A DNA stretch of 64,000 nucleotides from Desulfobacterales bacterium (lineage in GTDB: Bacteria > Desulfobacterota > Desulfobacteria > Desulfobacterales > CAFBRK01): assembly GCA_021737185.1 (NCBI GenBank), contig JAIPEL010000001.1:1-64000 (forward strand). Direction: 5' to 3'. The position numbers and the translations under genes were made by a program. The number at the start of each line of letters is the position of its first letter. Within the stretch, counting starts at the first letter, position 1. Shown piece after piece: positions 1 through 64,000 of this stretch. The notes under the pieces were generated by a model, which saw only the letters and a list, made by a program, of their open reading frames with translations, was not told the DNA's origin and did not search any database.

Positions 1-32
1 CGTCCAGATTGATCAAAAATGAAACTTTGCCT

Positions 33-138
33 CGAAGCCTCTGCCTATGTAGGGAACGGCCTCCGTGCCGTTCCGAAAGGCACGACACGGAGGTCGTGCC
101 CTACAAAAACCCCGGCTTCGACCGAAGTTTCACATAAG
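33..138. repeat. Left copy of a ~106-bp intergenic repeat built of two adjacent palindromes
   Basis: Reverse complement closely matches 1315-1421; contains ggaacggc..gccgttcc and ggcacgac..gtcgtgcc stems. Confidence 0.85.
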
Positions 139-245
139 ATAAAAAAAAACGATTGACCCGCAAAGTTCGCCCTTTTTCGCCTTAAATGACATGCGCTAAT
201 TGCATATTTTTCGAGCGGCGTCTCTCGGCTTCGCACGACAAAGTC

Positions 246-1285
246 TCACCGTTGCATGACCAGACGGGTGCCTTCATTATCCGACATCGGACATCGGACA
301 TCTGACATCGGTTGCTTCTCCTCTATCCGGTGGATGAACCCGACGATCTCCATCATTTTATCCAGGTCCCGGGTCCGAAAAATATACCCGATGTCGCCCA
401 AAGCGCTGCTGAAAACTCCCGGCACGCTTTGCACCTGGACCATGAACGCGCCATAGCGCGCCAGGATCTCTTCATGGCTGTGCACATAGCGCCGGGTGAA
501 CTTCCGGCTGGCGTAGCAGCAGTGGTACTTTCGCGTATAATCGACGGCTGTCCGGTCGTGGACCAGCAGCTCGGCCCAGATCCGGTAGATATCGATGTCA
601 CAGCCGTAGTTGAACATGTCGGTGGTGTATCCGCCCGGCGGCCGCATGTTGACTTCCAACGCAACGTACCGGTCTGCGGCGGTATGGAAAAATTCCATGT
701 GGAAGAACCGTTCCTTCACGTCAAACGCCTTCAGGCACGCACGGCCGATTTTTTCTTGAAAAAATCGGCCAGATCCGTTTCGCCGTCCAAGCGATAGGTG
801 GCGATGGCCCCCACCCCGTCGTCCGGCTTGGCGATGACCGGGTACCCGGTTTGCCGGGTAAAATTCCTGGCCTCTTCCACGGTTTGGACGATCTGCCCGC
901 GGGCCACCGGCACCCCGGCCTCCCGGAACTTGGCCTTCATGCGGGACTTGCGGCGGATGAAGTCGATGTCGCCGCCGCGGACGCCGAAAATGTTGAAATC
1001 CTCCCGCAGGCGTGCTTCGGTGCCCAGCCAGTATTCGTTGAGAGAATCGATCCGGTCGATTTTGCCGTATCGGTGGGTGAAATAGCCGAGGGCCCGCACC
1101 AGCGCGTCGTAGCGGTGCATATCCTCGACGCGGTAGTACTCGGTCAGCGCAGCCCGCAGCTCCGGGGAGAGGTTTTCATCGTACTCGTCGCCGATGCCCA
1201 GGACATTGGCGCCGGCTCTTTGCAAATGGAGACAGAACCGGAAGTAATGGGGCGGAAAATGAGGAGAAAGAAAAACGACGTTCAT
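246..1285 (-). pseudogene. ATP-grasp superfamily protein, disrupted: N-terminal half 731-1285 and C-terminal half 246-719 in different frames
   Basis: N part ends ..YPVIAKPDDGVGAIATYRLDGETDLADFF, C part resumes (R)ACLKAFDVKERFFHMEFF..ALEVNMRPPGGYTTDMFNY; central ATP-grasp segment missing; a perfect 28-bp palindrome lies at the junction (743-770). Confidence 0.75.
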
Positions 1286-1314
1286 GGGCGGTATCTTTCC
1301 AGTCAGCGGCAGGG

Positions 1315-1421
1315 CTTATGTGAAACTTCGCCCGAAGTCGGGGTTTTGCGTAGGGCACGACCTCCGTGTCGTGCCGCCCGGAACGGCACGGAGGCCGTTC
1401 CCTACACAGGCAGAGGCTTCG
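1315..1421. repeat. Right, inverted copy of the 33-138 repeat
   Basis: Near-identical reverse complement of 33-138. Confidence 0.85.
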
Positions 1422-1507
1422 ACAGAAGTTTCACCATTGCTCAAATCCCGTTTGAAAACGGGACGGCTGGGCCGACATCTGATATCCGACATCGGACATC
1501 TATCTTT

Positions 1508-2464
1508 TTATACCGCAACCCTTCGCGCCGGATAGGCCGGCGCAGTGAAGCTGCCGCCGATCTGTTTAAACAAGTATATCATGATCCACAGAACGATCAA
1601 CGGCAGCAGGATGGTTTGAATCATGAACACGACGATCAAGTCGATCAGCCTGGGGACCAGATCCGCCAATTTTTCCTTGACGGCCTCGAATTTTGCCTTC
1701 AACGCGGCCGTGTCGGTCATCTGGAGAAATTTATCGAAGAACCCGGCCTCTTCCCTTCCTTCGGCGCTGAGTTTTCCGCCCGTGATGTCGTCCAGATCGA
1801 CGCTTTCGTTGATTTCTTTTGCCGCCTGGATCGATTCTTCGTAGCGGGTTTCCAAAAAGAGGCTGTCGATCATGTTTCCGGCAACGCCGACGACCGGAAT
1901 CAGGAACCGGACAAACAGGGCGATCAGCAGCAGTTTCACACCGATGCCGGACAGGTCGATGTTGAACAGGCGCGGCAGCCACGTGCCGATGAGCAGAAAC
2001 AGCATCGAAACAGAGAGCAGGATCTTCAGGCCGAGCCAGGCGCCGATTTCCATCAGCACCTTCTGAATGCCTAAAGAGGCGGTGCTCAGCAGCATGACGA
2101 ACGAGAACCGCTCGATCAGATCGTTGAACGGGTCGAGAAATTCGCCGAAGCCGACGGTCACGCCCACCCCCACGGTGGCCGACTGAAAGACCGAGATGAG
2201 GCCGTTGGAGAGCCTGGCGACCCCATACGTGTACAGGGCTTTTTTCAAGGTTCCGTCCAGGTAGGCTTCACCGCTTTGATCGATCGTACTGCGGCAAAAA
2301 GAATCGAGCACATTCGTTGCGGACAATGCCAGGACCGCCACGAGGACGACGCTGACGATCGCTTTCCGTTTGGTAGAGGAATTCATGGCGACTCTCCCAT
2401 CCTTTGCGGGTGCAGGTGTTTCGGCAAGTTGAGCCTTCGTAGCTGTGGCGCGGTTGTTTGACAA
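1508..2464 (-). CDS. Hypothetical integral membrane protein
   Basis: 318 aa ORF with several hydrophobic segments; no specific family recognised. Confidence 0.75.
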   Translation of the reverse strand: MSNNRATATKAQLAETPAPAKDGRVAMNSSTKRKAIVSVVLVAVLALSATNVLDSFCRSTIDQSGEAYLDGTLKKALYTYGVARLSNGLISVFQSATVGVGVTVGFGEFLDPFNDLIERFSFVMLLSTASLGIQKVLMEIGAWLGLKILLSVSMLFLLIGTWLPRLFNIDLSGIGVKLLLIALFVRFLIPVVGVAGNMIDSLFLETRYEESIQAAKEINESVDLDDITGGKLSAEGREEAGFFDKFLQMTDTAALKAKFEAVKEKLADLVPRLIDLIVVFMIQTILLPLIVLWIMIYLFKQIGGSFTAPAYPARRVAV

Positions 2465-2604
2465 TCCAAAAATAATGATATCAGAAAGGATGGATTTGAT
2501 AAAATTCGCCGCATGACCGGCCGAGAGAAGAAAAGATCCAATCCGGGGGATGACCGCCGAAAGAGCCTGTCGAACCTGCTGAAACGCCGGTGCCGCCGGC
2601 CGGA

Positions 2605-3195
2605 TCAGGAATCGAACCCGATCCGTCCCATAACACCAAATCCGCCCTCGCCGTCCAGTTGCAGCACGACCCCCTCACCGGAAGAGACGCCTTTTCCGGC
2701 AATGCCCGATATGGTCACAAAATGGGTCACCAGCACGATCAGCTTGCCGTCTGCGGGCTGGTTTGCCAGAAACGTCCGCAGGGCGGCCAGGTTGGGCTCG
2801 CGGTCTTCGGGTCGCTGGAAAAAAGAGTTCAATGCCGGCAGTTCGGTCACGGGGCCGACGCCGATGAGTTCGGCCGTTTCCAGGCACCGGCACCACTGGC
2901 TCGAATAGACCCGGGCCGAGGTCACCCCCCGGCCACGCAGCCACTCTCCGATGGACTGTGCCTGGTCGCGGCCCCGGTCATTGAGATTGCGCTGGGTGGC
3001 GCAGTCGCCGATGGCAAAACCGGGAGGGTCCCCTCTTCCCGGGGCAAGCGCGTGGCGGATCATCAGCACCCGGCCGCCTTCCGTGAGCTGTGCGGCAGGG
3101 CGGTCGCCGGCGACCGAACCGGCGGGGAGAAGAAGCACCATCAGGGTCAAGACAAGGCCGTGCATACAGGCTGGTGATTTTCGGACAAGCATCAT
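2605..3195 (-). CDS. Histidine phosphatase family protein (SixA-like), exported
   Basis: RVLMIRHALAPGRGDP catalytic motif, ..VTHFVTISG..; N-terminal hydrophobic segment. Confidence 0.85.
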   Translation of the reverse strand: MMLVRKSPACMHGLVLTLMVLLLPAGSVAGDRPAAQLTEGGRVLMIRHALAPGRGDPPGFAIGDCATQRNLNDRGRDQAQSIGEWLRGRGVTSARVYSSQWCRCLETAELIGVGPVTELPALNSFFQRPEDREPNLAALRTFLANQPADGKLIVLVTHFVTISGIAGKGVSSGEGVVLQLDGEGGFGVMGRIGFDS

Positions 3196-3364
3196 GCCAC
3201 CACCTCTCTTTGCTTGCAGCAAACGTCACCCGTGGCGTACGTGCAGGAATCGCAGACCGGCAGATCCTCCTTCGGCAAGTTGCGGCGGTCGTCTTTCAGA
3301 TAGGGATCTAAAAGATGCCGGGCCCCAAGCAGTTTCCGCCTGTCAACGCCGATCTTTTCACCAT
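3192..3364 (-). other. Small Cys-rich reading frame (IGVDRRKLLGARHLLDPYLKDDRRNLPKEDLPVCDSCTYATGDVCCKQREVVA) overlapping the phosphatase start by ATGA; its likely ATG is one frame off
   Basis: GGAG SD 8 nt before ATG at 3364 (ATG GTG AAA AGA TCG..); a -1 shift at AAAAG gives MVKKIGVDRRK...; stop TGA overlaps ATG of the next gene. Confidence 0.5.
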
Positions 3365-3552
3365 GTGCGTTTCTCCACCGTAAAGAATGAGGATACTAAC
3401 AAAGATTTTCCATCCGGATTCCCTTGTCAACGAAGTTCGCCGCAGGCCGAGATCTTGTCGATCCTGCCTGTGGATTGAGGCCGGGTTTATGGTATGGTTG
3501 TGGCCAGGGTGAGGTGACCGGTAAATTGCCGTCCGCTCGAGAGGATCGTGCC

Positions 3553-4176
3553 ATGCCCTTCGAGACGAGAAACAAAGAGGAGATCGAACGGATCAACCGG
3601 CGTCAGCAGGCGCTGTTCGACGACATCGTCCATGTGTTCGAGCCCCCGCTGCCCGAAGGCGTGCCCGAGCGGTTGGAACAGATCGTCGCCGCCGCCGGCA
3701 TCGAGGCGGGACAGACGGTGCTGGACGTGGGCAGCGGCACGGGCATCCTGGTGCCGATCATCCGGCAATACCGTCCGAAACGAATATATGCCTGCGATCT
3801 TTCTCAAAAGATGCTCGACCAGGTTCAGAAGAACTATCCCGGCGTCGAAACCTTGGCGGCGGACTTGCGGGATCTGGTCTTGCCCGATGCCAGCATCGAC
3901 GCGGCGCTGATCAATGCATGCTACCCCAATATCGCCGACAAACCCGGCGCGTTTGCCAACCTGTCCCGGATGATGAAACCCGGCGGCCGCCTGGTCGTCA
4001 GCCACCCGCTGGGCAAACGGTTTGTCGACACCCTGAGAAAGTCTTCTCCGTTTCCCCTCGACGACTTTCCAGAAAAATCCGAGGCCAAACGGCTGCTGGC
4101 CCCGTACGGCCTGGCCTTGCAAACGTTTGTCGATGACCCGGTGCTCTATATCCTCGCCGCTGTGAAACGGATTTGA
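3553..4176 (+). CDS. Class I SAM-dependent methyltransferase
   Basis: VLDVGSGTGILVPIIRQ motif, MMKPGGRLVVSHP. Confidence 0.85.
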   Translation: MPFETRNKEEIERINRRQQALFDDIVHVFEPPLPEGVPERLEQIVAAAGIEAGQTVLDVGSGTGILVPIIRQYRPKRIYACDLSQKMLDQVQKNYPGVETLAADLRDLVLPDASIDAALINACYPNIADKPGAFANLSRMMKPGGRLVVSHPLGKRFVDTLRKSSPFPLDDFPEKSEAKRLLAPYGLALQTFVDDPVLYILAAVKRI

Positions 4177-4188
4177 GTCGGCGCATTG

Positions 4189-4797
4189 TCAGGTCGGCCC
4201 ATATCCTGCCACAAAGACCGGCTTGCCGGTGAGTTTCCCTTCCAGGGCGATGAGGTAGGCTTCGGCGACAGCCGAAGCGGCCGGCCAGGGCGCCGGGTCC
4301 ATTCCCATGGCCGCGGCGGTCTCGGCGACCAGGGGTGGATGGACCACGACGATCCGCCGGCCCTGCTCCAGATCGAGGGCGGCCGCGCGGACGAATCCCT
4401 CCAGGCCGGCGTTGACCAGGGCCACGGCGGCGGTGCCGGGCCATGGGGAGTAAGCCAGCATGCCGCCGGTGAGCACGAATACGCCGCCGGGCCGAAGCGC
4501 AGCCATGCCCTTGCGCACCAGGTTGACCTGGCCCATGAGCTTGCTGTCGATTCCCAGGCGAACCTGTTCGTCGGTCAGATCGCTCAGGTGCCCGAAGGCA
4601 GCGCTTCCGGCGGCGCAGACCAAAGCGTCCACCTCATCCAGTGCGGAGTAGAAGGCATCGATGGATGCCGGGTCGTCGATGTTTACGCCGGGCCGGGTGC
4701 TGCGCGACACCGAAATCACGTCGTGGCGGCGGTTCGAAAGCAGGCCGGCCACAGCCTTTCCGATGGTGCCGGTGGCACCGATCACTGCGATCTTCAT
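4189..4797 (-). CDS. Short-chain dehydrogenase/reductase
   Basis: MKIAVIGATGTIGKAVAGLL nucleotide-binding motif; SDR-like C-terminal region. Confidence 0.8.
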   Translation of the reverse strand: MKIAVIGATGTIGKAVAGLLSNRRHDVISVSRSTRPGVNIDDPASIDAFYSALDEVDALVCAAGSAAFGHLSDLTDEQVRLGIDSKLMGQVNLVRKGMAALRPGGVFVLTGGMLAYSPWPGTAAVALVNAGLEGFVRAAALDLEQGRRIVVVHPPLVAETAAAMGMDPAPWPAASAVAEAYLIALEGKLTGKPVFVAGYGPT

Positions 4798-4946
4798 GGA
4801 GAGCTCCTTTTTGGGTGCCATCGCTGTAGCGATGTTATGGGAGTTTTGTCTTTCGATCCTGGAAAATTACAGGATTCGACCCATTCGAACGCAAGGGGAT
4901 AAAGACTATTGTAAAATAAATACCGAATGGAGGGGACGCAAACGAC

Positions 4947-5789
4947 ATGAAACCGATCGAAGAGCAGGTCATACTGGTGACCGGATCCACAGACGGCATC
5001 GGGAAAATCACCGCCCGGAAGCTTGCCGGAAAAGGGGCGACCGTGCTCGTTCACGGCCGCAGCCGGCAAAAGTGCGAAGACGCGGCAGAAGAGATCCGGC
5101 GCAGCGCCGGCACCGAAAAGGTGGCCCATTACGTGGGAGATCTGTCCTCCCTTGCCGAGGTGCGGATCCTGGCTGAAAAGATCTCTTCGGACCACCGGCG
5201 GCTTCACGTGCTGATCAACAACGCCGGCGTCGGGGCGGTCAAAGGACAAGACGGCGATCCGCCCAGGAGCCAAGACGGATATCCACTATGCTTTGCCGTG
5301 AACTACCTCGCCCCCTGTTTGCTGACTCACCTGCTCGTGCCGGTGCTGAGACAAGGGGCGCCCTCGCGCATCGTCAACGTCAGCTCCGCGGCCCAAGAAG
5401 CGATCGATTTCGACGATCCGATGCTCGAGCAGGGCTACGAGCCGTTCAAGGCCTATGCCCAGAGCAAGCTCGCACTGGCCATGTTCACCTTCGATATGGC
5501 CGAGCGGCTGAAAGACAGCGGCATTTCGGTCAACTGCCTGCACCCCGGCTCCCTGCTGGACACGAAGATGGTGCGCGAAAGCTTCGGTTCTCCCATGGGA
5601 AGGGCGGAATCCGGCGCCGACGTGGAAGTCTATGTCGCTACCGACCCCGCCCTTGAGCGTAAGACCGGGGTGTACTTCAATGAGATGAAAGAAGCCCGGG
5701 CGGAAGAACAAGCCTACGACGCCGAAGCACGGGAAACCCTGCGGCGGCTCAGCGAAAAACTCACCGGCATGAAGTCTGATCACCGCTGA
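4947..5789 (+). CDS. Short-chain dehydrogenase/reductase (retinol dehydrogenase-like)
   Basis: VTGSTDGIGKITARKLAGKGA, NNAG, YAQSKLA. Confidence 0.88.
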   Translation: MKPIEEQVILVTGSTDGIGKITARKLAGKGATVLVHGRSRQKCEDAAEEIRRSAGTEKVAHYVGDLSSLAEVRILAEKISSDHRRLHVLINNAGVGAVKGQDGDPPRSQDGYPLCFAVNYLAPCLLTHLLVPVLRQGAPSRIVNVSSAAQEAIDFDDPMLEQGYEPFKAYAQSKLALAMFTFDMAERLKDSGISVNCLHPGSLLDTKMVRESFGSPMGRAESGADVEVYVATDPALERKTGVYFNEMKEARAEEQAYDAEARETLRRLSEKLTGMKSDHR

Positions 5790-5882
5790 GGCCCCGGCCG
5801 GAAACCGGACAAAAGAGCTGCTCGAGGGGGTAGCACGGGCGCCAGGCCGGTTGACAGGCATATCAAAAAGAGGAGGATCTGT

Positions 5883-6167
5883 ATGGCCGAGGACAAGGAA
5901 AGAGCCCATGTGATGATCAGCGGACGGGTGCAGGGCGTGTTTTTCCGGGATGAGACCCGGGATGCGGCCGGCCGCGTGGGTGTGACCGGATGGGTGCGTA
6001 ACACCGCCGACGGAAGGGTCGAGGCGGTCTTCGAAGGACGCCCCCCGGCGGTCGAAGAAATGATCCGGTGGTGCTGGGACGGGTCGCCGTCGGCCAAGGT
6101 GGACGATGTGCAAGTAAAAAAAGAGGAATACCAGGGCGAATTCGGCTCTTTTTCCGTCCGCAGGTAA
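5883..6167 (+). CDS. acyP: Acylphosphatase
   Basis: ISGRVQGVFFRDETRDAAGRVGVTGWVRNTADGRVEAVFEG. Confidence 0.93.
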   Translation: MAEDKERAHVMISGRVQGVFFRDETRDAAGRVGVTGWVRNTADGRVEAVFEGRPPAVEEMIRWCWDGSPSAKVDDVQVKKEEYQGEFGSFSVRR

Positions 6168-6317
6168 TTAAATCGCTGTGGCGATTTCGAACTCGATCAT
6201 GATCGGATCCTGCACATAAAGGGAGCCGCCTAGTGCGCTGAACGGTTCGATGCCGAAATCGCTCTGTCTGATGACAAACGACCTGCGGGCCGACAGGGAG
6301 CTTTCATTTTCATCCAT
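6168..6317 (-). pseudogene. C-terminal remnant of a YceI-family protein
   Basis: Not in ORF track: MDENESSLSARRSFVIRQSDFGIEPFSALGGSLYVQDPIMIEFEIATAI*, runs out of frame into the 3' end of the FAD-subunit gene. Confidence 0.6.
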
Positions 6318-7305
6318 CTGCGCCAGCAGATTGATGAATTCGCCTCAACTCCTCTTGGATCATGCCTCGAAACAGAGGCAGCTTGTATTTGTTTTTTGCC
6401 AGTGGACGGGCGCCTTTGACCACTGCATCGGCTGCGGCGTCGATGGTGCGGTCGTCGAGCGTCTTGCCCCGTATCGTGTCTTCCACCAGCAGGGAACGCC
6501 AGGGGACAGGAGCGGCCCCGCTGAGAACCACCCGGCCGTCGACCACGCGGTCTCCGTCCAGTTCGAGGGCCAGGGCGGCGCCGGCCAGTGCAAAGTCCCA
6601 GGCTCGGCGGGCGCGGATTTTGCGGTAGGTGCTTTTCAACGACGCCTGCGGGGCGGGAAGCCGAACGGCGGTAACGATTTCACCCCTTTCCAGCCAAGTC
6701 TCGCGCAGCACGTCGTCCTCAGGATGAACATGAAAGTTTTCCACCGGCATGGTTCGAAGGCCGCCGGGCCCGGTGATCTCCACCTGCGCATCCAACGCCG
6801 AGAGCGCCGGTGCGGTATCGGACGGGTGCACGATGAAGCATCGGCCGCCGCTGCCGAAGATGCAGTGAAACTGGTTTTCTCCCCCTGCCGCGTAGCAGAC
6901 GTCCCCTCCCTTTCTCATGCAATGAAACTCGCCCCGGTAATACCAGCATCGGGGTTTCTGGCAGAGGTTGCCGCCGAGGGTTCCCTGATTTCGGAGCTGG
7001 GGGCTGGCCACCTCCGAGGCCCCCTGGGCAAGGGCGGTGTAGTGCTTCCGGATCAGCGGATGCTCGGAGATTTCGGCGATGGTGGTCAGGGCGCCGATGC
7101 GAAGGCCCCCGCCGGCAACCTGTTCGACCCCGCGCATGGCTGACAGTCCGCTGATGCTGACGACCTTGCGGACGTCGAATACCTGATCCCTCAGACATCC
7201 GAGCAGATCCGTGCCGCCGGCATGAACGCGGGCGCCGTTTTCGGCAAGATGTCCGATGGCCTCCTTCAGGGAGCGGGGCCGCACGTAGGAAAAATGAGCC
7301 ATCAT
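6310..7305 (-). CDS. Molybdenum hydroxylase FAD-binding subunit (PaoB-like, extra Cys cluster)
   Basis: FAD_binding_5 features GALTTIAEI, NQGTLGGNLCQKPRCWYYRGEFHCMRKGGDVCYA. Confidence 0.88.
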   Translation of the reverse strand: MMAHFSYVRPRSLKEAIGHLAENGARVHAGGTDLLGCLRDQVFDVRKVVSISGLSAMRGVEQVAGGGLRIGALTTIAEISEHPLIRKHYTALAQGASEVASPQLRNQGTLGGNLCQKPRCWYYRGEFHCMRKGGDVCYAAGGENQFHCIFGSGGRCFIVHPSDTAPALSALDAQVEITGPGGLRTMPVENFHVHPEDDVLRETWLERGEIVTAVRLPAPQASLKSTYRKIRARRAWDFALAGAALALELDGDRVVDGRVVLSGAAPVPWRSLLVEDTIRGKTLDDRTIDAAADAVVKGARPLAKNKYKLPLFRGMIQEELRRIHQSAGADG

Positions 7306-7308
7306 GGG

Positions 7309-9633
7309 TCAGCCCTCCTTTTTCTGCTGTTCCAGCAGGCTGGAAAGCTTGAGCGGATTGATGGGTGATTCGGTGATCCGGATGCCGACCGCGTCATAGA
7401 CGGCATTGGCCACTGCGGCGGCCGTGGGGATGGTCACCGGTTCTCCCAACCCCTTGGCGCCGGAGATGTTGGCCTCTGCGTCGGGCATTTCAATGGGGAC
7501 GCCGACGATGTCCGCCGGAACGTCCAGAGACGTCGGCAGCTTGTAATCGTGCCAGTTTCGGTTGACCATCTTTCCGGTCCGGTTTGCGTCCAGAATCCGC
7601 ATTTCCGTGGCCGCCAGCCCGATGCCCATGGTGACGCCGCCGATGACCTGGCTGTCGAAGGTCAGCCGGTTCATGACGCGGCCGCTCTCGTTCGTACTCA
7701 AAAACCTGAGAATACGCAGTTCCCCGGTGCGGGTGTTCACCTCGACTTCGCAAAACTGGGCGCAGAAGGGGTTGACCGTCTTTTTTTCCGGATTGGGTCC
7801 GCGGTGTCCCACGCCGACCACCACCCCTTGTCGCTTCAGACCGGAAATGTCGACGATGCGGATCCTGCGATCCGGCCGGCTGCGGGAAACGATGTCGTCT
7901 CCCGTGTAACGCAAGTCCTCCACGGGAAGGTCCATCTCTTCGGCGGCCATTTGCAGCAGGCGCCGCTTGACCTGCACCGCGGCATCCCGAACGGTGGGGG
8001 CTTCGGTGGGAACGGTTTTGCTCCCGCCGCTGGGGGTGGCATACTGGGTGGTGCCGGTGTCGGCATGTTCGATGCGGATCATTTCCGGCCGGAGGCCGAG
8101 TTCTTCGGCCGCCACCATGGCCATGACGGTCTTGGTGCCGGTGCCGATGTCGCTGGCCCCCATGTTCAAGTTGGCGCTGCCGTCGGAAAACAGCTTCAAG
8201 ATTACCGTCGAGGGCGGGCCGCCTCCCCCCACAAACCAGACGCTGCCGGCCATGCCCACCCCCCGGCGAAGGTGCCCCTTTTTTTCCTGTCCCGCGGTTT
8301 TCCGGCGGGCTTTTTCCCACCCGAACCGGCGGGCGCCTTCCTTGAAGCACTGTTTGAGACCGGTGGTCGTATAGGGAGGATTGCCCTCCCGTCCCTGACT
8401 GTAGTCGGGAACGTTTTTCAGGCGCAGGGCGACCGGATCCATTCCGATGGCCTCGGCTAGGGCGTCGAGCATCTGCTCCAGGGCCCAGGAGCACTGGGGA
8501 TGTCCCGGTGCCCGAAACGGCCGGGCCGGGCCGGCATTGATGTAAACGTCGGTGCACTCGGTTCGGACGTGGGGACACAGGTACAGATCCCGGATCTGCC
8601 AGTCCACCAAGGAGGTGCCCCCGGCGGGATAGGCGCCGCCGGTGCCCAGACAGGTGAAGGAAAGAGCGGTCAACGTGCCGTCTTTTTTCACCCCCGCTTT
8701 TAAGGTCATGTTGCTTGGGGGCCGGTTTCCCATGGCCAGAAACGTGGCTTCCCGCGGCAAAAAGCTCTTCACCGGACGGCCGGTCTTTTTGGCCAGCAGG
8801 GCGGCGACGATGCTGTAGCGGCTGGTTTGCAGTTTGCTGCCGAATCCCCCGCCCATGTAATGGCCGATGACGCGGACCTTTGACAGGGGAAGACCCAGGA
8901 CTTCGGCCACCCGGGATTGTACGGCGTATACGCCCTGGGTGGATTCCCAGATGGTCAGCACATCCCCGTCCCAGTTGGCCACGCACCCGTGCAGCTCCAG
9001 TGGGGTGTGCACCTCGGCCTCGGTGCGGTAGTGCTGCTCCAGGACCACGTCGGCCTCAAAAAAGCCTTTTTCCACATCGCCCCGGGAATAGGTGTCCGTT
9101 TTGAGCTTGTTGCCGTTTTCGTGGACTTTGGGGGCGTCCTTTTCAAGTGCCCGCCGCTCATCGGACACATGGGGCAGCACTTTGTAGTCGACGCGGACGG
9201 CCCCGGCGGCGTCCCAAGCCTGGTAGAGGGTCTCGGCGGCTACCGCGGCCACCGGTTCGCCTTCGAAGCGGCAGGTCTTGGGAAAGAGAGTCGTTTTCAC
9301 GTCACGAAAAGACCAGGGCAGATCCGTCTTCGGATCGCCGGGGCCGATGACCGCCCGAACTCGGGGCGGGGCTTCGGCCGCCGTGGTGTCCACTTTTTTT
9401 ACCTGCGCATGGGGGTGCGGACAGCGCAAAATGGCACCGTAGAGCATCCTGGGCAGCACGATGTCGGAAGGATACACCGCGGTACCGCTGACCCGCTCGT
9501 AGGCGTCGACCCGGGGCCGCGGCTTTCCGACGACATCGGTCCTCTCCCAGGGTCCTGGCGTTTCACCCGGTGAGGGGGTCTCCGGCACCGGCAGGCCTTC
9601 GGTGTAGTACATCGATTTCTGATCTCCTGGCAT
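7309..9633 (-). CDS. Xanthine dehydrogenase-family molybdopterin-binding subunit
   Basis: GKPRPRVDAYERVSGTAVYPSDI, GHYMGGGFGSK, terminal GAKGLGEP. Confidence 0.92.
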   Translation of the reverse strand: MPGDQKSMYYTEGLPVPETPSPGETPGPWERTDVVGKPRPRVDAYERVSGTAVYPSDIVLPRMLYGAILRCPHPHAQVKKVDTTAAEAPPRVRAVIGPGDPKTDLPWSFRDVKTTLFPKTCRFEGEPVAAVAAETLYQAWDAAGAVRVDYKVLPHVSDERRALEKDAPKVHENGNKLKTDTYSRGDVEKGFFEADVVLEQHYRTEAEVHTPLELHGCVANWDGDVLTIWESTQGVYAVQSRVAEVLGLPLSKVRVIGHYMGGGFGSKLQTSRYSIVAALLAKKTGRPVKSFLPREATFLAMGNRPPSNMTLKAGVKKDGTLTALSFTCLGTGGAYPAGGTSLVDWQIRDLYLCPHVRTECTDVYINAGPARPFRAPGHPQCSWALEQMLDALAEAIGMDPVALRLKNVPDYSQGREGNPPYTTTGLKQCFKEGARRFGWEKARRKTAGQEKKGHLRRGVGMAGSVWFVGGGGPPSTVILKLFSDGSANLNMGASDIGTGTKTVMAMVAAEELGLRPEMIRIEHADTGTTQYATPSGGSKTVPTEAPTVRDAAVQVKRRLLQMAAEEMDLPVEDLRYTGDDIVSRSRPDRRIRIVDISGLKRQGVVVGVGHRGPNPEKKTVNPFCAQFCEVEVNTRTGELRILRFLSTNESGRVMNRLTFDSQVIGGVTMGIGLAATEMRILDANRTGKMVNRNWHDYKLPTSLDVPADIVGVPIEMPDAEANISGAKGLGEPVTIPTAAAVANAVYDAVGIRITESPINPLKLSSLLEQQKKEG

Positions 9634-9701
9634 GGCTCACTCGCTTATATCGAATGGGTTCCCGGCCCCGGCCGAATCTGCCGGTGCCGTTTCGTCCTTG
9701 G

Positions 9702-10331
9702 CTACTTACTGCGTGCCTTGGCGGCTTTTTCGGCGGCCTTGAAGATGTGGCTGTAAGCGCCGCACCGGCAGAGATTACCGCTGACTGCGATGCGGATTTC
9801 CTCCGTGGTGGGCGACGGATTTTTCCGCAAAAGTCCTTCCACGGACATGATCTGGCCCGGGGTGCAATAGCCGCACTGAAAGGCGTCTTCTTCGGCGAAC
9901 GCCGTCTGCACGGCACCGAGCTCTTCGCCGTTCAACAGGCCTTCCACCGTCGTGATTTCTGCGCCTTCGGCCTCCAGCGCTAAAGTCAGACAGGCATAGC
10001 GGGGAACGTGTCCGATGAGCACCGTGCATGCGCCGCACTCTCCGCGGCTGCAGCCCTCTTTGGTGCCGGTCAGGCCCAGCTTTTCGCGCAGCACATAGAG
10101 AAGACTCCATCGGGGCTCCACCAGCAGGTGGTGATCCCGGGCGTTGATGTGCAGCGAGAGCTTGCTCAGCGAATCGGCGTTTATCACTTCCTCCTCCTTT
10201 TCGCCCCCGCCGGATGCAAAGAGGCGGCTCGATGCCGCCACACAGACGGTGCCCGCCCCGACGCCGGCCATGAAGCTTCTTCGGGAGATACGGTGGTTGG
10301 AAAGACTCCGCTTCGGGTTGGGTTTTTCCAT
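9702..10331 (-). CDS. (2Fe-2S)-binding subunit with twin-arginine signal (PaoA-like)
   Basis: ISRRSFMAGVGAGTVCVAASS Tat motif; CSRGECGACTVL; CGYCTPGQIMS; CRCGAY. Confidence 0.92.
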   Translation of the reverse strand: MEKPNPKRSLSNHRISRRSFMAGVGAGTVCVAASSRLFASGGGEKEEEVINADSLSKLSLHINARDHHLLVEPRWSLLYVLREKLGLTGTKEGCSRGECGACTVLIGHVPRYACLTLALEAEGAEITTVEGLLNGEELGAVQTAFAEEDAFQCGYCTPGQIMSVEGLLRKNPSPTTEEIRIAVSGNLCRCGAYSHIFKAAEKAAKARSK

Positions 10332-10836
10332 TGGCGGCCTCCAGCAATCGGATTAACCAAAATTGTGGTTCATTACCGCCGCTGTCCGGCGGAGCGGCCC
10401 ATTGGACCGGGAAACAAACGGAGCTCATAGCGGCAGCGGCATTGACGCCTCTCTGCGGCCGATCAGCCGAGCCCAGCCGCAAATCGATGCTGTTGCAAGT
10501 AAATGACCATTCGCATGAAATCGAGGGTCAATCCAATGGGTGCAAGACCGTATTCCTGCGGGGGGGAAAATCTATTTTTGCAGGCGCCATGGGAGGCCTG
10601 AACCGCAGCGTGGGCTTCAGGTAGAAAAAATACAGTCTTCCACGCATTTATGTGCCGGGGCATCGGGGCTATTCATGGCAACGAGGTTTTCAAGATCGAG
10701 ATCGAACAAAAGCGGTAGAATCGCCGTCCCGATTCTATCAGGGCGTTTTGCCATCACGTACCATTGGTTTCGGCCTCGGTGAACGACCGCAGCGGACAGC
10801 CTTTTCAGCTTCCGGGGAAGGGGTTAATTGCCAACC

Positions 10837-10995
10837 ATGGCCTGCCCAGCGACAAGTAAGCCCGCCGCACTTTCACGCGTCATCGGCATCGACGCCGGCG
10901 CCGTCTCCGTGTCGGTCGCTGAAATCGAGCGGGCCGGGGCGCGGCCTGATTTTCTCTATCGTTGCGGGCAGATGACGCTGTATATGGCGGAGTAG
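10837..10995 (+). pseudogene. N-terminal remnant of a BadF/BadG/HgdC-type CoA-dehydratase activator ATPase
   Basis: MACPATSKPAALSRVIGIDAGAVSVSVAEIERAGARPDFLYR, then runs into antisense of the next gene and stops. Confidence 0.5.
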
Positions 10996-11831
10996 TCCGC
11001 ATCGCCGAGTCCCCGGTGCAAGGCCTCTTCAACGATTCGCCGGACGCCGTCGAGGCCGGCGGTATCCAGGTTCGAGGCTGCCGCTGCAGAAAGGGCCAGC
11101 CCGACGTCTTTGGCCAGATGCCGGGTTGGAAAATTCGGATCGGAGAAATCGGCCGCCAGCATGCGGTCCAGCTTCTTGTCGAAGGTCGGGGCATAGAGGG
11201 CGCTTTTGCGCAGGATCTCCATGAACCGGTCCGTCGAGACCCCGCTTTTCCGCACCAGGGCAAGGCTGAGGCAGAATGCGGCGGTAAGGCTCGCGATGAG
11301 CTGGTTCATCGCAAGCTTCAAGACGGCGGCCCTGCCGACGTCACCGATCAGAAGGGGGGCCGGCCCGAAGCACGCCAACAGCCCGGACCACCTCTGAAGC
11401 TGTTCGTCCGAGGCGCCCGCCATCACGATCAACTCCCCCTTGCGGGCCTCGGGAAGACTTCCCAGCACCGGCGCCTCGAAATAGTCCCCGCCGCCGGCTT
11501 CGATCCGCCGATGCAAGCCGGTGCTCTGCTCCGGCGAGATCGTTCCCATCTGGATGACGGTTTTGCCGGAAAGCACCGCCGGAGGCTCGGAAGCAAAGAG
11601 GACATGCTCAATGGCCGGGTGATCTGAAAGCATCAGGACAACGCCGTCGGCCCCGGAAATCGCCTCCGCCGCATTCTTGGAGATGGTTGCCCCGAGCTCC
11701 GCCAGGGGGGCGGCTTTTTCGGGCGTCCGGTTCCAGGCGGTCAGCCGGTAGCCCGCCTTCAAAATTCGTTCTGCCATGGGCCGGCCCATGAGGCCGGTGC
11801 CGATCATTGCGATGTTCGGTTTTGTTGACAT
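10956..11831 (-). CDS. NAD(P)-dependent oxidoreductase, 3-hydroxyisobutyrate dehydrogenase family
   Basis: NIAMIGTGLMGRPMAERILKAGYRLTAWNRTPEK; APVLGSLPEARKGEL. Confidence 0.9.
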   Translation of the reverse strand: MSTKPNIAMIGTGLMGRPMAERILKAGYRLTAWNRTPEKAAPLAELGATISKNAAEAISGADGVVLMLSDHPAIEHVLFASEPPAVLSGKTVIQMGTISPEQSTGLHRRIEAGGGDYFEAPVLGSLPEARKGELIVMAGASDEQLQRWSGLLACFGPAPLLIGDVGRAAVLKLAMNQLIASLTAAFCLSLALVRKSGVSTDRFMEILRKSALYAPTFDKKLDRMLAADFSDPNFPTRHLAKDVGLALSAAAASNLDTAGLDGVRRIVEEALHRGLGDADYSAIYSVICPQR

Positions 11832-12070
11832 GACATGCCTCCAAGTTCAAATTGCCGCAGCGGCAAAACCGCTCTTATGAAACTACCCCAAAAGATCGGC
11901 AAGTGAATACCCTCGGGGGAGCCCATAGTCCCGCGCCGAGCATCGCAAATCCGGCCGGATCAGGCCCTTTCGCTGTTTGAGGCCCCCGTTCTTTGGGGCC
12001 GAGTTCGAAAGGGCCCCGGCCGGATTGAGAAGCGCAGGAAGAAGCGGGGCGCAGGGCGCCTTTTCTTTTG

Positions 12071-12104
12071 GTTACTTTTCTTTGGGCGAGCAAAGAAAAG
12101 TAAC
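12071..12104. repeat. Hairpin repeat gttacttttctttg-ggcgag-caaagaaaagtaac
   Basis: Perfect 14-bp stem, 6-nt loop; resembles a common proteobacterial intergenic repeat (recall). Confidence 0.85.
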
Positions 12105-12176
12105 AAGTAAAATGTATAAATATCAAGATATTATAAAAAATGGTTTCATCTTTGATCAAACTGAACGCCTCGGCGG

Positions 12177-12420
12177 TCAGCGGCGGGGCTTATGTGAAAC
12201 TTCATTTTCCCGGTCCGTCATTCCTGGCTTGACAAGCCTGCCCCGGACCCCGATCCGGGGGGGCTCCAGGTTTTTGTGGATCCCGGCTCGGAGTTTATCC
12301 CGCACTTGATGCGGGACTTCGCTTCCGTCTTGAGTCTTCGCTCTGCGAGCTACGCCGGACAGGTCGGCCGGGATGACGGGCGGGGAAGTTTCATTCTTGG
12401 TCAAATCCTGTTCAGAGAGC
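12177..12420. repeat. Intergenic compound repeat; outer ends match those of the 1300-1450 element
   Basis: gtcagcggcggggcttatgtgaaacttc ... gaagtttcattcttggtcaaatcctg. Confidence 0.7.
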
Positions 12421-12594
12421 AAGACGGCGGGCATGATTCCGGATCTCGATCCGCTCCGCTGCGTTCGCCTGCAAATACAGCTGGAAGTGGCTGGCAGCCC
12501 TTTGCTTCCTTAAGTGCATAAAGTATAGAACGTCCCCTCTTTTTTCGGATTTTAAGCCTTTACGCCGCATCGAAATGAAATTGCGTCAGCGATT

Positions 12595-13701
12595 TCATTT
12601 CGAGGCGGCGTCGATGTCGAAGATTTTCTTGCCCTGGACGTAGTCCTTGGTCTGGTACTGGGTGATCCGTTGAATCTTGTTGGTGATTTCAACCAGTTTC
12701 CCGATGTTTTCGGCGACCAGCTTTCGGAATTCGTCCCTGACCGGCGCATCGAGCTTGCCCTCGGCCAGTTTTTTGCTGCCGAGCAGCACGACCTGCAGCG
12801 GACTGCTCAGCTCGTGGCTGACGGCGCCCGCCAGTTCGAGGATGGCCTGCAGTTTTTCTTTTTCCTTGCGGTCTTCTTCCGCCTTTTTATTCTGGGTGAT
12901 ATCCATGAAGTAGCCCATAACGGCACGCCGCTCCCGGTGCTGGACCGAGGTGACCGCCTCGATGATCCACTTGACCGTGCCGTGTTTGTCGACGATGCAA
13001 AATTCGTAGGGCGTCGATCGAACCCCCTTGAGGGTCTCGACGGCGTTTTGATGGACCTGGTCCCTGTACTCTTCGTGCACGATGTCCAGGGGAGGGATAT
13101 GCGGCAGTTCGTCTTTGGAATAGCCGGTGATTCTCGTAAATTCGTCGTTGAAATACAAAAACTTCCCGTCCTGGATCAGGTAGCAGCCGATAAATGCCGC
13201 GTGGATGGCCCGGTTGATTTCCTGCTCGGCCTCTTTGGTGCTGGTGATGTCCCGAATGACCCCTTCGACGGCGATCGGGGCGCCGGCCTCGTCCCGGCTG
13301 ACCGTCCATTGGTCGTGCATCCAGCAAGTTCGCTGCTCGGCGTCGGTAAGCCGGTAGACGCATTCACCGCTATGTTTTCCCGTTTCAAGGGAATCCTGGA
13401 TCGCCCGTTTCAATGTTTCTCTGTCTTGGGCATGGATTTTTGAATAGGCGCCCTCCAGGGAAAGATTTTTGACGCCGCTTTTTTGGGTTCCGTAAAGCGC
13501 CAGAAACAGTTTGTTGAAAAAGGTGAAGGTCTGCGATTCGATGTCGAACTGGTAAAGGGCGTTCTGGGACCGGTCGGCCAGTCGCACGAATTCCTCGGAC
13601 AGGACCCGGACGATCTTGTCTTGCTCGTCCCTTTTGGAAAGCTCCGATTCCAGCTGCCTGGCCCGGGCTTCCATCTCCTCGTAGGTCGGCTTGTCGGGCA
13701 T
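12595..13701 (-). CDS. PAS-PAS sensor protein with a HisKA-like segment but no HATPase domain
   Basis: Two S-box segments (..VEGVIRDITSTKEAEQE.., ..MGYFMDITQNKKAEED..) then LELAGAVSHELSSPLQVVLLGSKKL; ends without ATPase N/G boxes. Confidence 0.8.
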   Translation of the reverse strand: MPDKPTYEEMEARARQLESELSKRDEQDKIVRVLSEEFVRLADRSQNALYQFDIESQTFTFFNKLFLALYGTQKSGVKNLSLEGAYSKIHAQDRETLKRAIQDSLETGKHSGECVYRLTDAEQRTCWMHDQWTVSRDEAGAPIAVEGVIRDITSTKEAEQEINRAIHAAFIGCYLIQDGKFLYFNDEFTRITGYSKDELPHIPPLDIVHEEYRDQVHQNAVETLKGVRSTPYEFCIVDKHGTVKWIIEAVTSVQHRERRAVMGYFMDITQNKKAEEDRKEKEKLQAILELAGAVSHELSSPLQVVLLGSKKLAEGKLDAPVRDEFRKLVAENIGKLVEITNKIQRITQYQTKDYVQGKKIFDIDAASK

Positions 13702-13979
13702 ACAACGCTCCATTTTCTGCGGCCTTCCGGCCGTTGACGGGTCCGCGGCAACGGCACAGTCCATATCAAAGCTCGACGGGCGTGGAAAGGCTGTATCGAT
13801 AAACCGACCGGCTAATGGAAATCTCCTTCTGTGGATAGGAATAGGTCCTTCAAGCACCAGATATCGGCGACGGCAGGGCGGAGGCCCAATCGTTTCGGCT
13901 GTAAAAACGGGGTTTCGGCTCTCGCCGAAACCCCGCGTCCAAGGTTCAGTTTACGTTCTTATATCGGGGACAGCCGGTG

Positions 13980-14123
13980 CTACCCGAGAATGCAGCCGCA
14001 GGAGCACTGGGCCATTTTCATCTTGCACACCGATTCGTCCTCTTTGCTGCGCATACATCGGCTGTAAGCCGACTCGCAGTCCTCGTAGCAGGAACGGTCG
14101 AATGTCTTGTCAGATACGTCCAT
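13980..14123 (-). CDS. Small cysteine-rich protein (47 aa)
   Basis: Not in ORF track: MDVSDKTFDRSCYEDCESAYSRCMRSKEDESVCKMKMAQCSCGCILG*, strong SD (AGGGGG) before ATG. Confidence 0.65.
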   Translation of the reverse strand: MDVSDKTFDRSCYEDCESAYSRCMRSKEDESVCKMKMAQCSCGCILG

Positions 14124-14330
14124 TTTATACCCCCTGGTGAGAGATTGGTTGCCGACGATCGAACCGGTCGCTCCGATTTTCCAACCGGCTCATGTTAAAT
14201 CATAATGATTTTTGGCGGCGAGGGAAGGTCGGAAAGAGCCTCCTTTTCGGAAACACCCATACACTGGATGGGTAACCGCTGTAATATTCCGATATTTTTG
14301 ATATGGGCATTGATAAGGAGAGCGCCGACG

Positions 14331-15098
14331 ATGGCTGTTTTGCCCCCCTTGATCGACACCCACGCCCACATATGCGATGAATCCTTTGACAGGGACCGTG
14401 CCCGGGTGCTGGCCCGGGCCGAGGCGGCGGGCGTCGCCGCGATCATCGCCGTGGGAGAGGACCTCGCAGACGCCGAAAAAAACCTTGCCCTGGCCCGTCG
14501 ATTTCCCATTCTTCGGCCTGCGGCAGGACTCTATCCAACCCTCCTTGCCCCGGTTGCGGCCGATGAGATGGTCTCGTTTATCCGGCGGCACCGGGACAGG
14601 TTTTGGGCGGTGGGCGAGGTCGGACTCGACTTCTGGGCCGTAAAAGAGCAAACAGAACGGGCGGTGCAGCGAAAGATCTTTGCGCGGTTTATCGACCTGG
14701 CCAGGGAGCTGGACCTTCCGTTGAACGTGCACTCCCGCTCGGCCGGCCGGCATGCCGTGCAGATGCTGATCGAACGCGGCGCTGTCAGCGTCCAGCTCCA
14801 TGCCTTCGACGGCAAGTTCTCCACCGCCCGCCCCGCCGTGGAGGCCGGGTATTACTTTTCGATTCCCCCCTCGGTCGTGCGCTCCCGCCAGAAACAGAAG
14901 CTCGTCAGCCATCTGCCCCTCGACCGTCTGCTGGTGGAAACCGACAGTCCGGTGCTGGGCGCCGACAGGGCCGTGCGAAACGAACCGGCCAACCTGCCTC
15001 TGGCGATTCGCGCCGTCGCCGAAATCAAGCAGGTTTCCGAAGAGGCTGTACGCGCCGCGGTCGGTCAAAACGCACAGGATTTGTACCGGCTCGTATAA
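14331..15098 (+). CDS. TatD family metal-dependent hydrolase
   Basis: LIDTHAHICDESF, AVGEVGLDFW, VHSRSAG, LLVETDSPVL. Confidence 0.92.
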   Translation: MAVLPPLIDTHAHICDESFDRDRARVLARAEAAGVAAIIAVGEDLADAEKNLALARRFPILRPAAGLYPTLLAPVAADEMVSFIRRHRDRFWAVGEVGLDFWAVKEQTERAVQRKIFARFIDLARELDLPLNVHSRSAGRHAVQMLIERGAVSVQLHAFDGKFSTARPAVEAGYYFSIPPSVVRSRQKQKLVSHLPLDRLLVETDSPVLGADRAVRNEPANLPLAIRAVAEIKQVSEEAVRAAVGQNAQDLYRLV

Positions 15099-15210
15099 AT
15101 CTCCCGCCGGAGAATATAGAATCTGGAATCTGGAATTTTGAATCCCGCCGCTCTTTCCGCAGCCTAGTTGGAAGCCCCCAAAAAAATCTGCATTTTTTTC
15201 TAAAAAGGGG

Positions 15211-15239
15211 TTGACTCTCTTCGAGTGGTACCCTAAGTA
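15211..15239 (+). promoter_or_regulatory. Putative sigma70-like promoter upstream of iclR
   Basis: TTGACT, 17 nt, TAAGTA in an AT-rich leader. Confidence 0.4.
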
Positions 15240-15370
15240 TATTGTCACATATAGTATTATAGCGTCATACATAGAGAGACAGAGAGGCTGGCGGGCGCTT
15301 GCCTTTCAAGCAGCGCCGGAGCCGCTTCGGCGCCTTCCGGCCGGAGGGCGCCCGAAGCCTGGAGTTGACG

Positions 15371-16159
15371 ATGCCGGCGAAAGGAAAACAGTATTTTTTC
15401 ATCAGCTCCCTTGAAAAGGGGATCCGGATCCTGGAGCTGCTGGCGGAAAAAGAGGCGATCAGCATCTCGGATGCGGCGCGGCACCTGCAGACCAACCGGG
15501 CCGGTGTCCATCGATTTTTAGCGACGCTGCGCGAGCTCGGCTATGTAGAAAAAGACGAAGAGGACCGCTATCACCTGACGTTCCGCGTGGTGGAGCTCGG
15601 CATGAAGGTCGTCAACCGCCATGAACTTCTCCGGGTTGTCAGGCCCTACCTGCTGGAGCTATCCGTGGCGTTCAACGAAACCGTCAACCTGGGCCGTTTC
15701 AATGGAGGAGACATCCTTCACCTGGACAAGATCGACAGCCGGGAGATCCTTCGCATGGACAGCGAAATCGGATCCCGCGCACCGGCCTACTGCACCGGCC
15801 TGGGCAAGTCCGTGCTGGCGTTTTTGCCAGAAGAGGAGCTGAACGAATATCTGAAAAACACCCGGCTCAAGGCCCAAGGTCCAAATACGATCACCTCGCG
15901 CAGGCAGCTTCGAAAAGAGCTCGAACGGATTCGCAGGCAGGGATACGCCCTGGACAACGAGGAACTCTCCTCCGGGCTCAGGTGCATTGCCGCCCCGGTG
16001 TTCGACCATACCGGCCGCGCCGGCTACGCCGTGAGCGTCTCGGGTCCGGTGACGCGAATGACCATGGAGCGGATCGAAGCCATCCACCCGGTGGTCAGGC
16101 AAACCTGCCTACGCCTGTCGGAAAAGCTCGGCTCCGCTCAAGGGGCTGCCGGGGGATAA
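15371..16159 (+). CDS. IclR family transcriptional regulator
   Basis: SLEKGIRILELLAEKEAISISDAARHLQTNRAGVHRFLATLRELGYV. Confidence 0.93.
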   Translation: MPAKGKQYFFISSLEKGIRILELLAEKEAISISDAARHLQTNRAGVHRFLATLRELGYVEKDEEDRYHLTFRVVELGMKVVNRHELLRVVRPYLLELSVAFNETVNLGRFNGGDILHLDKIDSREILRMDSEIGSRAPAYCTGLGKSVLAFLPEEELNEYLKNTRLKAQGPNTITSRRQLRKELERIRRQGYALDNEELSSGLRCIAAPVFDHTGRAGYAVSVSGPVTRMTMERIEAIHPVVRQTCLRLSEKLGSAQGAAGG

Positions 16160-16193
16160 ACAACGGACATTTTTGGAGCAAGGAGTGGAAAAG

Positions 16194-17054
16194 ATGGCAC
16201 GCAAAAAGTTGAACCGATTCGATCTTCAGAATATGAAAGAGGCCCGGCAGCCGGCGGTTTGGATCACCGCCTACGACTACTGGACCGCACAGTTTGCCCA
16301 GCAGGCGGAGATGGACATGATCCTGGTGGGCGATTCGCTCGGGATGTGCATCTACGGCTATGACGGGACCGTTCCGGTCACCATGGACCAGTGCATCTAT
16401 CACAGCGAAGCCGTGCGGCGCGGGGCGCCCCAGACCTTTGTCATCGGCGACCTGCCGTTTCTCTCCTACCAGGTCAGCGTGGAGGAGGCCGTCCGCAATG
16501 CGGGCCGTTTTTACAAGGAGGCCGGAGTGGACGCCGTCAAACTGGAAGGCGGCGGGCGCGTCTCGGGCCAGATTCGCGCCATCGCAGACGGCGGTATGCT
16601 GGTCATGGGCCACATCGGACTGACGCCGCAAAGCTCCGGCCAGCTCGGCGGGTTCAAGGCGCAGGGCAGAACCGCGGAAACCGCAGAAGCCGTCATCGAA
16701 GACGCCCTGGCCGTCGAAGCCGCCGGGGCCTTTGCCATTCTGGTGGAAGCCGTGCCGCCTGAAGTCTGCGGCATCATCCGGGAACGGCTTGCGATTCCGG
16801 TATACAGCATCGGCGCCGGGGCGGATGCCGACGGCCAGCTCATGATCTGCAGCGACGTACTGGGCATCTTCCAGGCGTTCACGCCCAAGTTCGTCAAAAA
16901 GTATGAAAACCTGGCCGACAAGTCCATCAAAGCTCTCTCGGCCTACGCCAAAGAAGCACGGGAAGGCGTTTTTCCGGCCGATGAGCACACCTACAAGATG
17001 GTCGAGGGCGAGTACGAAAAGCTGACCGCCCTGCTGGAAAAGAAAACAACATAG
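16194..17054 (+). CDS. panB: Ketopantoate hydroxymethyltransferase (PanB)-family protein
   Basis: ITAYDYWTAQFAQQAEMDMILVGDSLGMCIYGYDGTVPVTMDQ; MGHIGLTPQS; GAGADADGQ. Confidence 0.85.
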   Translation: MARKKLNRFDLQNMKEARQPAVWITAYDYWTAQFAQQAEMDMILVGDSLGMCIYGYDGTVPVTMDQCIYHSEAVRRGAPQTFVIGDLPFLSYQVSVEEAVRNAGRFYKEAGVDAVKLEGGGRVSGQIRAIADGGMLVMGHIGLTPQSSGQLGGFKAQGRTAETAEAVIEDALAVEAAGAFAILVEAVPPEVCGIIRERLAIPVYSIGAGADADGQLMICSDVLGIFQAFTPKFVKKYENLADKSIKALSAYAKEAREGVFPADEHTYKMVEGEYEKLTALLEKKTT

Positions 17055-17102
17055 ACGAATGCTTGCAGCGGGGAATAATCAAATTTCAAGGAGGGAAACG
17101 GC

Positions 17103-18053
17103 ATGTCCGAGACGCTGAAAAAAATTCGCGCCTTCATGGAAAAAGAGGGTATTCCCGGCAGAGATGCCCACGATCTGCCCACCAGCAAGAAAACCTTCGC
17201 CGACGGGGCCCGTTATCGAATCGAAATTGCCGGCGTAGAAAGAGCCTCGACCATGGAGGCGCTCATCGACGAGTCGAAAAAACGCGGGGTGACGGTGCAC
17301 CGGGCGATCTGCGCAGTGGGCGGGTCGACCTACTGTGATTTTGAAGAGCTCAAGGCCATGGCCCAGATGGCCGCCGAAGAAAAAATCGAGGTCGTGATGA
17401 CAGTGGGCCACCGCAAGGCATGGGATGTGGGCTCCAAGGAGATCTCCAACCCCGAGGGGGCCATGCAGGGGTTTCGGCTGCGGGGATCGGACAACATCTC
17501 CTACCACATCGCCGACATCATGCGCTGCGTCGAGGCCGGCCACCGGGGGTTTCTGGTATACGACGAGGGGGTGCTGTTTCTGCTCGACAAGATGCGCAAA
17601 GAAGGGCTGCTTCCCAAGGAGACTTTTTTCAAATTCTCCGTGTTCGGCGGATACTGTTCGGCGGCGGGCGCACGGGTGATCGAATCGCTGGGGGTCAACT
17701 CCATGAACCCGATCGCCGACGTTTCCCTGCCGATTCTCGGCTCCATCCGGCAGGCGGTCGACATTCCGCTGGACGTTTACATCATCATCGTCGACGCGTT
17801 TGGCGGCATGTACCGCGCCTACGAGACCCCGGAGATCGCACGGGTGGCCTCGCCCTGTTATTTCAAGATCGAACCGGGCACCTCCGAGGGCGACATCTAC
17901 AAACCCTGGGTGACAGAAGCGTTTCACGACAATCTGATCCGACAGAAAGTCAAGATCGCCCAGGTCGTCAACGAACTGATGGCGAGACATGCTCCGGAAC
18001 TGAAAACTTCCGAAAAAGGCCCGGCCGACCTGGTGCTGCCGGTGGTGGGGTAG
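17103..18053 (+). CDS. Peptidase U32-like / TIM-barrel family protein
   Basis: 316 aa conserved-looking protein between panB and gdh; family assignment by impression. Confidence 0.5.
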   Translation: MSETLKKIRAFMEKEGIPGRDAHDLPTSKKTFADGARYRIEIAGVERASTMEALIDESKKRGVTVHRAICAVGGSTYCDFEELKAMAQMAAEEKIEVVMTVGHRKAWDVGSKEISNPEGAMQGFRLRGSDNISYHIADIMRCVEAGHRGFLVYDEGVLFLLDKMRKEGLLPKETFFKFSVFGGYCSAAGARVIESLGVNSMNPIADVSLPILGSIRQAVDIPLDVYIIIVDAFGGMYRAYETPEIARVASPCYFKIEPGTSEGDIYKPWVTEAFHDNLIRQKVKIAQVVNELMARHAPELKTSEKGPADLVLPVVG

Positions 18054-18068
18054 AAAGAGAGGCATTCG

Positions 18069-19307
18069 ATGGATAGTGTATTTGATGTGGCCATCAAAAA
18101 CATGAACCGGGCCGGCGAGCTGGGGGGGATCGACTCGCGAGTGCTGGAAGTGCTCCAGGAGCCCAAACGAATCCAGCAGTTCCGGATTCCGCTGAAGCTC
18201 AGCGACGGCTCATTTAAGGTGTTTCCGGCCTATCGGGTGCATTATTGCGACGCCCTCGGCCCGTTTCGGGACGGCACCCGCATCCGGCCGGACCTGACCC
18301 TGGACGAAGTCAAGGCCCTCGGGCTTTTTATGACCATCAAGCACTGCGCGGCGGCAATTCCTGCCGGCGGGGCCAAGGGCGGCATCCAGGCGGATCCCTC
18401 GAAGCTGGACAAGGTCGACTTGGAGCGTCTGGTGAGAGCCTTCGTCAGGTTTCTCCAGCCCAAGGGACCCTGGGAGGATGTGCCCGGCGCCGACATCGGC
18501 ACCGGCGAGCAGGCCATGGCCTGGATGCTCGACGAATACGAGCAGATCACCGGCCGGCACTGTCCGGCGGCCATCAACGACAAGCCGCCCATCCTGGGAG
18601 GATCCCTGGGCGGGGAGGAGGCCACCGGCCGGGGCGTGTTTCTGACCCTGGCCGCGGCGGCAAAAGACATGGGGATGGATCTTTCCAGCAGCCGGGCCGT
18701 GGTGCAGGGCTTCGGGCAGGTGGGATCGCACCTGGCCAGCCTGCTGAGCGAAACCGGGTGCCGGATCGTGGCAGTCAGCGACGTATACGGCGGAATTTTC
18801 AACGCGGATGGAATCGACATTTCCGCGTTGAAGGAGCAGGTTCGCAATACCGGCAGCGTAAAGGACTTTCCCGGGACCGAGCCGGTGGCCAACGATCGGA
18901 TTTTCGCAGTGGAATGCGACATCGCCGTCCCCGCGGCGGTCCATGACGTGATTCACACCGAAAATGCCGGTGAGATCAAGGCCCGGTTGATCGTCGAAGG
19001 GGCAAACGGACCGATCACCGACGGGGCCGACGCGATTCTCAACGACAAGGGGGTGACGATCGTGCCGGACGTCGTGGCCAACAGCGGCGGGGCCACCGTG
19101 TGCCACTTCGAGCGGACCCAGGGACTTTCCGACCAGTACTGGGACATCGAAACGGTGCAGGCCCAACTGAAGAAGCGGATCCTCGATGCATACCGGTTTG
19201 CCGCAGAGGCGGCGAAAGAGGCGGGAAACCAATCTCTTCGGGTGGGGGCCTGGATTTACGCCCTGAAAAAAATCGAACAGGCGATGAAGCTTCGCGGCTG
19301 GGTGTAG
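18069..19307 (+). CDS. Glu/Leu/Phe/Val dehydrogenase
   Basis: VHYCDALGPFRDGTRIRPDLTLDEVKALGLFMTIKHCAAAIPAGGAKGGI; VQGFGQVGSHLASLL. Confidence 0.93.
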   Translation: MDSVFDVAIKNMNRAGELGGIDSRVLEVLQEPKRIQQFRIPLKLSDGSFKVFPAYRVHYCDALGPFRDGTRIRPDLTLDEVKALGLFMTIKHCAAAIPAGGAKGGIQADPSKLDKVDLERLVRAFVRFLQPKGPWEDVPGADIGTGEQAMAWMLDEYEQITGRHCPAAINDKPPILGGSLGGEEATGRGVFLTLAAAAKDMGMDLSSSRAVVQGFGQVGSHLASLLSETGCRIVAVSDVYGGIFNADGIDISALKEQVRNTGSVKDFPGTEPVANDRIFAVECDIAVPAAVHDVIHTENAGEIKARLIVEGANGPITDGADAILNDKGVTIVPDVVANSGGATVCHFERTQGLSDQYWDIETVQAQLKKRILDAYRFAAEAAKEAGNQSLRVGAWIYALKKIEQAMKLRGWV

Positions 19308-19391
19308 CCGCCTGGCACTGGTTGGCGGGAGTTCCAGGTTCCAGGTTTCAAATGTAAGGTTTCAAGTGAACCCACAAACAGGAGATGCCCG

Positions 19392-20564
19392 ATGACCCTG
19401 TTTACACTGGAAGAATACAAGGCCCGGATCCATGCGGTGAAAAAACGCATGGAGGCGTCGGAAATCGAGGTCCTGGTGGCCTCGGATCCGGCCAACATGA
19501 ACTACCTGACCGGCTACGACGGATGGTCGTTTTACGTGCCCCAGTGCGTGGTGCTGGCGGCCGACAGCGAAGAACCGGTCTGGATCGGCAGGAAAATGGA
19601 CGCCAACGGCGCCCGGCTGACCACCTGGCTTGCAGAAGAAAACATTCTGGGCTACCCGGAAGACTATGTCCAGTCCCCGGTCAAGCATCCCATGAACGTC
19701 GCCGGCGAAGAAATCCAGCGCCGCGGCTGGGCAGGGCGAACCGTGGGCGTGGAGATGGACGCGTACTACTTTACGGCCCGCAGCCTTGCCGAGCTTAAAA
19801 AAAGCCTGCCCGAAGCGCGGTTTGCCAACGCGGACCTGCTGGTGAACTGGGTAAGACTGGTCAAGTCCGACGCCGAGATCGCGCTGATGAAAGAGGCTGG
19901 AAAGATCGCCGAACGAGTCATGCAGACGGCCATCGACCGCCTCGAACCCGGGGTCCGGGAATGCGACGCCGTGGCCGACGTCTACCGGGCCCAGATGTCG
20001 GGCACGCCGCAGTTCGGGGGAGACTACCCGTCCATCGTACCGATGATGCCCACCGGCGAGAAGACCTCGGCCCCGCACCTGACCTGGACTGACGCCCCCT
20101 ATGAAAACGAACAGATGGTCAACCTGGAGCTGGCCGCCTGCCGTCACCGGTATCACTGCCCCATTGCCCGCACCGCTTATCTGGGCAAGCAGCCCCCCGA
20201 CAAACTCGTTTCTTTGGCCGAGCATACCGTCGAAGGGCTCAACCTGACCCTGGACGCCATCAAGCCGGAAATGCGCTGCGAAGAGGTGGAGCAGGTCTGG
20301 CGCGAACACATCGCCAAGGCCGGCCTTACGAAGGAGTCTCGCATCGGCTATGCCCTGGGGCTGAACTACCCGCCGGACTGGGGGGAGCACACCGCCAGCC
20401 TGCGGCCCGGAGACAAAACGGTCCTGGCCCCGAATATGACCTTTCACATGATCCTGGGCATGTGGATGGACGAATACGGTTTCGAGTGCAGCGAGTCTTT
20501 CCGGGTGACTGAAGCCGGCTGCGAAACCTTTGCCGATTTTCCCCGGAAGCTGTTCGTAAAATAG
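19392..20564 (+). CDS. M24 family hydrolase, ectoine hydrolase (DoeA/EutD)-like
   Basis: NMNYLTGYDGWSFYVPQ..DANGARLTTWL..PEDYVQS..; LNYPPDWGEHTASLRPGD. Confidence 0.85.
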   Translation: MTLFTLEEYKARIHAVKKRMEASEIEVLVASDPANMNYLTGYDGWSFYVPQCVVLAADSEEPVWIGRKMDANGARLTTWLAEENILGYPEDYVQSPVKHPMNVAGEEIQRRGWAGRTVGVEMDAYYFTARSLAELKKSLPEARFANADLLVNWVRLVKSDAEIALMKEAGKIAERVMQTAIDRLEPGVRECDAVADVYRAQMSGTPQFGGDYPSIVPMMPTGEKTSAPHLTWTDAPYENEQMVNLELAACRHRYHCPIARTAYLGKQPPDKLVSLAEHTVEGLNLTLDAIKPEMRCEEVEQVWREHIAKAGLTKESRIGYALGLNYPPDWGEHTASLRPGDKTVLAPNMTFHMILGMWMDEYGFECSESFRVTEAGCETFADFPRKLFVK

Positions 20565-20635
20565 CGTCCGGTGTGCAAACCACCGGATCACCGGATTTCG
20601 AAACACCAAACACGAAACACGAGACACCAGCTAAA

Positions 20636-21367
20636 ATGCTGTATACGACGAAAAAAGGACGGGTGAGCAGCGGCGAGGCGATCGGCATTCTGCTGCTGGA
20701 CACCGCCGTTCCGTTTATCCCCGGCGACGTGGCCAACGCCACCACCTACGGCTACCCGGTCCGGTTCCAGAAGGTCGAAGGCTTTTCCGTGGCCCGGGCG
20801 CTTGACAAGGACCCCGGGGTCTACGACGCCTTGAAATCGGCCGCCGATTCGCTGGTCGCTCAAGGTGTGCGCGCGGTCACCGGAGACTGCGGATTCATGG
20901 CGGTCCACCAGCGGCGTCTGAGCGAAGAACTCCGCGTACCGGTGTTTTTGTCCAGCCTGATCCAGATTCCCTTTATCCTGGCGATGATCGGCGAAGGGGC
21001 GAAGGTGGGGGTGGTCACGGCCGACTCGACCCGCCTTGACGACGCCCTTTTACAAGAGATCGGAACGGCAGACCCCGGCCGGGTCGCCGTCGCCGGACTG
21101 CAGGATTGCCCGTCGTTTTACCCCTTCGCCATCGAAGAGACCGGGACCCTGGATGCCGAGGCCGTGGAGGCGGAGGTGGTGGCCGCCGCCGAAGAGCTCG
21201 TGGCCCGGGAAACGTCGGTAAGGGCGATGCTGCTCGAATGCAGCCTGCTTCCGCCCTATGCGGCGTCGGTCCAGGAGGCTGTCGGCCTGCCGGTGTTCGA
21301 CTATGTGACCATGATCGACTACGTGTTTTCCGCAGTGGTTCGCCGGCGATTTTCCGGCTTTATGTAG
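20636..21367 (+). CDS. Aspartate/glutamate racemase-superfamily protein (EutA/hydantoin racemase-like)
   Basis: ALKSAADSLVAQGVRAVTGDCGFM; MLLECSLLPPYAASVQEAVGLPVFDYVTMIDYV. Confidence 0.75.
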   Translation: MLYTTKKGRVSSGEAIGILLLDTAVPFIPGDVANATTYGYPVRFQKVEGFSVARALDKDPGVYDALKSAADSLVAQGVRAVTGDCGFMAVHQRRLSEELRVPVFLSSLIQIPFILAMIGEGAKVGVVTADSTRLDDALLQEIGTADPGRVAVAGLQDCPSFYPFAIEETGTLDAEAVEAEVVAAAEELVARETSVRAMLLECSLLPPYAASVQEAVGLPVFDYVTMIDYVFSAVVRRRFSGFM

Positions 21368-21435
21368 CCGAAGGCAATACTGCCCGCCGGTCCGGCCGGG
21401 AGGCCGGCGCTGAACAACGCCGAAGGAGGCGGCAA

Positions 21436-22644
21436 GTGGATATATCCAAGAGGATCGAAGAACTCGGACCGGAGCTCATCGAGCTTCGCCGGGATTTCCA
21501 TCGCCACCCGGAGCTTGGACTGCAGGAAGTGCGCACCGGGGCCAAGGTCGCCGAGTATCTCGAAAACCTGGGGATGAAGGTCGTCCGGATGAACCGGACC
21601 GGGGTGGTGGGGCTGCTCAAAGGGGGCCGGCCCGGCCCCACCCTCATGCTCCGGGCCGACATGGACGCGCTTCCGATCACAGAAGAGACCGGGCTTTCCT
21701 TTCAGTCCGAAAACGATGGCGTGATGCATGCCTGCGGACACGATGCCCACACGGCCATGCTGATGGTGGCTGCAAAGATCCTTTCGGACATGAAGGATCG
21801 GATCGACGGGAACATCAAATTCGTCTTCCAGCCCAACGAGGAAAATGTCGGCGCCCTGGCCATGATCGAAGAAGGGGCGCTGGAAAATCCCAGGGTCGAT
21901 GCCTGCATGGGCATTCACGTCTGGGCGCCGCTTCCGACGGGGCAGCTGGGGATCAGCGCCGGCTGCGTGATGGCCGGTATGGAACACTTCGAATTGGTGA
22001 TCAAGGGCAAGGGCGGCCACACCGCAACCCCCCAGAGCGCGGTGGATCCGATCCTTGCCGCCGCTTCGGTGATCCAGTCGGTCCAGATGATCCAGACCCG
22101 GGAGGTGGACGTTCTCAAAGAGCCGACCATCATCATGTTCGGCAAAATCGAGGGGGGCACCGCCTCCAACGTGATTCCGGACTCGGTGACCCTGTCCGGG
22201 ACCATGCGATACATGTACGAGGGGCCCGAAGACAGCCCGGACAACCCCAAGAACCGCTTCGAGCGCATCGTGGCCCGGATCTGCGAGGCTCATCGCGCCG
22301 GCTACTCGCTTTCCTTTCTCTACGGGCACCCCACTCTGGTCAACCATCCGGAGATCATGGAACTGATCCGCTGTGCGGCGGGGGAAAAACTGCCGACGGC
22401 CGTGAAGCTGGTGCCTTTGGTCACTCTGGCCGGCGAAGATTTTTCAGAGTTCGCCTGCCGGGTGCCCGGAGGGTTTTGCTTTCTCGGCGCCGGCAAAAAC
22501 GCTCCGGAAGAAAACTTTCCTCATCATCATCCCCGGTTCGATATCGATGAAAGGGCGCTGCCGGTCGGCGTCGCGCTTCACGTGCAAAGCGCCCTTTCGT
22601 TTTTCGACCATGCCGACCGGCTGTCGTTTCTGAAGAAAGGGTAA
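21436..22644 (+). CDS. M20 family amidohydrolase/aminoacylase (GTG start)
   Basis: LRRDFHRHPELGLQE, RADMDALPI, HACGHDAHTAMLM, GKGGHTATPQ, GGEDF-like LAGEDFSEF. Confidence 0.92.
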   Translation: MDISKRIEELGPELIELRRDFHRHPELGLQEVRTGAKVAEYLENLGMKVVRMNRTGVVGLLKGGRPGPTLMLRADMDALPITEETGLSFQSENDGVMHACGHDAHTAMLMVAAKILSDMKDRIDGNIKFVFQPNEENVGALAMIEEGALENPRVDACMGIHVWAPLPTGQLGISAGCVMAGMEHFELVIKGKGGHTATPQSAVDPILAAASVIQSVQMIQTREVDVLKEPTIIMFGKIEGGTASNVIPDSVTLSGTMRYMYEGPEDSPDNPKNRFERIVARICEAHRAGYSLSFLYGHPTLVNHPEIMELIRCAAGEKLPTAVKLVPLVTLAGEDFSEFACRVPGGFCFLGAGKNAPEENFPHHHPRFDIDERALPVGVALHVQSALSFFDHADRLSFLKKG

Positions 22645-22727
22645 GTGCAACGCCGATCCCGACGACCGGGTCGGCCGGGTAAAACCTGAAACCAACATCG
22701 GATCCATTCAAAGAGAGGAGTCAAGTC

Positions 22728-23780
22728 ATGAGAAAAATTCTGAGTATCGCATTGGCAATCGTGCTGGTGGTTTCCGTCGGCGCCGCCATGGCCGCAGAGT
22801 ACAAGGGCGGTCCGATCAAGGCGCGCCTGGCATCCGAGGAGATCGAAGGCGATTTTATGACCGTGTGGGCCAACAATTTCTCGGATCACATGAAGAAATG
22901 GTCCGACGGAAAAATCGACGTCAATGTCTATCCCTACGGCACGTTGGGCGCCACCGGCGACATCAACGAGTTGGCCCAGCTCGGCGTGGTGGAGTTCGTC
23001 TTTTCCGACTACGCCTGGATCAGCTCCTTTGTTCCCCAGGCCCAGGTGCTGGCGCTGAATTACCTGTTTCCCACCGAACGGGTTCCGGAAGTGCTCGACT
23101 GGATGATCAAAAACGGGGATTTCTTCCCCCTGCTCGACCAGGCCTTCCGAAAAAACGGCCTGGTACCGATGAGCATCATGTACGAAGGGTGGCAGTGGGT
23201 GACCTCGAAAAGACCGATCAAAAAGCCGAGCGACATGGACGGGCTCAAGGTGCGGCTGATGTCTTCCAAGCTTCTGGTGGAAGACTACCAGGCTTACGGG
23301 GCCAGCCCGACGCCCATGGACTACGGGGAAGTATACAGCGGGCTTCAGATGGGCCTGATCGACGCCCAGGTCAACCCGCTGTTTGCCATTTACAGCATGA
23401 AGTTCTACGAAGTGCAGGACTACTTCACCCAGCTCAAGAGCGAGCCGTTTTTAGGCATCCCCACGGCCAACCTGGATTTCTTCGAAAGCCTGCCTGAAGA
23501 GGTCCAAAACGAGATGCTCAGCTTCTGGCAGGAGTCGATCATCCCGGCCGGCAATTGGATCGACGAGCGAAACGCCAGCGACAAGGCCAAGATGATGAAG
23601 GCCAAGCCCGAAGCGGTGTTCCATGTGATCGACGATGCGGCCGTTGTCCAGTTCAAGAAGGAAGCCGAAACCGTCTATCCGAAATTCACCAAGATCGGCG
23701 GTGAGGGGGCCGATCAGATTCTCGATGCCCTGCTCAAAGACATCGAGGACGCGAAAAAGGCCCTCGGCATCGAGATGTAG
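22728..23780 (+). CDS. dctP: TRAP transporter substrate-binding protein (DctP family)
   Basis: Signal peptide; WANNFSDHMKKWSDGKIDVNVYPYGTLG; ..YEVQDYFTQ. Confidence 0.9.
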   Translation: MRKILSIALAIVLVVSVGAAMAAEYKGGPIKARLASEEIEGDFMTVWANNFSDHMKKWSDGKIDVNVYPYGTLGATGDINELAQLGVVEFVFSDYAWISSFVPQAQVLALNYLFPTERVPEVLDWMIKNGDFFPLLDQAFRKNGLVPMSIMYEGWQWVTSKRPIKKPSDMDGLKVRLMSSKLLVEDYQAYGASPTPMDYGEVYSGLQMGLIDAQVNPLFAIYSMKFYEVQDYFTQLKSEPFLGIPTANLDFFESLPEEVQNEMLSFWQESIIPAGNWIDERNASDKAKMMKAKPEAVFHVIDDAAVVQFKKEAETVYPKFTKIGGEGADQILDALLKDIEDAKKALGIEM

Positions 23781-23793
23781 GCAAAGGAAATTC

Positions 23794-23825
23794 ACCGCAG
23801 GCCGGGTCGGTAAACGGCCTGCGGT
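23794..23825. terminator. Hairpin accgcaggccg-n10-cggcctgcggt between dctP and dctQ
   Basis: Perfect 11-bp GC-rich stem 13 nt after the dctP stop, no strong U tract. Confidence 0.5.
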
Positions 23826-23972
23826 GCCGTTGGTTCTTCGGAAGAATCCGGAGAATCGAAATTCGAATTTCGGATTTCGTGCTTCGAAATTTGCAAATAC
23901 CGCGTCCTCGGGCAGGAATACTTCGGCAGCCGCTGCGCGGTGAAAAACCTCCTGACCGGCGAGGAGAAAAAG

Positions 23973-24557
23973 ATGGGAGAGCAAAGCGGGAACGAAAAAA
24001 AACCGAGCAAGCTGAGACTGTTCAACCGGTATCTGGGAAAGGCCGTCAATGCCATGGAAGTGTCGATCCTGGTATCTTGCGTGGCGGCCCTGGCGGTACT
24101 GTTGATGGTCAACGTGTTCGCCCGAACCTTTTTCCAGAGCATCTACTTTGCCGAGGAGGTGTCCAAGTTTCTCGTGATGCTCACCACCTTCACCGGCGTC
24201 AGCTATGGGGTTCGAAAGGCGCGGCACATCCGGATGGGGGCGTTTTTGGACGCCATGCCTCCGAAAATGGAAAAGGTCTTTTTAATCATTATCTGTGCGG
24301 TCAGCGCCGTGGTGATGGGAATCATGACCTGGTTCTCCTACCAGTATCTCCTCAACGCCATGAACAGAGGGCATGTGACGCCGGCCCTGCGGATGCCCTC
24401 ATGGACTTTCTACGTGATCATCCCGATCGGATTCGGCCTGGCGACGATTCAGTACATCCGGACCATCATCAAGAACCTCATCGAAAAAGATCCCTGGCAG
24501 TCGCCGGACCAGCAGAGCGAATACGAAGATGAAGAGGTCGGGGGGGTGCAGCTATGA
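23973..24557 (+). CDS. dctQ: TRAP transporter small permease (DctQ)
   Basis: Four hydrophobic segments; FAEEVSKFLVMLTTFTGVSYGVRKARHIRMGAF. Confidence 0.9.
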   Translation: MGEQSGNEKKPSKLRLFNRYLGKAVNAMEVSILVSCVAALAVLLMVNVFARTFFQSIYFAEEVSKFLVMLTTFTGVSYGVRKARHIRMGAFLDAMPPKMEKVFLIIICAVSAVVMGIMTWFSYQYLLNAMNRGHVTPALRMPSWTFYVIIPIGFGLATIQYIRTIIKNLIEKDPWQSPDQQSEYEDEEVGGVQL

Positions 24558-25843
24558 CGTTATTTGGAATCAGCCTTGGCTCCATGCTCCTGTTCGGGTT
24601 TCCATTCATGGTGACTCTCCTGGGCTCCCTGATCCTGTACGTGTATGTCTACATGCCCGATTTTGCCCCGAAGCTGGTCACCACCATGGTCCAGCAGGTG
24701 ATCACCGGGGTGACGCCCCCGGCCCTGGTGTGCGTACCGATGTTCATTCTGTCGGCCAGCATCATCACCGGCGGAGAGTCGGCCGGCCGCCTGATCCGGA
24801 TGATCAAGTCCTTTGTCGGGCACCTGCCCGGAGGGCTTCCGATCACCACCAACGCCAGCTGCACGCTGTTCGGGGCGGTGAGCGGATCGACCCAGGCCAC
24901 CGTGGCGGCCATCGGCGGCACCATGCGCCCGATGCTCCTGGAGGCGGGCTACAAGAGCTCCTTTACCCTGGGGCTGATCGTCAACTCCAGCGACATCGCG
25001 TTTCTGATTCCGCCCAGCATCGGCTTCATCGTCTACGGTGTGGCCACCAGCACCTCCATCGGGATGCTGTTTCTATCCGGCATCTTTCCGGGGCTGTTGA
25101 TCCTTGTGTTGTTTTCCGCCTACTGCTTTGTCTACTCGAAGATCAAGAAGGTCGGGGTGCTGCCCAAGGAGACCTGGGCCGAGCGGATGACCGCGATCAA
25201 AGACGGGCTGCCGGTCATGGGGTTTCCGGTGATCATCGTCGGCGGCATCTACGCCGGGTATTTCAGCCCCACAGAGGCGGCGTCCGCCTCCGTTTTCTAC
25301 GCGCTCTTTCTGGAAACCGTCGTATATCGAAGCCTGACGTTCGAGCGGATCGTCGATTCCTTTTTGCAGACCGGGGTGATCACCGGCGTCGTTTTCATCC
25401 TGGTCGGCGCCGGTCAGGCCTTTTCCTGGATGATTGGCTTCATGCAGATCCCGCAGGAGGTCCTGCCGCCGCTGTTCGGCACCGATCCGTCCATGCTGCG
25501 GGTGATTTTGATCGTCGTGGTGGTCTACTTCGTCGCCTGTATGTTCGTCGATCCGATCGTGGCCATTTTCATCCTGAGCCCGATCTTTCAGCCGTATGTG
25601 GTCAGCGCCGGTGTGGACCCCATCTTGCTGGGAACTCTGGTGACCCTGCAGGCCGCCATCGGTTCGGCCACTCCGCCGTTCGGCTGCGACATCTTCACCG
25701 CTCAGCTCATATTCCGGAGACCCTACCTGGAGGTCATCGGCCATTCGCTGCCGTTTTTGCTGATCCTGATCCTGGCCACGGTGATTCTGGTGGTGTTTCC
25801 GCAGATCGCGCTGTTTTTGCCGAACCTGGCCATGGGCGGATAA
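24554..25843 (+). CDS. dctM: TRAP transporter large permease (DctM)
   Basis: Multi-TM; TPPALVCVPMFILSASIITGGESAGRLI; overlaps dctQ stop by ATGA. Confidence 0.93.
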   Translation: MTLFGISLGSMLLFGFPFMVTLLGSLILYVYVYMPDFAPKLVTTMVQQVITGVTPPALVCVPMFILSASIITGGESAGRLIRMIKSFVGHLPGGLPITTNASCTLFGAVSGSTQATVAAIGGTMRPMLLEAGYKSSFTLGLIVNSSDIAFLIPPSIGFIVYGVATSTSIGMLFLSGIFPGLLILVLFSAYCFVYSKIKKVGVLPKETWAERMTAIKDGLPVMGFPVIIVGGIYAGYFSPTEAASASVFYALFLETVVYRSLTFERIVDSFLQTGVITGVVFILVGAGQAFSWMIGFMQIPQEVLPPLFGTDPSMLRVILIVVVVYFVACMFVDPIVAIFILSPIFQPYVVSAGVDPILLGTLVTLQAAIGSATPPFGCDIFTAQLIFRRPYLEVIGHSLPFLLILILATVILVVFPQIALFLPNLAMGG

Positions 25844-25944
25844 AATCGCTGCGCAATTTTATGAGAGAAGCCGAAAGCGGGGAAAGCAGGCAAAATGGAG
25901 AGGACAACCCATCTGCGGTCAACATGTCCCGACACGGAGGCGGC

Positions 25945-26943
25945 ATGACCTCTTTGCCGACGCTTTTCGACGTATACCGCGCCCAGCGCACGATCCGTTC
26001 CCTGATCGTCAACACCCCGCTGATTTCCTCGCCCGATCTGGCCGAATCGACCGGTGCGCGGTCGGTTCACCTGAAGCTGGAGTGCCTGCAGAACACCGGC
26101 GCATTCAAGGTCCGCGGCGCCGCCAACAAAATCCTGAACCTGACCGAAGAAGAAAAGAAAAAAGGGGTGATCACCTTTTCCACCGGAAACCACGGCCGGG
26201 CCGTGGCCTATGTGGCTGGAAAAACCGAGATCCGGGCCGTGGTCTGTCTTTCGGAGCATGTCGCCGACTACCGGGCCGAAGCGATCCGGAAGCTGGGGGC
26301 CGAAGTCTCCATCAAGGGCAAATCCCAGGACGAGGCCGAGGAAAACTACCGCCGCCTCATGGCGGAAAGGGATCTCGTGCCGGTGGTCCCCTTCGACGAT
26401 CCGATGATTATTGCCGGTCAGGGGACCATCGCCCTGGAGATTCTTTCCGAAATTCCAGACGTCGATATTTTGATGATCCAGCTTTCCGGCGGCGGACTGC
26501 TTGCCGGCATCGCCATGGCCGCCAAGTCGATCAACCCGGGGATCCATGTCGTGGGTCTTTCGCTGACCCAGTCTCCAGCCATGATCGAAAGCCTGAAGGC
26601 CGGCAGGCCGGTGCCGGTAAAAGAAAAGGACTCGATCGCCGACTCGCTTTTGGGCGGCATCGGCGCCGACAACCGCTACACCCTTGCCCTGGTGGACCGA
26701 TTTGTGGACGAGCATCTGAAAATCGGGGAAGAGGAGATCAAAGACGCCATGTTCACCGTCTTTTTGCGCCACCGTCTGGTGGTCGAAGGCGCCGCTGCCG
26801 TCGGCGTTGCCGCGCTGGAGAAACGGATGATGGATGTTTCCGGGAAAAAAGTCGTGGCCCTGCTTTCGGGCAGCAGCATCGACCCGGGGCAATATGTCCG
26901 AATCCTTGAAAGGCGGCTGGGTGCCCGGCGGGGCCGCAACTGA
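25945..26943 (+). CDS. Threonine/serine dehydratase-like PLP enzyme (EutB-like)
   Basis: LKLECLQNTGAFKVRGAANK; TFSTGNHGRAVAYVA; LSGGGLLAGIA. Confidence 0.9.
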   Translation: MTSLPTLFDVYRAQRTIRSLIVNTPLISSPDLAESTGARSVHLKLECLQNTGAFKVRGAANKILNLTEEEKKKGVITFSTGNHGRAVAYVAGKTEIRAVVCLSEHVADYRAEAIRKLGAEVSIKGKSQDEAEENYRRLMAERDLVPVVPFDDPMIIAGQGTIALEILSEIPDVDILMIQLSGGGLLAGIAMAAKSINPGIHVVGLSLTQSPAMIESLKAGRPVPVKEKDSIADSLLGGIGADNRYTLALVDRFVDEHLKIGEEEIKDAMFTVFLRHRLVVEGAAAVGVAALEKRMMDVSGKKVVALLSGSSIDPGQYVRILERRLGARRGRN

Positions 26944-27011
26944 ATCTTCGCAGGTCCTTGTTGTGCCCCGGCCGAATCTTTCTGGCTGATCGACGCTAAA
27001 GGAGAAAACCC

Positions 27012-28043
27012 ATGAAGTGCAGCGGAAAGTTGCTTGCATTGCCGATCGTGCTGGTGCTGTTGATCGGATTTCCCATCGAAGCCGGGGCCGTCAAATACCT
27101 GTGGCAGATCGCGCTCGAAGAAATCGAAGGCAGCATGCAGCACGAATATGCCAAAAAATTCGTCGAAACGATCGAACGAAAATCGAAGCGCCAGATCCGC
27201 TGCAATATCCATTTTTACGGTGAGTTGGGCACTTCAGACGAAATCACCCGGCTGCTGCAGGAAGGCGATGTCCAGTTCGCCTTCCAGTCGCCGGGCCACC
27301 TGGGGTCCACCATTGCCGAGGTGCAGGTCTTTTCCATCCACTACCTGTTTCCGACCGACTCTGCGCTGCTGGAAAAGATTCTCAGCAAAGGGCCGAATAC
27401 CTATAAGACGCTGGGTAAATACTACAGGAAACACCGGTTGGAGCTTCTTTCCATCATCCAGGAAGGCTGGCAGATCTGGACGGCGAACAAGCCTTTACGG
27501 AAACCCGCCGATTTTGCCGGGGTGAACTTCCGGGTGATGTCGTCGCCGTTTCTGATCACCGCCTACCGGAGGTACGGCGCCTACGTGACCACCGTTCCCT
27601 ACAGCCAGATCTACATGGACCTGGAAATGGGGAAGCTCGACGCACAATGCCAGCCTTTTTTCGCGATCCAGGAGATGAAGTTCTACGAAGTCCAGGACTA
27701 CATGATCAAGGCCAACCAGCTTCCGTTCATCGCCACCTTTGTCGCCAATCACGCCTTTATCGAAAAACTGCCCCAGGAGATCCGGGCCGTCATCCACGAG
27801 GCCGTGGAGGAGGCCAACGAGTTCATCTTCGATTTCGAGCCGGAGCTGAACCAGAAGCGGTTCGACATGATCATGGAAGCCAAGCCGTCCATGAAGTACA
27901 TCGAGCTGACCGAAGAAGAAATCGCGGCGTTTCAAGAAAAAGCCAAACCCCTGCGACAGAAATTTCTTCAGATGGGCGGAGAAGGGGCCCGGGAGGTGCT
28001 GGAGGCGGTGTTGAAGGACAAGGAGTGGGCGGAGAGCAATTAG
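27012..28043 (+). CDS. Second TRAP transporter substrate-binding protein (DctP family), no dedicated Q/M
   Basis: Similar architecture to 22728-23780; MEL..YGAYVTTVPYSQIYMDLEMGKLDAQ. Confidence 0.88.
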   Translation: MKCSGKLLALPIVLVLLIGFPIEAGAVKYLWQIALEEIEGSMQHEYAKKFVETIERKSKRQIRCNIHFYGELGTSDEITRLLQEGDVQFAFQSPGHLGSTIAEVQVFSIHYLFPTDSALLEKILSKGPNTYKTLGKYYRKHRLELLSIIQEGWQIWTANKPLRKPADFAGVNFRVMSSPFLITAYRRYGAYVTTVPYSQIYMDLEMGKLDAQCQPFFAIQEMKFYEVQDYMIKANQLPFIATFVANHAFIEKLPQEIRAVIHEAVEEANEFIFDFEPELNQKRFDMIMEAKPSMKYIELTEEEIAAFQEKAKPLRQKFLQMGGEGAREVLEAVLKDKEWAESN

Positions 28044-28168
28044 CATCCGTTGCCGTATTCGGGATTGCGAGACCGGGCATGTTGAACTGCTGTTGCAGAT
28101 GAAAAATTCGAAATACGAAATTCGGATTTTCGGGAAGTATCGTCTCAAACACGGGTTGGGATGAATAG

Positions 28169-29350
28169 ATGAAAAATCGAGGCATTTTTTCACAAGAAGA
28201 ATACCGTAGCCGGATCCGCAAGACAAAAGAGCAGATGGACCGGCAGGGGATCGAGCTGCTTTTGGTGAGCGATCCGGCCAACATGAACTACCTGACCGGG
28301 TACGACGGCTGGTCCTTTTACGTGCATCAGGGGGTGGTCGTCTCCCTGGATGCGGATCGGCCCCTCTGGTTCGGGCGGCAGCAGGATTCAAACGGCGCGA
28401 GGCTGACCACCTGGCTCACGGATGAAGACATCTTCGGATATCCGGACGAATACGTCCAATCGCGCTACACCCACACCATGCGCTGGGCTTCGGACCTGCT
28501 CCGGCAAAAGGGGTGGGACGCAAAGCGCTTTGCCGTGGAGATGGACGGATACTGGTTCAGCGCCCGGATGTACCTCACCCTGGCCGAGGAGCTTTCCCAT
28601 GCGCGGTTGATGGACGGCACCAACCTCGTCAACTGGGTCCGGGCGGTCAAGTCCCCGGCGGAGATCGCCGTCATGCGCGAAGCGGCGCGGATCTGTGAAA
28701 AGGTGATGAACACGGCCGTAGACGGCATATCGGTGGGCACACCGGAAAAAGAGGTGGCCGCCCGGGTCTGCGCCGCCCAGATTGCCGGCACCGCGGAGTT
28801 CGGAGGTTCGTCGCCGGCCATTTTTCCGATCATGCCCTCAGCTGAAAGAACATCGACCGCTCACCTGACCTTCGATCCGGAACGGCGGTATCAACAAAAC
28901 GACGTGGTGCTGCTGGAGCTTTGCGGGGCGCGTCACCGCTACCACGCGCCGCTATCCAGAACGGTCTACCTGGGAGAGCCGCCGGCGGATTTTCGAAGCA
29001 CCGCAGAAGGGGTGGTCCGGGGATTGAAGCAAACCCTGCGGCGTATCGGCCCGGGGGTGACCGCCGAAGAAGTCGAGAGGCACTGGCGCGAGGCGATCGC
29101 AAAGAGCGGGGTCGTCAAGCCCTCCCGGGTCGGCTACTCCTACGGCCTGAACTACGTGCCCGACTGGGGTGAGCATACCATCAGCCTCCGGCCCGGCGAC
29201 CAGACGGTTCTTGCGCCGGGAATGACCCTGCATTTCATGCCCGGGATCTGGCTGGATACATACGGGTTCGAGTGCAGCGAACCGGTGCTGGTCACCGAAG
29301 ACGGGTGCGAAAAGTTCATCGAATTTCCCCAGCAGCTCTTTCTGAAGTAA
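28169..29350 (+). CDS. Second M24 family DoeA-like hydrolase
   Basis: NMNYLTGYDGWSFYVHQGVVVSLDADRPLWFGRQQDSNGARLTTWL; paralogous to 19392-20564. Confidence 0.85.
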   Translation: MKNRGIFSQEEYRSRIRKTKEQMDRQGIELLLVSDPANMNYLTGYDGWSFYVHQGVVVSLDADRPLWFGRQQDSNGARLTTWLTDEDIFGYPDEYVQSRYTHTMRWASDLLRQKGWDAKRFAVEMDGYWFSARMYLTLAEELSHARLMDGTNLVNWVRAVKSPAEIAVMREAARICEKVMNTAVDGISVGTPEKEVAARVCAAQIAGTAEFGGSSPAIFPIMPSAERTSTAHLTFDPERRYQQNDVVLLELCGARHRYHAPLSRTVYLGEPPADFRSTAEGVVRGLKQTLRRIGPGVTAEEVERHWREAIAKSGVVKPSRVGYSYGLNYVPDWGEHTISLRPGDQTVLAPGMTLHFMPGIWLDTYGFECSEPVLVTEDGCEKFIEFPQQLFLK

Positions 29351-29375
29351 TCAAACCGCTGGCGCGATTTGATTA
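29348..29375. repeat. Stop-codon-associated CGCTG-core palindrome taatcaaaccgctggcgcgatttgatta
   Basis: 12-bp arms with one mismatch; TAA stop of the M24 gene is the first three bases. Confidence 0.8.
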
Positions 29376-29493
29376 CAGTTTTGCTGCGCGAAATATCAAA
29401 AAAGAGAGAATAAAAGCAATTCCCGCTTCTTACGGTGAAAAACACCGACGAAAACAGCCTCGAGCTCAAATATCCAAGTAGGAGGAAACCGAA

Positions 29494-29874
29494 ATGGAAA
29501 AGGAAGTAATCTACACCGACAAGGCGCCGGAGCCGGGGCCATATTCTCAGGCCATCCGCCTGGGCAACCTGATCTTCGTCTCCGGCCAGACCGCCGAAGA
29601 TCCCGGGACCAACAAGCCGGTCCACGGCACCGTGGCCGAACAGACCCGGCTCATTCTTTCCAATATCGACGCCATTCTCGAGGCGGCCGGATCGGGCCTC
29701 GACAGGGTCGTGCGGGCCGACGTCTACATCTCCTCGATGTCGATCAAATCGGAAATGAATGCCGCCTACCTGGAATTTTTTCCCGAAAACCCCCCGGCGC
29801 GAAACTGCGTGGCCGTGGCCGGCATAGACGACGGCCTGGATGTGGAAATCGAGGTGATCGCCGCCGGAGACTGA
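29494..29874 (+). CDS. ridA: RidA family (enamine/imine deaminase)
   Basis: APEPGPYSQAIRLGNLIFVSGQTAEDPGT; ARNCVAVA. Confidence 0.92.
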   Translation: MEKEVIYTDKAPEPGPYSQAIRLGNLIFVSGQTAEDPGTNKPVHGTVAEQTRLILSNIDAILEAAGSGLDRVVRADVYISSMSIKSEMNAAYLEFFPENPPARNCVAVAGIDDGLDVEIEVIAAGD

Positions 29875-29950
29875 GGACAGCCTTGCCGCTGGCAGGGCCA
29901 ATTCAAGATTCCAAGTTCAAGGTTCAAGATTCCCCCGAGGTTGATTTCCG

Positions 29951-30499
29951 TCAGTGTTTCAGGGTTTCCTGCACCGCCTCTTCCATGGCGAATCGCATCA
30001 GGGCGATCTCCGTGATTTCGGCATCCAGGGCCATCACCCTTACCTCCCCCTTTGTTTTGGCGAGGAGGCGCCGCTGGGTGGCGCAAAGATACTGGGAGCA
30101 GGCCCAGGGGCGCAGCAGCCGGGGCAGGCGGCATCCGTGCGCAGAGAGATAACGGCAGGGGGTTTTGCTTTCCCGCCATACGGGGCCAGGGGGGATCGGC
30201 GCGGCGATGAGGTGAAAAAAAAGAAGATCTCTAAAGTCGAACCAGACCCGGGTGACGATGCAGCACGGCTCCGGGCACCAGGGGCAGGTGGCCCGGCAAA
30301 GCTCGTCCATGAGGGGGAAGAGCGCTTCGAGCCGCGTCTGGATCGATCCGGCGATGTCCGTTGCGCCCCCGAGCGCAGGGCGCAGGGTTTCCAGCCAGGC
30401 AAGGAGCGTCCGGTTCGTCGAAATCCAACGCCTGTCGACTTCCAGCAGCCGTTCTGCGGCAGAAGGGCCGGTGTCTGCACATCCGGGTGCCGCCGCCAT
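29951..30499 (-). CDS. Cys-rich YkgJ-like (CxxCC type) putative metal-binding protein
   Basis: CRATCPWCPEPCCIVTRVWFDF..CRYLSAHGCRLPRLLRPWACSQYLC; SD GGAGGTGG before ATG 30499. Confidence 0.6.
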   Translation of the reverse strand: MAAAPGCADTGPSAAERLLEVDRRWISTNRTLLAWLETLRPALGGATDIAGSIQTRLEALFPLMDELCRATCPWCPEPCCIVTRVWFDFRDLLFFHLIAAPIPPGPVWRESKTPCRYLSAHGCRLPRLLRPWACSQYLCATQRRLLAKTKGEVRVMALDAEITEIALMRFAMEEAVQETLKH

Positions 30500-30552
30500 T
30501 TGCCACCTCCCCGGCCTGAATCCCAAGGCTCTTTCCGGAATCCGGCAGGACG

Positions 30553-31104
30553 CTACATCTCCCGGGCTTCCTGCATTGTGGTCAAGACCTCGATATACTC
30601 TCGCTGTCCCTGGTAGAGACGGCCCATCTCCAGAAGGGTGCCGGCGATCTGGGCCAAGGCCTGGACGAAGTTGACCTCGTCCAGGGTAAATTCCCATTGT
30701 TCCGAGGTGTAGACCCGGATGGCACCGATGGCCTCTTCGCCGATCATGATCGGCACCGAGAGGATAGAAGCGATGCCCTCGTTCTGGGCGGCTTCCGGGT
30801 ACTGAATCCTCGGGTCGTCCGTTACGTCTGAAATGGCCACCGGCCCCTCTTTGAGCGATGCGGCAATGGATCTCATGGCGCTGACCGGCCCTTTGTTCAG
30901 GTAGTCATCGCTGAGGCCGGCCGAGGCGGCGATCTCCAGTTCCTTGGAGCTCGGGTCGATGAGAAAGAGCGCACATCCCTTTACACCCAACGCCTCTTTG
31001 ATGCTCTGCACCGTCATGTGGATGATCTGCTCCGGATCCCTCGAGCCGGACATGGCCTTAGAGATCCGCACCAGCGTTTCGTAGTTGAACCTCATGTCTC
31101 TCAT
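30553..31104 (-). CDS. GAF domain protein
   Basis: EALGVKGCALFLIDPSSKELEIAASAGLSDDYLNKGP..ILSVPIMIGEEAIGAIRVYT. Confidence 0.85.
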   Translation of the reverse strand: MRDMRFNYETLVRISKAMSGSRDPEQIIHMTVQSIKEALGVKGCALFLIDPSSKELEIAASAGLSDDYLNKGPVSAMRSIAASLKEGPVAISDVTDDPRIQYPEAAQNEGIASILSVPIMIGEEAIGAIRVYTSEQWEFTLDEVNFVQALAQIAGTLLEMGRLYQGQREYIEVLTTMQEAREM

Positions 31105-31512
31105 GGCGCCTCCCTTCGGGAAAGGGCGGCCCTGCCGCAGGGCAAGGACGTCGATCGGTTGCTCCAACGTCGGTGCGCTACCCACGGCAGTCGCCGCGGT
31201 TGAAGGTGCGAAATCGCTTTTGAGGAGCACAGGTCGAAAAATCACTGTCGGCTGTGGACGGGGTTCCGATGCCGGTGGCGCGGTTCTGGCAAGAACGGTT
31301 TGTCGATGAAAACCGGCTGAACAGAGAAAGGGTTTCTACAGAGCCCGTGGATAGGAAATGAATAGTGAATTCAGTAGGATGTCGAATTGAAAGTCATTAT
31401 GCACCAACGCTGCTTGCTTGTCAACGGAAACGGGCCACAATTGTTCGAGGACCGGGACGTCATGATCTGGGGGAGTCCATTTCCGGAATCGAATCAAAGC
31501 GGTGCGATTGTA

Positions 31513-32004
31513 TCACCAGAACTTCAGGCCGGCTTTTCCCTTGATTTTGATCAGTTCATTGGTGGTTTCCTTCAAACGGAGGACGAGGATCTCGGAAAAA
31601 ATCCGATAAAGGACGTACCCCATCAACACCTTGTCCTCCTTGTGGAAGCTTTCGATTCTGGAAAAATCGGTGGACAGGCAGATGGTGCTGCCGACCGCAT
31701 GGGCCGATGCCGACCGCGGGGCCACGGCGATGACGCCCATTTCTCCGAAGATGTCGCCCCGGCGCCTCAGGACCGTGATTTCCTGGTCTCCCTTGGTGAT
31801 TCGGACCGTCCCCTGGACGAGAAAATAGAGCCAGGTGTCGGCGCTGCCCTCCTTGAGGATGCATTCGCCGTCTTGGTACATCTTCAGCTTGCTGATCTTG
31901 ACGAGGCTGTTGATTTCATTCTGGTCGAACGGTTCAAAGACCGGCACCGACTTCAAAAACTCCATGAGCCGCTTGTTTTCCTGCAGGTAGGTCGTCTCTT
32001 TCAT
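31513..32004 (-). CDS. Cyclic nucleotide-binding domain protein
   Basis: LVKISKLKMYQDGECILKEGSADTWLYFLVQGTVRITK..LRRRGDIFGEMGVIAVAPRSASAHA. Confidence 0.9.
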   Translation of the reverse strand: MKETTYLQENKRLMEFLKSVPVFEPFDQNEINSLVKISKLKMYQDGECILKEGSADTWLYFLVQGTVRITKGDQEITVLRRRGDIFGEMGVIAVAPRSASAHAVGSTICLSTDFSRIESFHKEDKVLMGYVLYRIFSEILVLRLKETTNELIKIKGKAGLKFW

Positions 32005-32443
32005 GACAGGTTCCTTTTGAAAAGAGAGAAGTTCAACTTGATGATTCCCTGTTGCTCGCAATAGGGATACCACATCATTCCCTCTCCCCTGGCGGGAGAG
32101 GGTCAGGGTGAGGGGGTAAAACCAGATCCCGCTTTGATACCCTGCAGCTTGCAGCAGGGAGAGTCATTAGGGCGTTTCAACCGGGCGCAGTATTTGAGGA
32201 AACCGATTCTACCCCGTGGCGGATGCATTGTCAAAAACACGGAGACAAAAATGGCTCCGACGGCCGTGGCTTTGACAATCCGGCGACAATAAAGGATAAT
32301 ACCGCTGCCTTCTCGACGGTATTCAGGTTTCGCCTGCCGCGGAACGCGACAGGAGAGAGCCCGAGCAAATCCCGGCTCTATTGCGCATAGGCATGAAAAA
32401 TTTACTAATGGGTACTTTACGCACCAGACATCAGCACCGGTAA

Positions 32444-32660
32444 GGAGGAGGCCAAAAGATTTTTTTTGCGAGCTGCAGACCGAGGCTGAATCGCCATCGC
32501 GACGGCACTAAATCCACACCAGCAGTTCATAGGCAGGCCGACAACCGCAGTGGGTGCAGCGTAGCAACGAGTCGTGCCTATTCTGAAATGATTGAAGCGG
32601 ACAGACTCCGGTAAGGCACCGGAGGGTTCAGCTCGCAAAAAAAATCTTTTGGCCTCCTCC
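32444..32660. repeat. 217-bp element with perfect 32-bp inverted repeats (ggaggaggccaaaagattttttttgcgagctg) around a 153-bp core
   Basis: 32444-32475 is the exact reverse complement of 32629-32660; core has a ctccggt-aaggc-accggag hairpin. Confidence 0.9.
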
Positions 32661-32721
32661 TCGGCACCAACTCGTGTCGGGTGTGTAGGTTACTCGTTAG
32701 TAACGGCTCCGGGAGTGAAAA

Positions 32722-33012
32722 ATGGGCGAACCGCACGAGGGAAACATGGAGCTGACTAACGGCTTTTCCGCGGTGCACCACTGGCTTCAGCTAAACGGGC
32801 AGGTCGAGTTGAGCACTCAGCGGGGGCTGCGCTTCTCCGCCAAAGCCACCGAGACCTTCCGGGGACTGCGAAAAGGAGAAAAGGTGATCCGCTTCTACCT
32901 GGGCACCCGGGAGCTGGCCCGCGCATATGACTGCTGCTGGGGCCACCTGACCAACTGCAGCGGGGGTTCCATCGCCGGCTACGTAAAGCCTCTGGATCAT
33001 GTGGTGATCTAA
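32722..33012 (+). CDS. Hypothetical small protein (start 32722 or 32746)
   Basis: MELTNGFSAVHHWLQLNGQVELSTQRGLRFSAKATETFRGLRKGEKVIRFYLGTRELARAYDCCWGHLTNCSGGSIAGYVKPLDHVVI; SD gaggg before ATG 32746. Confidence 0.6.
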   Translation: MGEPHEGNMELTNGFSAVHHWLQLNGQVELSTQRGLRFSAKATETFRGLRKGEKVIRFYLGTRELARAYDCCWGHLTNCSGGSIAGYVKPLDHVVI

Positions 33013-33140
33013 CGACAGCCGTTGAGCTGCTGAGCGGCTAAGCTTGGCGGCTCGCCCCGCGCGCCGCAGGCCCGTTCGGTTCCGGGCAGATGGAAGGGTC
33101 TTTGTGCCCTGAAGTGGCAGATGCGCTTTGCGACGGGAGA

Positions 33141-34553
33141 TCAGAGAAGTACAGCGGCCGCGGATCGGGCGATTTGGATGACCGGGTCAGGATAGAATCC
33201 GATACCGACGATCAGGACGATCAATGTGCCTGCCAGCAGCCGGTCTCCGGCAGAGACCGGCAGCGGCGGCAGGCCGGCTTTCGGTTCGGTAAGGTAGGCG
33301 GCCTTCAGGACGAGAAGGTAGTAGTACAGCGAGATCACCACGTTGATCATGGCGATGAGCACCAGGGTGAAATACCCTTTTTCCACGGCGGCGGTAAACA
33401 CCAGAAGCTTTCCGATGAACCCGATGGTCGGAGGGATGCCGCACAGTCCGAAAAGGGAGAGCATCAGCGCAAGGGCCAGGATCGGGCTTCTTTTGTGAAG
33501 ACCGGCAAGCTCGTCGACGGTGATGTTGGCCCCGTCTGCGGCCACTTTGACCAGTACCATGAAACAGGTGAATTTCAGCGTCACCAAGGCTGCGCTGTAG
33601 AAAACCGCTCCGGCGTACCCGGCCGGATTCATGCTCAGAATGCCGATCAGCACATACCCGGCGTGGGCGACGCTCGAATAGGCCAGCAGACGTTTGAGAT
33701 CCTTTTGGACAATGGCCGAGACATTGCCGACGGTCATCGTGACAATCGACAGAACCACCAGAACCTGAGCCAGGGCCGCGCTGCTATCGCCAAGGGCCGT
33801 CAATCTGACCAGAAGCGCAATGGCTGCCGCCTTGGATGCCGTGGCGATATAAGTGGTCAGCTGGTTGACGGCCCCCTCATATACTTCGGGCGCCCAGAAA
33901 TGGAACGGGAAAACGGCCAGTTTGAAGAAAAAGCCGGCCAATGTCATGACAAATCCGATTGCCGCCGCCGGCTGGGAGATGACCGACGGCAGGACCCTGG
34001 CCATTTCTACCGCATACATGGTCCGGGTGCTGCCGTAGAGCAGCGCGATGCCGAAGACCATGACCGCCGAGGCCGAGGCACCGATCAGGAAATAGTGAAC
34101 GACTGTCGACTCCCGGCGGGGCCGGTTTTTTCGCAGGTAGACCAGCACGTAGAGGCTGTAGCTGGAAAGTTCCAGGGAAACATAGATGGTCAGCAGATGA
34201 ACACTGCTGACCAGGAGCATCAATGCCAGGGTCGAGGTCGTCAGCAGCAGGTAAAACTCCGGGTGCAGACGTCGCTTCACCCCCGAGAGCTCATTGCACA
34301 GCACCACCACCAGGAAGAATCCACAGGCCAGCAGCACCTTGAAGACCTGGGAGAAGAGGTCCACCCGGTACGATTCGGCGAACAGGTCGGCCGTAACCCC
34401 CGCAGACGCCAGGGATACCCCGACGCCTACGGCGGAAAACACCAGGGCCGTGTGAAAGTCCCGCCGGTGGTCTTCGCGGGCCATGGACAGGCCTAAAAAG
34501 ACGGCCGCCATGGCCACATAGGTAAGCTCCGGTGTGAATGCCATCCAGTTCAT
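33141..34553 (-). CDS. nuoN: NADH-quinone oxidoreductase subunit N
   Basis: Proton_antipo family; position after nuoM. Confidence 0.92.
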   Translation of the reverse strand: MNWMAFTPELTYVAMAAVFLGLSMAREDHRRDFHTALVFSAVGVGVSLASAGVTADLFAESYRVDLFSQVFKVLLACGFFLVVVLCNELSGVKRRLHPEFYLLLTTSTLALMLLVSSVHLLTIYVSLELSSYSLYVLVYLRKNRPRRESTVVHYFLIGASASAVMVFGIALLYGSTRTMYAVEMARVLPSVISQPAAAIGFVMTLAGFFFKLAVFPFHFWAPEVYEGAVNQLTTYIATASKAAAIALLVRLTALGDSSAALAQVLVVLSIVTMTVGNVSAIVQKDLKRLLAYSSVAHAGYVLIGILSMNPAGYAGAVFYSAALVTLKFTCFMVLVKVAADGANITVDELAGLHKRSPILALALMLSLFGLCGIPPTIGFIGKLLVFTAAVEKGYFTLVLIAMINVVISLYYYLLVLKAAYLTEPKAGLPPLPVSAGDRLLAGTLIVLIVGIGFYPDPVIQIARSAAAVLL

Positions 34554-36034
34554 CACGGCAATCCAGCCATAAAGGGAATCGATGCGGTCCGAATCATGTC
34601 GAACAGCAGCGACGGAAACAGGCCGAAGAGGACGATGACCGAAACCAGAATCATCCGGGGAATTGCCAGACCGAAGGAGACGTCGGGCAGGTGGGCCCAT
34701 TTCGCATTTTCAGGACCGTAGCAGGTTTTCTGAACCACCCGCAGGATAAACAGGGCGCCGACGGCCAGGGCCCCCACCGCCAGGGTGCCGTAAAGCGGGT
34801 ACACCCTGAACGAAGAGATGAAGACCACCAGCTCACCCCAAAAGCTGGCCAAACACGGTACTCCCACCCCGGTCAGCGCCGCTATGATGAAGTAGGCGGA
34901 TGCTTTGGGCATCGTTTTGCTCAGCCCCCCCAGCTCGGCAATGGCTTTGGTGTGGGTTTTGTCATAGATATATCCGACCGAAGAAAAGAACAGGGCGGTC
35001 ATGATGCCGTGGGCGAACATCTGGTAGACCGCGCCGTTGAGGCCGTCCACGGTCACCGTGGCAAGACCGAGCCCGACGATCCCCATGTGCGAGACACTGG
35101 AGTATCCGATGACGTATTTCAGGTCGGTCTGGCGCAGACCGGCCAGAACCCCGTAGACGATGCCCACCGTGGCCAGCAGCCCCATGAGCTCGGCCCAGTA
35201 CTTCCATCCTTCCGGACACAGAAAGATGCCCACCCGCAACACGCCGAAGGCGCCGATTTTCATCAGCACGCCGGCGTGGATCATGCTTACGGCCGTGGGC
35301 GCGGCCACATGGCCCACCGGCGACCAGGTGTGGAAGGGCCAGACGCCGGCAAGGATGCCAAAGCCGATGTAAAACAGGACAAAGGCAAACCGCTGCTGGG
35401 CCGGGGTGAACGTTCCGGGGTCCATCAACTGCAGCAGATCGAAGGTGTCCAGGCCCGAGGCGACGACCAGATACAACAGGGCCGGCAGGATCAGGGCGCT
35501 TCCGGCCAGAAGATACAGGGTCAGCTTCATGGCCCCGTATTCTTTTCGGGTCGAGCCCCACACGGCGATCAACAGGTACATCGGAAAAAGCGAAACGTCG
35601 TACCAGACGAAAATGAAGAAAAGATCCAGGCTCATGAAAAGCCCGTACACGCCCAGCACCAGGAGAAACACCAGCGCGAAGAATTCCTTGACCCGTTCGG
35701 TGAGCTCCCACATGGTCAGAATGCCGGTGAAAAAGACGATCCCGGTCAGCAGCAGCATCGGGAGGCTGAAGCCGTCCACCGCGTTGAAATAGGAAATGCC
35801 CAGGGACGGAATCCAGGAGATTTTCTCGGCGAACTGCAACCCTCCGACGCCCCGGTCGTAGGCGAAAAAGAGGTATACCGCCGCTGCCAGGGTCAGCCCG
35901 GAGCTGACCGCACTGATCTTCTTGATCCGCGCAGCCTCCTTTCGCGGTGTCGCCAGAATCAGGAAAAGCCCGCCCAGACAGATCAGCAGGATGGCGGAAA
36001 GAATGGGTATGTCGGCATAAACCGTCGGCATCAA
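34553..36034 (-). CDS. nuoM: NADH-quinone oxidoreductase subunit M
   Basis: WYDVSLFPMYLLIAVWGSTRKEYGAMKLTLYLLAGS; HTWSPVGHVAAPTAVSMIHAGVLMKIGAFG. Confidence 0.94.
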   Translation of the reverse strand: MMPTVYADIPILSAILLICLGGLFLILATPRKEAARIKKISAVSSGLTLAAAVYLFFAYDRGVGGLQFAEKISWIPSLGISYFNAVDGFSLPMLLLTGIVFFTGILTMWELTERVKEFFALVFLLVLGVYGLFMSLDLFFIFVWYDVSLFPMYLLIAVWGSTRKEYGAMKLTLYLLAGSALILPALLYLVVASGLDTFDLLQLMDPGTFTPAQQRFAFVLFYIGFGILAGVWPFHTWSPVGHVAAPTAVSMIHAGVLMKIGAFGVLRVGIFLCPEGWKYWAELMGLLATVGIVYGVLAGLRQTDLKYVIGYSSVSHMGIVGLGLATVTVDGLNGAVYQMFAHGIMTALFFSSVGYIYDKTHTKAIAELGGLSKTMPKASAYFIIAALTGVGVPCLASFWGELVVFISSFRVYPLYGTLAVGALAVGALFILRVVQKTCYGPENAKWAHLPDVSFGLAIPRMILVSVIVLFGLFPSLLFDMIRTASIPFMAGLP

Positions 36035-36040
36035 TTCTTC

Positions 36041-37927
36041 CTATGCAATGAAATACAAGCCCAGCATGACGACCACGGCAAACAGTACCAGCAGCCGGTG
36101 CTGGATCATTCCGGATTGAAGGGCCGACAGCACGCCCGACGATCGAATGATGTGTTTGCTCGCAGCATCGAGGCCGGCATCGATCACCCGCTGATCGGTC
36201 TTGGCGCACAGCCATGCCAGACCGCGGTCGACCAGGCGGGAGATCAACCGGGCGTAAAAGACGTCGATGTACCAGCGGTTGGCGAACAAGGCCGCCAGCG
36301 CCGGCACCCGCTCGACGAACCCTTTCTGATCGGCCGCCGGCCGCCCGAATTCGAACCAGGCCAGCAGCAGCCCGCCTGCCGCCAGTCCGATACCTGCGTA
36401 GGGAAGCCACGGCAGGTGGGGGCCGGGGTGAGCGGCGGCCGGATCCCCGGACAGAAACCGCGCAAGGGGGGCTGCGGCAAATCCGAGAGCCAGGGTCGCT
36501 GCGGCAAGAACCACCAGGGCGCTTCCCATGGCTGTGCCCGCGCCGTGCCCGCTTCCGTGGCCCCGACCCGATTCCGGTTGCACGAGTTCCGGCCGGGGGA
36601 ACAGAATGATGAAAATGAGCCGGAATGCATAGTAGGCGGTCAGAAGCACCCCGAGCAGGGCCGCGGCCAGCCAGATCGGATTGTCCAGGGCCGCCAGCGC
36701 CGCCAGGATCGATTCCTTGCTGAAAAAACCAGACAGGGGCGGGATTCCCGCCAGCGCCGCCGCGGCCAGGGTCATGCAGATCATGGCCAGTTTCAGGCGC
36801 CGGCCCTTTTTTCGGGCAATTTCGAACATGTCGTTGGTGTCCAGGGCGTGAATCACCACCCCGGAACAGAGAAAGAGCAGGGCCTTGAAGCCGGCGTGGG
36901 TGGTCAGGTGAAACACCCCGGCAAAAAAGCTGCCAGCGGCCAGGCCCATGATCATGAATCCGAGCTGGCTGATGGTCGAATACGCCCATACCTGCTTGAT
37001 GTCCCGGCTGACCATCGCCATGGTCGAGGAAAGGAGCATGCTCACTGTGCCGATGACCAAAAAGACGCCCATGGCCGCCGGCGACTGGCGGAAGAATGGA
37101 AACAGTCGGGCAAACAGAAACACCCCGGCGGCGACCATGGTAGCCGAGTGCAGCAGCGCACTGACCGGGGTGGGTCCCTCCATGGCGTCGGGAAGCCAGG
37201 TGAGCAGGGGAAACTGCGCGCTTTTGCCCACGATCCCCCCGAAGATCAGCAGCGCCGACAGGGTGATCAGGGATGGATTCATCCGTGCCGCCGCCGGCCC
37301 GTTGACAGCCGTCACGTCGAGGGTGCCTGCGCCGACAAGCAGCACGAAGAGGCCGAGCATGAAGGCCACGTCGCCGGCCCGGGTCATGACGAAGGCTTTT
37401 TTGCCGGCCTGGCTGGCGGAAAATTTTTCGTACCAAAACCCGATCAGCAGGTAGGAAGACAGCCCCACCAGCTCCCAGAAAACGTAGAGCTGAAACAGCG
37501 AAGAAGACAGGGTCAAACTGAGCATGGCCCAGGCGAACAGGGACATGAACCCGTAGTAGCGGGAAAAGCCGGGGTCACCGGCCATGTACCCCAGGGAGTA
37601 TATCTGCACCAGAAAACAGATGACGGCCACGACGGTCATCATCAGGAGGCTGATCGGATCGAGGAGCACTCCCACCGGGATGCGCACCGCATCGGAGACC
37701 AGCCAGCTTGCGGAAAACACCTGCGGCGCCTCCGCATGCCAGTTGGCGGCCAGCAGAAACACCGCCCCGGCAAGGGAGACGGTCACCGCCCCGATGCTGA
37801 GACCTGCCGACAGGCGGGCAAAGCGGCGGGCGCCGAGGAAGATCGCGGCAAACGCCAGAAGCGGGGCCGCGCAGGCCGCCAGCGTCGTTGCAACATTCGG
37901 GTCCGATAGTGTTGCGGTTGTGGTCAT
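36041..37927 (-). CDS. nuoL: NADH-quinone oxidoreductase subunit L
   Basis: WELVGLSSYLLIGFWYEK; LTWLPDAMEGPTPVSALLHSATMVAAGVF. Confidence 0.95.
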   Translation of the reverse strand: MTTTATLSDPNVATTLAACAAPLLAFAAIFLGARRFARLSAGLSIGAVTVSLAGAVFLLAANWHAEAPQVFSASWLVSDAVRIPVGVLLDPISLLMMTVVAVICFLVQIYSLGYMAGDPGFSRYYGFMSLFAWAMLSLTLSSSLFQLYVFWELVGLSSYLLIGFWYEKFSASQAGKKAFVMTRAGDVAFMLGLFVLLVGAGTLDVTAVNGPAAARMNPSLITLSALLIFGGIVGKSAQFPLLTWLPDAMEGPTPVSALLHSATMVAAGVFLFARLFPFFRQSPAAMGVFLVIGTVSMLLSSTMAMVSRDIKQVWAYSTISQLGFMIMGLAAGSFFAGVFHLTTHAGFKALLFLCSGVVIHALDTNDMFEIARKKGRRLKLAMICMTLAAAALAGIPPLSGFFSKESILAALAALDNPIWLAAALLGVLLTAYYAFRLIFIILFPRPELVQPESGRGHGSGHGAGTAMGSALVVLAAATLALGFAAAPLARFLSGDPAAAHPGPHLPWLPYAGIGLAAGGLLLAWFEFGRPAADQKGFVERVPALAALFANRWYIDVFYARLISRLVDRGLAWLCAKTDQRVIDAGLDAASKHIIRSSGVLSALQSGMIQHRLLVLFAVVVMLGLYFIA

Positions 37928-38244
37928 ACCGAAGGCTTCTCCGGAGCCGCGGTTTCTGTAAAATTCGGGTCGACGGACCCGGTGCGCCGGTAGACGCAGA
38001 CGATCAGTGCCAGCCCCACCGAGACCTCGGCCGCCGCCACTACGATGATGAACAGGGCCATGGCTTGGCCGTCCATGGACATCCATCGAAGGGACGCCCC
38101 CACCAGGGCGAGTGCCCCGGCGTTGAGCATGATTTCCAGCCCGAGCAGGATCATGATCAGGTTCCGCCGGGTCACCGTGCAGACCATTCCCATGAGAAAA
38201 ACGATTCCGGCCAGGGCCAGGACATGGCTGTAAGGCACTATCAT
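37924..38244 (-). CDS. nuoK: NADH-quinone oxidoreductase subunit K
   Basis: NLIMILLGLEIMLNAGALALV; ATGA overlaps at both ends. Confidence 0.93.
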   Translation of the reverse strand: MIVPYSHVLALAGIVFLMGMVCTVTRRNLIMILLGLEIMLNAGALALVGASLRWMSMDGQAMALFIIVVAAAEVSVGLALIVCVYRRTGSVDPNFTETAAPEKPSV

Positions 38245-38756
38245 TGCGCTTCTTTCTTGTCGGCTGCGGCGGGCCGGCGGCCGATGTGAAGAGCTCCGAT
38301 CAGGGCCACCAGAAGGATCAGAGAAGCGATTTCCACCGCCAGCCATCCGTGCCGGAAAATCCACATCGAAAAGGCTGCGGGAACGGCAACGGCTGTTTCC
38401 AGGCGCATGTCCCCTTCGATTCCCGACAAGATCACCGCCAGCATCCCAAGGTAGATTACGCACAGCACCGCCGCCGGGATCCATTGGCTGAGAGGAAAAA
38501 TGCGGCGTTTCGATTCCTCGATGCGGAGCATCATCACGATGAACAAGAAAAGCACCATGATCGCCCCGGCATAGATGATGACCTCCAATGCCGCCAGAAA
38601 CGGAGCCCCCAGCAGGAAAAAGAGCAGGGCGCTGCCGAAAAAGGAGATCACCAGATAGACCACGGCATGGACCAGGTTGCGGCGGGTAATGGCCAGGGCC
38701 GTCGTTGCGATGATCAAGGCGGCAAGAAGATAGAATATGGCGCTGTAAATTGTCAT
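38241..38756 (-). CDS. nuoJ: NADH-quinone oxidoreductase subunit J
   Basis: NLVHAVVYLVISFFGSALLFFLLGAPFLAALEVIIYAGAIMVLFLFIVMML. Confidence 0.93.
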   Translation of the reverse strand: MTIYSAIFYLLAALIIATTALAITRRNLVHAVVYLVISFFGSALLFFLLGAPFLAALEVIIYAGAIMVLFLFIVMMLRIEESKRRIFPLSQWIPAAVLCVIYLGMLAVILSGIEGDMRLETAVAVPAAFSMWIFRHGWLAVEIASLILLVALIGALHIGRRPAAADKKEAQ

Positions 38757-38825
38757 TTTGTCAAATCGATGCGGTGAAGACGGTTATTTTATCCCTGACC
38801 TACTTTCCAGCGAAGACCTTTTGAT

Positions 38826-38934
38826 CCTGGATGCTCGATGCTGGATGCTGGTAAAATGCTTGGCCGCTTTTCTTCCGTTTTCGTCAAGCATCCAGCATCC
38901 AGCATCAAGGATCCAGCATCAAGGCAGGTTGCTT
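38826..38934. repeat. Inverted pair of 7-bp-period arrays (gatgctg / catccag) between nuoJ and nuoI
   Basis: ggatgctcgatgctggatgctgg and catccagcatccagcatcaaggatccagcatcaag. Confidence 0.85.
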
Positions 38935-39509
38935 TTCACGTCCACCGGCGGCGATTCCTTGATATGGGTTCCCTTTTCCTCGGGACGGGTCGCCACTCCG
39001 GCATATCGGTAAAAGTTATAGTCTTTGTCCTTTCCGGTGTGGTCCACGAGCAGGTCCTCTTTTTCGAAAACGAGGCTCAAGATGTCCCGGCGGCAGTGGT
39101 CGAACTCCGGGGTGAGCTGGATGGCCGAGGTCGGGCAGGCCTCCTCACAGAGGCCGCAGTAGATGCACCGGCCGAAATTGATGCGAAACCATTCGGCGTA
39201 GCGGCGCCCGTCGCTTCGCTCAGCCGACTGCATGGAAATGCAGCTCACCGGGCAGACCGCCGAGCAAAGATAGCAGGCCACGCAGCGCTCGTCTCCGTCC
39301 GGGTCCCGGGTCAGCACGATCCGGGCCCGGCTTCTTTCCGGAAGCTGTCTTCGCTCTTCGGGGTACTGCTCGGTAATGGGCCGCCGGAACAGGTGCCGGA
39401 ACGTGGTCCAGAACCCTTGTCCCAGGGCCCTGACCGCGTCCCACGCATTTTCTTGGGGCTCCTGTTCGAGCCGCTTTTCATAGGATTCGGGCTTTATTTC
39501 GTCCGCCAT
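38919..39509 (-). CDS. nuoI: NADH-quinone oxidoreductase subunit I
   Basis: Two ferredoxin motifs [15 protein letters not shown] and [15 protein letters not shown]. Confidence 0.93.
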
Positions 39510-39523
39510 TCGAGTTCCCTTTT

Positions 39524-40513
39524 TTAAAACAGCATCATCAGCGCGCCGGTGGCCACGATGTTGATCAGGGAGACGGGAATCAGCACCTTCCAGCCGATTT
39601 CCATGAGCTGATCGTACCGGAAGCGCGGAAGCGTGGCCCGGATCCAGATCATGACCATCGCCACGGCGAGCATCTTGATCAGCAGCCAGACGGGCCCCGG
39701 CAGCACCGGGCCGCGCCATCCGCTGAGAAAGAAAACCGCCACCAGGGCCCCCAGCACCTGTATGTGGACATACTCGCCGATGAAGAACATGCCGAAGCGC
39801 ATGCCGCTGTATTCGGTGCTGTAGCCGGCGCCCAATTCGTTTTCCGCCTCCGGAAGATCGAAGGGGATCCGCTTGCTCTCGGCCATGGCGGCGATGATAA
39901 AGATGATGAAAGAAACCGGCTGTATCAGAACGAACGGAATCCTGGCCTGGGCTCGGACGATTTCGACCAGGCTGAACGATCCGGACAGCATCACCACCGG
40001 CACCAGGGAAAGCCCCAGGGCCAATTCATAGCTGATCATCTGAGCCGCGCCGCGGATTCCGCCCAGCAGGCTGTATTTGCTGTTGGAGGCCCAGCCGCCC
40101 AAGGCGACCCCGTAGACCCCCAGAGACGACATGGCAAACACGAACAGCAGCCCCACGTTGATGTCCGAGACGACCATGGGCACGATCTTGCCCATCAGGG
40201 TCAGGTCCGGGCCGAACGGGACCACCGCAAACATCAGCAGCGCCGTGGCCGTGACCACGGCCGGGGCCAGCAGAAACAGCAGCCTGTCGGCCTGATCCGG
40301 TACGATGTCCTCCTTGGTGACCATTTTCAACGCATCGGCGATGGGCTGAAGCAGGCCGAATATTCCCGCCCGGTTCGGCCCGAGGCGAACCTGAAAGCGG
40401 CCCAACAGTTTCCGTTCCATCCAGACCAGATAGGCGGCGAGCAACAGCAGGATCCCGAGCACCACGGCGATCTTGACCAGGAGGACGGCAAAGCCGAGGA
40501 TTCCGTCGATCAT
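39524..40513 (-). CDS. nuoH: NADH-quinone oxidoreductase subunit H
   Basis: [64 protein letters not shown]. Confidence 0.96.
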
Positions 40514-42927
40514 GCGCCCTCCCCGCCGGTTTTTCGAATCCGGACCGTATCGAGACCGCTTCTGAAATGTTGGAAAACTTGCCAGCGCAGGCGCCGGTGC
40601 CTGGGCAGCACGAGGGTGCCGGGGGCCGTGCTCCTCGACGTGTGTACCGGCACCGTGAGGGCTCCGGCCTCGGTGGAAAGCTCGCATCGGTCCCCGTGCT
40701 GCAGGCCCCACCGGGAGGCGTCCTCCGGATGAAGGGTCAGCGCCGGCTCGGATTCCAGCTCCTGGAGCCAGGGGGAGGAGCGGGAGAGGGCCTCGGTTCC
40801 ATATACGGATTCGACGAGAAGCAATTCTCCCTTTTTTATCGGTGTCTCCCCCCCCATTTGCGGGGAATCCGGCCCAGCCGCAGTCCGAAGAGGCAGCTTC
40901 GCCCATGTCCCGCGCTCACCGGTCGCTTCGACCGGATCGAATCCGGAAAACTCGGGTGCAACGCCGTCGAATTCCTCGACGGAACGCGAAATGCCGCCGC
41001 TCAGCGCAGAAACGATATCCATCAGCAATTGACCGGCGGAAAGCGCCTCGGTGCCGGGGATGTCGTCCCGGAAGACGCGCGGCGGATGGCTGCCGCCGCC
41101 GGTCTGGCTGATTGGGGTTCCCCCGGCGAACGCCGGCCGCGCCTGCTGGATTCGGGCTTCATTGTTGATCAGGGTGCCACCGGTTTCGAAGAACGTTTGG
41201 GTCGGGAAGAACACATGGGCAGCCCTGGCTGTCTCGGTGTCGATGCAATCGAGGACCACCATCAGATCCAGTTTGGCCAGGGCGTCGACCAGCCGGGCAA
41301 GATCCGGGTACTCCGACATCGGATCGGCTTCCACCACCACCAAGGCGCGAACCTTTCCGTCTTCGATCATCAAAAGAAGGGTTTCGAGGTCGGCCGGATC
41401 GCCCGCCATGCGGCAGGCGGCAAACGTGTTGGCTCCGGTCATGACGAAAAACAGGCCGGCCTTTTTCCCGGCGCGGCGAAGATTTCGGGCAAGACGCGCC
41501 GCCTGCTCGACTGTCCGTTCGGAGGCTATTTTTCCGGCACCGCAGACCACCACCGGCCGCCGGCTTTGATCGAGGCGCGCCGCCAGGTCCTGAATGTCGC
41601 CGGACGCATCTTCTGTGGATGGTTTGCCAAGGCCTCGGAGGATTTCGGAAATCTTATCGGTACCCGCCGGCCGGTGCACGTATTCAAGGGGGAGGGTCAC
41701 AGGCCGAGGATCGATCACCTCGATATGTGCCCCGTTTCGCGCGGCCTGACGGATCGCCAGGGCTGCCATGGGGGCTTCGTTGATCGGGTCGGCTCCGGCG
41801 ACCAGGATCAGGTCCGCGTTTTTCAGGGCCTCGAGGCTCACGGCCAGATCCGTCGTCAAATGCCCGGCAGCACGCCGGGCTGCGGCCGATTCTTCGGTGC
41901 CGGTGAACAGCGACGGACCCTGCCAGCCCAATTGCCGGCATATGCGGCGTTCGGCGGCAAGGGTTTCCAGGGTCGATCGGGATCCGCCCACGACGGCGAC
42001 CGACCCGCTCCCATGGCGAGCGGTGATTTCCTCGAGACGGTGTGCCGCCTCATCCCGGGCGTTCTTCGGACGGGTCTCCGCTCCCCCGCTCCGCGCTTTT
42101 CGCGGCCGCCGATCCGAGGAGGCATAGAAAAAGCCGTAGCGGCCTCGGTCGCAGATGAAGTGCCCGTTTACCGTCGGGCTGTAGCGGGCCTCGATGCGCA
42201 CCACTTCCCGGTAGCGGACATTTACGGTGATTCGACATCCCAGGCAGCAGTGGATGCAGACCGACGGGGTTCTTTCGTAGTCCCACCGCCTTCCCTTGTA
42301 CCTGGAAGGGCGGTCGGTGTAGACGCCGGTGGGACAGATGTCGATCAGGTTCCCGGAAAAGGGGCTTTTGAGCGTACCCGGACCGAACCGGCCGTAGTAT
42401 ACCCGGGAGGCGATTCCCATGACCCCCAGATCACGGTAGCCGGCATATTCCTGATAGAAACGGGAGCAGCGGTAGCACTGGATGCACCGGTTCATCTCGT
42501 GTTGAACCAGAGGGCCCAGGTCCTGGTCGAGATAGGTTCGTTTTTTGCCCTGGTAGCGGCGCATTCCGTGGCCGCCGGAAACCGTCATGTCCTGCAGCAG
42601 ACAGTGGCCGCCTTCATCGCAGACCGGGCAGTCGTGGGGGTGGTTGATCATGAGCCATTCGATCACGTGCCGTCGGAAGTCGACCGCCTCCGGGTCCGTG
42701 GTGGAGACGACCATGCCGTCTGCCGCCTCGATCATGCAGCTCATCTGGACCCCCTTGAAGGGTCCCTGAAGAAATTTCACGGCACAGACCCGGCAGGCGC
42801 CCACGCTTCCCAAGGCCGGGTGGTAGCAGAACCGGGGGATATGGATCCCGACCTGTTCAGCGGCCTCGATCACCTTGGTCCCTTCGGGCACCGCCACGGA
42901 TATGTCGTCGATGATTAGTTTCGGCAT
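40510..42927 (-). CDS. nuoG: NADH-quinone oxidoreductase subunit G
   Basis: N-terminal 2Fe-2S and 4Fe-4S motifs, HDCPVCDEGGHCLLQD, molybdopterin-oxidoreductase-like body. Confidence 0.94.
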   Translation of the reverse strand: MPKLIIDDISVAVPEGTKVIEAAEQVGIHIPRFCYHPALGSVGACRVCAVKFLQGPFKGVQMSCMIEAADGMVVSTTDPEAVDFRRHVIEWLMINHPHDCPVCDEGGHCLLQDMTVSGGHGMRRYQGKKRTYLDQDLGPLVQHEMNRCIQCYRCSRFYQEYAGYRDLGVMGIASRVYYGRFGPGTLKSPFSGNLIDICPTGVYTDRPSRYKGRRWDYERTPSVCIHCCLGCRITVNVRYREVVRIEARYSPTVNGHFICDRGRYGFFYASSDRRPRKARSGGAETRPKNARDEAAHRLEEITARHGSGSVAVVGGSRSTLETLAAERRICRQLGWQGPSLFTGTEESAAARRAAGHLTTDLAVSLEALKNADLILVAGADPINEAPMAALAIRQAARNGAHIEVIDPRPVTLPLEYVHRPAGTDKISEILRGLGKPSTEDASGDIQDLAARLDQSRRPVVVCGAGKIASERTVEQAARLARNLRRAGKKAGLFFVMTGANTFAACRMAGDPADLETLLLMIEDGKVRALVVVEADPMSEYPDLARLVDALAKLDLMVVLDCIDTETARAAHVFFPTQTFFETGGTLINNEARIQQARPAFAGGTPISQTGGGSHPPRVFRDDIPGTEALSAGQLLMDIVSALSGGISRSVEEFDGVAPEFSGFDPVEATGERGTWAKLPLRTAAGPDSPQMGGETPIKKGELLLVESVYGTEALSRSSPWLQELESEPALTLHPEDASRWGLQHGDRCELSTEAGALTVPVHTSRSTAPGTLVLPRHRRLRWQVFQHFRSGLDTVRIRKTGGEGA

Positions 42928-43107
42928 GTTCTGGTATCTTCAGCCTCTACCTGCATGTCTCCGGGCTTTTTCAGTTGATTGGTCGACTGGTCGAATCGTT
43001 GATTGGGGAAAATACCGGAAACCGAAAGCCTTGGGCCATGCTCCCGCAAAACGCGCTCCAGGACGGATTTCCCGATTTGACCATTCAACCATTCAACCCA
43101 TTGACCC

Positions 43108-44394
43108 TTATTTGAACGGACACCCTCCCTGCTCCACATGGGCCATGACCTCGTCCTTGAATTCAGCCATCAGGCCCTGGACCGGGGAAACCGCCCCCGG
43201 GGCAAAGGCGCAATAGGCGCTCCACATGTGACGGCACATGGTCTCGATCTTTTCGATGGTCTCGGTACTGCCGCGGCCTGCCTCGACGCGCTTCATCAGG
43301 TCCCGGATATAGGGAAGACCGTCTCTGCACGGCGTGCACCAGCCGCACGACTCCCGCGCGAAAAAATCCAGCAGGTTGACGGTGGCGTCCACCAGACAGT
43401 CGCTGTGGTCAAAGACCATGACCGCTGCCGTTCCCAGCCGAAACCCCTCCTGCTTGAGGGATTCGTAGTCCATCGGAATGTCGTACAGACGTGCCGGGAC
43501 AAAGGCGGTGGAGGCCCCCCCCGGCAGGCAGGCCTTGAAGCGGCCGCCGTTCTTGATCCCCCCGGCGTGCACTTCGACGATCTCTTTGAGCGGCACCCCC
43601 ATGGGCAACTCGTAGCACCCCGGCCGCTCGACCCGGCCGCTCACGCAAAAGACCTTCGTGCCGGCCCCGTTTTCGGTCAGTGCCAAGGACCCGAACCACT
43701 GCGCGCCGTTTCTTAAGATATGCGGCATGCAGCAAAGGGTTTCCACGTTTTGAACCACGGTGGGACGCTGCCAGAGCCCTTTTGTGGTGGGGTACGGCGG
43801 AGGCTGCTTTGGGTTCGGGCGGACACCCATCAGCGCATTGATTTGAGCCGTGGCCTCCCCGCAGATGTAGCGCCCACCGCTGCGATGAACGACGATTTCC
43901 ATGTCGTAGCCGCTTTGTAGGATGTTTCTTCCCACCAGTCCCTCGCTGCGGGCGACCTCGATCTCCCTTTCCATGATCCGGGCGGCCTGTTCGTACTCCG
44001 GCCGGATGAAGATGATCCCGTGGCTTGCCCGGGCTGCATAGCCGGCAATGACGATTCCCTCGATCAGCTGGTGGGGGTCGGCGAAGATCAGCACCCGGTC
44101 CTTGAAGGTCCCCGGCTCCATTTCGTCGGCGTTGCAGACCACGTATCGCGGAAAGGGGGCGTTTTCGGCGATGGTCATCATTTTTTTTCCCGCCGGAAAA
44201 GCCGCCCCGCCCCGGCCCAGCAGGTTGGCGTCCAGGAGCACCTGCTGGGCCTGTTTCGGGTTTCCCGCCCCCAGAAGCGCGGTCAGCCCTTCATATCCGC
44301 CGCTTCGGCGGTATTCGTCGAGGGTCGCGATCCGGTCCGGGTGGCGGTTCTGCAAAAGGACCGAGGGGTATTTTTTCGTTTCCTGGCTGCTCAC
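43108..44394 (-). CDS. nuoF: NADH-quinone oxidoreductase subunit F
   Basis: GRGGAAFPAGKKM; CNADEMEPGTFKDR; FFARESCGWCTPCRDG. Confidence 0.95.
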   Translation of the reverse strand: MSSQETKKYPSVLLQNRHPDRIATLDEYRRSGGYEGLTALLGAGNPKQAQQVLLDANLLGRGGAAFPAGKKMMTIAENAPFPRYVVCNADEMEPGTFKDRVLIFADPHQLIEGIVIAGYAARASHGIIFIRPEYEQAARIMEREIEVARSEGLVGRNILQSGYDMEIVVHRSGGRYICGEATAQINALMGVRPNPKQPPPYPTTKGLWQRPTVVQNVETLCCMPHILRNGAQWFGSLALTENGAGTKVFCVSGRVERPGCYELPMGVPLKEIVEVHAGGIKNGGRFKACLPGGASTAFVPARLYDIPMDYESLKQEGFRLGTAAVMVFDHSDCLVDATVNLLDFFARESCGWCTPCRDGLPYIRDLMKRVEAGRGSTETIEKIETMCRHMWSAYCAFAPGAVSPVQGLMAEFKDEVMAHVEQGGCPFK

Positions 44395-44446
44395 GTCGAT
44401 TCTTGATTTCCCCGAAGACGTTCCCGCCGCCCGCCGGCGGGATTCA

Positions 44447-44515
44447 ACATTCCCGATTCAAAATTCAAGGTTCAAGCGGCGCAGCCGCTTTTTACAAATC
44501 CGCGTCAGCGGATTT
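44447..44515. repeat. 7-bp-period array followed by two palindromes at the nuoE 3' end
   Basis: gattcaacattcccgattcaaaattcaaggttcaa; aagcggcgcagccgctt; aaatccgcgtcagcggattt. Confidence 0.85.
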
Positions 44516-44990
44516 ATTCTGACTCCTGTTTCAGTTTTTCCAGAAGCTCGTCGACCTTTTCCGGGGTCAGCGGCCCGTAGACCTTCCGGTTGACCAGCAT
44601 GGCCGGCGACCGGTCGCAGTAGCCGATGCAGCAGACCGGCAGCAGAGTGAACAGACCGTCGGGCGTGGTCCGGCCCATCTCGATTTTTAGCTTCCGGCAC
44701 AGATGATCCCGCAGGGATTCGGCCCCGTCCAACCAGCAGATTACGCTGTCGCACAGATGGATGACGTATCGACCCACCGGCTCCCGGTAGAGAAAGGTGT
44801 AAAAGGTGGCCAGCTCCTCGACCTGGAGCGGAGACATGCCCAGCAGCGCACCCGTCGTTTCCACCGCCTCGTCGCTGAGATACCCGTAGTGTTCCTGCAG
44901 GGCGAACATCACGTCGACCACCAGTTCCCGCGGGTGGTCCGCGGCGGCGATGCGGTCTTTCAAATGCGATAGCGTAGGTTCCGGAATCAT
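44514..44990 (-). CDS. nuoE: NADH-quinone oxidoreductase subunit E
   Basis: VIHLCDSVICWLDG..LLPVCCIGYCDRSPAMLVN 2Fe-2S thioredoxin-like ligands. Confidence 0.93.
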   Translation of the reverse strand: MIPEPTLSHLKDRIAAADHPRELVVDVMFALQEHYGYLSDEAVETTGALLGMSPLQVEELATFYTFLYREPVGRYVIHLCDSVICWLDGAESLRDHLCRKLKIEMGRTTPDGLFTLLPVCCIGYCDRSPAMLVNRKVYGPLTPEKVDELLEKLKQESE

Positions 44991-45014
44991 TCCTTGCGCT
45001 TGCCTTCCAAGGTG

Positions 45015-45155
45015 AATGCCTAAAATGAGCTAGAATGCCTAAAATGCCTAAAATTGCGTAGTCGCTTCGCTCCATCCATTTTCTGTACCCGGGGATATTG
45101 GCCCGGTCCTTCAATTTTAGGCATTCTATCTCATTTTAGGCATTTTAGGCATTTT
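45015..45155. repeat. Inverted pair of 9-bp-period arrays (tgcctaaaa / ttttaggca)
   Basis: aatgcctaaaatgagctagaatgcctaaaatgcctaaaattg and caattttaggcattctatctcattttaggcattttaggcatttt. Confidence 0.9.
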
Positions 45156-47551
45156 CACCGGTCTATATCCGGCAATATGTAGTCGATAGACCCGGCAATG
45201 GCGATCAGGTCGGAGATCGTCAAGCCCCTGGCCATCAGCGGCATGACCTGCACGTTGGCAAACCCCGGGGCCCGGATGCGCAGGCGGTACGCGCTGCCCA
45301 GGCCGTCGCTGACGACGTAGTATCCCTGCTCGCCGCGGGGAATTTCACAGCTTGCGTAGGCCTCCCCCCGGGGGATCTTCGGCCCTCGGGTGACGTTGAT
45401 AAAGTGATGGATCAGGGTTTCGATGTCCTGGAGCATGTCTTTTCTCTTCGGCACCACGTAGCGGTAGTCGTCGGTCACATAACGCCCCGGAGGCAGGTCG
45501 TCTGCAGCCTGGCGGATGATCCGGAGGCTCTGGCGCATCTCTTCGACCCGGACCCGGCATCGGTCGTAGCAGTCGCCGCCTTCTGCGGTGGGGATCTCGA
45601 AGTCGAAGGCCTCGTAGCCCGAATAGGGCATGGTCTTTCTCAGATCCCACGCAAACCCGCAGGCCCGGAGGTTGGGCCCGCTCACCCCCCAGTCTAAAGC
45701 GTCGTCTTGTGAAATTCTGCCGATTCCGACGGTCCGGGCCTTAAATATGGGGTTTTTCAGGACCAGCGCCACGTATTCATCCAGCATTTTCGGAAAAATT
45801 TTCACGAACCGGTCCACCGGGTCCCTCCATCCGGCCGGCAGATCGGCCGCCACCCCGCCCAGCCGGAACCAGGAGGCGTGCAGGCGTCCGCCGGTGATCA
45901 TCTCGACGATGTCGAGGATCATCTCGCGTTCCCGGAAGGTATAGAAGGTGGGCGACATGGCGCCGACATCGTGGGCAAAGGTTCCGAAAAAGACGAGGTG
46001 GTTGCTGATCCGGTAAAGCTCGCTGATCATGACCCGAATGAACTTCGCCCGGTCCGGCACCTGGATGCCCGCCAGCTTCTCCACGGCCATGACATAGGGA
46101 AGGTTGTTGGCGGCGCCGGCCAGGTAGTCCACCCGGTCGGTATAGGGAATGAATTGATGCCACGTCTGCCGCTCTCCGATCTTTTCCGCCCCCCGGTGGT
46201 GGTAACCGATGTCCATGTCCAGGTCGGTGATTTCTTCTCCGGCCAGACTGGCGACAAAGCGCATCAGGCCGTGGGTGCTCACATGGTGGGGGCCGATGTT
46301 GAGAATCAGCTCTTTTTCATCGGATGCGCGCCGGATCCATATCCCGGCGTCCACGGGCTGGCGGTTCTGCGCCTCTTTTTTCGTGTAGGGCGGCATTTCC
46401 GTAGCCCGGCCCGGGTGGGTCTTTCGCAGCGGGTGGCCCTCCCAGTCGGCAGGCATGAGGATGCGTCGAAGGTTCGGATGCCCGGAAAACCGGATGCCGA
46501 ACATGTCGAACACTTCGCGCTCATACCAGTTGGCGGACGGCCAGATTCCCGTGATGGAATCGACTTCCGGGTCCTTGCCGGTGATCGGGACATTGAGCCG
46601 CAGCCGCGCGGCCGGATCGAAAGAAAGAAGGCTGTAGACCAGGGTGTAGTCTGGATATCGTTCGCGGTTTTTGCGACGCGATTCGTCCACCGCGGTCAGG
46701 TCCTCCAGGCGACGATAGCGCGGTGTGGCCTCGAATTTCAAAAACCGGAGCACCTCGGGCAGGCGTTTTTCATCCACCGTCAGGGTGGGCATGTCGGACA
46801 CCGACTCGGCGGCCCGTACATCGGCGCCGAAGCGCTGCCGGAGCGCATCGGTGATTCCCTGGTCGGTCTCGGAAAGCGATATCCGCGCCGCAGAAGGGGT
46901 CCACATCAGCTCGGAACGGCTCTCGAAAAAGTCCGGCGGACTCACCGAATCGCCCCGAAGGGGGATGCCTTCCATGCCCGGGCCGCGGCCGTCCCTGGAC
47001 TTGGTCCGGCCGTCGACCAGAATCGGCTGTTCGCTGCCCTGGCTTCCACCCCCCAGATGGAGGATGCGCCGGGCAGGCCGCTCTTCGAAGATTTTCTCCT
47101 GGAGCATCACCAGGCCCTTGAGCACCGCTTCAGGCCGGGGGGGGCAGCCCGGAATGTAAACGTCTACCGGGAGGATCTGATTGACGCCCTGAACCACGCT
47201 GTACACGTCGTACATCCCGCCGGTGTTGGAACACGACCCCATGGAAATCACCCATTTCGGCTCGGCCATCTGCTCATAGAGCCGGAGCACCACCGGTGCA
47301 ATTTTTTTGAACACGGTACCGGAGACGATCAGCAGGTCCGCTTGCCGGGGGGAAGGACGGTGGACTTCGGCGCCGAATCGGGCGATGTCGTAGCGGGAGG
47401 TGATGGCGGTGGCTTCCTCCACGAAACAGCAGGAGAGGCCGAAAAACATGGGCCAGAGGCTCCGGGAGCGCGCCCAATTGAGCACAAGGTCCACCGGTTT
47501 CATCCAGGCGGCCGACGTCCGGTCTATTTTCGGGTCCGCTGCGGCCGCCAA
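45155..47551 (-). CDS. nuoBCD: Fused NADH-quinone oxidoreductase subunits B/C/D
   Basis: Nuo[30 protein letters not shown]; NuoC ..[27 protein letters not shown]; NuoD ..[13 protein letters not shown]. Confidence 0.95.
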
Positions 47552-47934
47552 TCGAGCCCTCCTTTTTTCCAGACATAGAACAGACCGACAATCAGGACGA
47601 AGATGAAAAAGGTGATTTCCAGAAACCCGGTCCAGCCCAGCGATTCGGCAGACACGGCCCAGGCAAAGATAAAGGCGCCTTCCACATCGAAAATAAGAAA
47701 AAAGATGGCCACCAGATAGAAAGGAACGGGAAACCGGAGCCTGGCGGTGCCGGTGGGGATGACGCCGCTTTCATAGGGCCGCAGCTTCTCCGGATTCGGT
47801 TTTTTTTCTCCGAGCCAGGAGCTGACAAACAGCAAGATCGCAGTGATGACGGCCACGGCAAAAGCATAGGCAATCAAGCTGAAGGGCCCGGGAATCCATG
47901 GGGAGAGAGGGAAGGGATCTACGATCGGTTGCAT
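47524..47934 (-). CDS. nuoA: NADH-quinone oxidoreductase subunit A
   Basis: [50 protein letters not shown]. Confidence 0.94.
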
Positions 47935-48100
47935 GAAGCGCTCACGGTTGCTGAGTCAATTCAGCCCCTGCCAAAAGCGGGGATCTCTTGCGGTTTCAGC
48001 AAAAAACCCTATATCCGGCAGGGTGAAAAGTCAATTGCATATGTCCAAAAATTCTCCCAAGGCTCTAAAATTGCAGCATAAAATGAATAAGCTGCATGCT

Positions 48101-48568
48101 TTACCGATTTCTTTTTTCCCACTTCCAGTCTTCGTAATAATCCCAGCTGACGATTTCGTTAAGCTCACGAATCCGCCGGTCTTTTTCGAGGAGGCTCGCC
48201 CGAAGGACGTCTCCGATGGAGAGCAGACCGATGAAGCGGTCGTTTTTTTTGATGAAGATGTGCCGAACGAAGAGTCCCAGATACATCTCCTGGAGCCTGT
48301 CCAAGGAAATGTCATGCGGGGCGGAGTGAAGCTTTCGTGTCATGAGCTCGCCGACCGGTGTGCGGGTCGGATCGAATCCGGGACGAAGGCTGTTGCGAAG
48401 AAAGTCCCGCTCTGTCCAGATCCCTGCAATCCGGCCGGCTTCTTCGACGACGATGGCGCCGATATTATTGTCCACCATGACTTTCACCGCTTCGGTCACC
48501 GTCTTGTCGGCGGAAATGAGGATCATTTCCCGCCGTTTTTCCTCCAGAAGATCCATTGCCCTGTACAT
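48101..48568 (-). CDS. CBS domain protein
   Basis: Two CBS repeats: VTEAVKVMVDNNIGAIVVEEAGRIAGIWTERDFLR and ..IFIKKNDRFIGLLSIGDVLRA. Confidence 0.9.
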   Translation of the reverse strand: MYRAMDLLEEKRREMILISADKTVTEAVKVMVDNNIGAIVVEEAGRIAGIWTERDFLRNSLRPGFDPTRTPVGELMTRKLHSAPHDISLDRLQEMYLGLFVRHIFIKKNDRFIGLLSIGDVLRASLLEKDRRIRELNEIVSWDYYEDWKWEKRNR

Positions 48569-48745
48569 GATCCATTCTCCCGCCGCCTCGGCCGGTGGGC
48601 CTGGCGACTCTGGTTTCCCTGTTGCCGTTTTGCAAAATCCGCGCTTATTTTTTTACCATAAGCAATGGTGGGCCCCGGTGCAACTCGACAGGAAGCGGCC
48701 GGGTGGTTGCGTTGACTCGTTTCCGGCCCTGCCGTATGCTGAAAA

Positions 48746-48765
48746 AAATCGCTGCAGCGATTTTG
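48746..48765. repeat. Perfect palindrome aaaatcgctgcagcgatttt
   Basis: 20-bp perfect dyad, member of the CGCTGC-core family. Confidence 0.9.
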
Positions 48766-48830
48766 AAAAAAATTTCCTCGGCATAGCAACCGGGAATCAA
48801 TGAACCTGGACCAACGGGGTGCGGCAGACG

Positions 48831-49628
48831 ATGATCGAAAAAATTCTCTCATGCGGACGCAGGGGCGCGGAACGCGCGGCCCTCGAAGTGGCCCTCGAGG
48901 CGGGAATTTCCCCCGGTGGATGGGTCCCCGCCGATCTGTCGGCGGAGCTGACCGTCTTTGCCGGGCTCGTCGAAATGACCGGGGCCGCATTTTCAGACTG
49001 CCTGGAAAAAAATGTCGCAGAAAGCGACGGCACCCTGATCATCACCTTCGGGCGGCCCTCCGGCGATTCGGACCTTGCCCGCCGTCTGTCGCTCCAACAC
49101 CGGCGTCAGCTTCTTCACATCGACGCGGCCCGAACCGACGTCGCCGATGCCGCCGAACTGATTCGATCGTGGATCGAAGTCTACCGGATCCGCGCCCTTC
49201 ACGTCACCGGCACGGACGCCAAACATGCAGAAGACCTCTATGCCGCTGCCGTTCACATGCTGGTGTTCGTCGTGGAAGCGATGCAAAGACAGATCCCTCA
49301 TCCGGCACGGCGCGTCTATCCCCTGGCCCCGGCAAGCCGGCCGTGCACCCTGGAGCAGGCGGTCCAGCGCCTGGCCGGGGAAATGGCGCTGAGAGACAAG
49401 GCGGCCATCGCCAATGCCGGCCCCGACGATGTGCAGCGGCGGCTGGCGCCGCTGATCGATTCGGTGGTCACCCGACTGGGATTGACCACCGGCAACGAGG
49501 CGCTGATGGAATCGTGCCGGTTTGCCCGGCGAACCCCCCAAATGAACCCTGAAGAAGCGGCCTATTTTATTTTGCGCAGCCTGTGGCGTTCGCTTCGGGC
49601 GACCCACAGCATTCGGGTGGTCAAATGA
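48831..49628 (+). CDS. Putative molybdenum-carrier-like (Rossmann) protein with extra C-terminal domain; glycine-rich motif degenerate
   Basis: MIEKILSCGRRGAERAALEVALEAGISPGGWVP..NVAESDGTLIITFGRPSGDSDLA; family consensus recalled as SGGQTGADRAALD. Confidence 0.6.
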   Translation: MIEKILSCGRRGAERAALEVALEAGISPGGWVPADLSAELTVFAGLVEMTGAAFSDCLEKNVAESDGTLIITFGRPSGDSDLARRLSLQHRRQLLHIDAARTDVADAAELIRSWIEVYRIRALHVTGTDAKHAEDLYAAAVHMLVFVVEAMQRQIPHPARRVYPLAPASRPCTLEQAVQRLAGEMALRDKAAIANAGPDDVQRRLAPLIDSVVTRLGLTTGNEALMESCRFARRTPQMNPEEAAYFILRSLWRSLRATHSIRVVK

Positions 49629-49630
49629 TA

Positions 49631-49648
49631 AAATCGCTGCCGCGATTT
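49631..49648. repeat. Stop-codon-adjacent palindrome aaatcgctgccgcgattt
   Basis: Perfect 7-bp arms, 3 nt after the TGA of 48831-49628. Confidence 0.85.
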
Positions 49649-49681
49649 CTCTGAACGCCCTTGCGGCGGCGAAAATCGCCT

Positions 49682-50872
49682 TTACCCCTTGCGGGCCGAT
49701 GGGGCCGCAAGGCGGCTTACGTCGATCTGGTGCTCCCGGCCCAGAAGGTATTTGAGGGCTTCGATGCAGAGAACCGCCTCGAGCTCCCTGCGGTTCATTC
49801 TGGCCAGGTGGCCGCCGTCGCCAAAGGCCTCTTCGAACCAGCGGCGGGAAAGGCTGCTTTGGTCGCCGTGGCGCTTTTTCAGCGGAAGGAAATAAGCCCG
49901 TGCCTTTTGCCGGAGGGTTTGTTGGGATAGGGCGCCGATGCGCTGAAACATCTCGTCCAGCCGGCCGGTGTCGGATAACTGGGGCGCTTCGACAATCAAC
50001 TTGAAATCGTCGAAAAAACGCGCCAATCCGCTGGCGATGTGATGGGAGCGGACCATGTTGATGCCGGCCCAGCCGGCGGAAAGCCATTTGAAGATGCCGC
50101 AATGGATGTTCGGGTCGTCTTTGCCGGTTTCCACATAGACTGTCACAGAGAACGAATCGTACATGTAGGAGTCGACCCAGCCAAGACCGGTGCGGCTGAT
50201 CCCCTCCTGGCCCGTATACAGGTAGTTCCAGTCCCGGTCTCGGCCCAGCACCACCCCCTTCTTGCTGATGTCCGAAGGCCCTCGCTGCATGGAAAGCGAC
50301 AGCAGAACGGTTTGATCCTGTCGGCGCATCAGGAGGATCGTCCGGTCCAGGTGGTAGGCGTAATACGCGCCGGAAAACAGGTCCGGCGTGTTGACGATGG
50401 CCTCCACCCCGTCGATTCGGACCGGTTCATCCAGGCTGTCCAGATGGGTCCACAGCTTCGGGAGGTCCTCGCCTTTTCCCCTGATTTGGGTCCAGTACGA
50501 AAGCCGCACCGATGATGGAACGGTCAGATAGGAGGGAAGGTTCGGATTGAAGGCCAGCTTCAGGAGCTTTTCCAGGGAGGCATTCAGGGTCGTCTCGAGA
50601 TAGGCGGCCGGGGCGCCTTCGATCTTCTTTGGCACATAGCGGGCGCCCGGCTCCTTGGACGACATGACAAAATCGATGAGGGGGGCGGCCCGTTCCGGGT
50701 CAAAGGGGGCGGAAACCTTGCTGTCGACGACAGCCAGCAAATGGGCGATGGACGGATCGACACTTTCCGGAATCCTTTGCTGCGCCGCCGCTTCGTCCGG
50801 AGAAAAGGCCGCCTCCCCCAGAAAAAAGAGCGCGGCCATCAAAACGAGGGCGACGATTCGGCATCCTCTCAT
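49682..50872 (-). CDS. Hypothetical exported protein
   Basis: Signal-peptide-like N-terminus MRGCRIVALVLMAALFFLGEAAFS; 396 aa. Confidence 0.7.
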   Translation of the reverse strand: MRGCRIVALVLMAALFFLGEAAFSPDEAAAQQRIPESVDPSIAHLLAVVDSKVSAPFDPERAAPLIDFVMSSKEPGARYVPKKIEGAPAAYLETTLNASLEKLLKLAFNPNLPSYLTVPSSVRLSYWTQIRGKGEDLPKLWTHLDSLDEPVRIDGVEAIVNTPDLFSGAYYAYHLDRTILLMRRQDQTVLLSLSMQRGPSDISKKGVVLGRDRDWNYLYTGQEGISRTGLGWVDSYMYDSFSVTVYVETGKDDPNIHCGIFKWLSAGWAGINMVRSHHIASGLARFFDDFKLIVEAPQLSDTGRLDEMFQRIGALSQQTLRQKARAYFLPLKKRHGDQSSLSRRWFEEAFGDGGHLARMNRRELEAVLCIEALKYLLGREHQIDVSRLAAPSARKG

Positions 50873-51271
50873 ATTCGATATCCCTTCATGATAAAATCGC
50901 TGCAATGATTTTATCATAAGTCGCGTTCCGCGAAAAACGACAAAAAAATTTCCATTTCGCGGCGTCATGAATTCCGAAGGCGGAGCGGGTAGGATACCGT
51001 TCGTTCGACATTGTCCCGGCGGCTGCAGAGGGTTCAGGTCTGTTATAGGGGAAAGGCGCGACGGTCTGTGGTGCTTGCCCCTGGCGGACTGGATGATTAC
51101 GGTTGACCTTTGCACCGGTGCGATGGCGCATCCGCCCTGTTCGATTCCGTTGTCCGGGGGATTTCTCCGGTGATATCTCCGGATATCTTTGGCGTCGATA
51201 TCGGCGGGAGTTCAAATCCATCGCGGCCTGCTTTTTATCGAACACCTTGCCGTGGAGCTGAGACAACTGCC

Positions 51272-51700
51272 ATGATCCCGACAACCGAAGTCAAGATCCG
51301 AGGCTACCATCTGGATTTTTACGGGCATGTCAACAATGCCCGGTATCTGGAGTTTCTCGAAGAGGCCCGATGGGACCTTTTCGAAAACCACTTCGACCCG
51401 GAGCGCTGGAAGGCAAAGCAGCTCGGTTTTTTCGTCGTTCGAATCGCCATCAACTATCGCAGGCCGGCTTCCCTGGGCGACGTCCTGTCCATTGCCACCC
51501 ACATCTCCCATTTCGGGAAAAAAAGCGCCGTTTTCACCCAGCGGATTTTTCGAAAGGCCGACGAGGAACTGGTCGCCGACGCCGACATCACCTTCACGCT
51601 GGCCGACCTGAAGACCGGCCGCGCCGTGCCCATCGAAGGGGAATTGAAAGAGGCGTTCATCCCGTTTTGCATGGATGAGGGCTTCGAAAGCACGCGGTGA
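51272..51700 (+). CDS. Acyl-CoA thioesterase, hot-dog (4HBT) family
   Basis: VKIRGYHLDFYGHVNNARYLEFLEEARWDLF. Confidence 0.9.
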   Translation: MIPTTEVKIRGYHLDFYGHVNNARYLEFLEEARWDLFENHFDPERWKAKQLGFFVVRIAINYRRPASLGDVLSIATHISHFGKKSAVFTQRIFRKADEELVADADITFTLADLKTGRAVPIEGELKEAFIPFCMDEGFESTR

Positions 51701-51721
51701 TCGCCGGCAACGCTGCCGGAA

Positions 51722-52189
51722 TTACCCCCCGGCCGTCTGGGGAAATGCGGTGTTGGCGTAAAGGTACTCCATCTTTTCCTTGTGCTTGAGTTCCTCGTTG
51801 GCGATTCGAATCAACATCTCCTTCAGGTCGCCGTCGTCGTGCTGTTCTGCAAGCTCGGTATAGAACCGATAGGAGCGAAGTTCCCGGTGGCTCGCCACCA
51901 GAAACACCTCTTCTCGCTTCATTTCTTTTTCGACCTCCGGTTCCTTCTGGTGCTCGGCGATCTTGTAAAGAACGACGTCGGCCATGCGCATGGGAGCAGC
52001 GCCGTACTTTCCATCCCGGTAGTCCACCAGAAACTGCCGGTGCTTCTGCTCTTCTGCGGCGATCCAGTCGCAGGTCTCTCTGGCGGCGGGATCGTCGACT
52101 TTTTCGGCGATGTCCCTGTAAAATGCATAGGCCTCTTCCTCGCGGCGGATCGCCGTTTCGATGATGTCGGCAAAGCGGGGGGGTTTCAT
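51722..52189 (-). CDS. Ferritin-like/rubrerythrin-type di-iron protein
   Basis: Paired EEEAYAFYRDIAEK..EEQKH and SHRELRSYRFYTELAEQ..NEELKHKEKMEYLY. Confidence 0.85.
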   Translation of the reverse strand: MKPPRFADIIETAIRREEEAYAFYRDIAEKVDDPAARETCDWIAAEEQKHRQFLVDYRDGKYGAAPMRMADVVLYKIAEHQKEPEVEKEMKREEVFLVASHRELRSYRFYTELAEQHDDGDLKEMLIRIANEELKHKEKMEYLYANTAFPQTAGG

Positions 52190-52368
52190 GGCTCTCTCCT
52201 TGCCCAGTGCGCGATGGGATAATTTCGTTGACGAATTGTAGATCGACGAATGCTCACCGCCGAAATTTTAGGCATTATAGATCATTTTAGGCATTTTAGG
52301 CATTTCCAATCTACGCGTCTCGTATATTGAAACAACATCGCAATCATTGCGCCAGCATGTGCTCCGTC

Positions 52369-52797
52369 TCAGGCACCGATGCGCCGGGCCTTTTCGGCCA
52401 CCTGGGCGTTGAATTTTTCGGCGTCGATGATGAACCGGTCATGGGAGCCCTTGGAGATGATGTCGGCCCCATCGTCGGCTTCGAGGGTAAACGACAGCTT
52501 TCGCCCCTCGACCTTCTCGAGCGTTCCCTTTACCGTGACGGTCATCCCCGGCGGGGTGGGGGCGGTGTGGGTCACATTGATGCCGATCCCCACGGTCTGC
52601 TGCCGGGGCCAGTCGAGGTAAGGGTTGACGGCCCGAATGCAGGCCAGTTCGAAAAGCCCGACCATAAATCCGGTGGCAAACACCCGCGGCATTTCCTGCA
52701 GTTCAGGGATATCGCCGTAGAGGTGGGGCACTGTTTTGTCCTCTGTAACCGTGTAGCTGAATTCGAAGGTCATGCCGGGCTGCAATGCTTCTCCCAT
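52369..52797 (-). CDS. Hot-dog thioesterase (FlK-like)
   Basis: FATGFMVGLFELACIRAV; VGIGINVTHTAPTPPGMTVTVKGTLEKVEGRKLSFTLEADDG. Confidence 0.85.
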   Translation of the reverse strand: MGEALQPGMTFEFSYTVTEDKTVPHLYGDIPELQEMPRVFATGFMVGLFELACIRAVNPYLDWPRQQTVGIGINVTHTAPTPPGMTVTVKGTLEKVEGRKLSFTLEADDGADIISKGSHDRFIIDAEKFNAQVAEKARRIGA

Positions 52798-52814
52798 CGC
52801 CGTTCTCCGCTGTT

Positions 52815-52980
52815 AAGGGTTCAAGGGTTCAGAGGTTCAAGGTTCTGGGGTTCAGAGGTTCGGGGTTTACGTCTTTGCGCTGCGCGCTTCCCGCTTCGCC
52901 TTTGGCTACGCCGGACAGGTCGCCGCACAGGCAGGGTTCAGAGGTTCGGGGTTCGGGGTTCAGAGGTTCAGGGTTCAGGG
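52815..52980. repeat. 7/8-bp-period array (ggttcag units) in two blocks
   Basis: gggttcaagggttcagaggttcaaggttctggggttcagaggttcgggg .. gggttcagaggttcggggttcggggttcagaggttcagggttcagggg. Confidence 0.85.
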
Positions 52981-53282
52981 GTGATGAAATCATAAAACGT
53001 CTCTGAAACGTCATGCCGGACTGGATACGCCTGCCCCCGACTCGATCCGGGGCGGGAATGACAAAAAACGGCCACCGGACACATTATTGGCCGGAAATAT
53101 TTCCTTGTCAAACGGAGAAAACCGCTGCCGCGGTTTTCTTTTGTTTTCGAGTTCCACGAATTATATAAATTGGAATATTATCGTGACAAACGTTCCAACC
53201 GTTTGACATAATTCGATGGCGCCGGCTATACGCTCGCAAGTGTTTTTTTATCCTGATATCAGGCGGCGCAGCCGCCTCCCAT

Positions 53283-53329
53283 AAAATCGCTCCGGGAAAA
53301 TCGCGGAGCGATTTTCCCGGAGCGATTTT
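53283..53329. promoter_or_regulatory. 22-bp perfect hairpin (3-nt loop) abutting the der start codon and containing its likely SD
   Basis: aaaatcgctccgggaaaatcgc-gga-gcgattttcccggagcgatttt; GGAG 53319-53322 is 8 nt before ATG 53331. Confidence 0.75.
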
Positions 53330-53330
53330 T

Positions 53331-54656
53331 ATGAAACCGATCATCGTGCTGGTCGGCCGGCCCAATGTCGGCAAGTCCACTTTTTTCAACAGGGTCACCC
53401 GCTCCCGCCGGGCCCTGGTAGACGACCTTCCGGGCGTTACCCGGGACCGCCTATACGCCGATGCGAGGTGGGACGATTCCGTCTTCACCCTGGTCGACAC
53501 CGGCGGGTTTGCCGGAGGCGTCGAAGACGAATTCTCCCGCCAGGTTCACCTTCAGCTTCGGCGCGCCATGGCCGATGCGGACGCCATCGTGCTGATGCTC
53601 GACGGGCGCGCCGGCGTCACCCCCTTCGATGCGGAGATGCTCGACATTCTCAGGGCTGAAACGAAGCCGGTTTTTTTCGTCGTCAACAAAATCGACGGAG
53701 AGGAGCAGGAAGGACTGCTCTATGAATTTCACGATCTCGGCATCGAACATCTTTATCCGGTGTCAGCCGAACATGGCTATGGCATCGGCGAATTTCTCGA
53801 TGACCTTGTCGCGGCGCTGCCCCGGGCCGAGGCGGAAGCGGAGTTGGAGACGATCCGCATCGCCGTGGTCGGCCGGCCCAACGTCGGAAAATCGTCCCTG
53901 ATCAACCGGCTGCTCGGAGAAGAACGCCTCCTGGTGAGCGGGATTCCGGGGACCACCAGAGACTCTGTGGACACCTTCCTCGCCCGGGGAGGGAAGACCT
54001 ACTGCCTGGTGGACACGGCCGGCATCCGGAAAAAGTCGAAAGTGTCCCGGAAGCTGGAGAAGTTTTCGGTGGTTCGCGCCTTGAAAAGCATGGACCGCTG
54101 CGACGTGGCGTTGATCATGCTCGACGCCGCCGAGGGGGTTACCGAGCAGGACATCCGGATCGCAGGCTATGCCGTGGAGCGGGGATGCGGCTGCGTGCTG
54201 CTCGTCAACAAGTGGGACCTGGTCGGCTCCGATCGGAGCGGCGAGGAGCGGCGGGTGATCGGCGACCTGAGGATGAGCGCCCGGTATCTCGGATATGCCC
54301 CGGCCATGACCATTTCCGCCCGCACCGGGCTCCGGGTCTCCAAGATTTTCCAACTGGTGGACGAGGTCTTCACGCAATACGACACCCGGGTGTCCACCGG
54401 CCAGCTCAACCGGATTCTGGAGCAGGCCCTGGCACGGAACGAACCCTCCCTTCACCGGGGCCGGCGGATCCGGTTCTATTATGCCACCCAGGTATCGACC
54501 CGCCCGCCCACCTTCGTGTTTTTCGTCAACTACCCGGAGGCGGTGCATTTTTCCTACCGCCGGTTTCTGGTCAACCAGATTCGGGAGGCGGCAGGCCTGG
54601 ACAAGACCCCGGTGCGGGTCTATTTGCGGAAGAGAACGGGGAAGGGAAGGGGTTGA
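53331..54656 (+). CDS. der: Ribosome biogenesis GTPase Der (EngA)
   Basis: Two G domains: GRPNVGKSTFFNRVTRSRRALV and GRPNVGKSSLINRLLGEERLLVSGIPGTTRD; KH-like C-term. Confidence 0.96.
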   Translation: MKPIIVLVGRPNVGKSTFFNRVTRSRRALVDDLPGVTRDRLYADARWDDSVFTLVDTGGFAGGVEDEFSRQVHLQLRRAMADADAIVLMLDGRAGVTPFDAEMLDILRAETKPVFFVVNKIDGEEQEGLLYEFHDLGIEHLYPVSAEHGYGIGEFLDDLVAALPRAEAEAELETIRIAVVGRPNVGKSSLINRLLGEERLLVSGIPGTTRDSVDTFLARGGKTYCLVDTAGIRKKSKVSRKLEKFSVVRALKSMDRCDVALIMLDAAEGVTEQDIRIAGYAVERGCGCVLLVNKWDLVGSDRSGEERRVIGDLRMSARYLGYAPAMTISARTGLRVSKIFQLVDEVFTQYDTRVSTGQLNRILEQALARNEPSLHRGRRIRFYYATQVSTRPPTFVFFVNYPEAVHFSYRRFLVNQIREAAGLDKTPVRVYLRKRTGKGRG

Positions 54657-54789
54657 CGGGTTAAATGGTTGAATGGTCAATTTGGTGAGGGCCCAAGCCT
54701 GCTGCCCGTATGGCTTTAGTCAATGATCCGTTCGACCGAATCAACGAATCAACCAATCAACGAATCAACTGATCCGCGAAGCGGGGCAA

Positions 54790-56178
54790 ATGACAGACGA
54801 TCTATTCGAATACGGCGCCAGAGAGGAGGCGGCCGCCAGCCGGCCCCTGGCCGAACGGATGCGGCCGCGGCACCTGGAGGAGGTCGAAGGCCAGCAGCAC
54901 GTGCTGGGCAAAGACGGGGTGATTCGCCGGGCCGTCGAAACCGACCGGATCTTTTCCATGATCCTGTGGGGGCCGCCCGGCTGCGGCAAGACGACGCTGG
55001 CCCGGCTGATCGCCGGTCAGACCAAGAGCCATTTCGTTCACTTCTCGGCGGTCCTGTCCGGGGTCAAGGAGATCCGCGCGGTCATCGAAGAGGCGCGAAA
55101 CCAGCAGCGGCTTTACCGGCGGCGGACCGTTTTGTTCGTCGATGAAATCCACCGTTTCAACAAAAGCCAGCAGGATGCGTTTCTCCACCATGTGGAAAGC
55201 GGATTGATCACCCTGATCGGCGCCACCACGGAGAACCCCTCCTTTGAGGTGATCGCCCCGCTGCTGTCCCGCTGCCGGGTGATTCCCCTAAAGCCGCTGG
55301 AGGAGGAGGACCTGGCCCGAATCATCTCCCGCGCCCTGACAGATCCCGAACGGGGGCTGGGGGGACAGAACCTGGAGCTGGATTCGGACGCCGTCTCATA
55401 CCTGGCGGGCCTCGCCGACGGAGACGCGCGGACCGCCTTGAACGGACTGGAGCTGGCCGCCTCGCTTCTCGCCTCCGAGGCCCCGGAAAGAGGAGGCGTC
55501 CGACGAATCGGTCTCGAGGCGCTTGCCCGGGCGCTTCAGAAGCGGTCCCTTCGCTACGACAAGTCCGGAGAAGAGCACTTCAACCTGATTTCCGCGCTGC
55601 ACAAGAGCCTGCGGGGAAGCGACCCGGATGCGGCGCTGTACTGGATGTTCCGGATGCTCGATGCGGGCGAAGATCCGCTTTATGTGGCTCGCCGCATGGT
55701 GCGGTTCGCCTCCGAAGACGTGGGAAACGCAGACCCCCGGGCCCTGTCCGTGGCGCTTTCGGCCGCCGAGGCCTTCCGGCAGCTCGGCGCCCCGGAAGGG
55801 GAGCTCGCGCTGGCCCAGGCCGCGGTATACCTGGCGACTGCCCCCAAGAGCAACCGGCTCTATGCCGCGGCCGGTGCCGTTCGCGCGGAAATCGAGCGCT
55901 CCGGGGCCCTGCCGGTCCCCCTGCACATCCGAAACGCCCCCACGCGGCTGATGAAGGATCTTGGATACGGAAAAGGGTACCGCTACGCCCACGACTACCC
56001 GGAAGGCTACGCCCCCCAGGACCATCTTCCCGAGCCGCTCAAGGAGAGGGTCTTTTATTCGCCCTCGGACCGGGGTTTTGAAAAAATCATCGGGGAACGA
56101 ATCCGGTACTGGCGGAAGCGAAAACGGGAAAACCAACGACAGCCCGGCCCGGAAAAGGACCAGGACCGCCGCAGATGA
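54790..56178 (+). CDS. rarA: Replication-associated recombination protein A (RarA/MgsA)
   Basis: LAERMRPRHLEEVEGQQHVLG; WGPPGCGKTTLARLIA; ENPSFEVIAPLLSRCRV. Confidence 0.95.
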   Translation: MTDDLFEYGAREEAAASRPLAERMRPRHLEEVEGQQHVLGKDGVIRRAVETDRIFSMILWGPPGCGKTTLARLIAGQTKSHFVHFSAVLSGVKEIRAVIEEARNQQRLYRRRTVLFVDEIHRFNKSQQDAFLHHVESGLITLIGATTENPSFEVIAPLLSRCRVIPLKPLEEEDLARIISRALTDPERGLGGQNLELDSDAVSYLAGLADGDARTALNGLELAASLLASEAPERGGVRRIGLEALARALQKRSLRYDKSGEEHFNLISALHKSLRGSDPDAALYWMFRMLDAGEDPLYVARRMVRFASEDVGNADPRALSVALSAAEAFRQLGAPEGELALAQAAVYLATAPKSNRLYAAAGAVRAEIERSGALPVPLHIRNAPTRLMKDLGYGKGYRYAHDYPEGYAPQDHLPEPLKERVFYSPSDRGFEKIIGERIRYWRKRKRENQRQPGPEKDQDRRR

Positions 56179-56208
56179 TCTTCGAACCTCAGATATCGGC
56201 GCCGGATC

Positions 56209-57096
56209 ATGCGGCTTGTTGACGTTCCACCAGGGGCGGATCCGGCTGTCCACCTCGCGCTGGAGGAGTTCTGCGTCAAAATCCTTGCCCCCGATTCAGA
56301 CCTGCTGCTCGTCTACGTCAATCCTCCGGCGGTGATCGTCGGCCGCCATCAGGTGCCGCCTGCCGAAACCGACCCCGGCTTCCTGCAATCGAAGGGAATC
56401 GATCTGCTTCGCCGCCTCTCCGGCGGCGGTGCCGTGTTTCATGACCGGGGCAACATCAACTTTGCCTTCGTCACCGGATACGACCGGCGTACGTTTCACA
56501 ACTACCGGCATTTTCTTTCCCCGGTGATCGAAGCCCTGCGCTGCCTGGGCATCGAAGCCCGGTTTACACCGCCCAACGCCGTTTTCATCGGCGGCGGGAA
56601 GATATCCGGAAACGCCCAGTTTTCCGACATGCGCCGGATGATCACCCACGGCACCTTGCTGTACCGCACCGACCTTGCCGCCCTTCAAAACGCCCTGCGG
56701 CCCGCTGCCGGAATGATCGAATCCCGGGGGGTGCCGTCGGCCAGGAGCCCGGTGGCCAATGCGGGCGAAAACCTCTCCGATGCGCCGGAAACGAACCATT
56801 TCCGGGACCGGTTCTCCTCGGCCCTGGCCGCGGTCCTCGGCGGATGTCGGCCCCTGGCGCTCGCAGACGACCAATGGCGGCAGGTGGCGTGCATGGCCCG
56901 GCGGTACCGCTCCTGGCAGTGGACCTGGGGCCGCTCCCCGACGTTCGTTCAGGATGTGGTTCTTTCCCGGAAGGGGGCAGAAACCCGGGTGCGGTTGTCC
57001 GTCGAAGGCGGGATCATCGTCCGCGCCGCCCACGCGGACCGACCGGCTCACAGGCTTCCCGGTCTGGTCGGCCGCCGCTACGACGACCTTTTATAG
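56209..57096 (+). CDS. Lipoate-protein ligase A family
   Basis: NPPAVIVGRHQVPPAETD; RRLSGGGAVFHDRGNINFAFV; GGGKISGNAQF. Confidence 0.92.
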   Translation: MRLVDVPPGADPAVHLALEEFCVKILAPDSDLLLVYVNPPAVIVGRHQVPPAETDPGFLQSKGIDLLRRLSGGGAVFHDRGNINFAFVTGYDRRTFHNYRHFLSPVIEALRCLGIEARFTPPNAVFIGGGKISGNAQFSDMRRMITHGTLLYRTDLAALQNALRPAAGMIESRGVPSARSPVANAGENLSDAPETNHFRDRFSSALAAVLGGCRPLALADDQWRQVACMARRYRSWQWTWGRSPTFVQDVVLSRKGAETRVRLSVEGGIIVRAAHADRPAHRLPGLVGRRYDDLL

Positions 57097-57188
57097 GGAT
57101 TGTCCACCTTTTGAAGAACAGCGAATCCCGCCGCACCAGATAACATGGGGTAGATTGAACCGGAGTTGAAACCGGGACAATCCCTATA
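57092..57188. terminator. 14-bp perfect inverted repeat (tatagggattgtcc) enclosing both stop codons of convergent genes
   Basis: 57092-57105 and 57175-57188 are exact reverse complements; TAG of each gene lies inside an arm. Confidence 0.65.
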
Positions 57189-57945
57189 TCGGGAAGGAAA
57201 ACGACCGGGTTTGTCCTTTTCGGCCGTTGGTGAACGTCCTTTCCAGCAAGCGGATCGTGCCGTTTTTTTCGACCGATAGCACCGTGGAGCTTCGGGTTCC
57301 GTATGTTTCGCTGGTGATAAACCGAGAAGAGAGAATCCGCTCCCATTCTATGCCCATGCCGGTGTCCGGAAGGCGATGGTCGGGTGGCCGGCTTCGGTCG
57401 GCCAGAACGGCAAAGACCGATTCGGGATCGAAGGGCTCTTCGCCCGTGAACTGGGCAAAAAGGGCCTCTTTTGCCTCGGCCACCTTGGGCCAGGGCGTGT
57501 CCAGAAGATGGTTGCTCAAGCCGTAAATGCCCGGGGAAAGACGGGCGGTTCCGTTGCCGCGGTTGCCGAAGTAATAGAGGCCCTCGGCATCTGCGGCCAG
57601 CAGGTTGAAGCCGTTGTAGCGGTCCGCCCCGGCCGCCACCGTTTCCATGTAGCGCCGGGCCGGACAATCGCCGGTCAGAAACCCGCTGACCAGGCCGCCT
57701 CTGGACGGGGCGTCGGAGAGGTGAAGCGCCGGATCTCGGTAGTTGGTCAGGGCGGCAAAACGTCCGGTGCGGGTGATTCCCATCCATGTGCCGCCGGAGC
57801 GAAGGTCGCGGCCGGCCAGTACATCAGGTTGTTCCGGCCAGAACGCTGCCGGTGCGGTCGGCCGCTCGTAAAATTCGTCCCGGTTGGCGGCCGCCAGCAG
57901 GCGGTACCGGGGATGTCGCCGGTATGAAAACAGAAGCAGGCACAT
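57184..57945 (-). CDS. NRDE (TANGO2) family protein
   Basis: MCLLLFSYRRHPRYRLLAAANRDEFYERPTAPAAFW. Confidence 0.93.
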   Translation of the reverse strand: MCLLLFSYRRHPRYRLLAAANRDEFYERPTAPAAFWPEQPDVLAGRDLRSGGTWMGITRTGRFAALTNYRDPALHLSDAPSRGGLVSGFLTGDCPARRYMETVAAGADRYNGFNLLAADAEGLYYFGNRGNGTARLSPGIYGLSNHLLDTPWPKVAEAKEALFAQFTGEEPFDPESVFAVLADRSRPPDHRLPDTGMGIEWERILSSRFITSETYGTRSSTVLSVEKNGTIRLLERTFTNGRKGQTRSFSFPI

Positions 57946-58303
57946 GAGCCGTCGTTGACCTTTCGGCAAGATTCGTGGTAGAGCGCTTGGCAAAACTACG
58001 GGCCAATAACAGCAGTTTTTCGACGCCTTTGGAGCGTGTCAATCCCATGCCATCTTGAGCGTGCCAAGCGCTCTACAGGTTTTTTCATTTTCAGCAAAGT
58101 CCGCACATCGGATCCAAGGCAGCCGGATCGGATAAAGCAAAATGTCATATGTAAAACTTAAAGCCATCGACCCGCAAATGCAATGGCCAATGGACCCGCC
58201 CCGGCTCGAAGTCCATCGGAGCCGGGCCGGGGCGCCGATCGAGGAGTCCCCGGGAGGTTCGGAGGCATTGACGGCGGGCGAAACCATTAAGGAGGAGTGA
58301 AAA

Positions 58304-59590
58304 ATGAAAGAAGCGGTAATCGTCAGTGGAGCGCGGACGGCGGTAGGGACTTTCGGAAGCGCCTTCAAAACCGCACCGGCGATACAGCTGGGCAGCATCG
58401 TGATTAAAGCCGCCCTGAAGCGGATGGGGCTGAGGCCGGTGGTCAGCGACCTGATGAAGGAAATCTCCCCGGACAAGCTCAAGGACCAGGGCCAGGTGGA
58501 GCTGGAAAAAAGCGCTGATGACTGGGATGCCGGCGCTGCTCCGGTGACGGTCGACGAGGTGATCATGGGAAACGTTCTTCAGGCCGGCCAGGGCCAGAAC
58601 CCCGCCCGCCAGGCCATGATCCGGGCCGGAATTCCCAAGGAGACCCCCGCATTTACGATCAACAAAGTCTGTGCGTCGGGATTGAAGTCCATCGCCCTGG
58701 GCGCTTCGGCGATCATGACCGGCCAGGCCGAAGTAGTGGTGGCCGGCGGCCAGGAGAACATGAGTCTTGCGCCCATGGCCCTGCTCAAGGCCCGCTGGGG
58801 CCACCGAATGGAGCTGACCGGTGTGGGCGACGTCCACGACTTGATGGTGTATGACGGGCTCTATGAAATCTTCTACGGCTATCATATGGGGCTCACTGCC
58901 GAGAACATCGCCCTGCTTTACGACATCAGCCGAAAAGAACAGGACGAACTCGGCGTGCTCAGCCACAGCCGGGCGCTTTCGGCGATTCGAAGCGGGGAGT
59001 TCAAAGAAGAGATCGAGCCGGTTACCATCAAATCCCGGAAGGGGGATGCGGTGGTCGACACCGACGAGCGGCCCATGGAAACCTCACTGGAAACGATGGC
59101 CAAACTCAAGCCGGCCTTCAACAAAGACGGCACCGTGACCGCCGGAAACGCCTCGGGCATCAACGACGGGGCCGCCGCGGTGGTGCTGATGAGCGCGGAA
59201 AAGGCAAAGGAGCTGGGCCTGGAGCCGATGGCAAGGGTCCGTGCCTTTGCCTCCGGCGCGGTCGACCCCGCCTACATGGGGCTCGGGCCGGTGCCGGCGG
59301 TGCGCAAAGTGCTCAAGATGGCGGGCATGACCTTGAACGACATCGACACCATCGAGCTCAACGAGGCGTTCGCTGCCCAGGCCATCGGGTGCGCGCGCGA
59401 GCTGGGGATCGACCCCGAGCGTCCCAACGAAGTCGGAAGCGGGATCTCCCTCGGTCACCCCATCGGGGCCACCGGCGCCCGCCAGATGGTGACCGCCATG
59501 CACCTGATGAAGCGGAAGAACTACAGCACGGGCATGGTGACCATGTGCATCGGCGGCGGCATGGGCATGGCCATGATCGTGGAGCGGTAG
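58304..59590 (+). CDS. Acetyl-CoA acetyltransferase (thiolase)
   Basis: [40 protein letters not shown]. Confidence 0.95.
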
Positions 59591-59824
59591 GCGGCAGAGG
59601 CGGGAGCCCTGCAGCTGCGACTCAACGCGCAAAGCAAACACGGCAAGCCATGCAGCACGCGCCATGGGCGATGCGTTGCGAACCCAGGGCGGGACAAATC
59701 GCCCGGCAGCCGCGATGAGCCATGTTGGGGCTTTACTTGGCGCCCGGAAAATGGTAAAAAAGCGATTTGAAAATGCAGGGGTTTTCCTGCCGGTTCGAAT
59801 CGAGAGCGAAGGAGCCTGACAGCG

Positions 59825-59980
59825 ATGAGTATCAGCAGAAAGCTTGGAATTCTGGTATTTTGCGCGGTACCGGCCATCGTCGGCGGAGGAATCGTCTACT
59901 CCGTATATCACAGCTATCCAGCTGTTGCCGTATATGAAGTCATGCTATTGCTGGCCGCCGGAGCCTGGATCAGCCGGTAG
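59825..59980 (+). CDS. Small hydrophobic protein (51 aa)
   Basis: Not in ORF track: MSISRKLGILVFCAVPAIVGGGIVYSVYHSYPAVAVYEVMLLLAAGAWISR*, aaggag upstream. Confidence 0.45.
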   Translation: MSISRKLGILVFCAVPAIVGGGIVYSVYHSYPAVAVYEVMLLLAAGAWISR

Positions 59981-60264
59981 GACTTTCGGTCCGACGGCCG
60001 TGCCTTTTCTTTCGGAAAAGTGAGCGGTCCGGGCGGGTTTGAGCGCAGACCCCTCCCGGACCGTCTTTTCCAAACGCCCCGCCCCGATTCGTCGACCGAG
60101 GCAGCCGTACGGTTCCGGCATGCGGATCGTGCGCGCGAGACAACTTCCCGATTCCCAACTTTTCCGGACATCGATGATGTTCAGCAGCCCGGCCCGGGGC
60201 CGACCGCCCCTGAGCCGGCATGAAATGAAACGAGCGACAGCTCAGCATCAATAGGAAATCGTTC

Positions 60265-62694
60265 ATGACCGCAACAGAAATCCCCACCGGCGTCAGCATC
60301 GAGCGTGAGATGAAAAAATCTTACCTCGATTACGCCATGAGCGTCATCATCGGCAGGGCCCTGCCCGATGTCAGAGACGGGCTCAAACCCGTCCATCGGC
60401 GGGTGCTCTTTGCCATGGGAGAGCTCAAAAACGACTGGAACAAGCCCTACAAGAAATCGGCCCGTGTCGTCGGCGATGTCATCGGGAAATACCACCCCCA
60501 CGGAGACGCCGCCGTATACGATACCATCGTCCGGCTCGCCCAGGATTTTTCCATGCGCTATCCCCTGGTCGACGGCCAGGGAAACTTCGGTTCCGTGGAC
60601 GGCGATCCTCCGGCGGCCATGCGGTACACCGAGGTTCGGATGGCCAAGCTGGCCCACGAAATGCTGGCCGATTTGGACAAGGAAACCGTAGACCTTGCCC
60701 CCAACTACGACGAGTCGCTTGAAGAGCCGACGGTAATGCCGTCGAAGGTCCCGTCGCTGCTGATCAACGGCGCCGCCGGCATCGCCGTTGGCATGGCCAC
60801 CAACATCCCCCCCCACAACCTGGGGGAGGTGACCGACGCCTTGAAGGCGCTGATCGACGATCCGGAGATTTCCATCGAAGCGCTCATGGCCCATGTCCCG
60901 GGGCCTGATTTTCCCACCGGCGGATTGATTTACGGTGTGGAGGGGATCCGGGACGCGTACACCACCGGAAGAGGAATCATCCGGATCCGGGGCCGGTTGG
61001 TGGTGGAAAAGGACAAGCGGACCGGCGCCGAGACCATCGTCATCAACGAGATTCCCTATCAGGTCAACAAGGCCCGGCTCATCGAAAAAATCGCCGATCT
61101 GCTCAAAAACAAGCAGTTGGAGGGGATCCGCTACGTCCGTGACGAAAGCGACCGTGAAGGGATGCGGATCGCCATCGGACTGAAAAAGGACGAGGTGTCC
61201 GGCGTGGTGGTCAACCAGCTCTACAAGCACACCCAGCTGGCGACCAGCTTCGGCATCATCTTCCTGGCGATCGTGGACAACCGTCCCGAGCTGCTCAACC
61301 TAAAGGAGCTGCTCAACTGTTTTGTCCTGCACCGCAAGGAGATCATCATCCGCCGGACCCGCTTCGACCTGCGAAAGGCCGAAGAACGGGCCCACATCCT
61401 GGAGGGGCTCAAGATCGCCCTGGACCACCTCGACGAAGTGGTCGCCCTGATCCGGGGGTCGAATACCCCCAAGGAGGCCAAGGAGCGGCTGGTCGAACGG
61501 TTTTTCATGAGCGAGATCCAGGCCCAGGCGATTCTCGACATGCGCCTTCAGCGGCTCACCGGTCTGGAGCGGGAAAAGATCCTCGAAGAGTACGACAAGG
61601 TGCTCAAGGACATCGCCCGCTTCAAGGAGATCCTGTCCAGCGAGCGGCTCGTGCTCAAGATCGTCAAAGAGGAGCTCGACGAGATCCGAAACGAATTCGA
61701 CGATGAGCGCCGCACCGAGATCATCTCCGAGACCCGGGAGCTTACCATCGAGGACATGATCGTCGAAGAAGACATGGTGGTGACCATCTCCAACAACGGC
61801 TACATCAAGCGCAATCCGATCACGCTCTACCAGAGCCAGCGCCGGGGCGGCAAGGGAAAGACCGCCATGGGCATCAAGGAGGAAGACTTCGTCCGGCTGC
61901 TGTTCGTGGCTTCCACCCATCACACCTTCATGTTCTTCACCAACCAGGGAAGGGTCTACTGGCTGAAAGTCTACGACATTCCTCAGGCGGGCCGCCAGAG
62001 CCGGGGAAAGGCCATTGTCAACCTGCTCAACTTCACGCCCGACGAGAAGTTGACCACGGTGCTGGCGGTACCCAACTTCGAGCCGGGCAAATACGTGCTG
62101 ATGGCCACGCGAAACGGATCGATCAAGAAGACCGAGTTGATGGCCTTCAGCCGCCCCCGGGCCGGCGGCATCATCGCCATGGGCATGCAGGACAACGACG
62201 AACTGATCGCCGCGCGGATCACGGACGGAACCTGGAACGTCTTTCTGGGATCGTCTTTCGGAAAATCGATTCGCTTCCATGAGTCCGATGTTCGCCCCAT
62301 GGGACGCACAGCCAAGGGGGTGCGGGGAATTCGGCTGGAAAAAGGAGACCGCATCGTCGGCATGGAGGTGCTCAGCCACGGCCAGACCCTGTTTACGGTA
62401 ACCGAGAACGGCTTCGGCAAGCGGACCTCCATCGACGAGTATCCGGTCCACCGCCGCGGGGGCAAAGGCGTGATCACCATCAAGACCAACGAGCGCAACG
62501 GCCGTGTGGTGGGCATTTTGCTCGTCGGAGACGACGACGAACTGATGCTGATGACCAACAGCGGCAAGCTGATCCGAATGCCCGTCAAGGGAATTTCGGT
62601 CATCAGCAGAAACACCCAGGGGGTCAAGTTGATGGACACCGAGCCTGGAGAACGGGTGGTCAGCGCCGCCTGGCTGGCAGAAAAAGAAGAGTAA
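60265..62694 (+). CDS. gyrA: DNA gyrase subunit A
   Basis: [35 protein letters not shown]; GyrA-box QRRGGKG. Confidence 0.97.
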
Positions 62695-62713
62695 ATTCGC
62701 TGCGCGAATTTAC
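62691..62713. repeat. Stop-codon-associated palindrome gtaaattcgc-tgc-gcgaatttac at the gyrA end
   Basis: Perfect 10-bp arms; gyrA TAA is inside. Confidence 0.9.
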
Positions 62714-62747
62714 ATGGGCGGCTTTGCCGCCATGAGATGAAGCGAGC

Positions 62748-63809
62748 ATGGAAAATCATACCGATATCGAACCTTCAGACATGAAGATCGGCGTGGTGGG
62801 AGCCGGAAGCTGGGGTACGGCCCTGGCCCATTTGCTGAGCACCAAGGGATTTGCGGTCGATTTGTGGGTGTTTGAAGCCGAGATCGCCGAACAGATCCGG
62901 GAAACCCGCGAAAACCGGGTCTTTCTGCCCGGGGTTCGGCTGCCGGGGAATCTGGTCCCCTCCAACGACATCGAACAGGTGGTGGCCGGCAAGCCGTTGG
63001 TTCTGGTGGTGGTTCCCTCCCACGTGCTGCGGCAAACCGCCGGACGCCTGACTGAATACCTCGACGCGCAAAGCATCGTCGTGTCCGCATCCAAGGGGAT
63101 CGAAAACGAAACGCACCTGACCATGTCCGGCGTGCTGCGGCAGGTGGTTCCAAGCCTCGGCAGCGACCGGATCGCCGTTCTTTCCGGACCCAGCTTCGCC
63201 AAAGAGGTGGCCCGCCAGGTGCCGACCGCGGTGACCGCCGCTTGCCAGGAGCGTGCCACAGCCGATTTTGTCCAGCGCGTGTTTGCATCCCCCTTCTTCC
63301 GGGTATACGCCCACGAAGATGTCATCGGTGTGGAGCTTGGCGGAGCGGTCAAAAACGTCATCGCGATTGCCGCCGGAATCGTTGACGGGCTCGGGTTGGG
63401 GCTCAACACCCGGGCCGCCCTGATTACCCGGGGGCTGGCCGAAATCCGCCGTCTGGGCGCGAAAATGGGCGCCAATCCCCGCACCTTCTCGGGGCTTGCC
63501 GGCGTCGGAGACCTGATATTGACCTGCACCGGGGATCTGAGCCGCAACCATACCGTCGGCAAAAAGCTCGGCCAGGGAAAGAAACTGAGCCAGATTCTCT
63601 CCGAAATGACGATGGTGGCCGAAGGCGTGCGAACGGCCAAATCGGTGTACAACCTGTCACGAAAGCTGGACGTGGAGATGCCGATTTCCCATGAGATATA
63701 CCGCATCCTTTACGAGGAGGAGGCGCCGAAGGTAGCCCTGAAGCGGCTGATGACCCGCGATCTGAAGGCCGAGATGGACGAGGATAGGGAAGGGATAGAA
63801 AATGCCTAA
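62748..63809 (+). CDS. gpsA: NAD(P)H-dependent glycerol-3-phosphate dehydrogenase
   Basis: IGVVGAGSWGTALAHLLSTKG; LSGPSFAKEVA; GAVKNVIAIAAGI. Confidence 0.97.
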   Translation: MENHTDIEPSDMKIGVVGAGSWGTALAHLLSTKGFAVDLWVFEAEIAEQIRETRENRVFLPGVRLPGNLVPSNDIEQVVAGKPLVLVVVPSHVLRQTAGRLTEYLDAQSIVVSASKGIENETHLTMSGVLRQVVPSLGSDRIAVLSGPSFAKEVARQVPTAVTAACQERATADFVQRVFASPFFRVYAHEDVIGVELGGAVKNVIAIAAGIVDGLGLGLNTRAALITRGLAEIRRLGAKMGANPRTFSGLAGVGDLILTCTGDLSRNHTVGKKLGQGKKLSQILSEMTMVAEGVRTAKSVYNLSRKLDVEMPISHEIYRILYEEEAPKVALKRLMTRDLKAEMDEDREGIENA

Positions 63810-63839
63810 AATGAGCTCATTTTAGGCATTTTAGGCATT
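63801..63839. repeat. 9-bp-period palindromic array (tgcctaaaa/ttttaggca) at the gpsA end
   Basis: aatgcctaaaatgagctcattttaggcattttaggcatt; same unit as 45015-45155 and 52264-52306. Confidence 0.9.
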
Positions 63840-63881
63840 CCATAAGGAGTCATCCACCTTTTGCCCGCACGAGGTGCTTCC

Positions 63882-64000
63882 ATGCCCTCAAAACCGCCCC
63901 ACAAAGGCGAAGGCCACCGCCGTCGGCTGCGGGAGCGGTTTCTCGCCGACGGGCTGCGCGGATTTCACGACTACGAAGTGGTCGAACTACTGCTGACCCT
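63882..64000 (+). CDS. radC: RadC family protein, 5' part only (runs off window)
   Basis: MPSKPPHKGEGHRRRLRERFLADGLRGFHDYEVVELLLTL. Confidence 0.85.
   Translation, partial: MPSKPPHKGEGHRRRLRERFLADGLRGFHDYEVVELLLT

Follow-up and report, generated by a model that had tools for sequence, protein, structure and literature searches.

A multicopy, MITE-like nested palindrome with near-perfect inner arms and a core found in both orientations in Desulfobacterales

The closest described counterparts of the repeat reported here are bacterial MITEs (IS630-type MITEs and Correia-like elements), the REP, REPIN and BIME elements, and the correction of quasipalindromes by template switching. With the MITEs it shares short length, absence of coding sequence and of a gene of its own, multiple intergenic copies, terminal inverted repeats and TA at the outer ends. 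It differs from them in being built of two nested palindromes, in inner arms that are perfect while drifting in sequence, in an invertible core, in interchangeable fillings, and in that no partner transposase was found. REP-like elements, too, are imperfect palindromes that occur in large numbers outside genes and fold into hairpins, but the present element is far longer, and its ends, TATAGC/TTACTAA, lack the GTAG/GTGG head that belongs to the REP definition (PMC2817692). Template switching between inverted repeats has both arm homogenisation and spacer inversion among its described outcomes (PMC8604942), and would account jointly for the two properties described below. However, the spacer inversions quoted in that work have arms of ~10-16 bp around spacers only a few bases long, whereas here arms of ~32 bp flank a spacer of ~150 bp in repeated copies. 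We read the element as a novel form of an established class of repeats, MITE-like and nested, in preference to an RNA gene linked to the adjacent ORF.

The window is the whole 64,000-nucleotide stretch that was analysed; the parts of the element and the adjoining ORF are given on its + strand. Inverted-repeat detection identified two arms of 33 nt, 100% complementary, at positions 32443-32475 and 32629-32661, with a 153-nt core between them (32476-32628). The original prediction described a 217-bp element with perfect 32-bp arms around a 153-bp core; the arms proved real and one base longer, and the 217-bp palindrome is also real, but its ends do not lie at 32444 and 32660, as an imperfect palindrome extends outward from the perfect arms to TTACTAATGGG (32402) and CGTTAGTAA (32703). 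About 2e-13 perfect 33-bp inverted repeats within ~250 bp would be expected in 64 kb (64000 x 250 / 4^33, our own estimate), so that none is expected by chance. The structure is a two-layer hairpin, in which the 217-bp palindrome forms the middle of a composite of ~300 bp. The left outer arm (32402-32442), which recurs at contigs C10, C71, C64, C45 and C110, pairs in the fold with the right outer arm (32662-32703), which also recurs at other loci. Both outer boundaries carry TA, at 32403-32404 and 32701-32702, as a putative target dinucleotide; the earlier statement that no target-site duplication was obvious referred to the inner boundaries. Upstream, another inverted repeat (32227-32279; 16 nt, 88%, loop 21) lies between the element and a cyclic-nucleotide-binding gene, and a small hairpin, CCCTCTCCCCTGGCGGGAGAGGGTCAGGGTGAGGGGG, at 32078-32115 upstream of that gene gives a weak, sub-threshold match to whalefall-1 RNA.

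The assembly to which the window belongs (G000, 4.5 Mb in 201 contigs) was searched at the DNA level. The 217-bp part was complete at seven loci (C98, which is the window, C110, C175, C3, C82, C159 and C134) and partial in at least five further places (C64, C121, C34, C8 and C27). The genome-wide comparison proposed in the original prediction thus finds a multicopy element, not a single copy. A second subfamily (type 2), made up of C82, C159 and C134, is 74-80% identical to the first (type 1), and its outer palindrome is not clear. Conversely, a 72-bp palindrome at C71 possesses both outer ends but lacks the 217-bp part; short outer palindromes resembling it were found at C10, C178 and C45. 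The outer-arm ends in this genome read CTAAYGRG and are bounded by TA.

The ORFs adjoining the element were listed for 25 copies and are unrelated from locus to locus. For the 96-aa orphan ORF next to the window copy (32722-33012), Pfam and NCBIfam gave no match, and the ORF was found neither in the flanks of any other copy nor in the 1.55 Mb that were checked of G001, a genome from a different genus of the same family. As the neighbours differ between copies, the proposed link between the element and this ORF is abandoned, and the ORF is judged not to be part of the element. One half copy in the window's own genome (L013, C64:35717-35808) lies directly 5' of a start codon, with AGGAGGAATCG just before the ATG; judged by eye, the gene downstream is presumably a Lon-type protease.

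The G001 genome is 5.7 Mb in size, and the survey of arm pairs covered 1.55 Mb of it. A covariance model built from the seven complete G000 copies detected at least five copies of the same length in G001, and a DNA search identified ~10 full composites of 284-294 bp with the same plan, together with several truncated copies and many short palindromes. The outer-arm motif CGGAACRKAWTTMTGRMAAYYGCTATA had 329 matches in this genome versus 0 for the reversed control. The outer-arm ends in G001 are TAGCRRTT, again bounded by TA, and the candidate terminal sequences of the elements are TATAGCRRTTGYCA or CTAAYGRGTA. In the surveyed DNA, arms could be matched into 50 palindromes, 75-430 bp long, which enclose the 217-bp part, short loops, or one of at least three unrelated fillings. 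The midpoint fell inside an ORF of at least 200 aa in just three of the 50, although such ORFs make up 77% of the DNA surveyed. The reading of the element as showing MITE-like mobility is thus supported by copies that are multiple, palindromic, non-coding and intergenic, and by the same architecture in another genus.

Particular fillings and breakpoints were also recorded in G001. At C133, C169, C216 and C255 (L142, L144, L151 and L153), the same outer palindrome holds unrelated fillings: one type consists of ATCGGT/ACCGAT iterons, another of a hairpin (CTCTGCGACTCTGCGG / TTTGCATTTCGC), and another is 175 bp long. The half copies at C133:67394, C133:76125, C344:37073 and C255:35943, which have kept the right outer arm, share a common start, TTTGCAGTGAAA, close to where the inner arm ends, and this suggests a preferred breakpoint.

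Every full copy has the left inner arm, with changes that co-vary, and symmetry is kept while the arm sequence varies freely. In type 1, the left and right arms differ on average by 0.8% within a copy and by 19% between copies, and the changes come as matched pairs; the contrast is weaker in type 2 (3% versus 4%) and in G001 (6% versus 10%). As the arms are kept perfect during drift, their perfection is no evidence of recent insertion, and the claim that it implies recent mobility does not hold. The window copy (C98) and C110 agree in their arms: with both copies read the same way, the outer arms are 90 and 93% identical and the inner ones 100%. Their cores are 96% identical when one is reverse-complemented and 24% identical otherwise. 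The G001 copies C169:103573 and C133:35102 likewise have a core inverted with respect to their outer arms, and the copies L226 and L232 of the more distant genome G112 have opposite core orientations. Both orientations are therefore present across three genera, and the 'recombination site' proposed originally is borne out in the one sense that the core inverts between its arms, though not in its link to the ORF. Arms that match within a copy but differ between copies, together with flipped cores, are the pattern that arm homogenisation and spacer inversion leave behind. By analogy with the described cases, template switching would be the mechanism of both homogenisation and flips; ordinary recombination between the arms is another route by which the flips might arise.

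Perfect inverted repeats around a segment seen in both orientations in three genera are also what a site-specific invertible switch, operated by a recombinase and controlling neighbouring genes, would present. A fixed recombinase site, however, would not leave the arm sequence free to change with its symmetry kept, and the copies have unrelated ORFs beside them, which makes such a switch highly improbable.

The inversions count against the proposal of a structured non-coding RNA family, in which the long stem would serve as a transcript end or scaffold, as a stranded RNA would be destroyed by core flips. The folded 300-nt stretch is very stable (z = -9.9 versus shuffles), and the 17 copies compared all keep a 5-bp core helix, GGCAC/GTGCC, but for a single A-A cell; this helix appears compensated in other families (GGCGC/GCGCC in G083, GCCCC/GGGGC in G112). 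However, the core without its arms folds like dinucleotide shuffles, with a mean z of 0.0 and +0.27 on the two strands over the 17 copies, and the co-variation of the stem is symmetrical and accounted for by arm homogenisation. Rfam searches gave no family match for the window element (only sub-threshold chance matches) or in eight relatives, and a tRNA search found none. A coding core was considered as well: type 2 and most G001 copies share an open frame (RRH...A[DE]RLR), but inspection by eye showed stops in this frame in C98, C110, C175 and C3. In view of unrelated neighbours and with no core folding signal, Rfam match or conserved frame, the structured RNA of the original prediction is unsupported and is considered very unlikely.

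The element is probably a non-autonomous, MITE-like nested palindrome, the movement of which is deduced from its copies, with inner arms that have been homogenised and a core that can invert. The imperfect outer arms (CTAAYGRG in G000 and TAGCRRTT in G001) would be the terminal repeats recognised by a transposase supplied in trans, and the 33-bp inner arms with the 150-bp core would be a conserved filling. Between moves, the long hairpin would stall replication and the polymerase may switch template between the inner arms, rewriting one from the other; the observed outcome is arms that are perfect yet drift between copies, and a core that flips occasionally. The short outer palindromes would be internal deletions across the hairpin, and the junction of one empty palindrome in G001 (C155:98262) is consistent with loss of the DNA between TGGA repeats. 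The truncated halves may have the same origin. Several points count against this reading. One-armed copies are very common (53 single arms against the 50 pairs in the 1.55 Mb of G001, some of the singles being pairs with a diverged partner), homology between the G000 and G001 outer arms is not obvious, three G000 copies have no clear outer palindrome, the contrast in arm divergence varies between subfamilies, and this reading does not account for the conservation of the core between genera.

Some of these points would be expected if two independent elements were involved: REP-like outer palindromes that were there beforehand, and a 217-bp element with 33-bp ends that enters their loops in either orientation. 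Some insertion sequences behave in this way; REP sequences are known targets of insertion sequences (PMC1525189). Outer palindromes indeed exist alone and with unrelated fillings, the same core lies within different outer arms in the two genomes, and the type 2 copies carry the inner element with no recognisable outer palindrome. Independent insertions would not readily produce C98 and C110, which share outer and inner arms and differ by a core flip. Some empty palindromes retain a stub of an inner arm, as expected from deletion of filled ones, and a target duplication within the outer palindrome was not seen. We therefore regard two independent elements as unlikely, though less so than either the switch or the RNA.

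In addition to being short, non-coding and multicopy, with outer arms in the position of terminal inverted repeats, the element is flanked by TA on both sides at C98, at C71 and at most G001 copies, although the TA is inseparable from the palindrome ends. For TA-bounded terminal repeats an IS630-like enzyme is the first guess. No IS630-type gene (PF13358) was found in either G000 or G001, and this partner was rejected. RAYT-type genes are represented in the two genomes by 16 Y1_Tnp matches, none of which is flanked by these arms, whereas RAYT genes are reported always to be flanked by their REPs (PMC2817692); a RAYT partner was likewise rejected. No arm pair surrounds a transposase in the 1.55 Mb of the 5.7-Mb G001 genome that were surveyed. 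The half copies were also considered as ends of a larger transposon; this was rejected, as the only candidate pair in the G001 DNA surveyed, with arms 3-5 kb apart, encloses ordinary sugar-nucleotide genes. The mover has perhaps been lost, or is perhaps encoded in DNA beyond that searched.

A second covariance model, built from 17 copies, detected elements of 213-225 bp with near-perfect arms in the genomes G067, G112, G294 and G083, and the first, from seven copies, had also picked up G192. Owing to the long stem, both strands score 40-70 bits with these models; the stem alone is thus no proof of descent, and the distant matches are graded as probable only. By overall identity the cores of the elements from distant families are near shuffle level. 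Matches to short core motifs, however, beat nearly all of 260 shuffles in G083, G294, G192 and G112, and for the most part their offset and strand are correct; they include GACGGCAC...GTGCC, in which the changes in G083 and G112 look compensatory. The elements of these four genomes, from three further families of the order, are therefore probable homologues. That of G067 is a possible homologue and was not accepted as an established one, as it has the same length and similar arms, yet its core is no closer to the present one than shuffled sequence is. The outer arms around the elements of G112, of G294 and of one G067 locus (L238) visibly resemble those of G001. At another G067 locus (L231), two different near-perfect-armed elements of ~215 bp lie ~150 bp apart (1501-1713 and 1862-2077). 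Fifteen exact core-motif matches in GTDB genomes were judged to be due to chance by profile score (at most 15 bits), and BLAST of plasmids and phages with the element gave no match.

A wider and more tentative proposal, to which we give somewhat less than an even chance, is that of a superfamily widespread in the order, whose members have an outer palindrome in common while the palindromic modules inside it are interchangeable (G001 has at least four kinds), with inner arms continually re-perfected and cores inverted. The element's own hairpin would then drive its evolution, and the conserved core would be a putative recognition site for a mobilising protein.

For studies of similar repeats, a practical caution is that arm perfection is not a sign of recent insertion. 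In many natural copies, and over genus-level time, the family records how arms are homogenised and cores inverted at long hairpins. Identifying the enzyme that would move it would show how large nested palindromes, which are normally unstable in bacteria, spread and persist.
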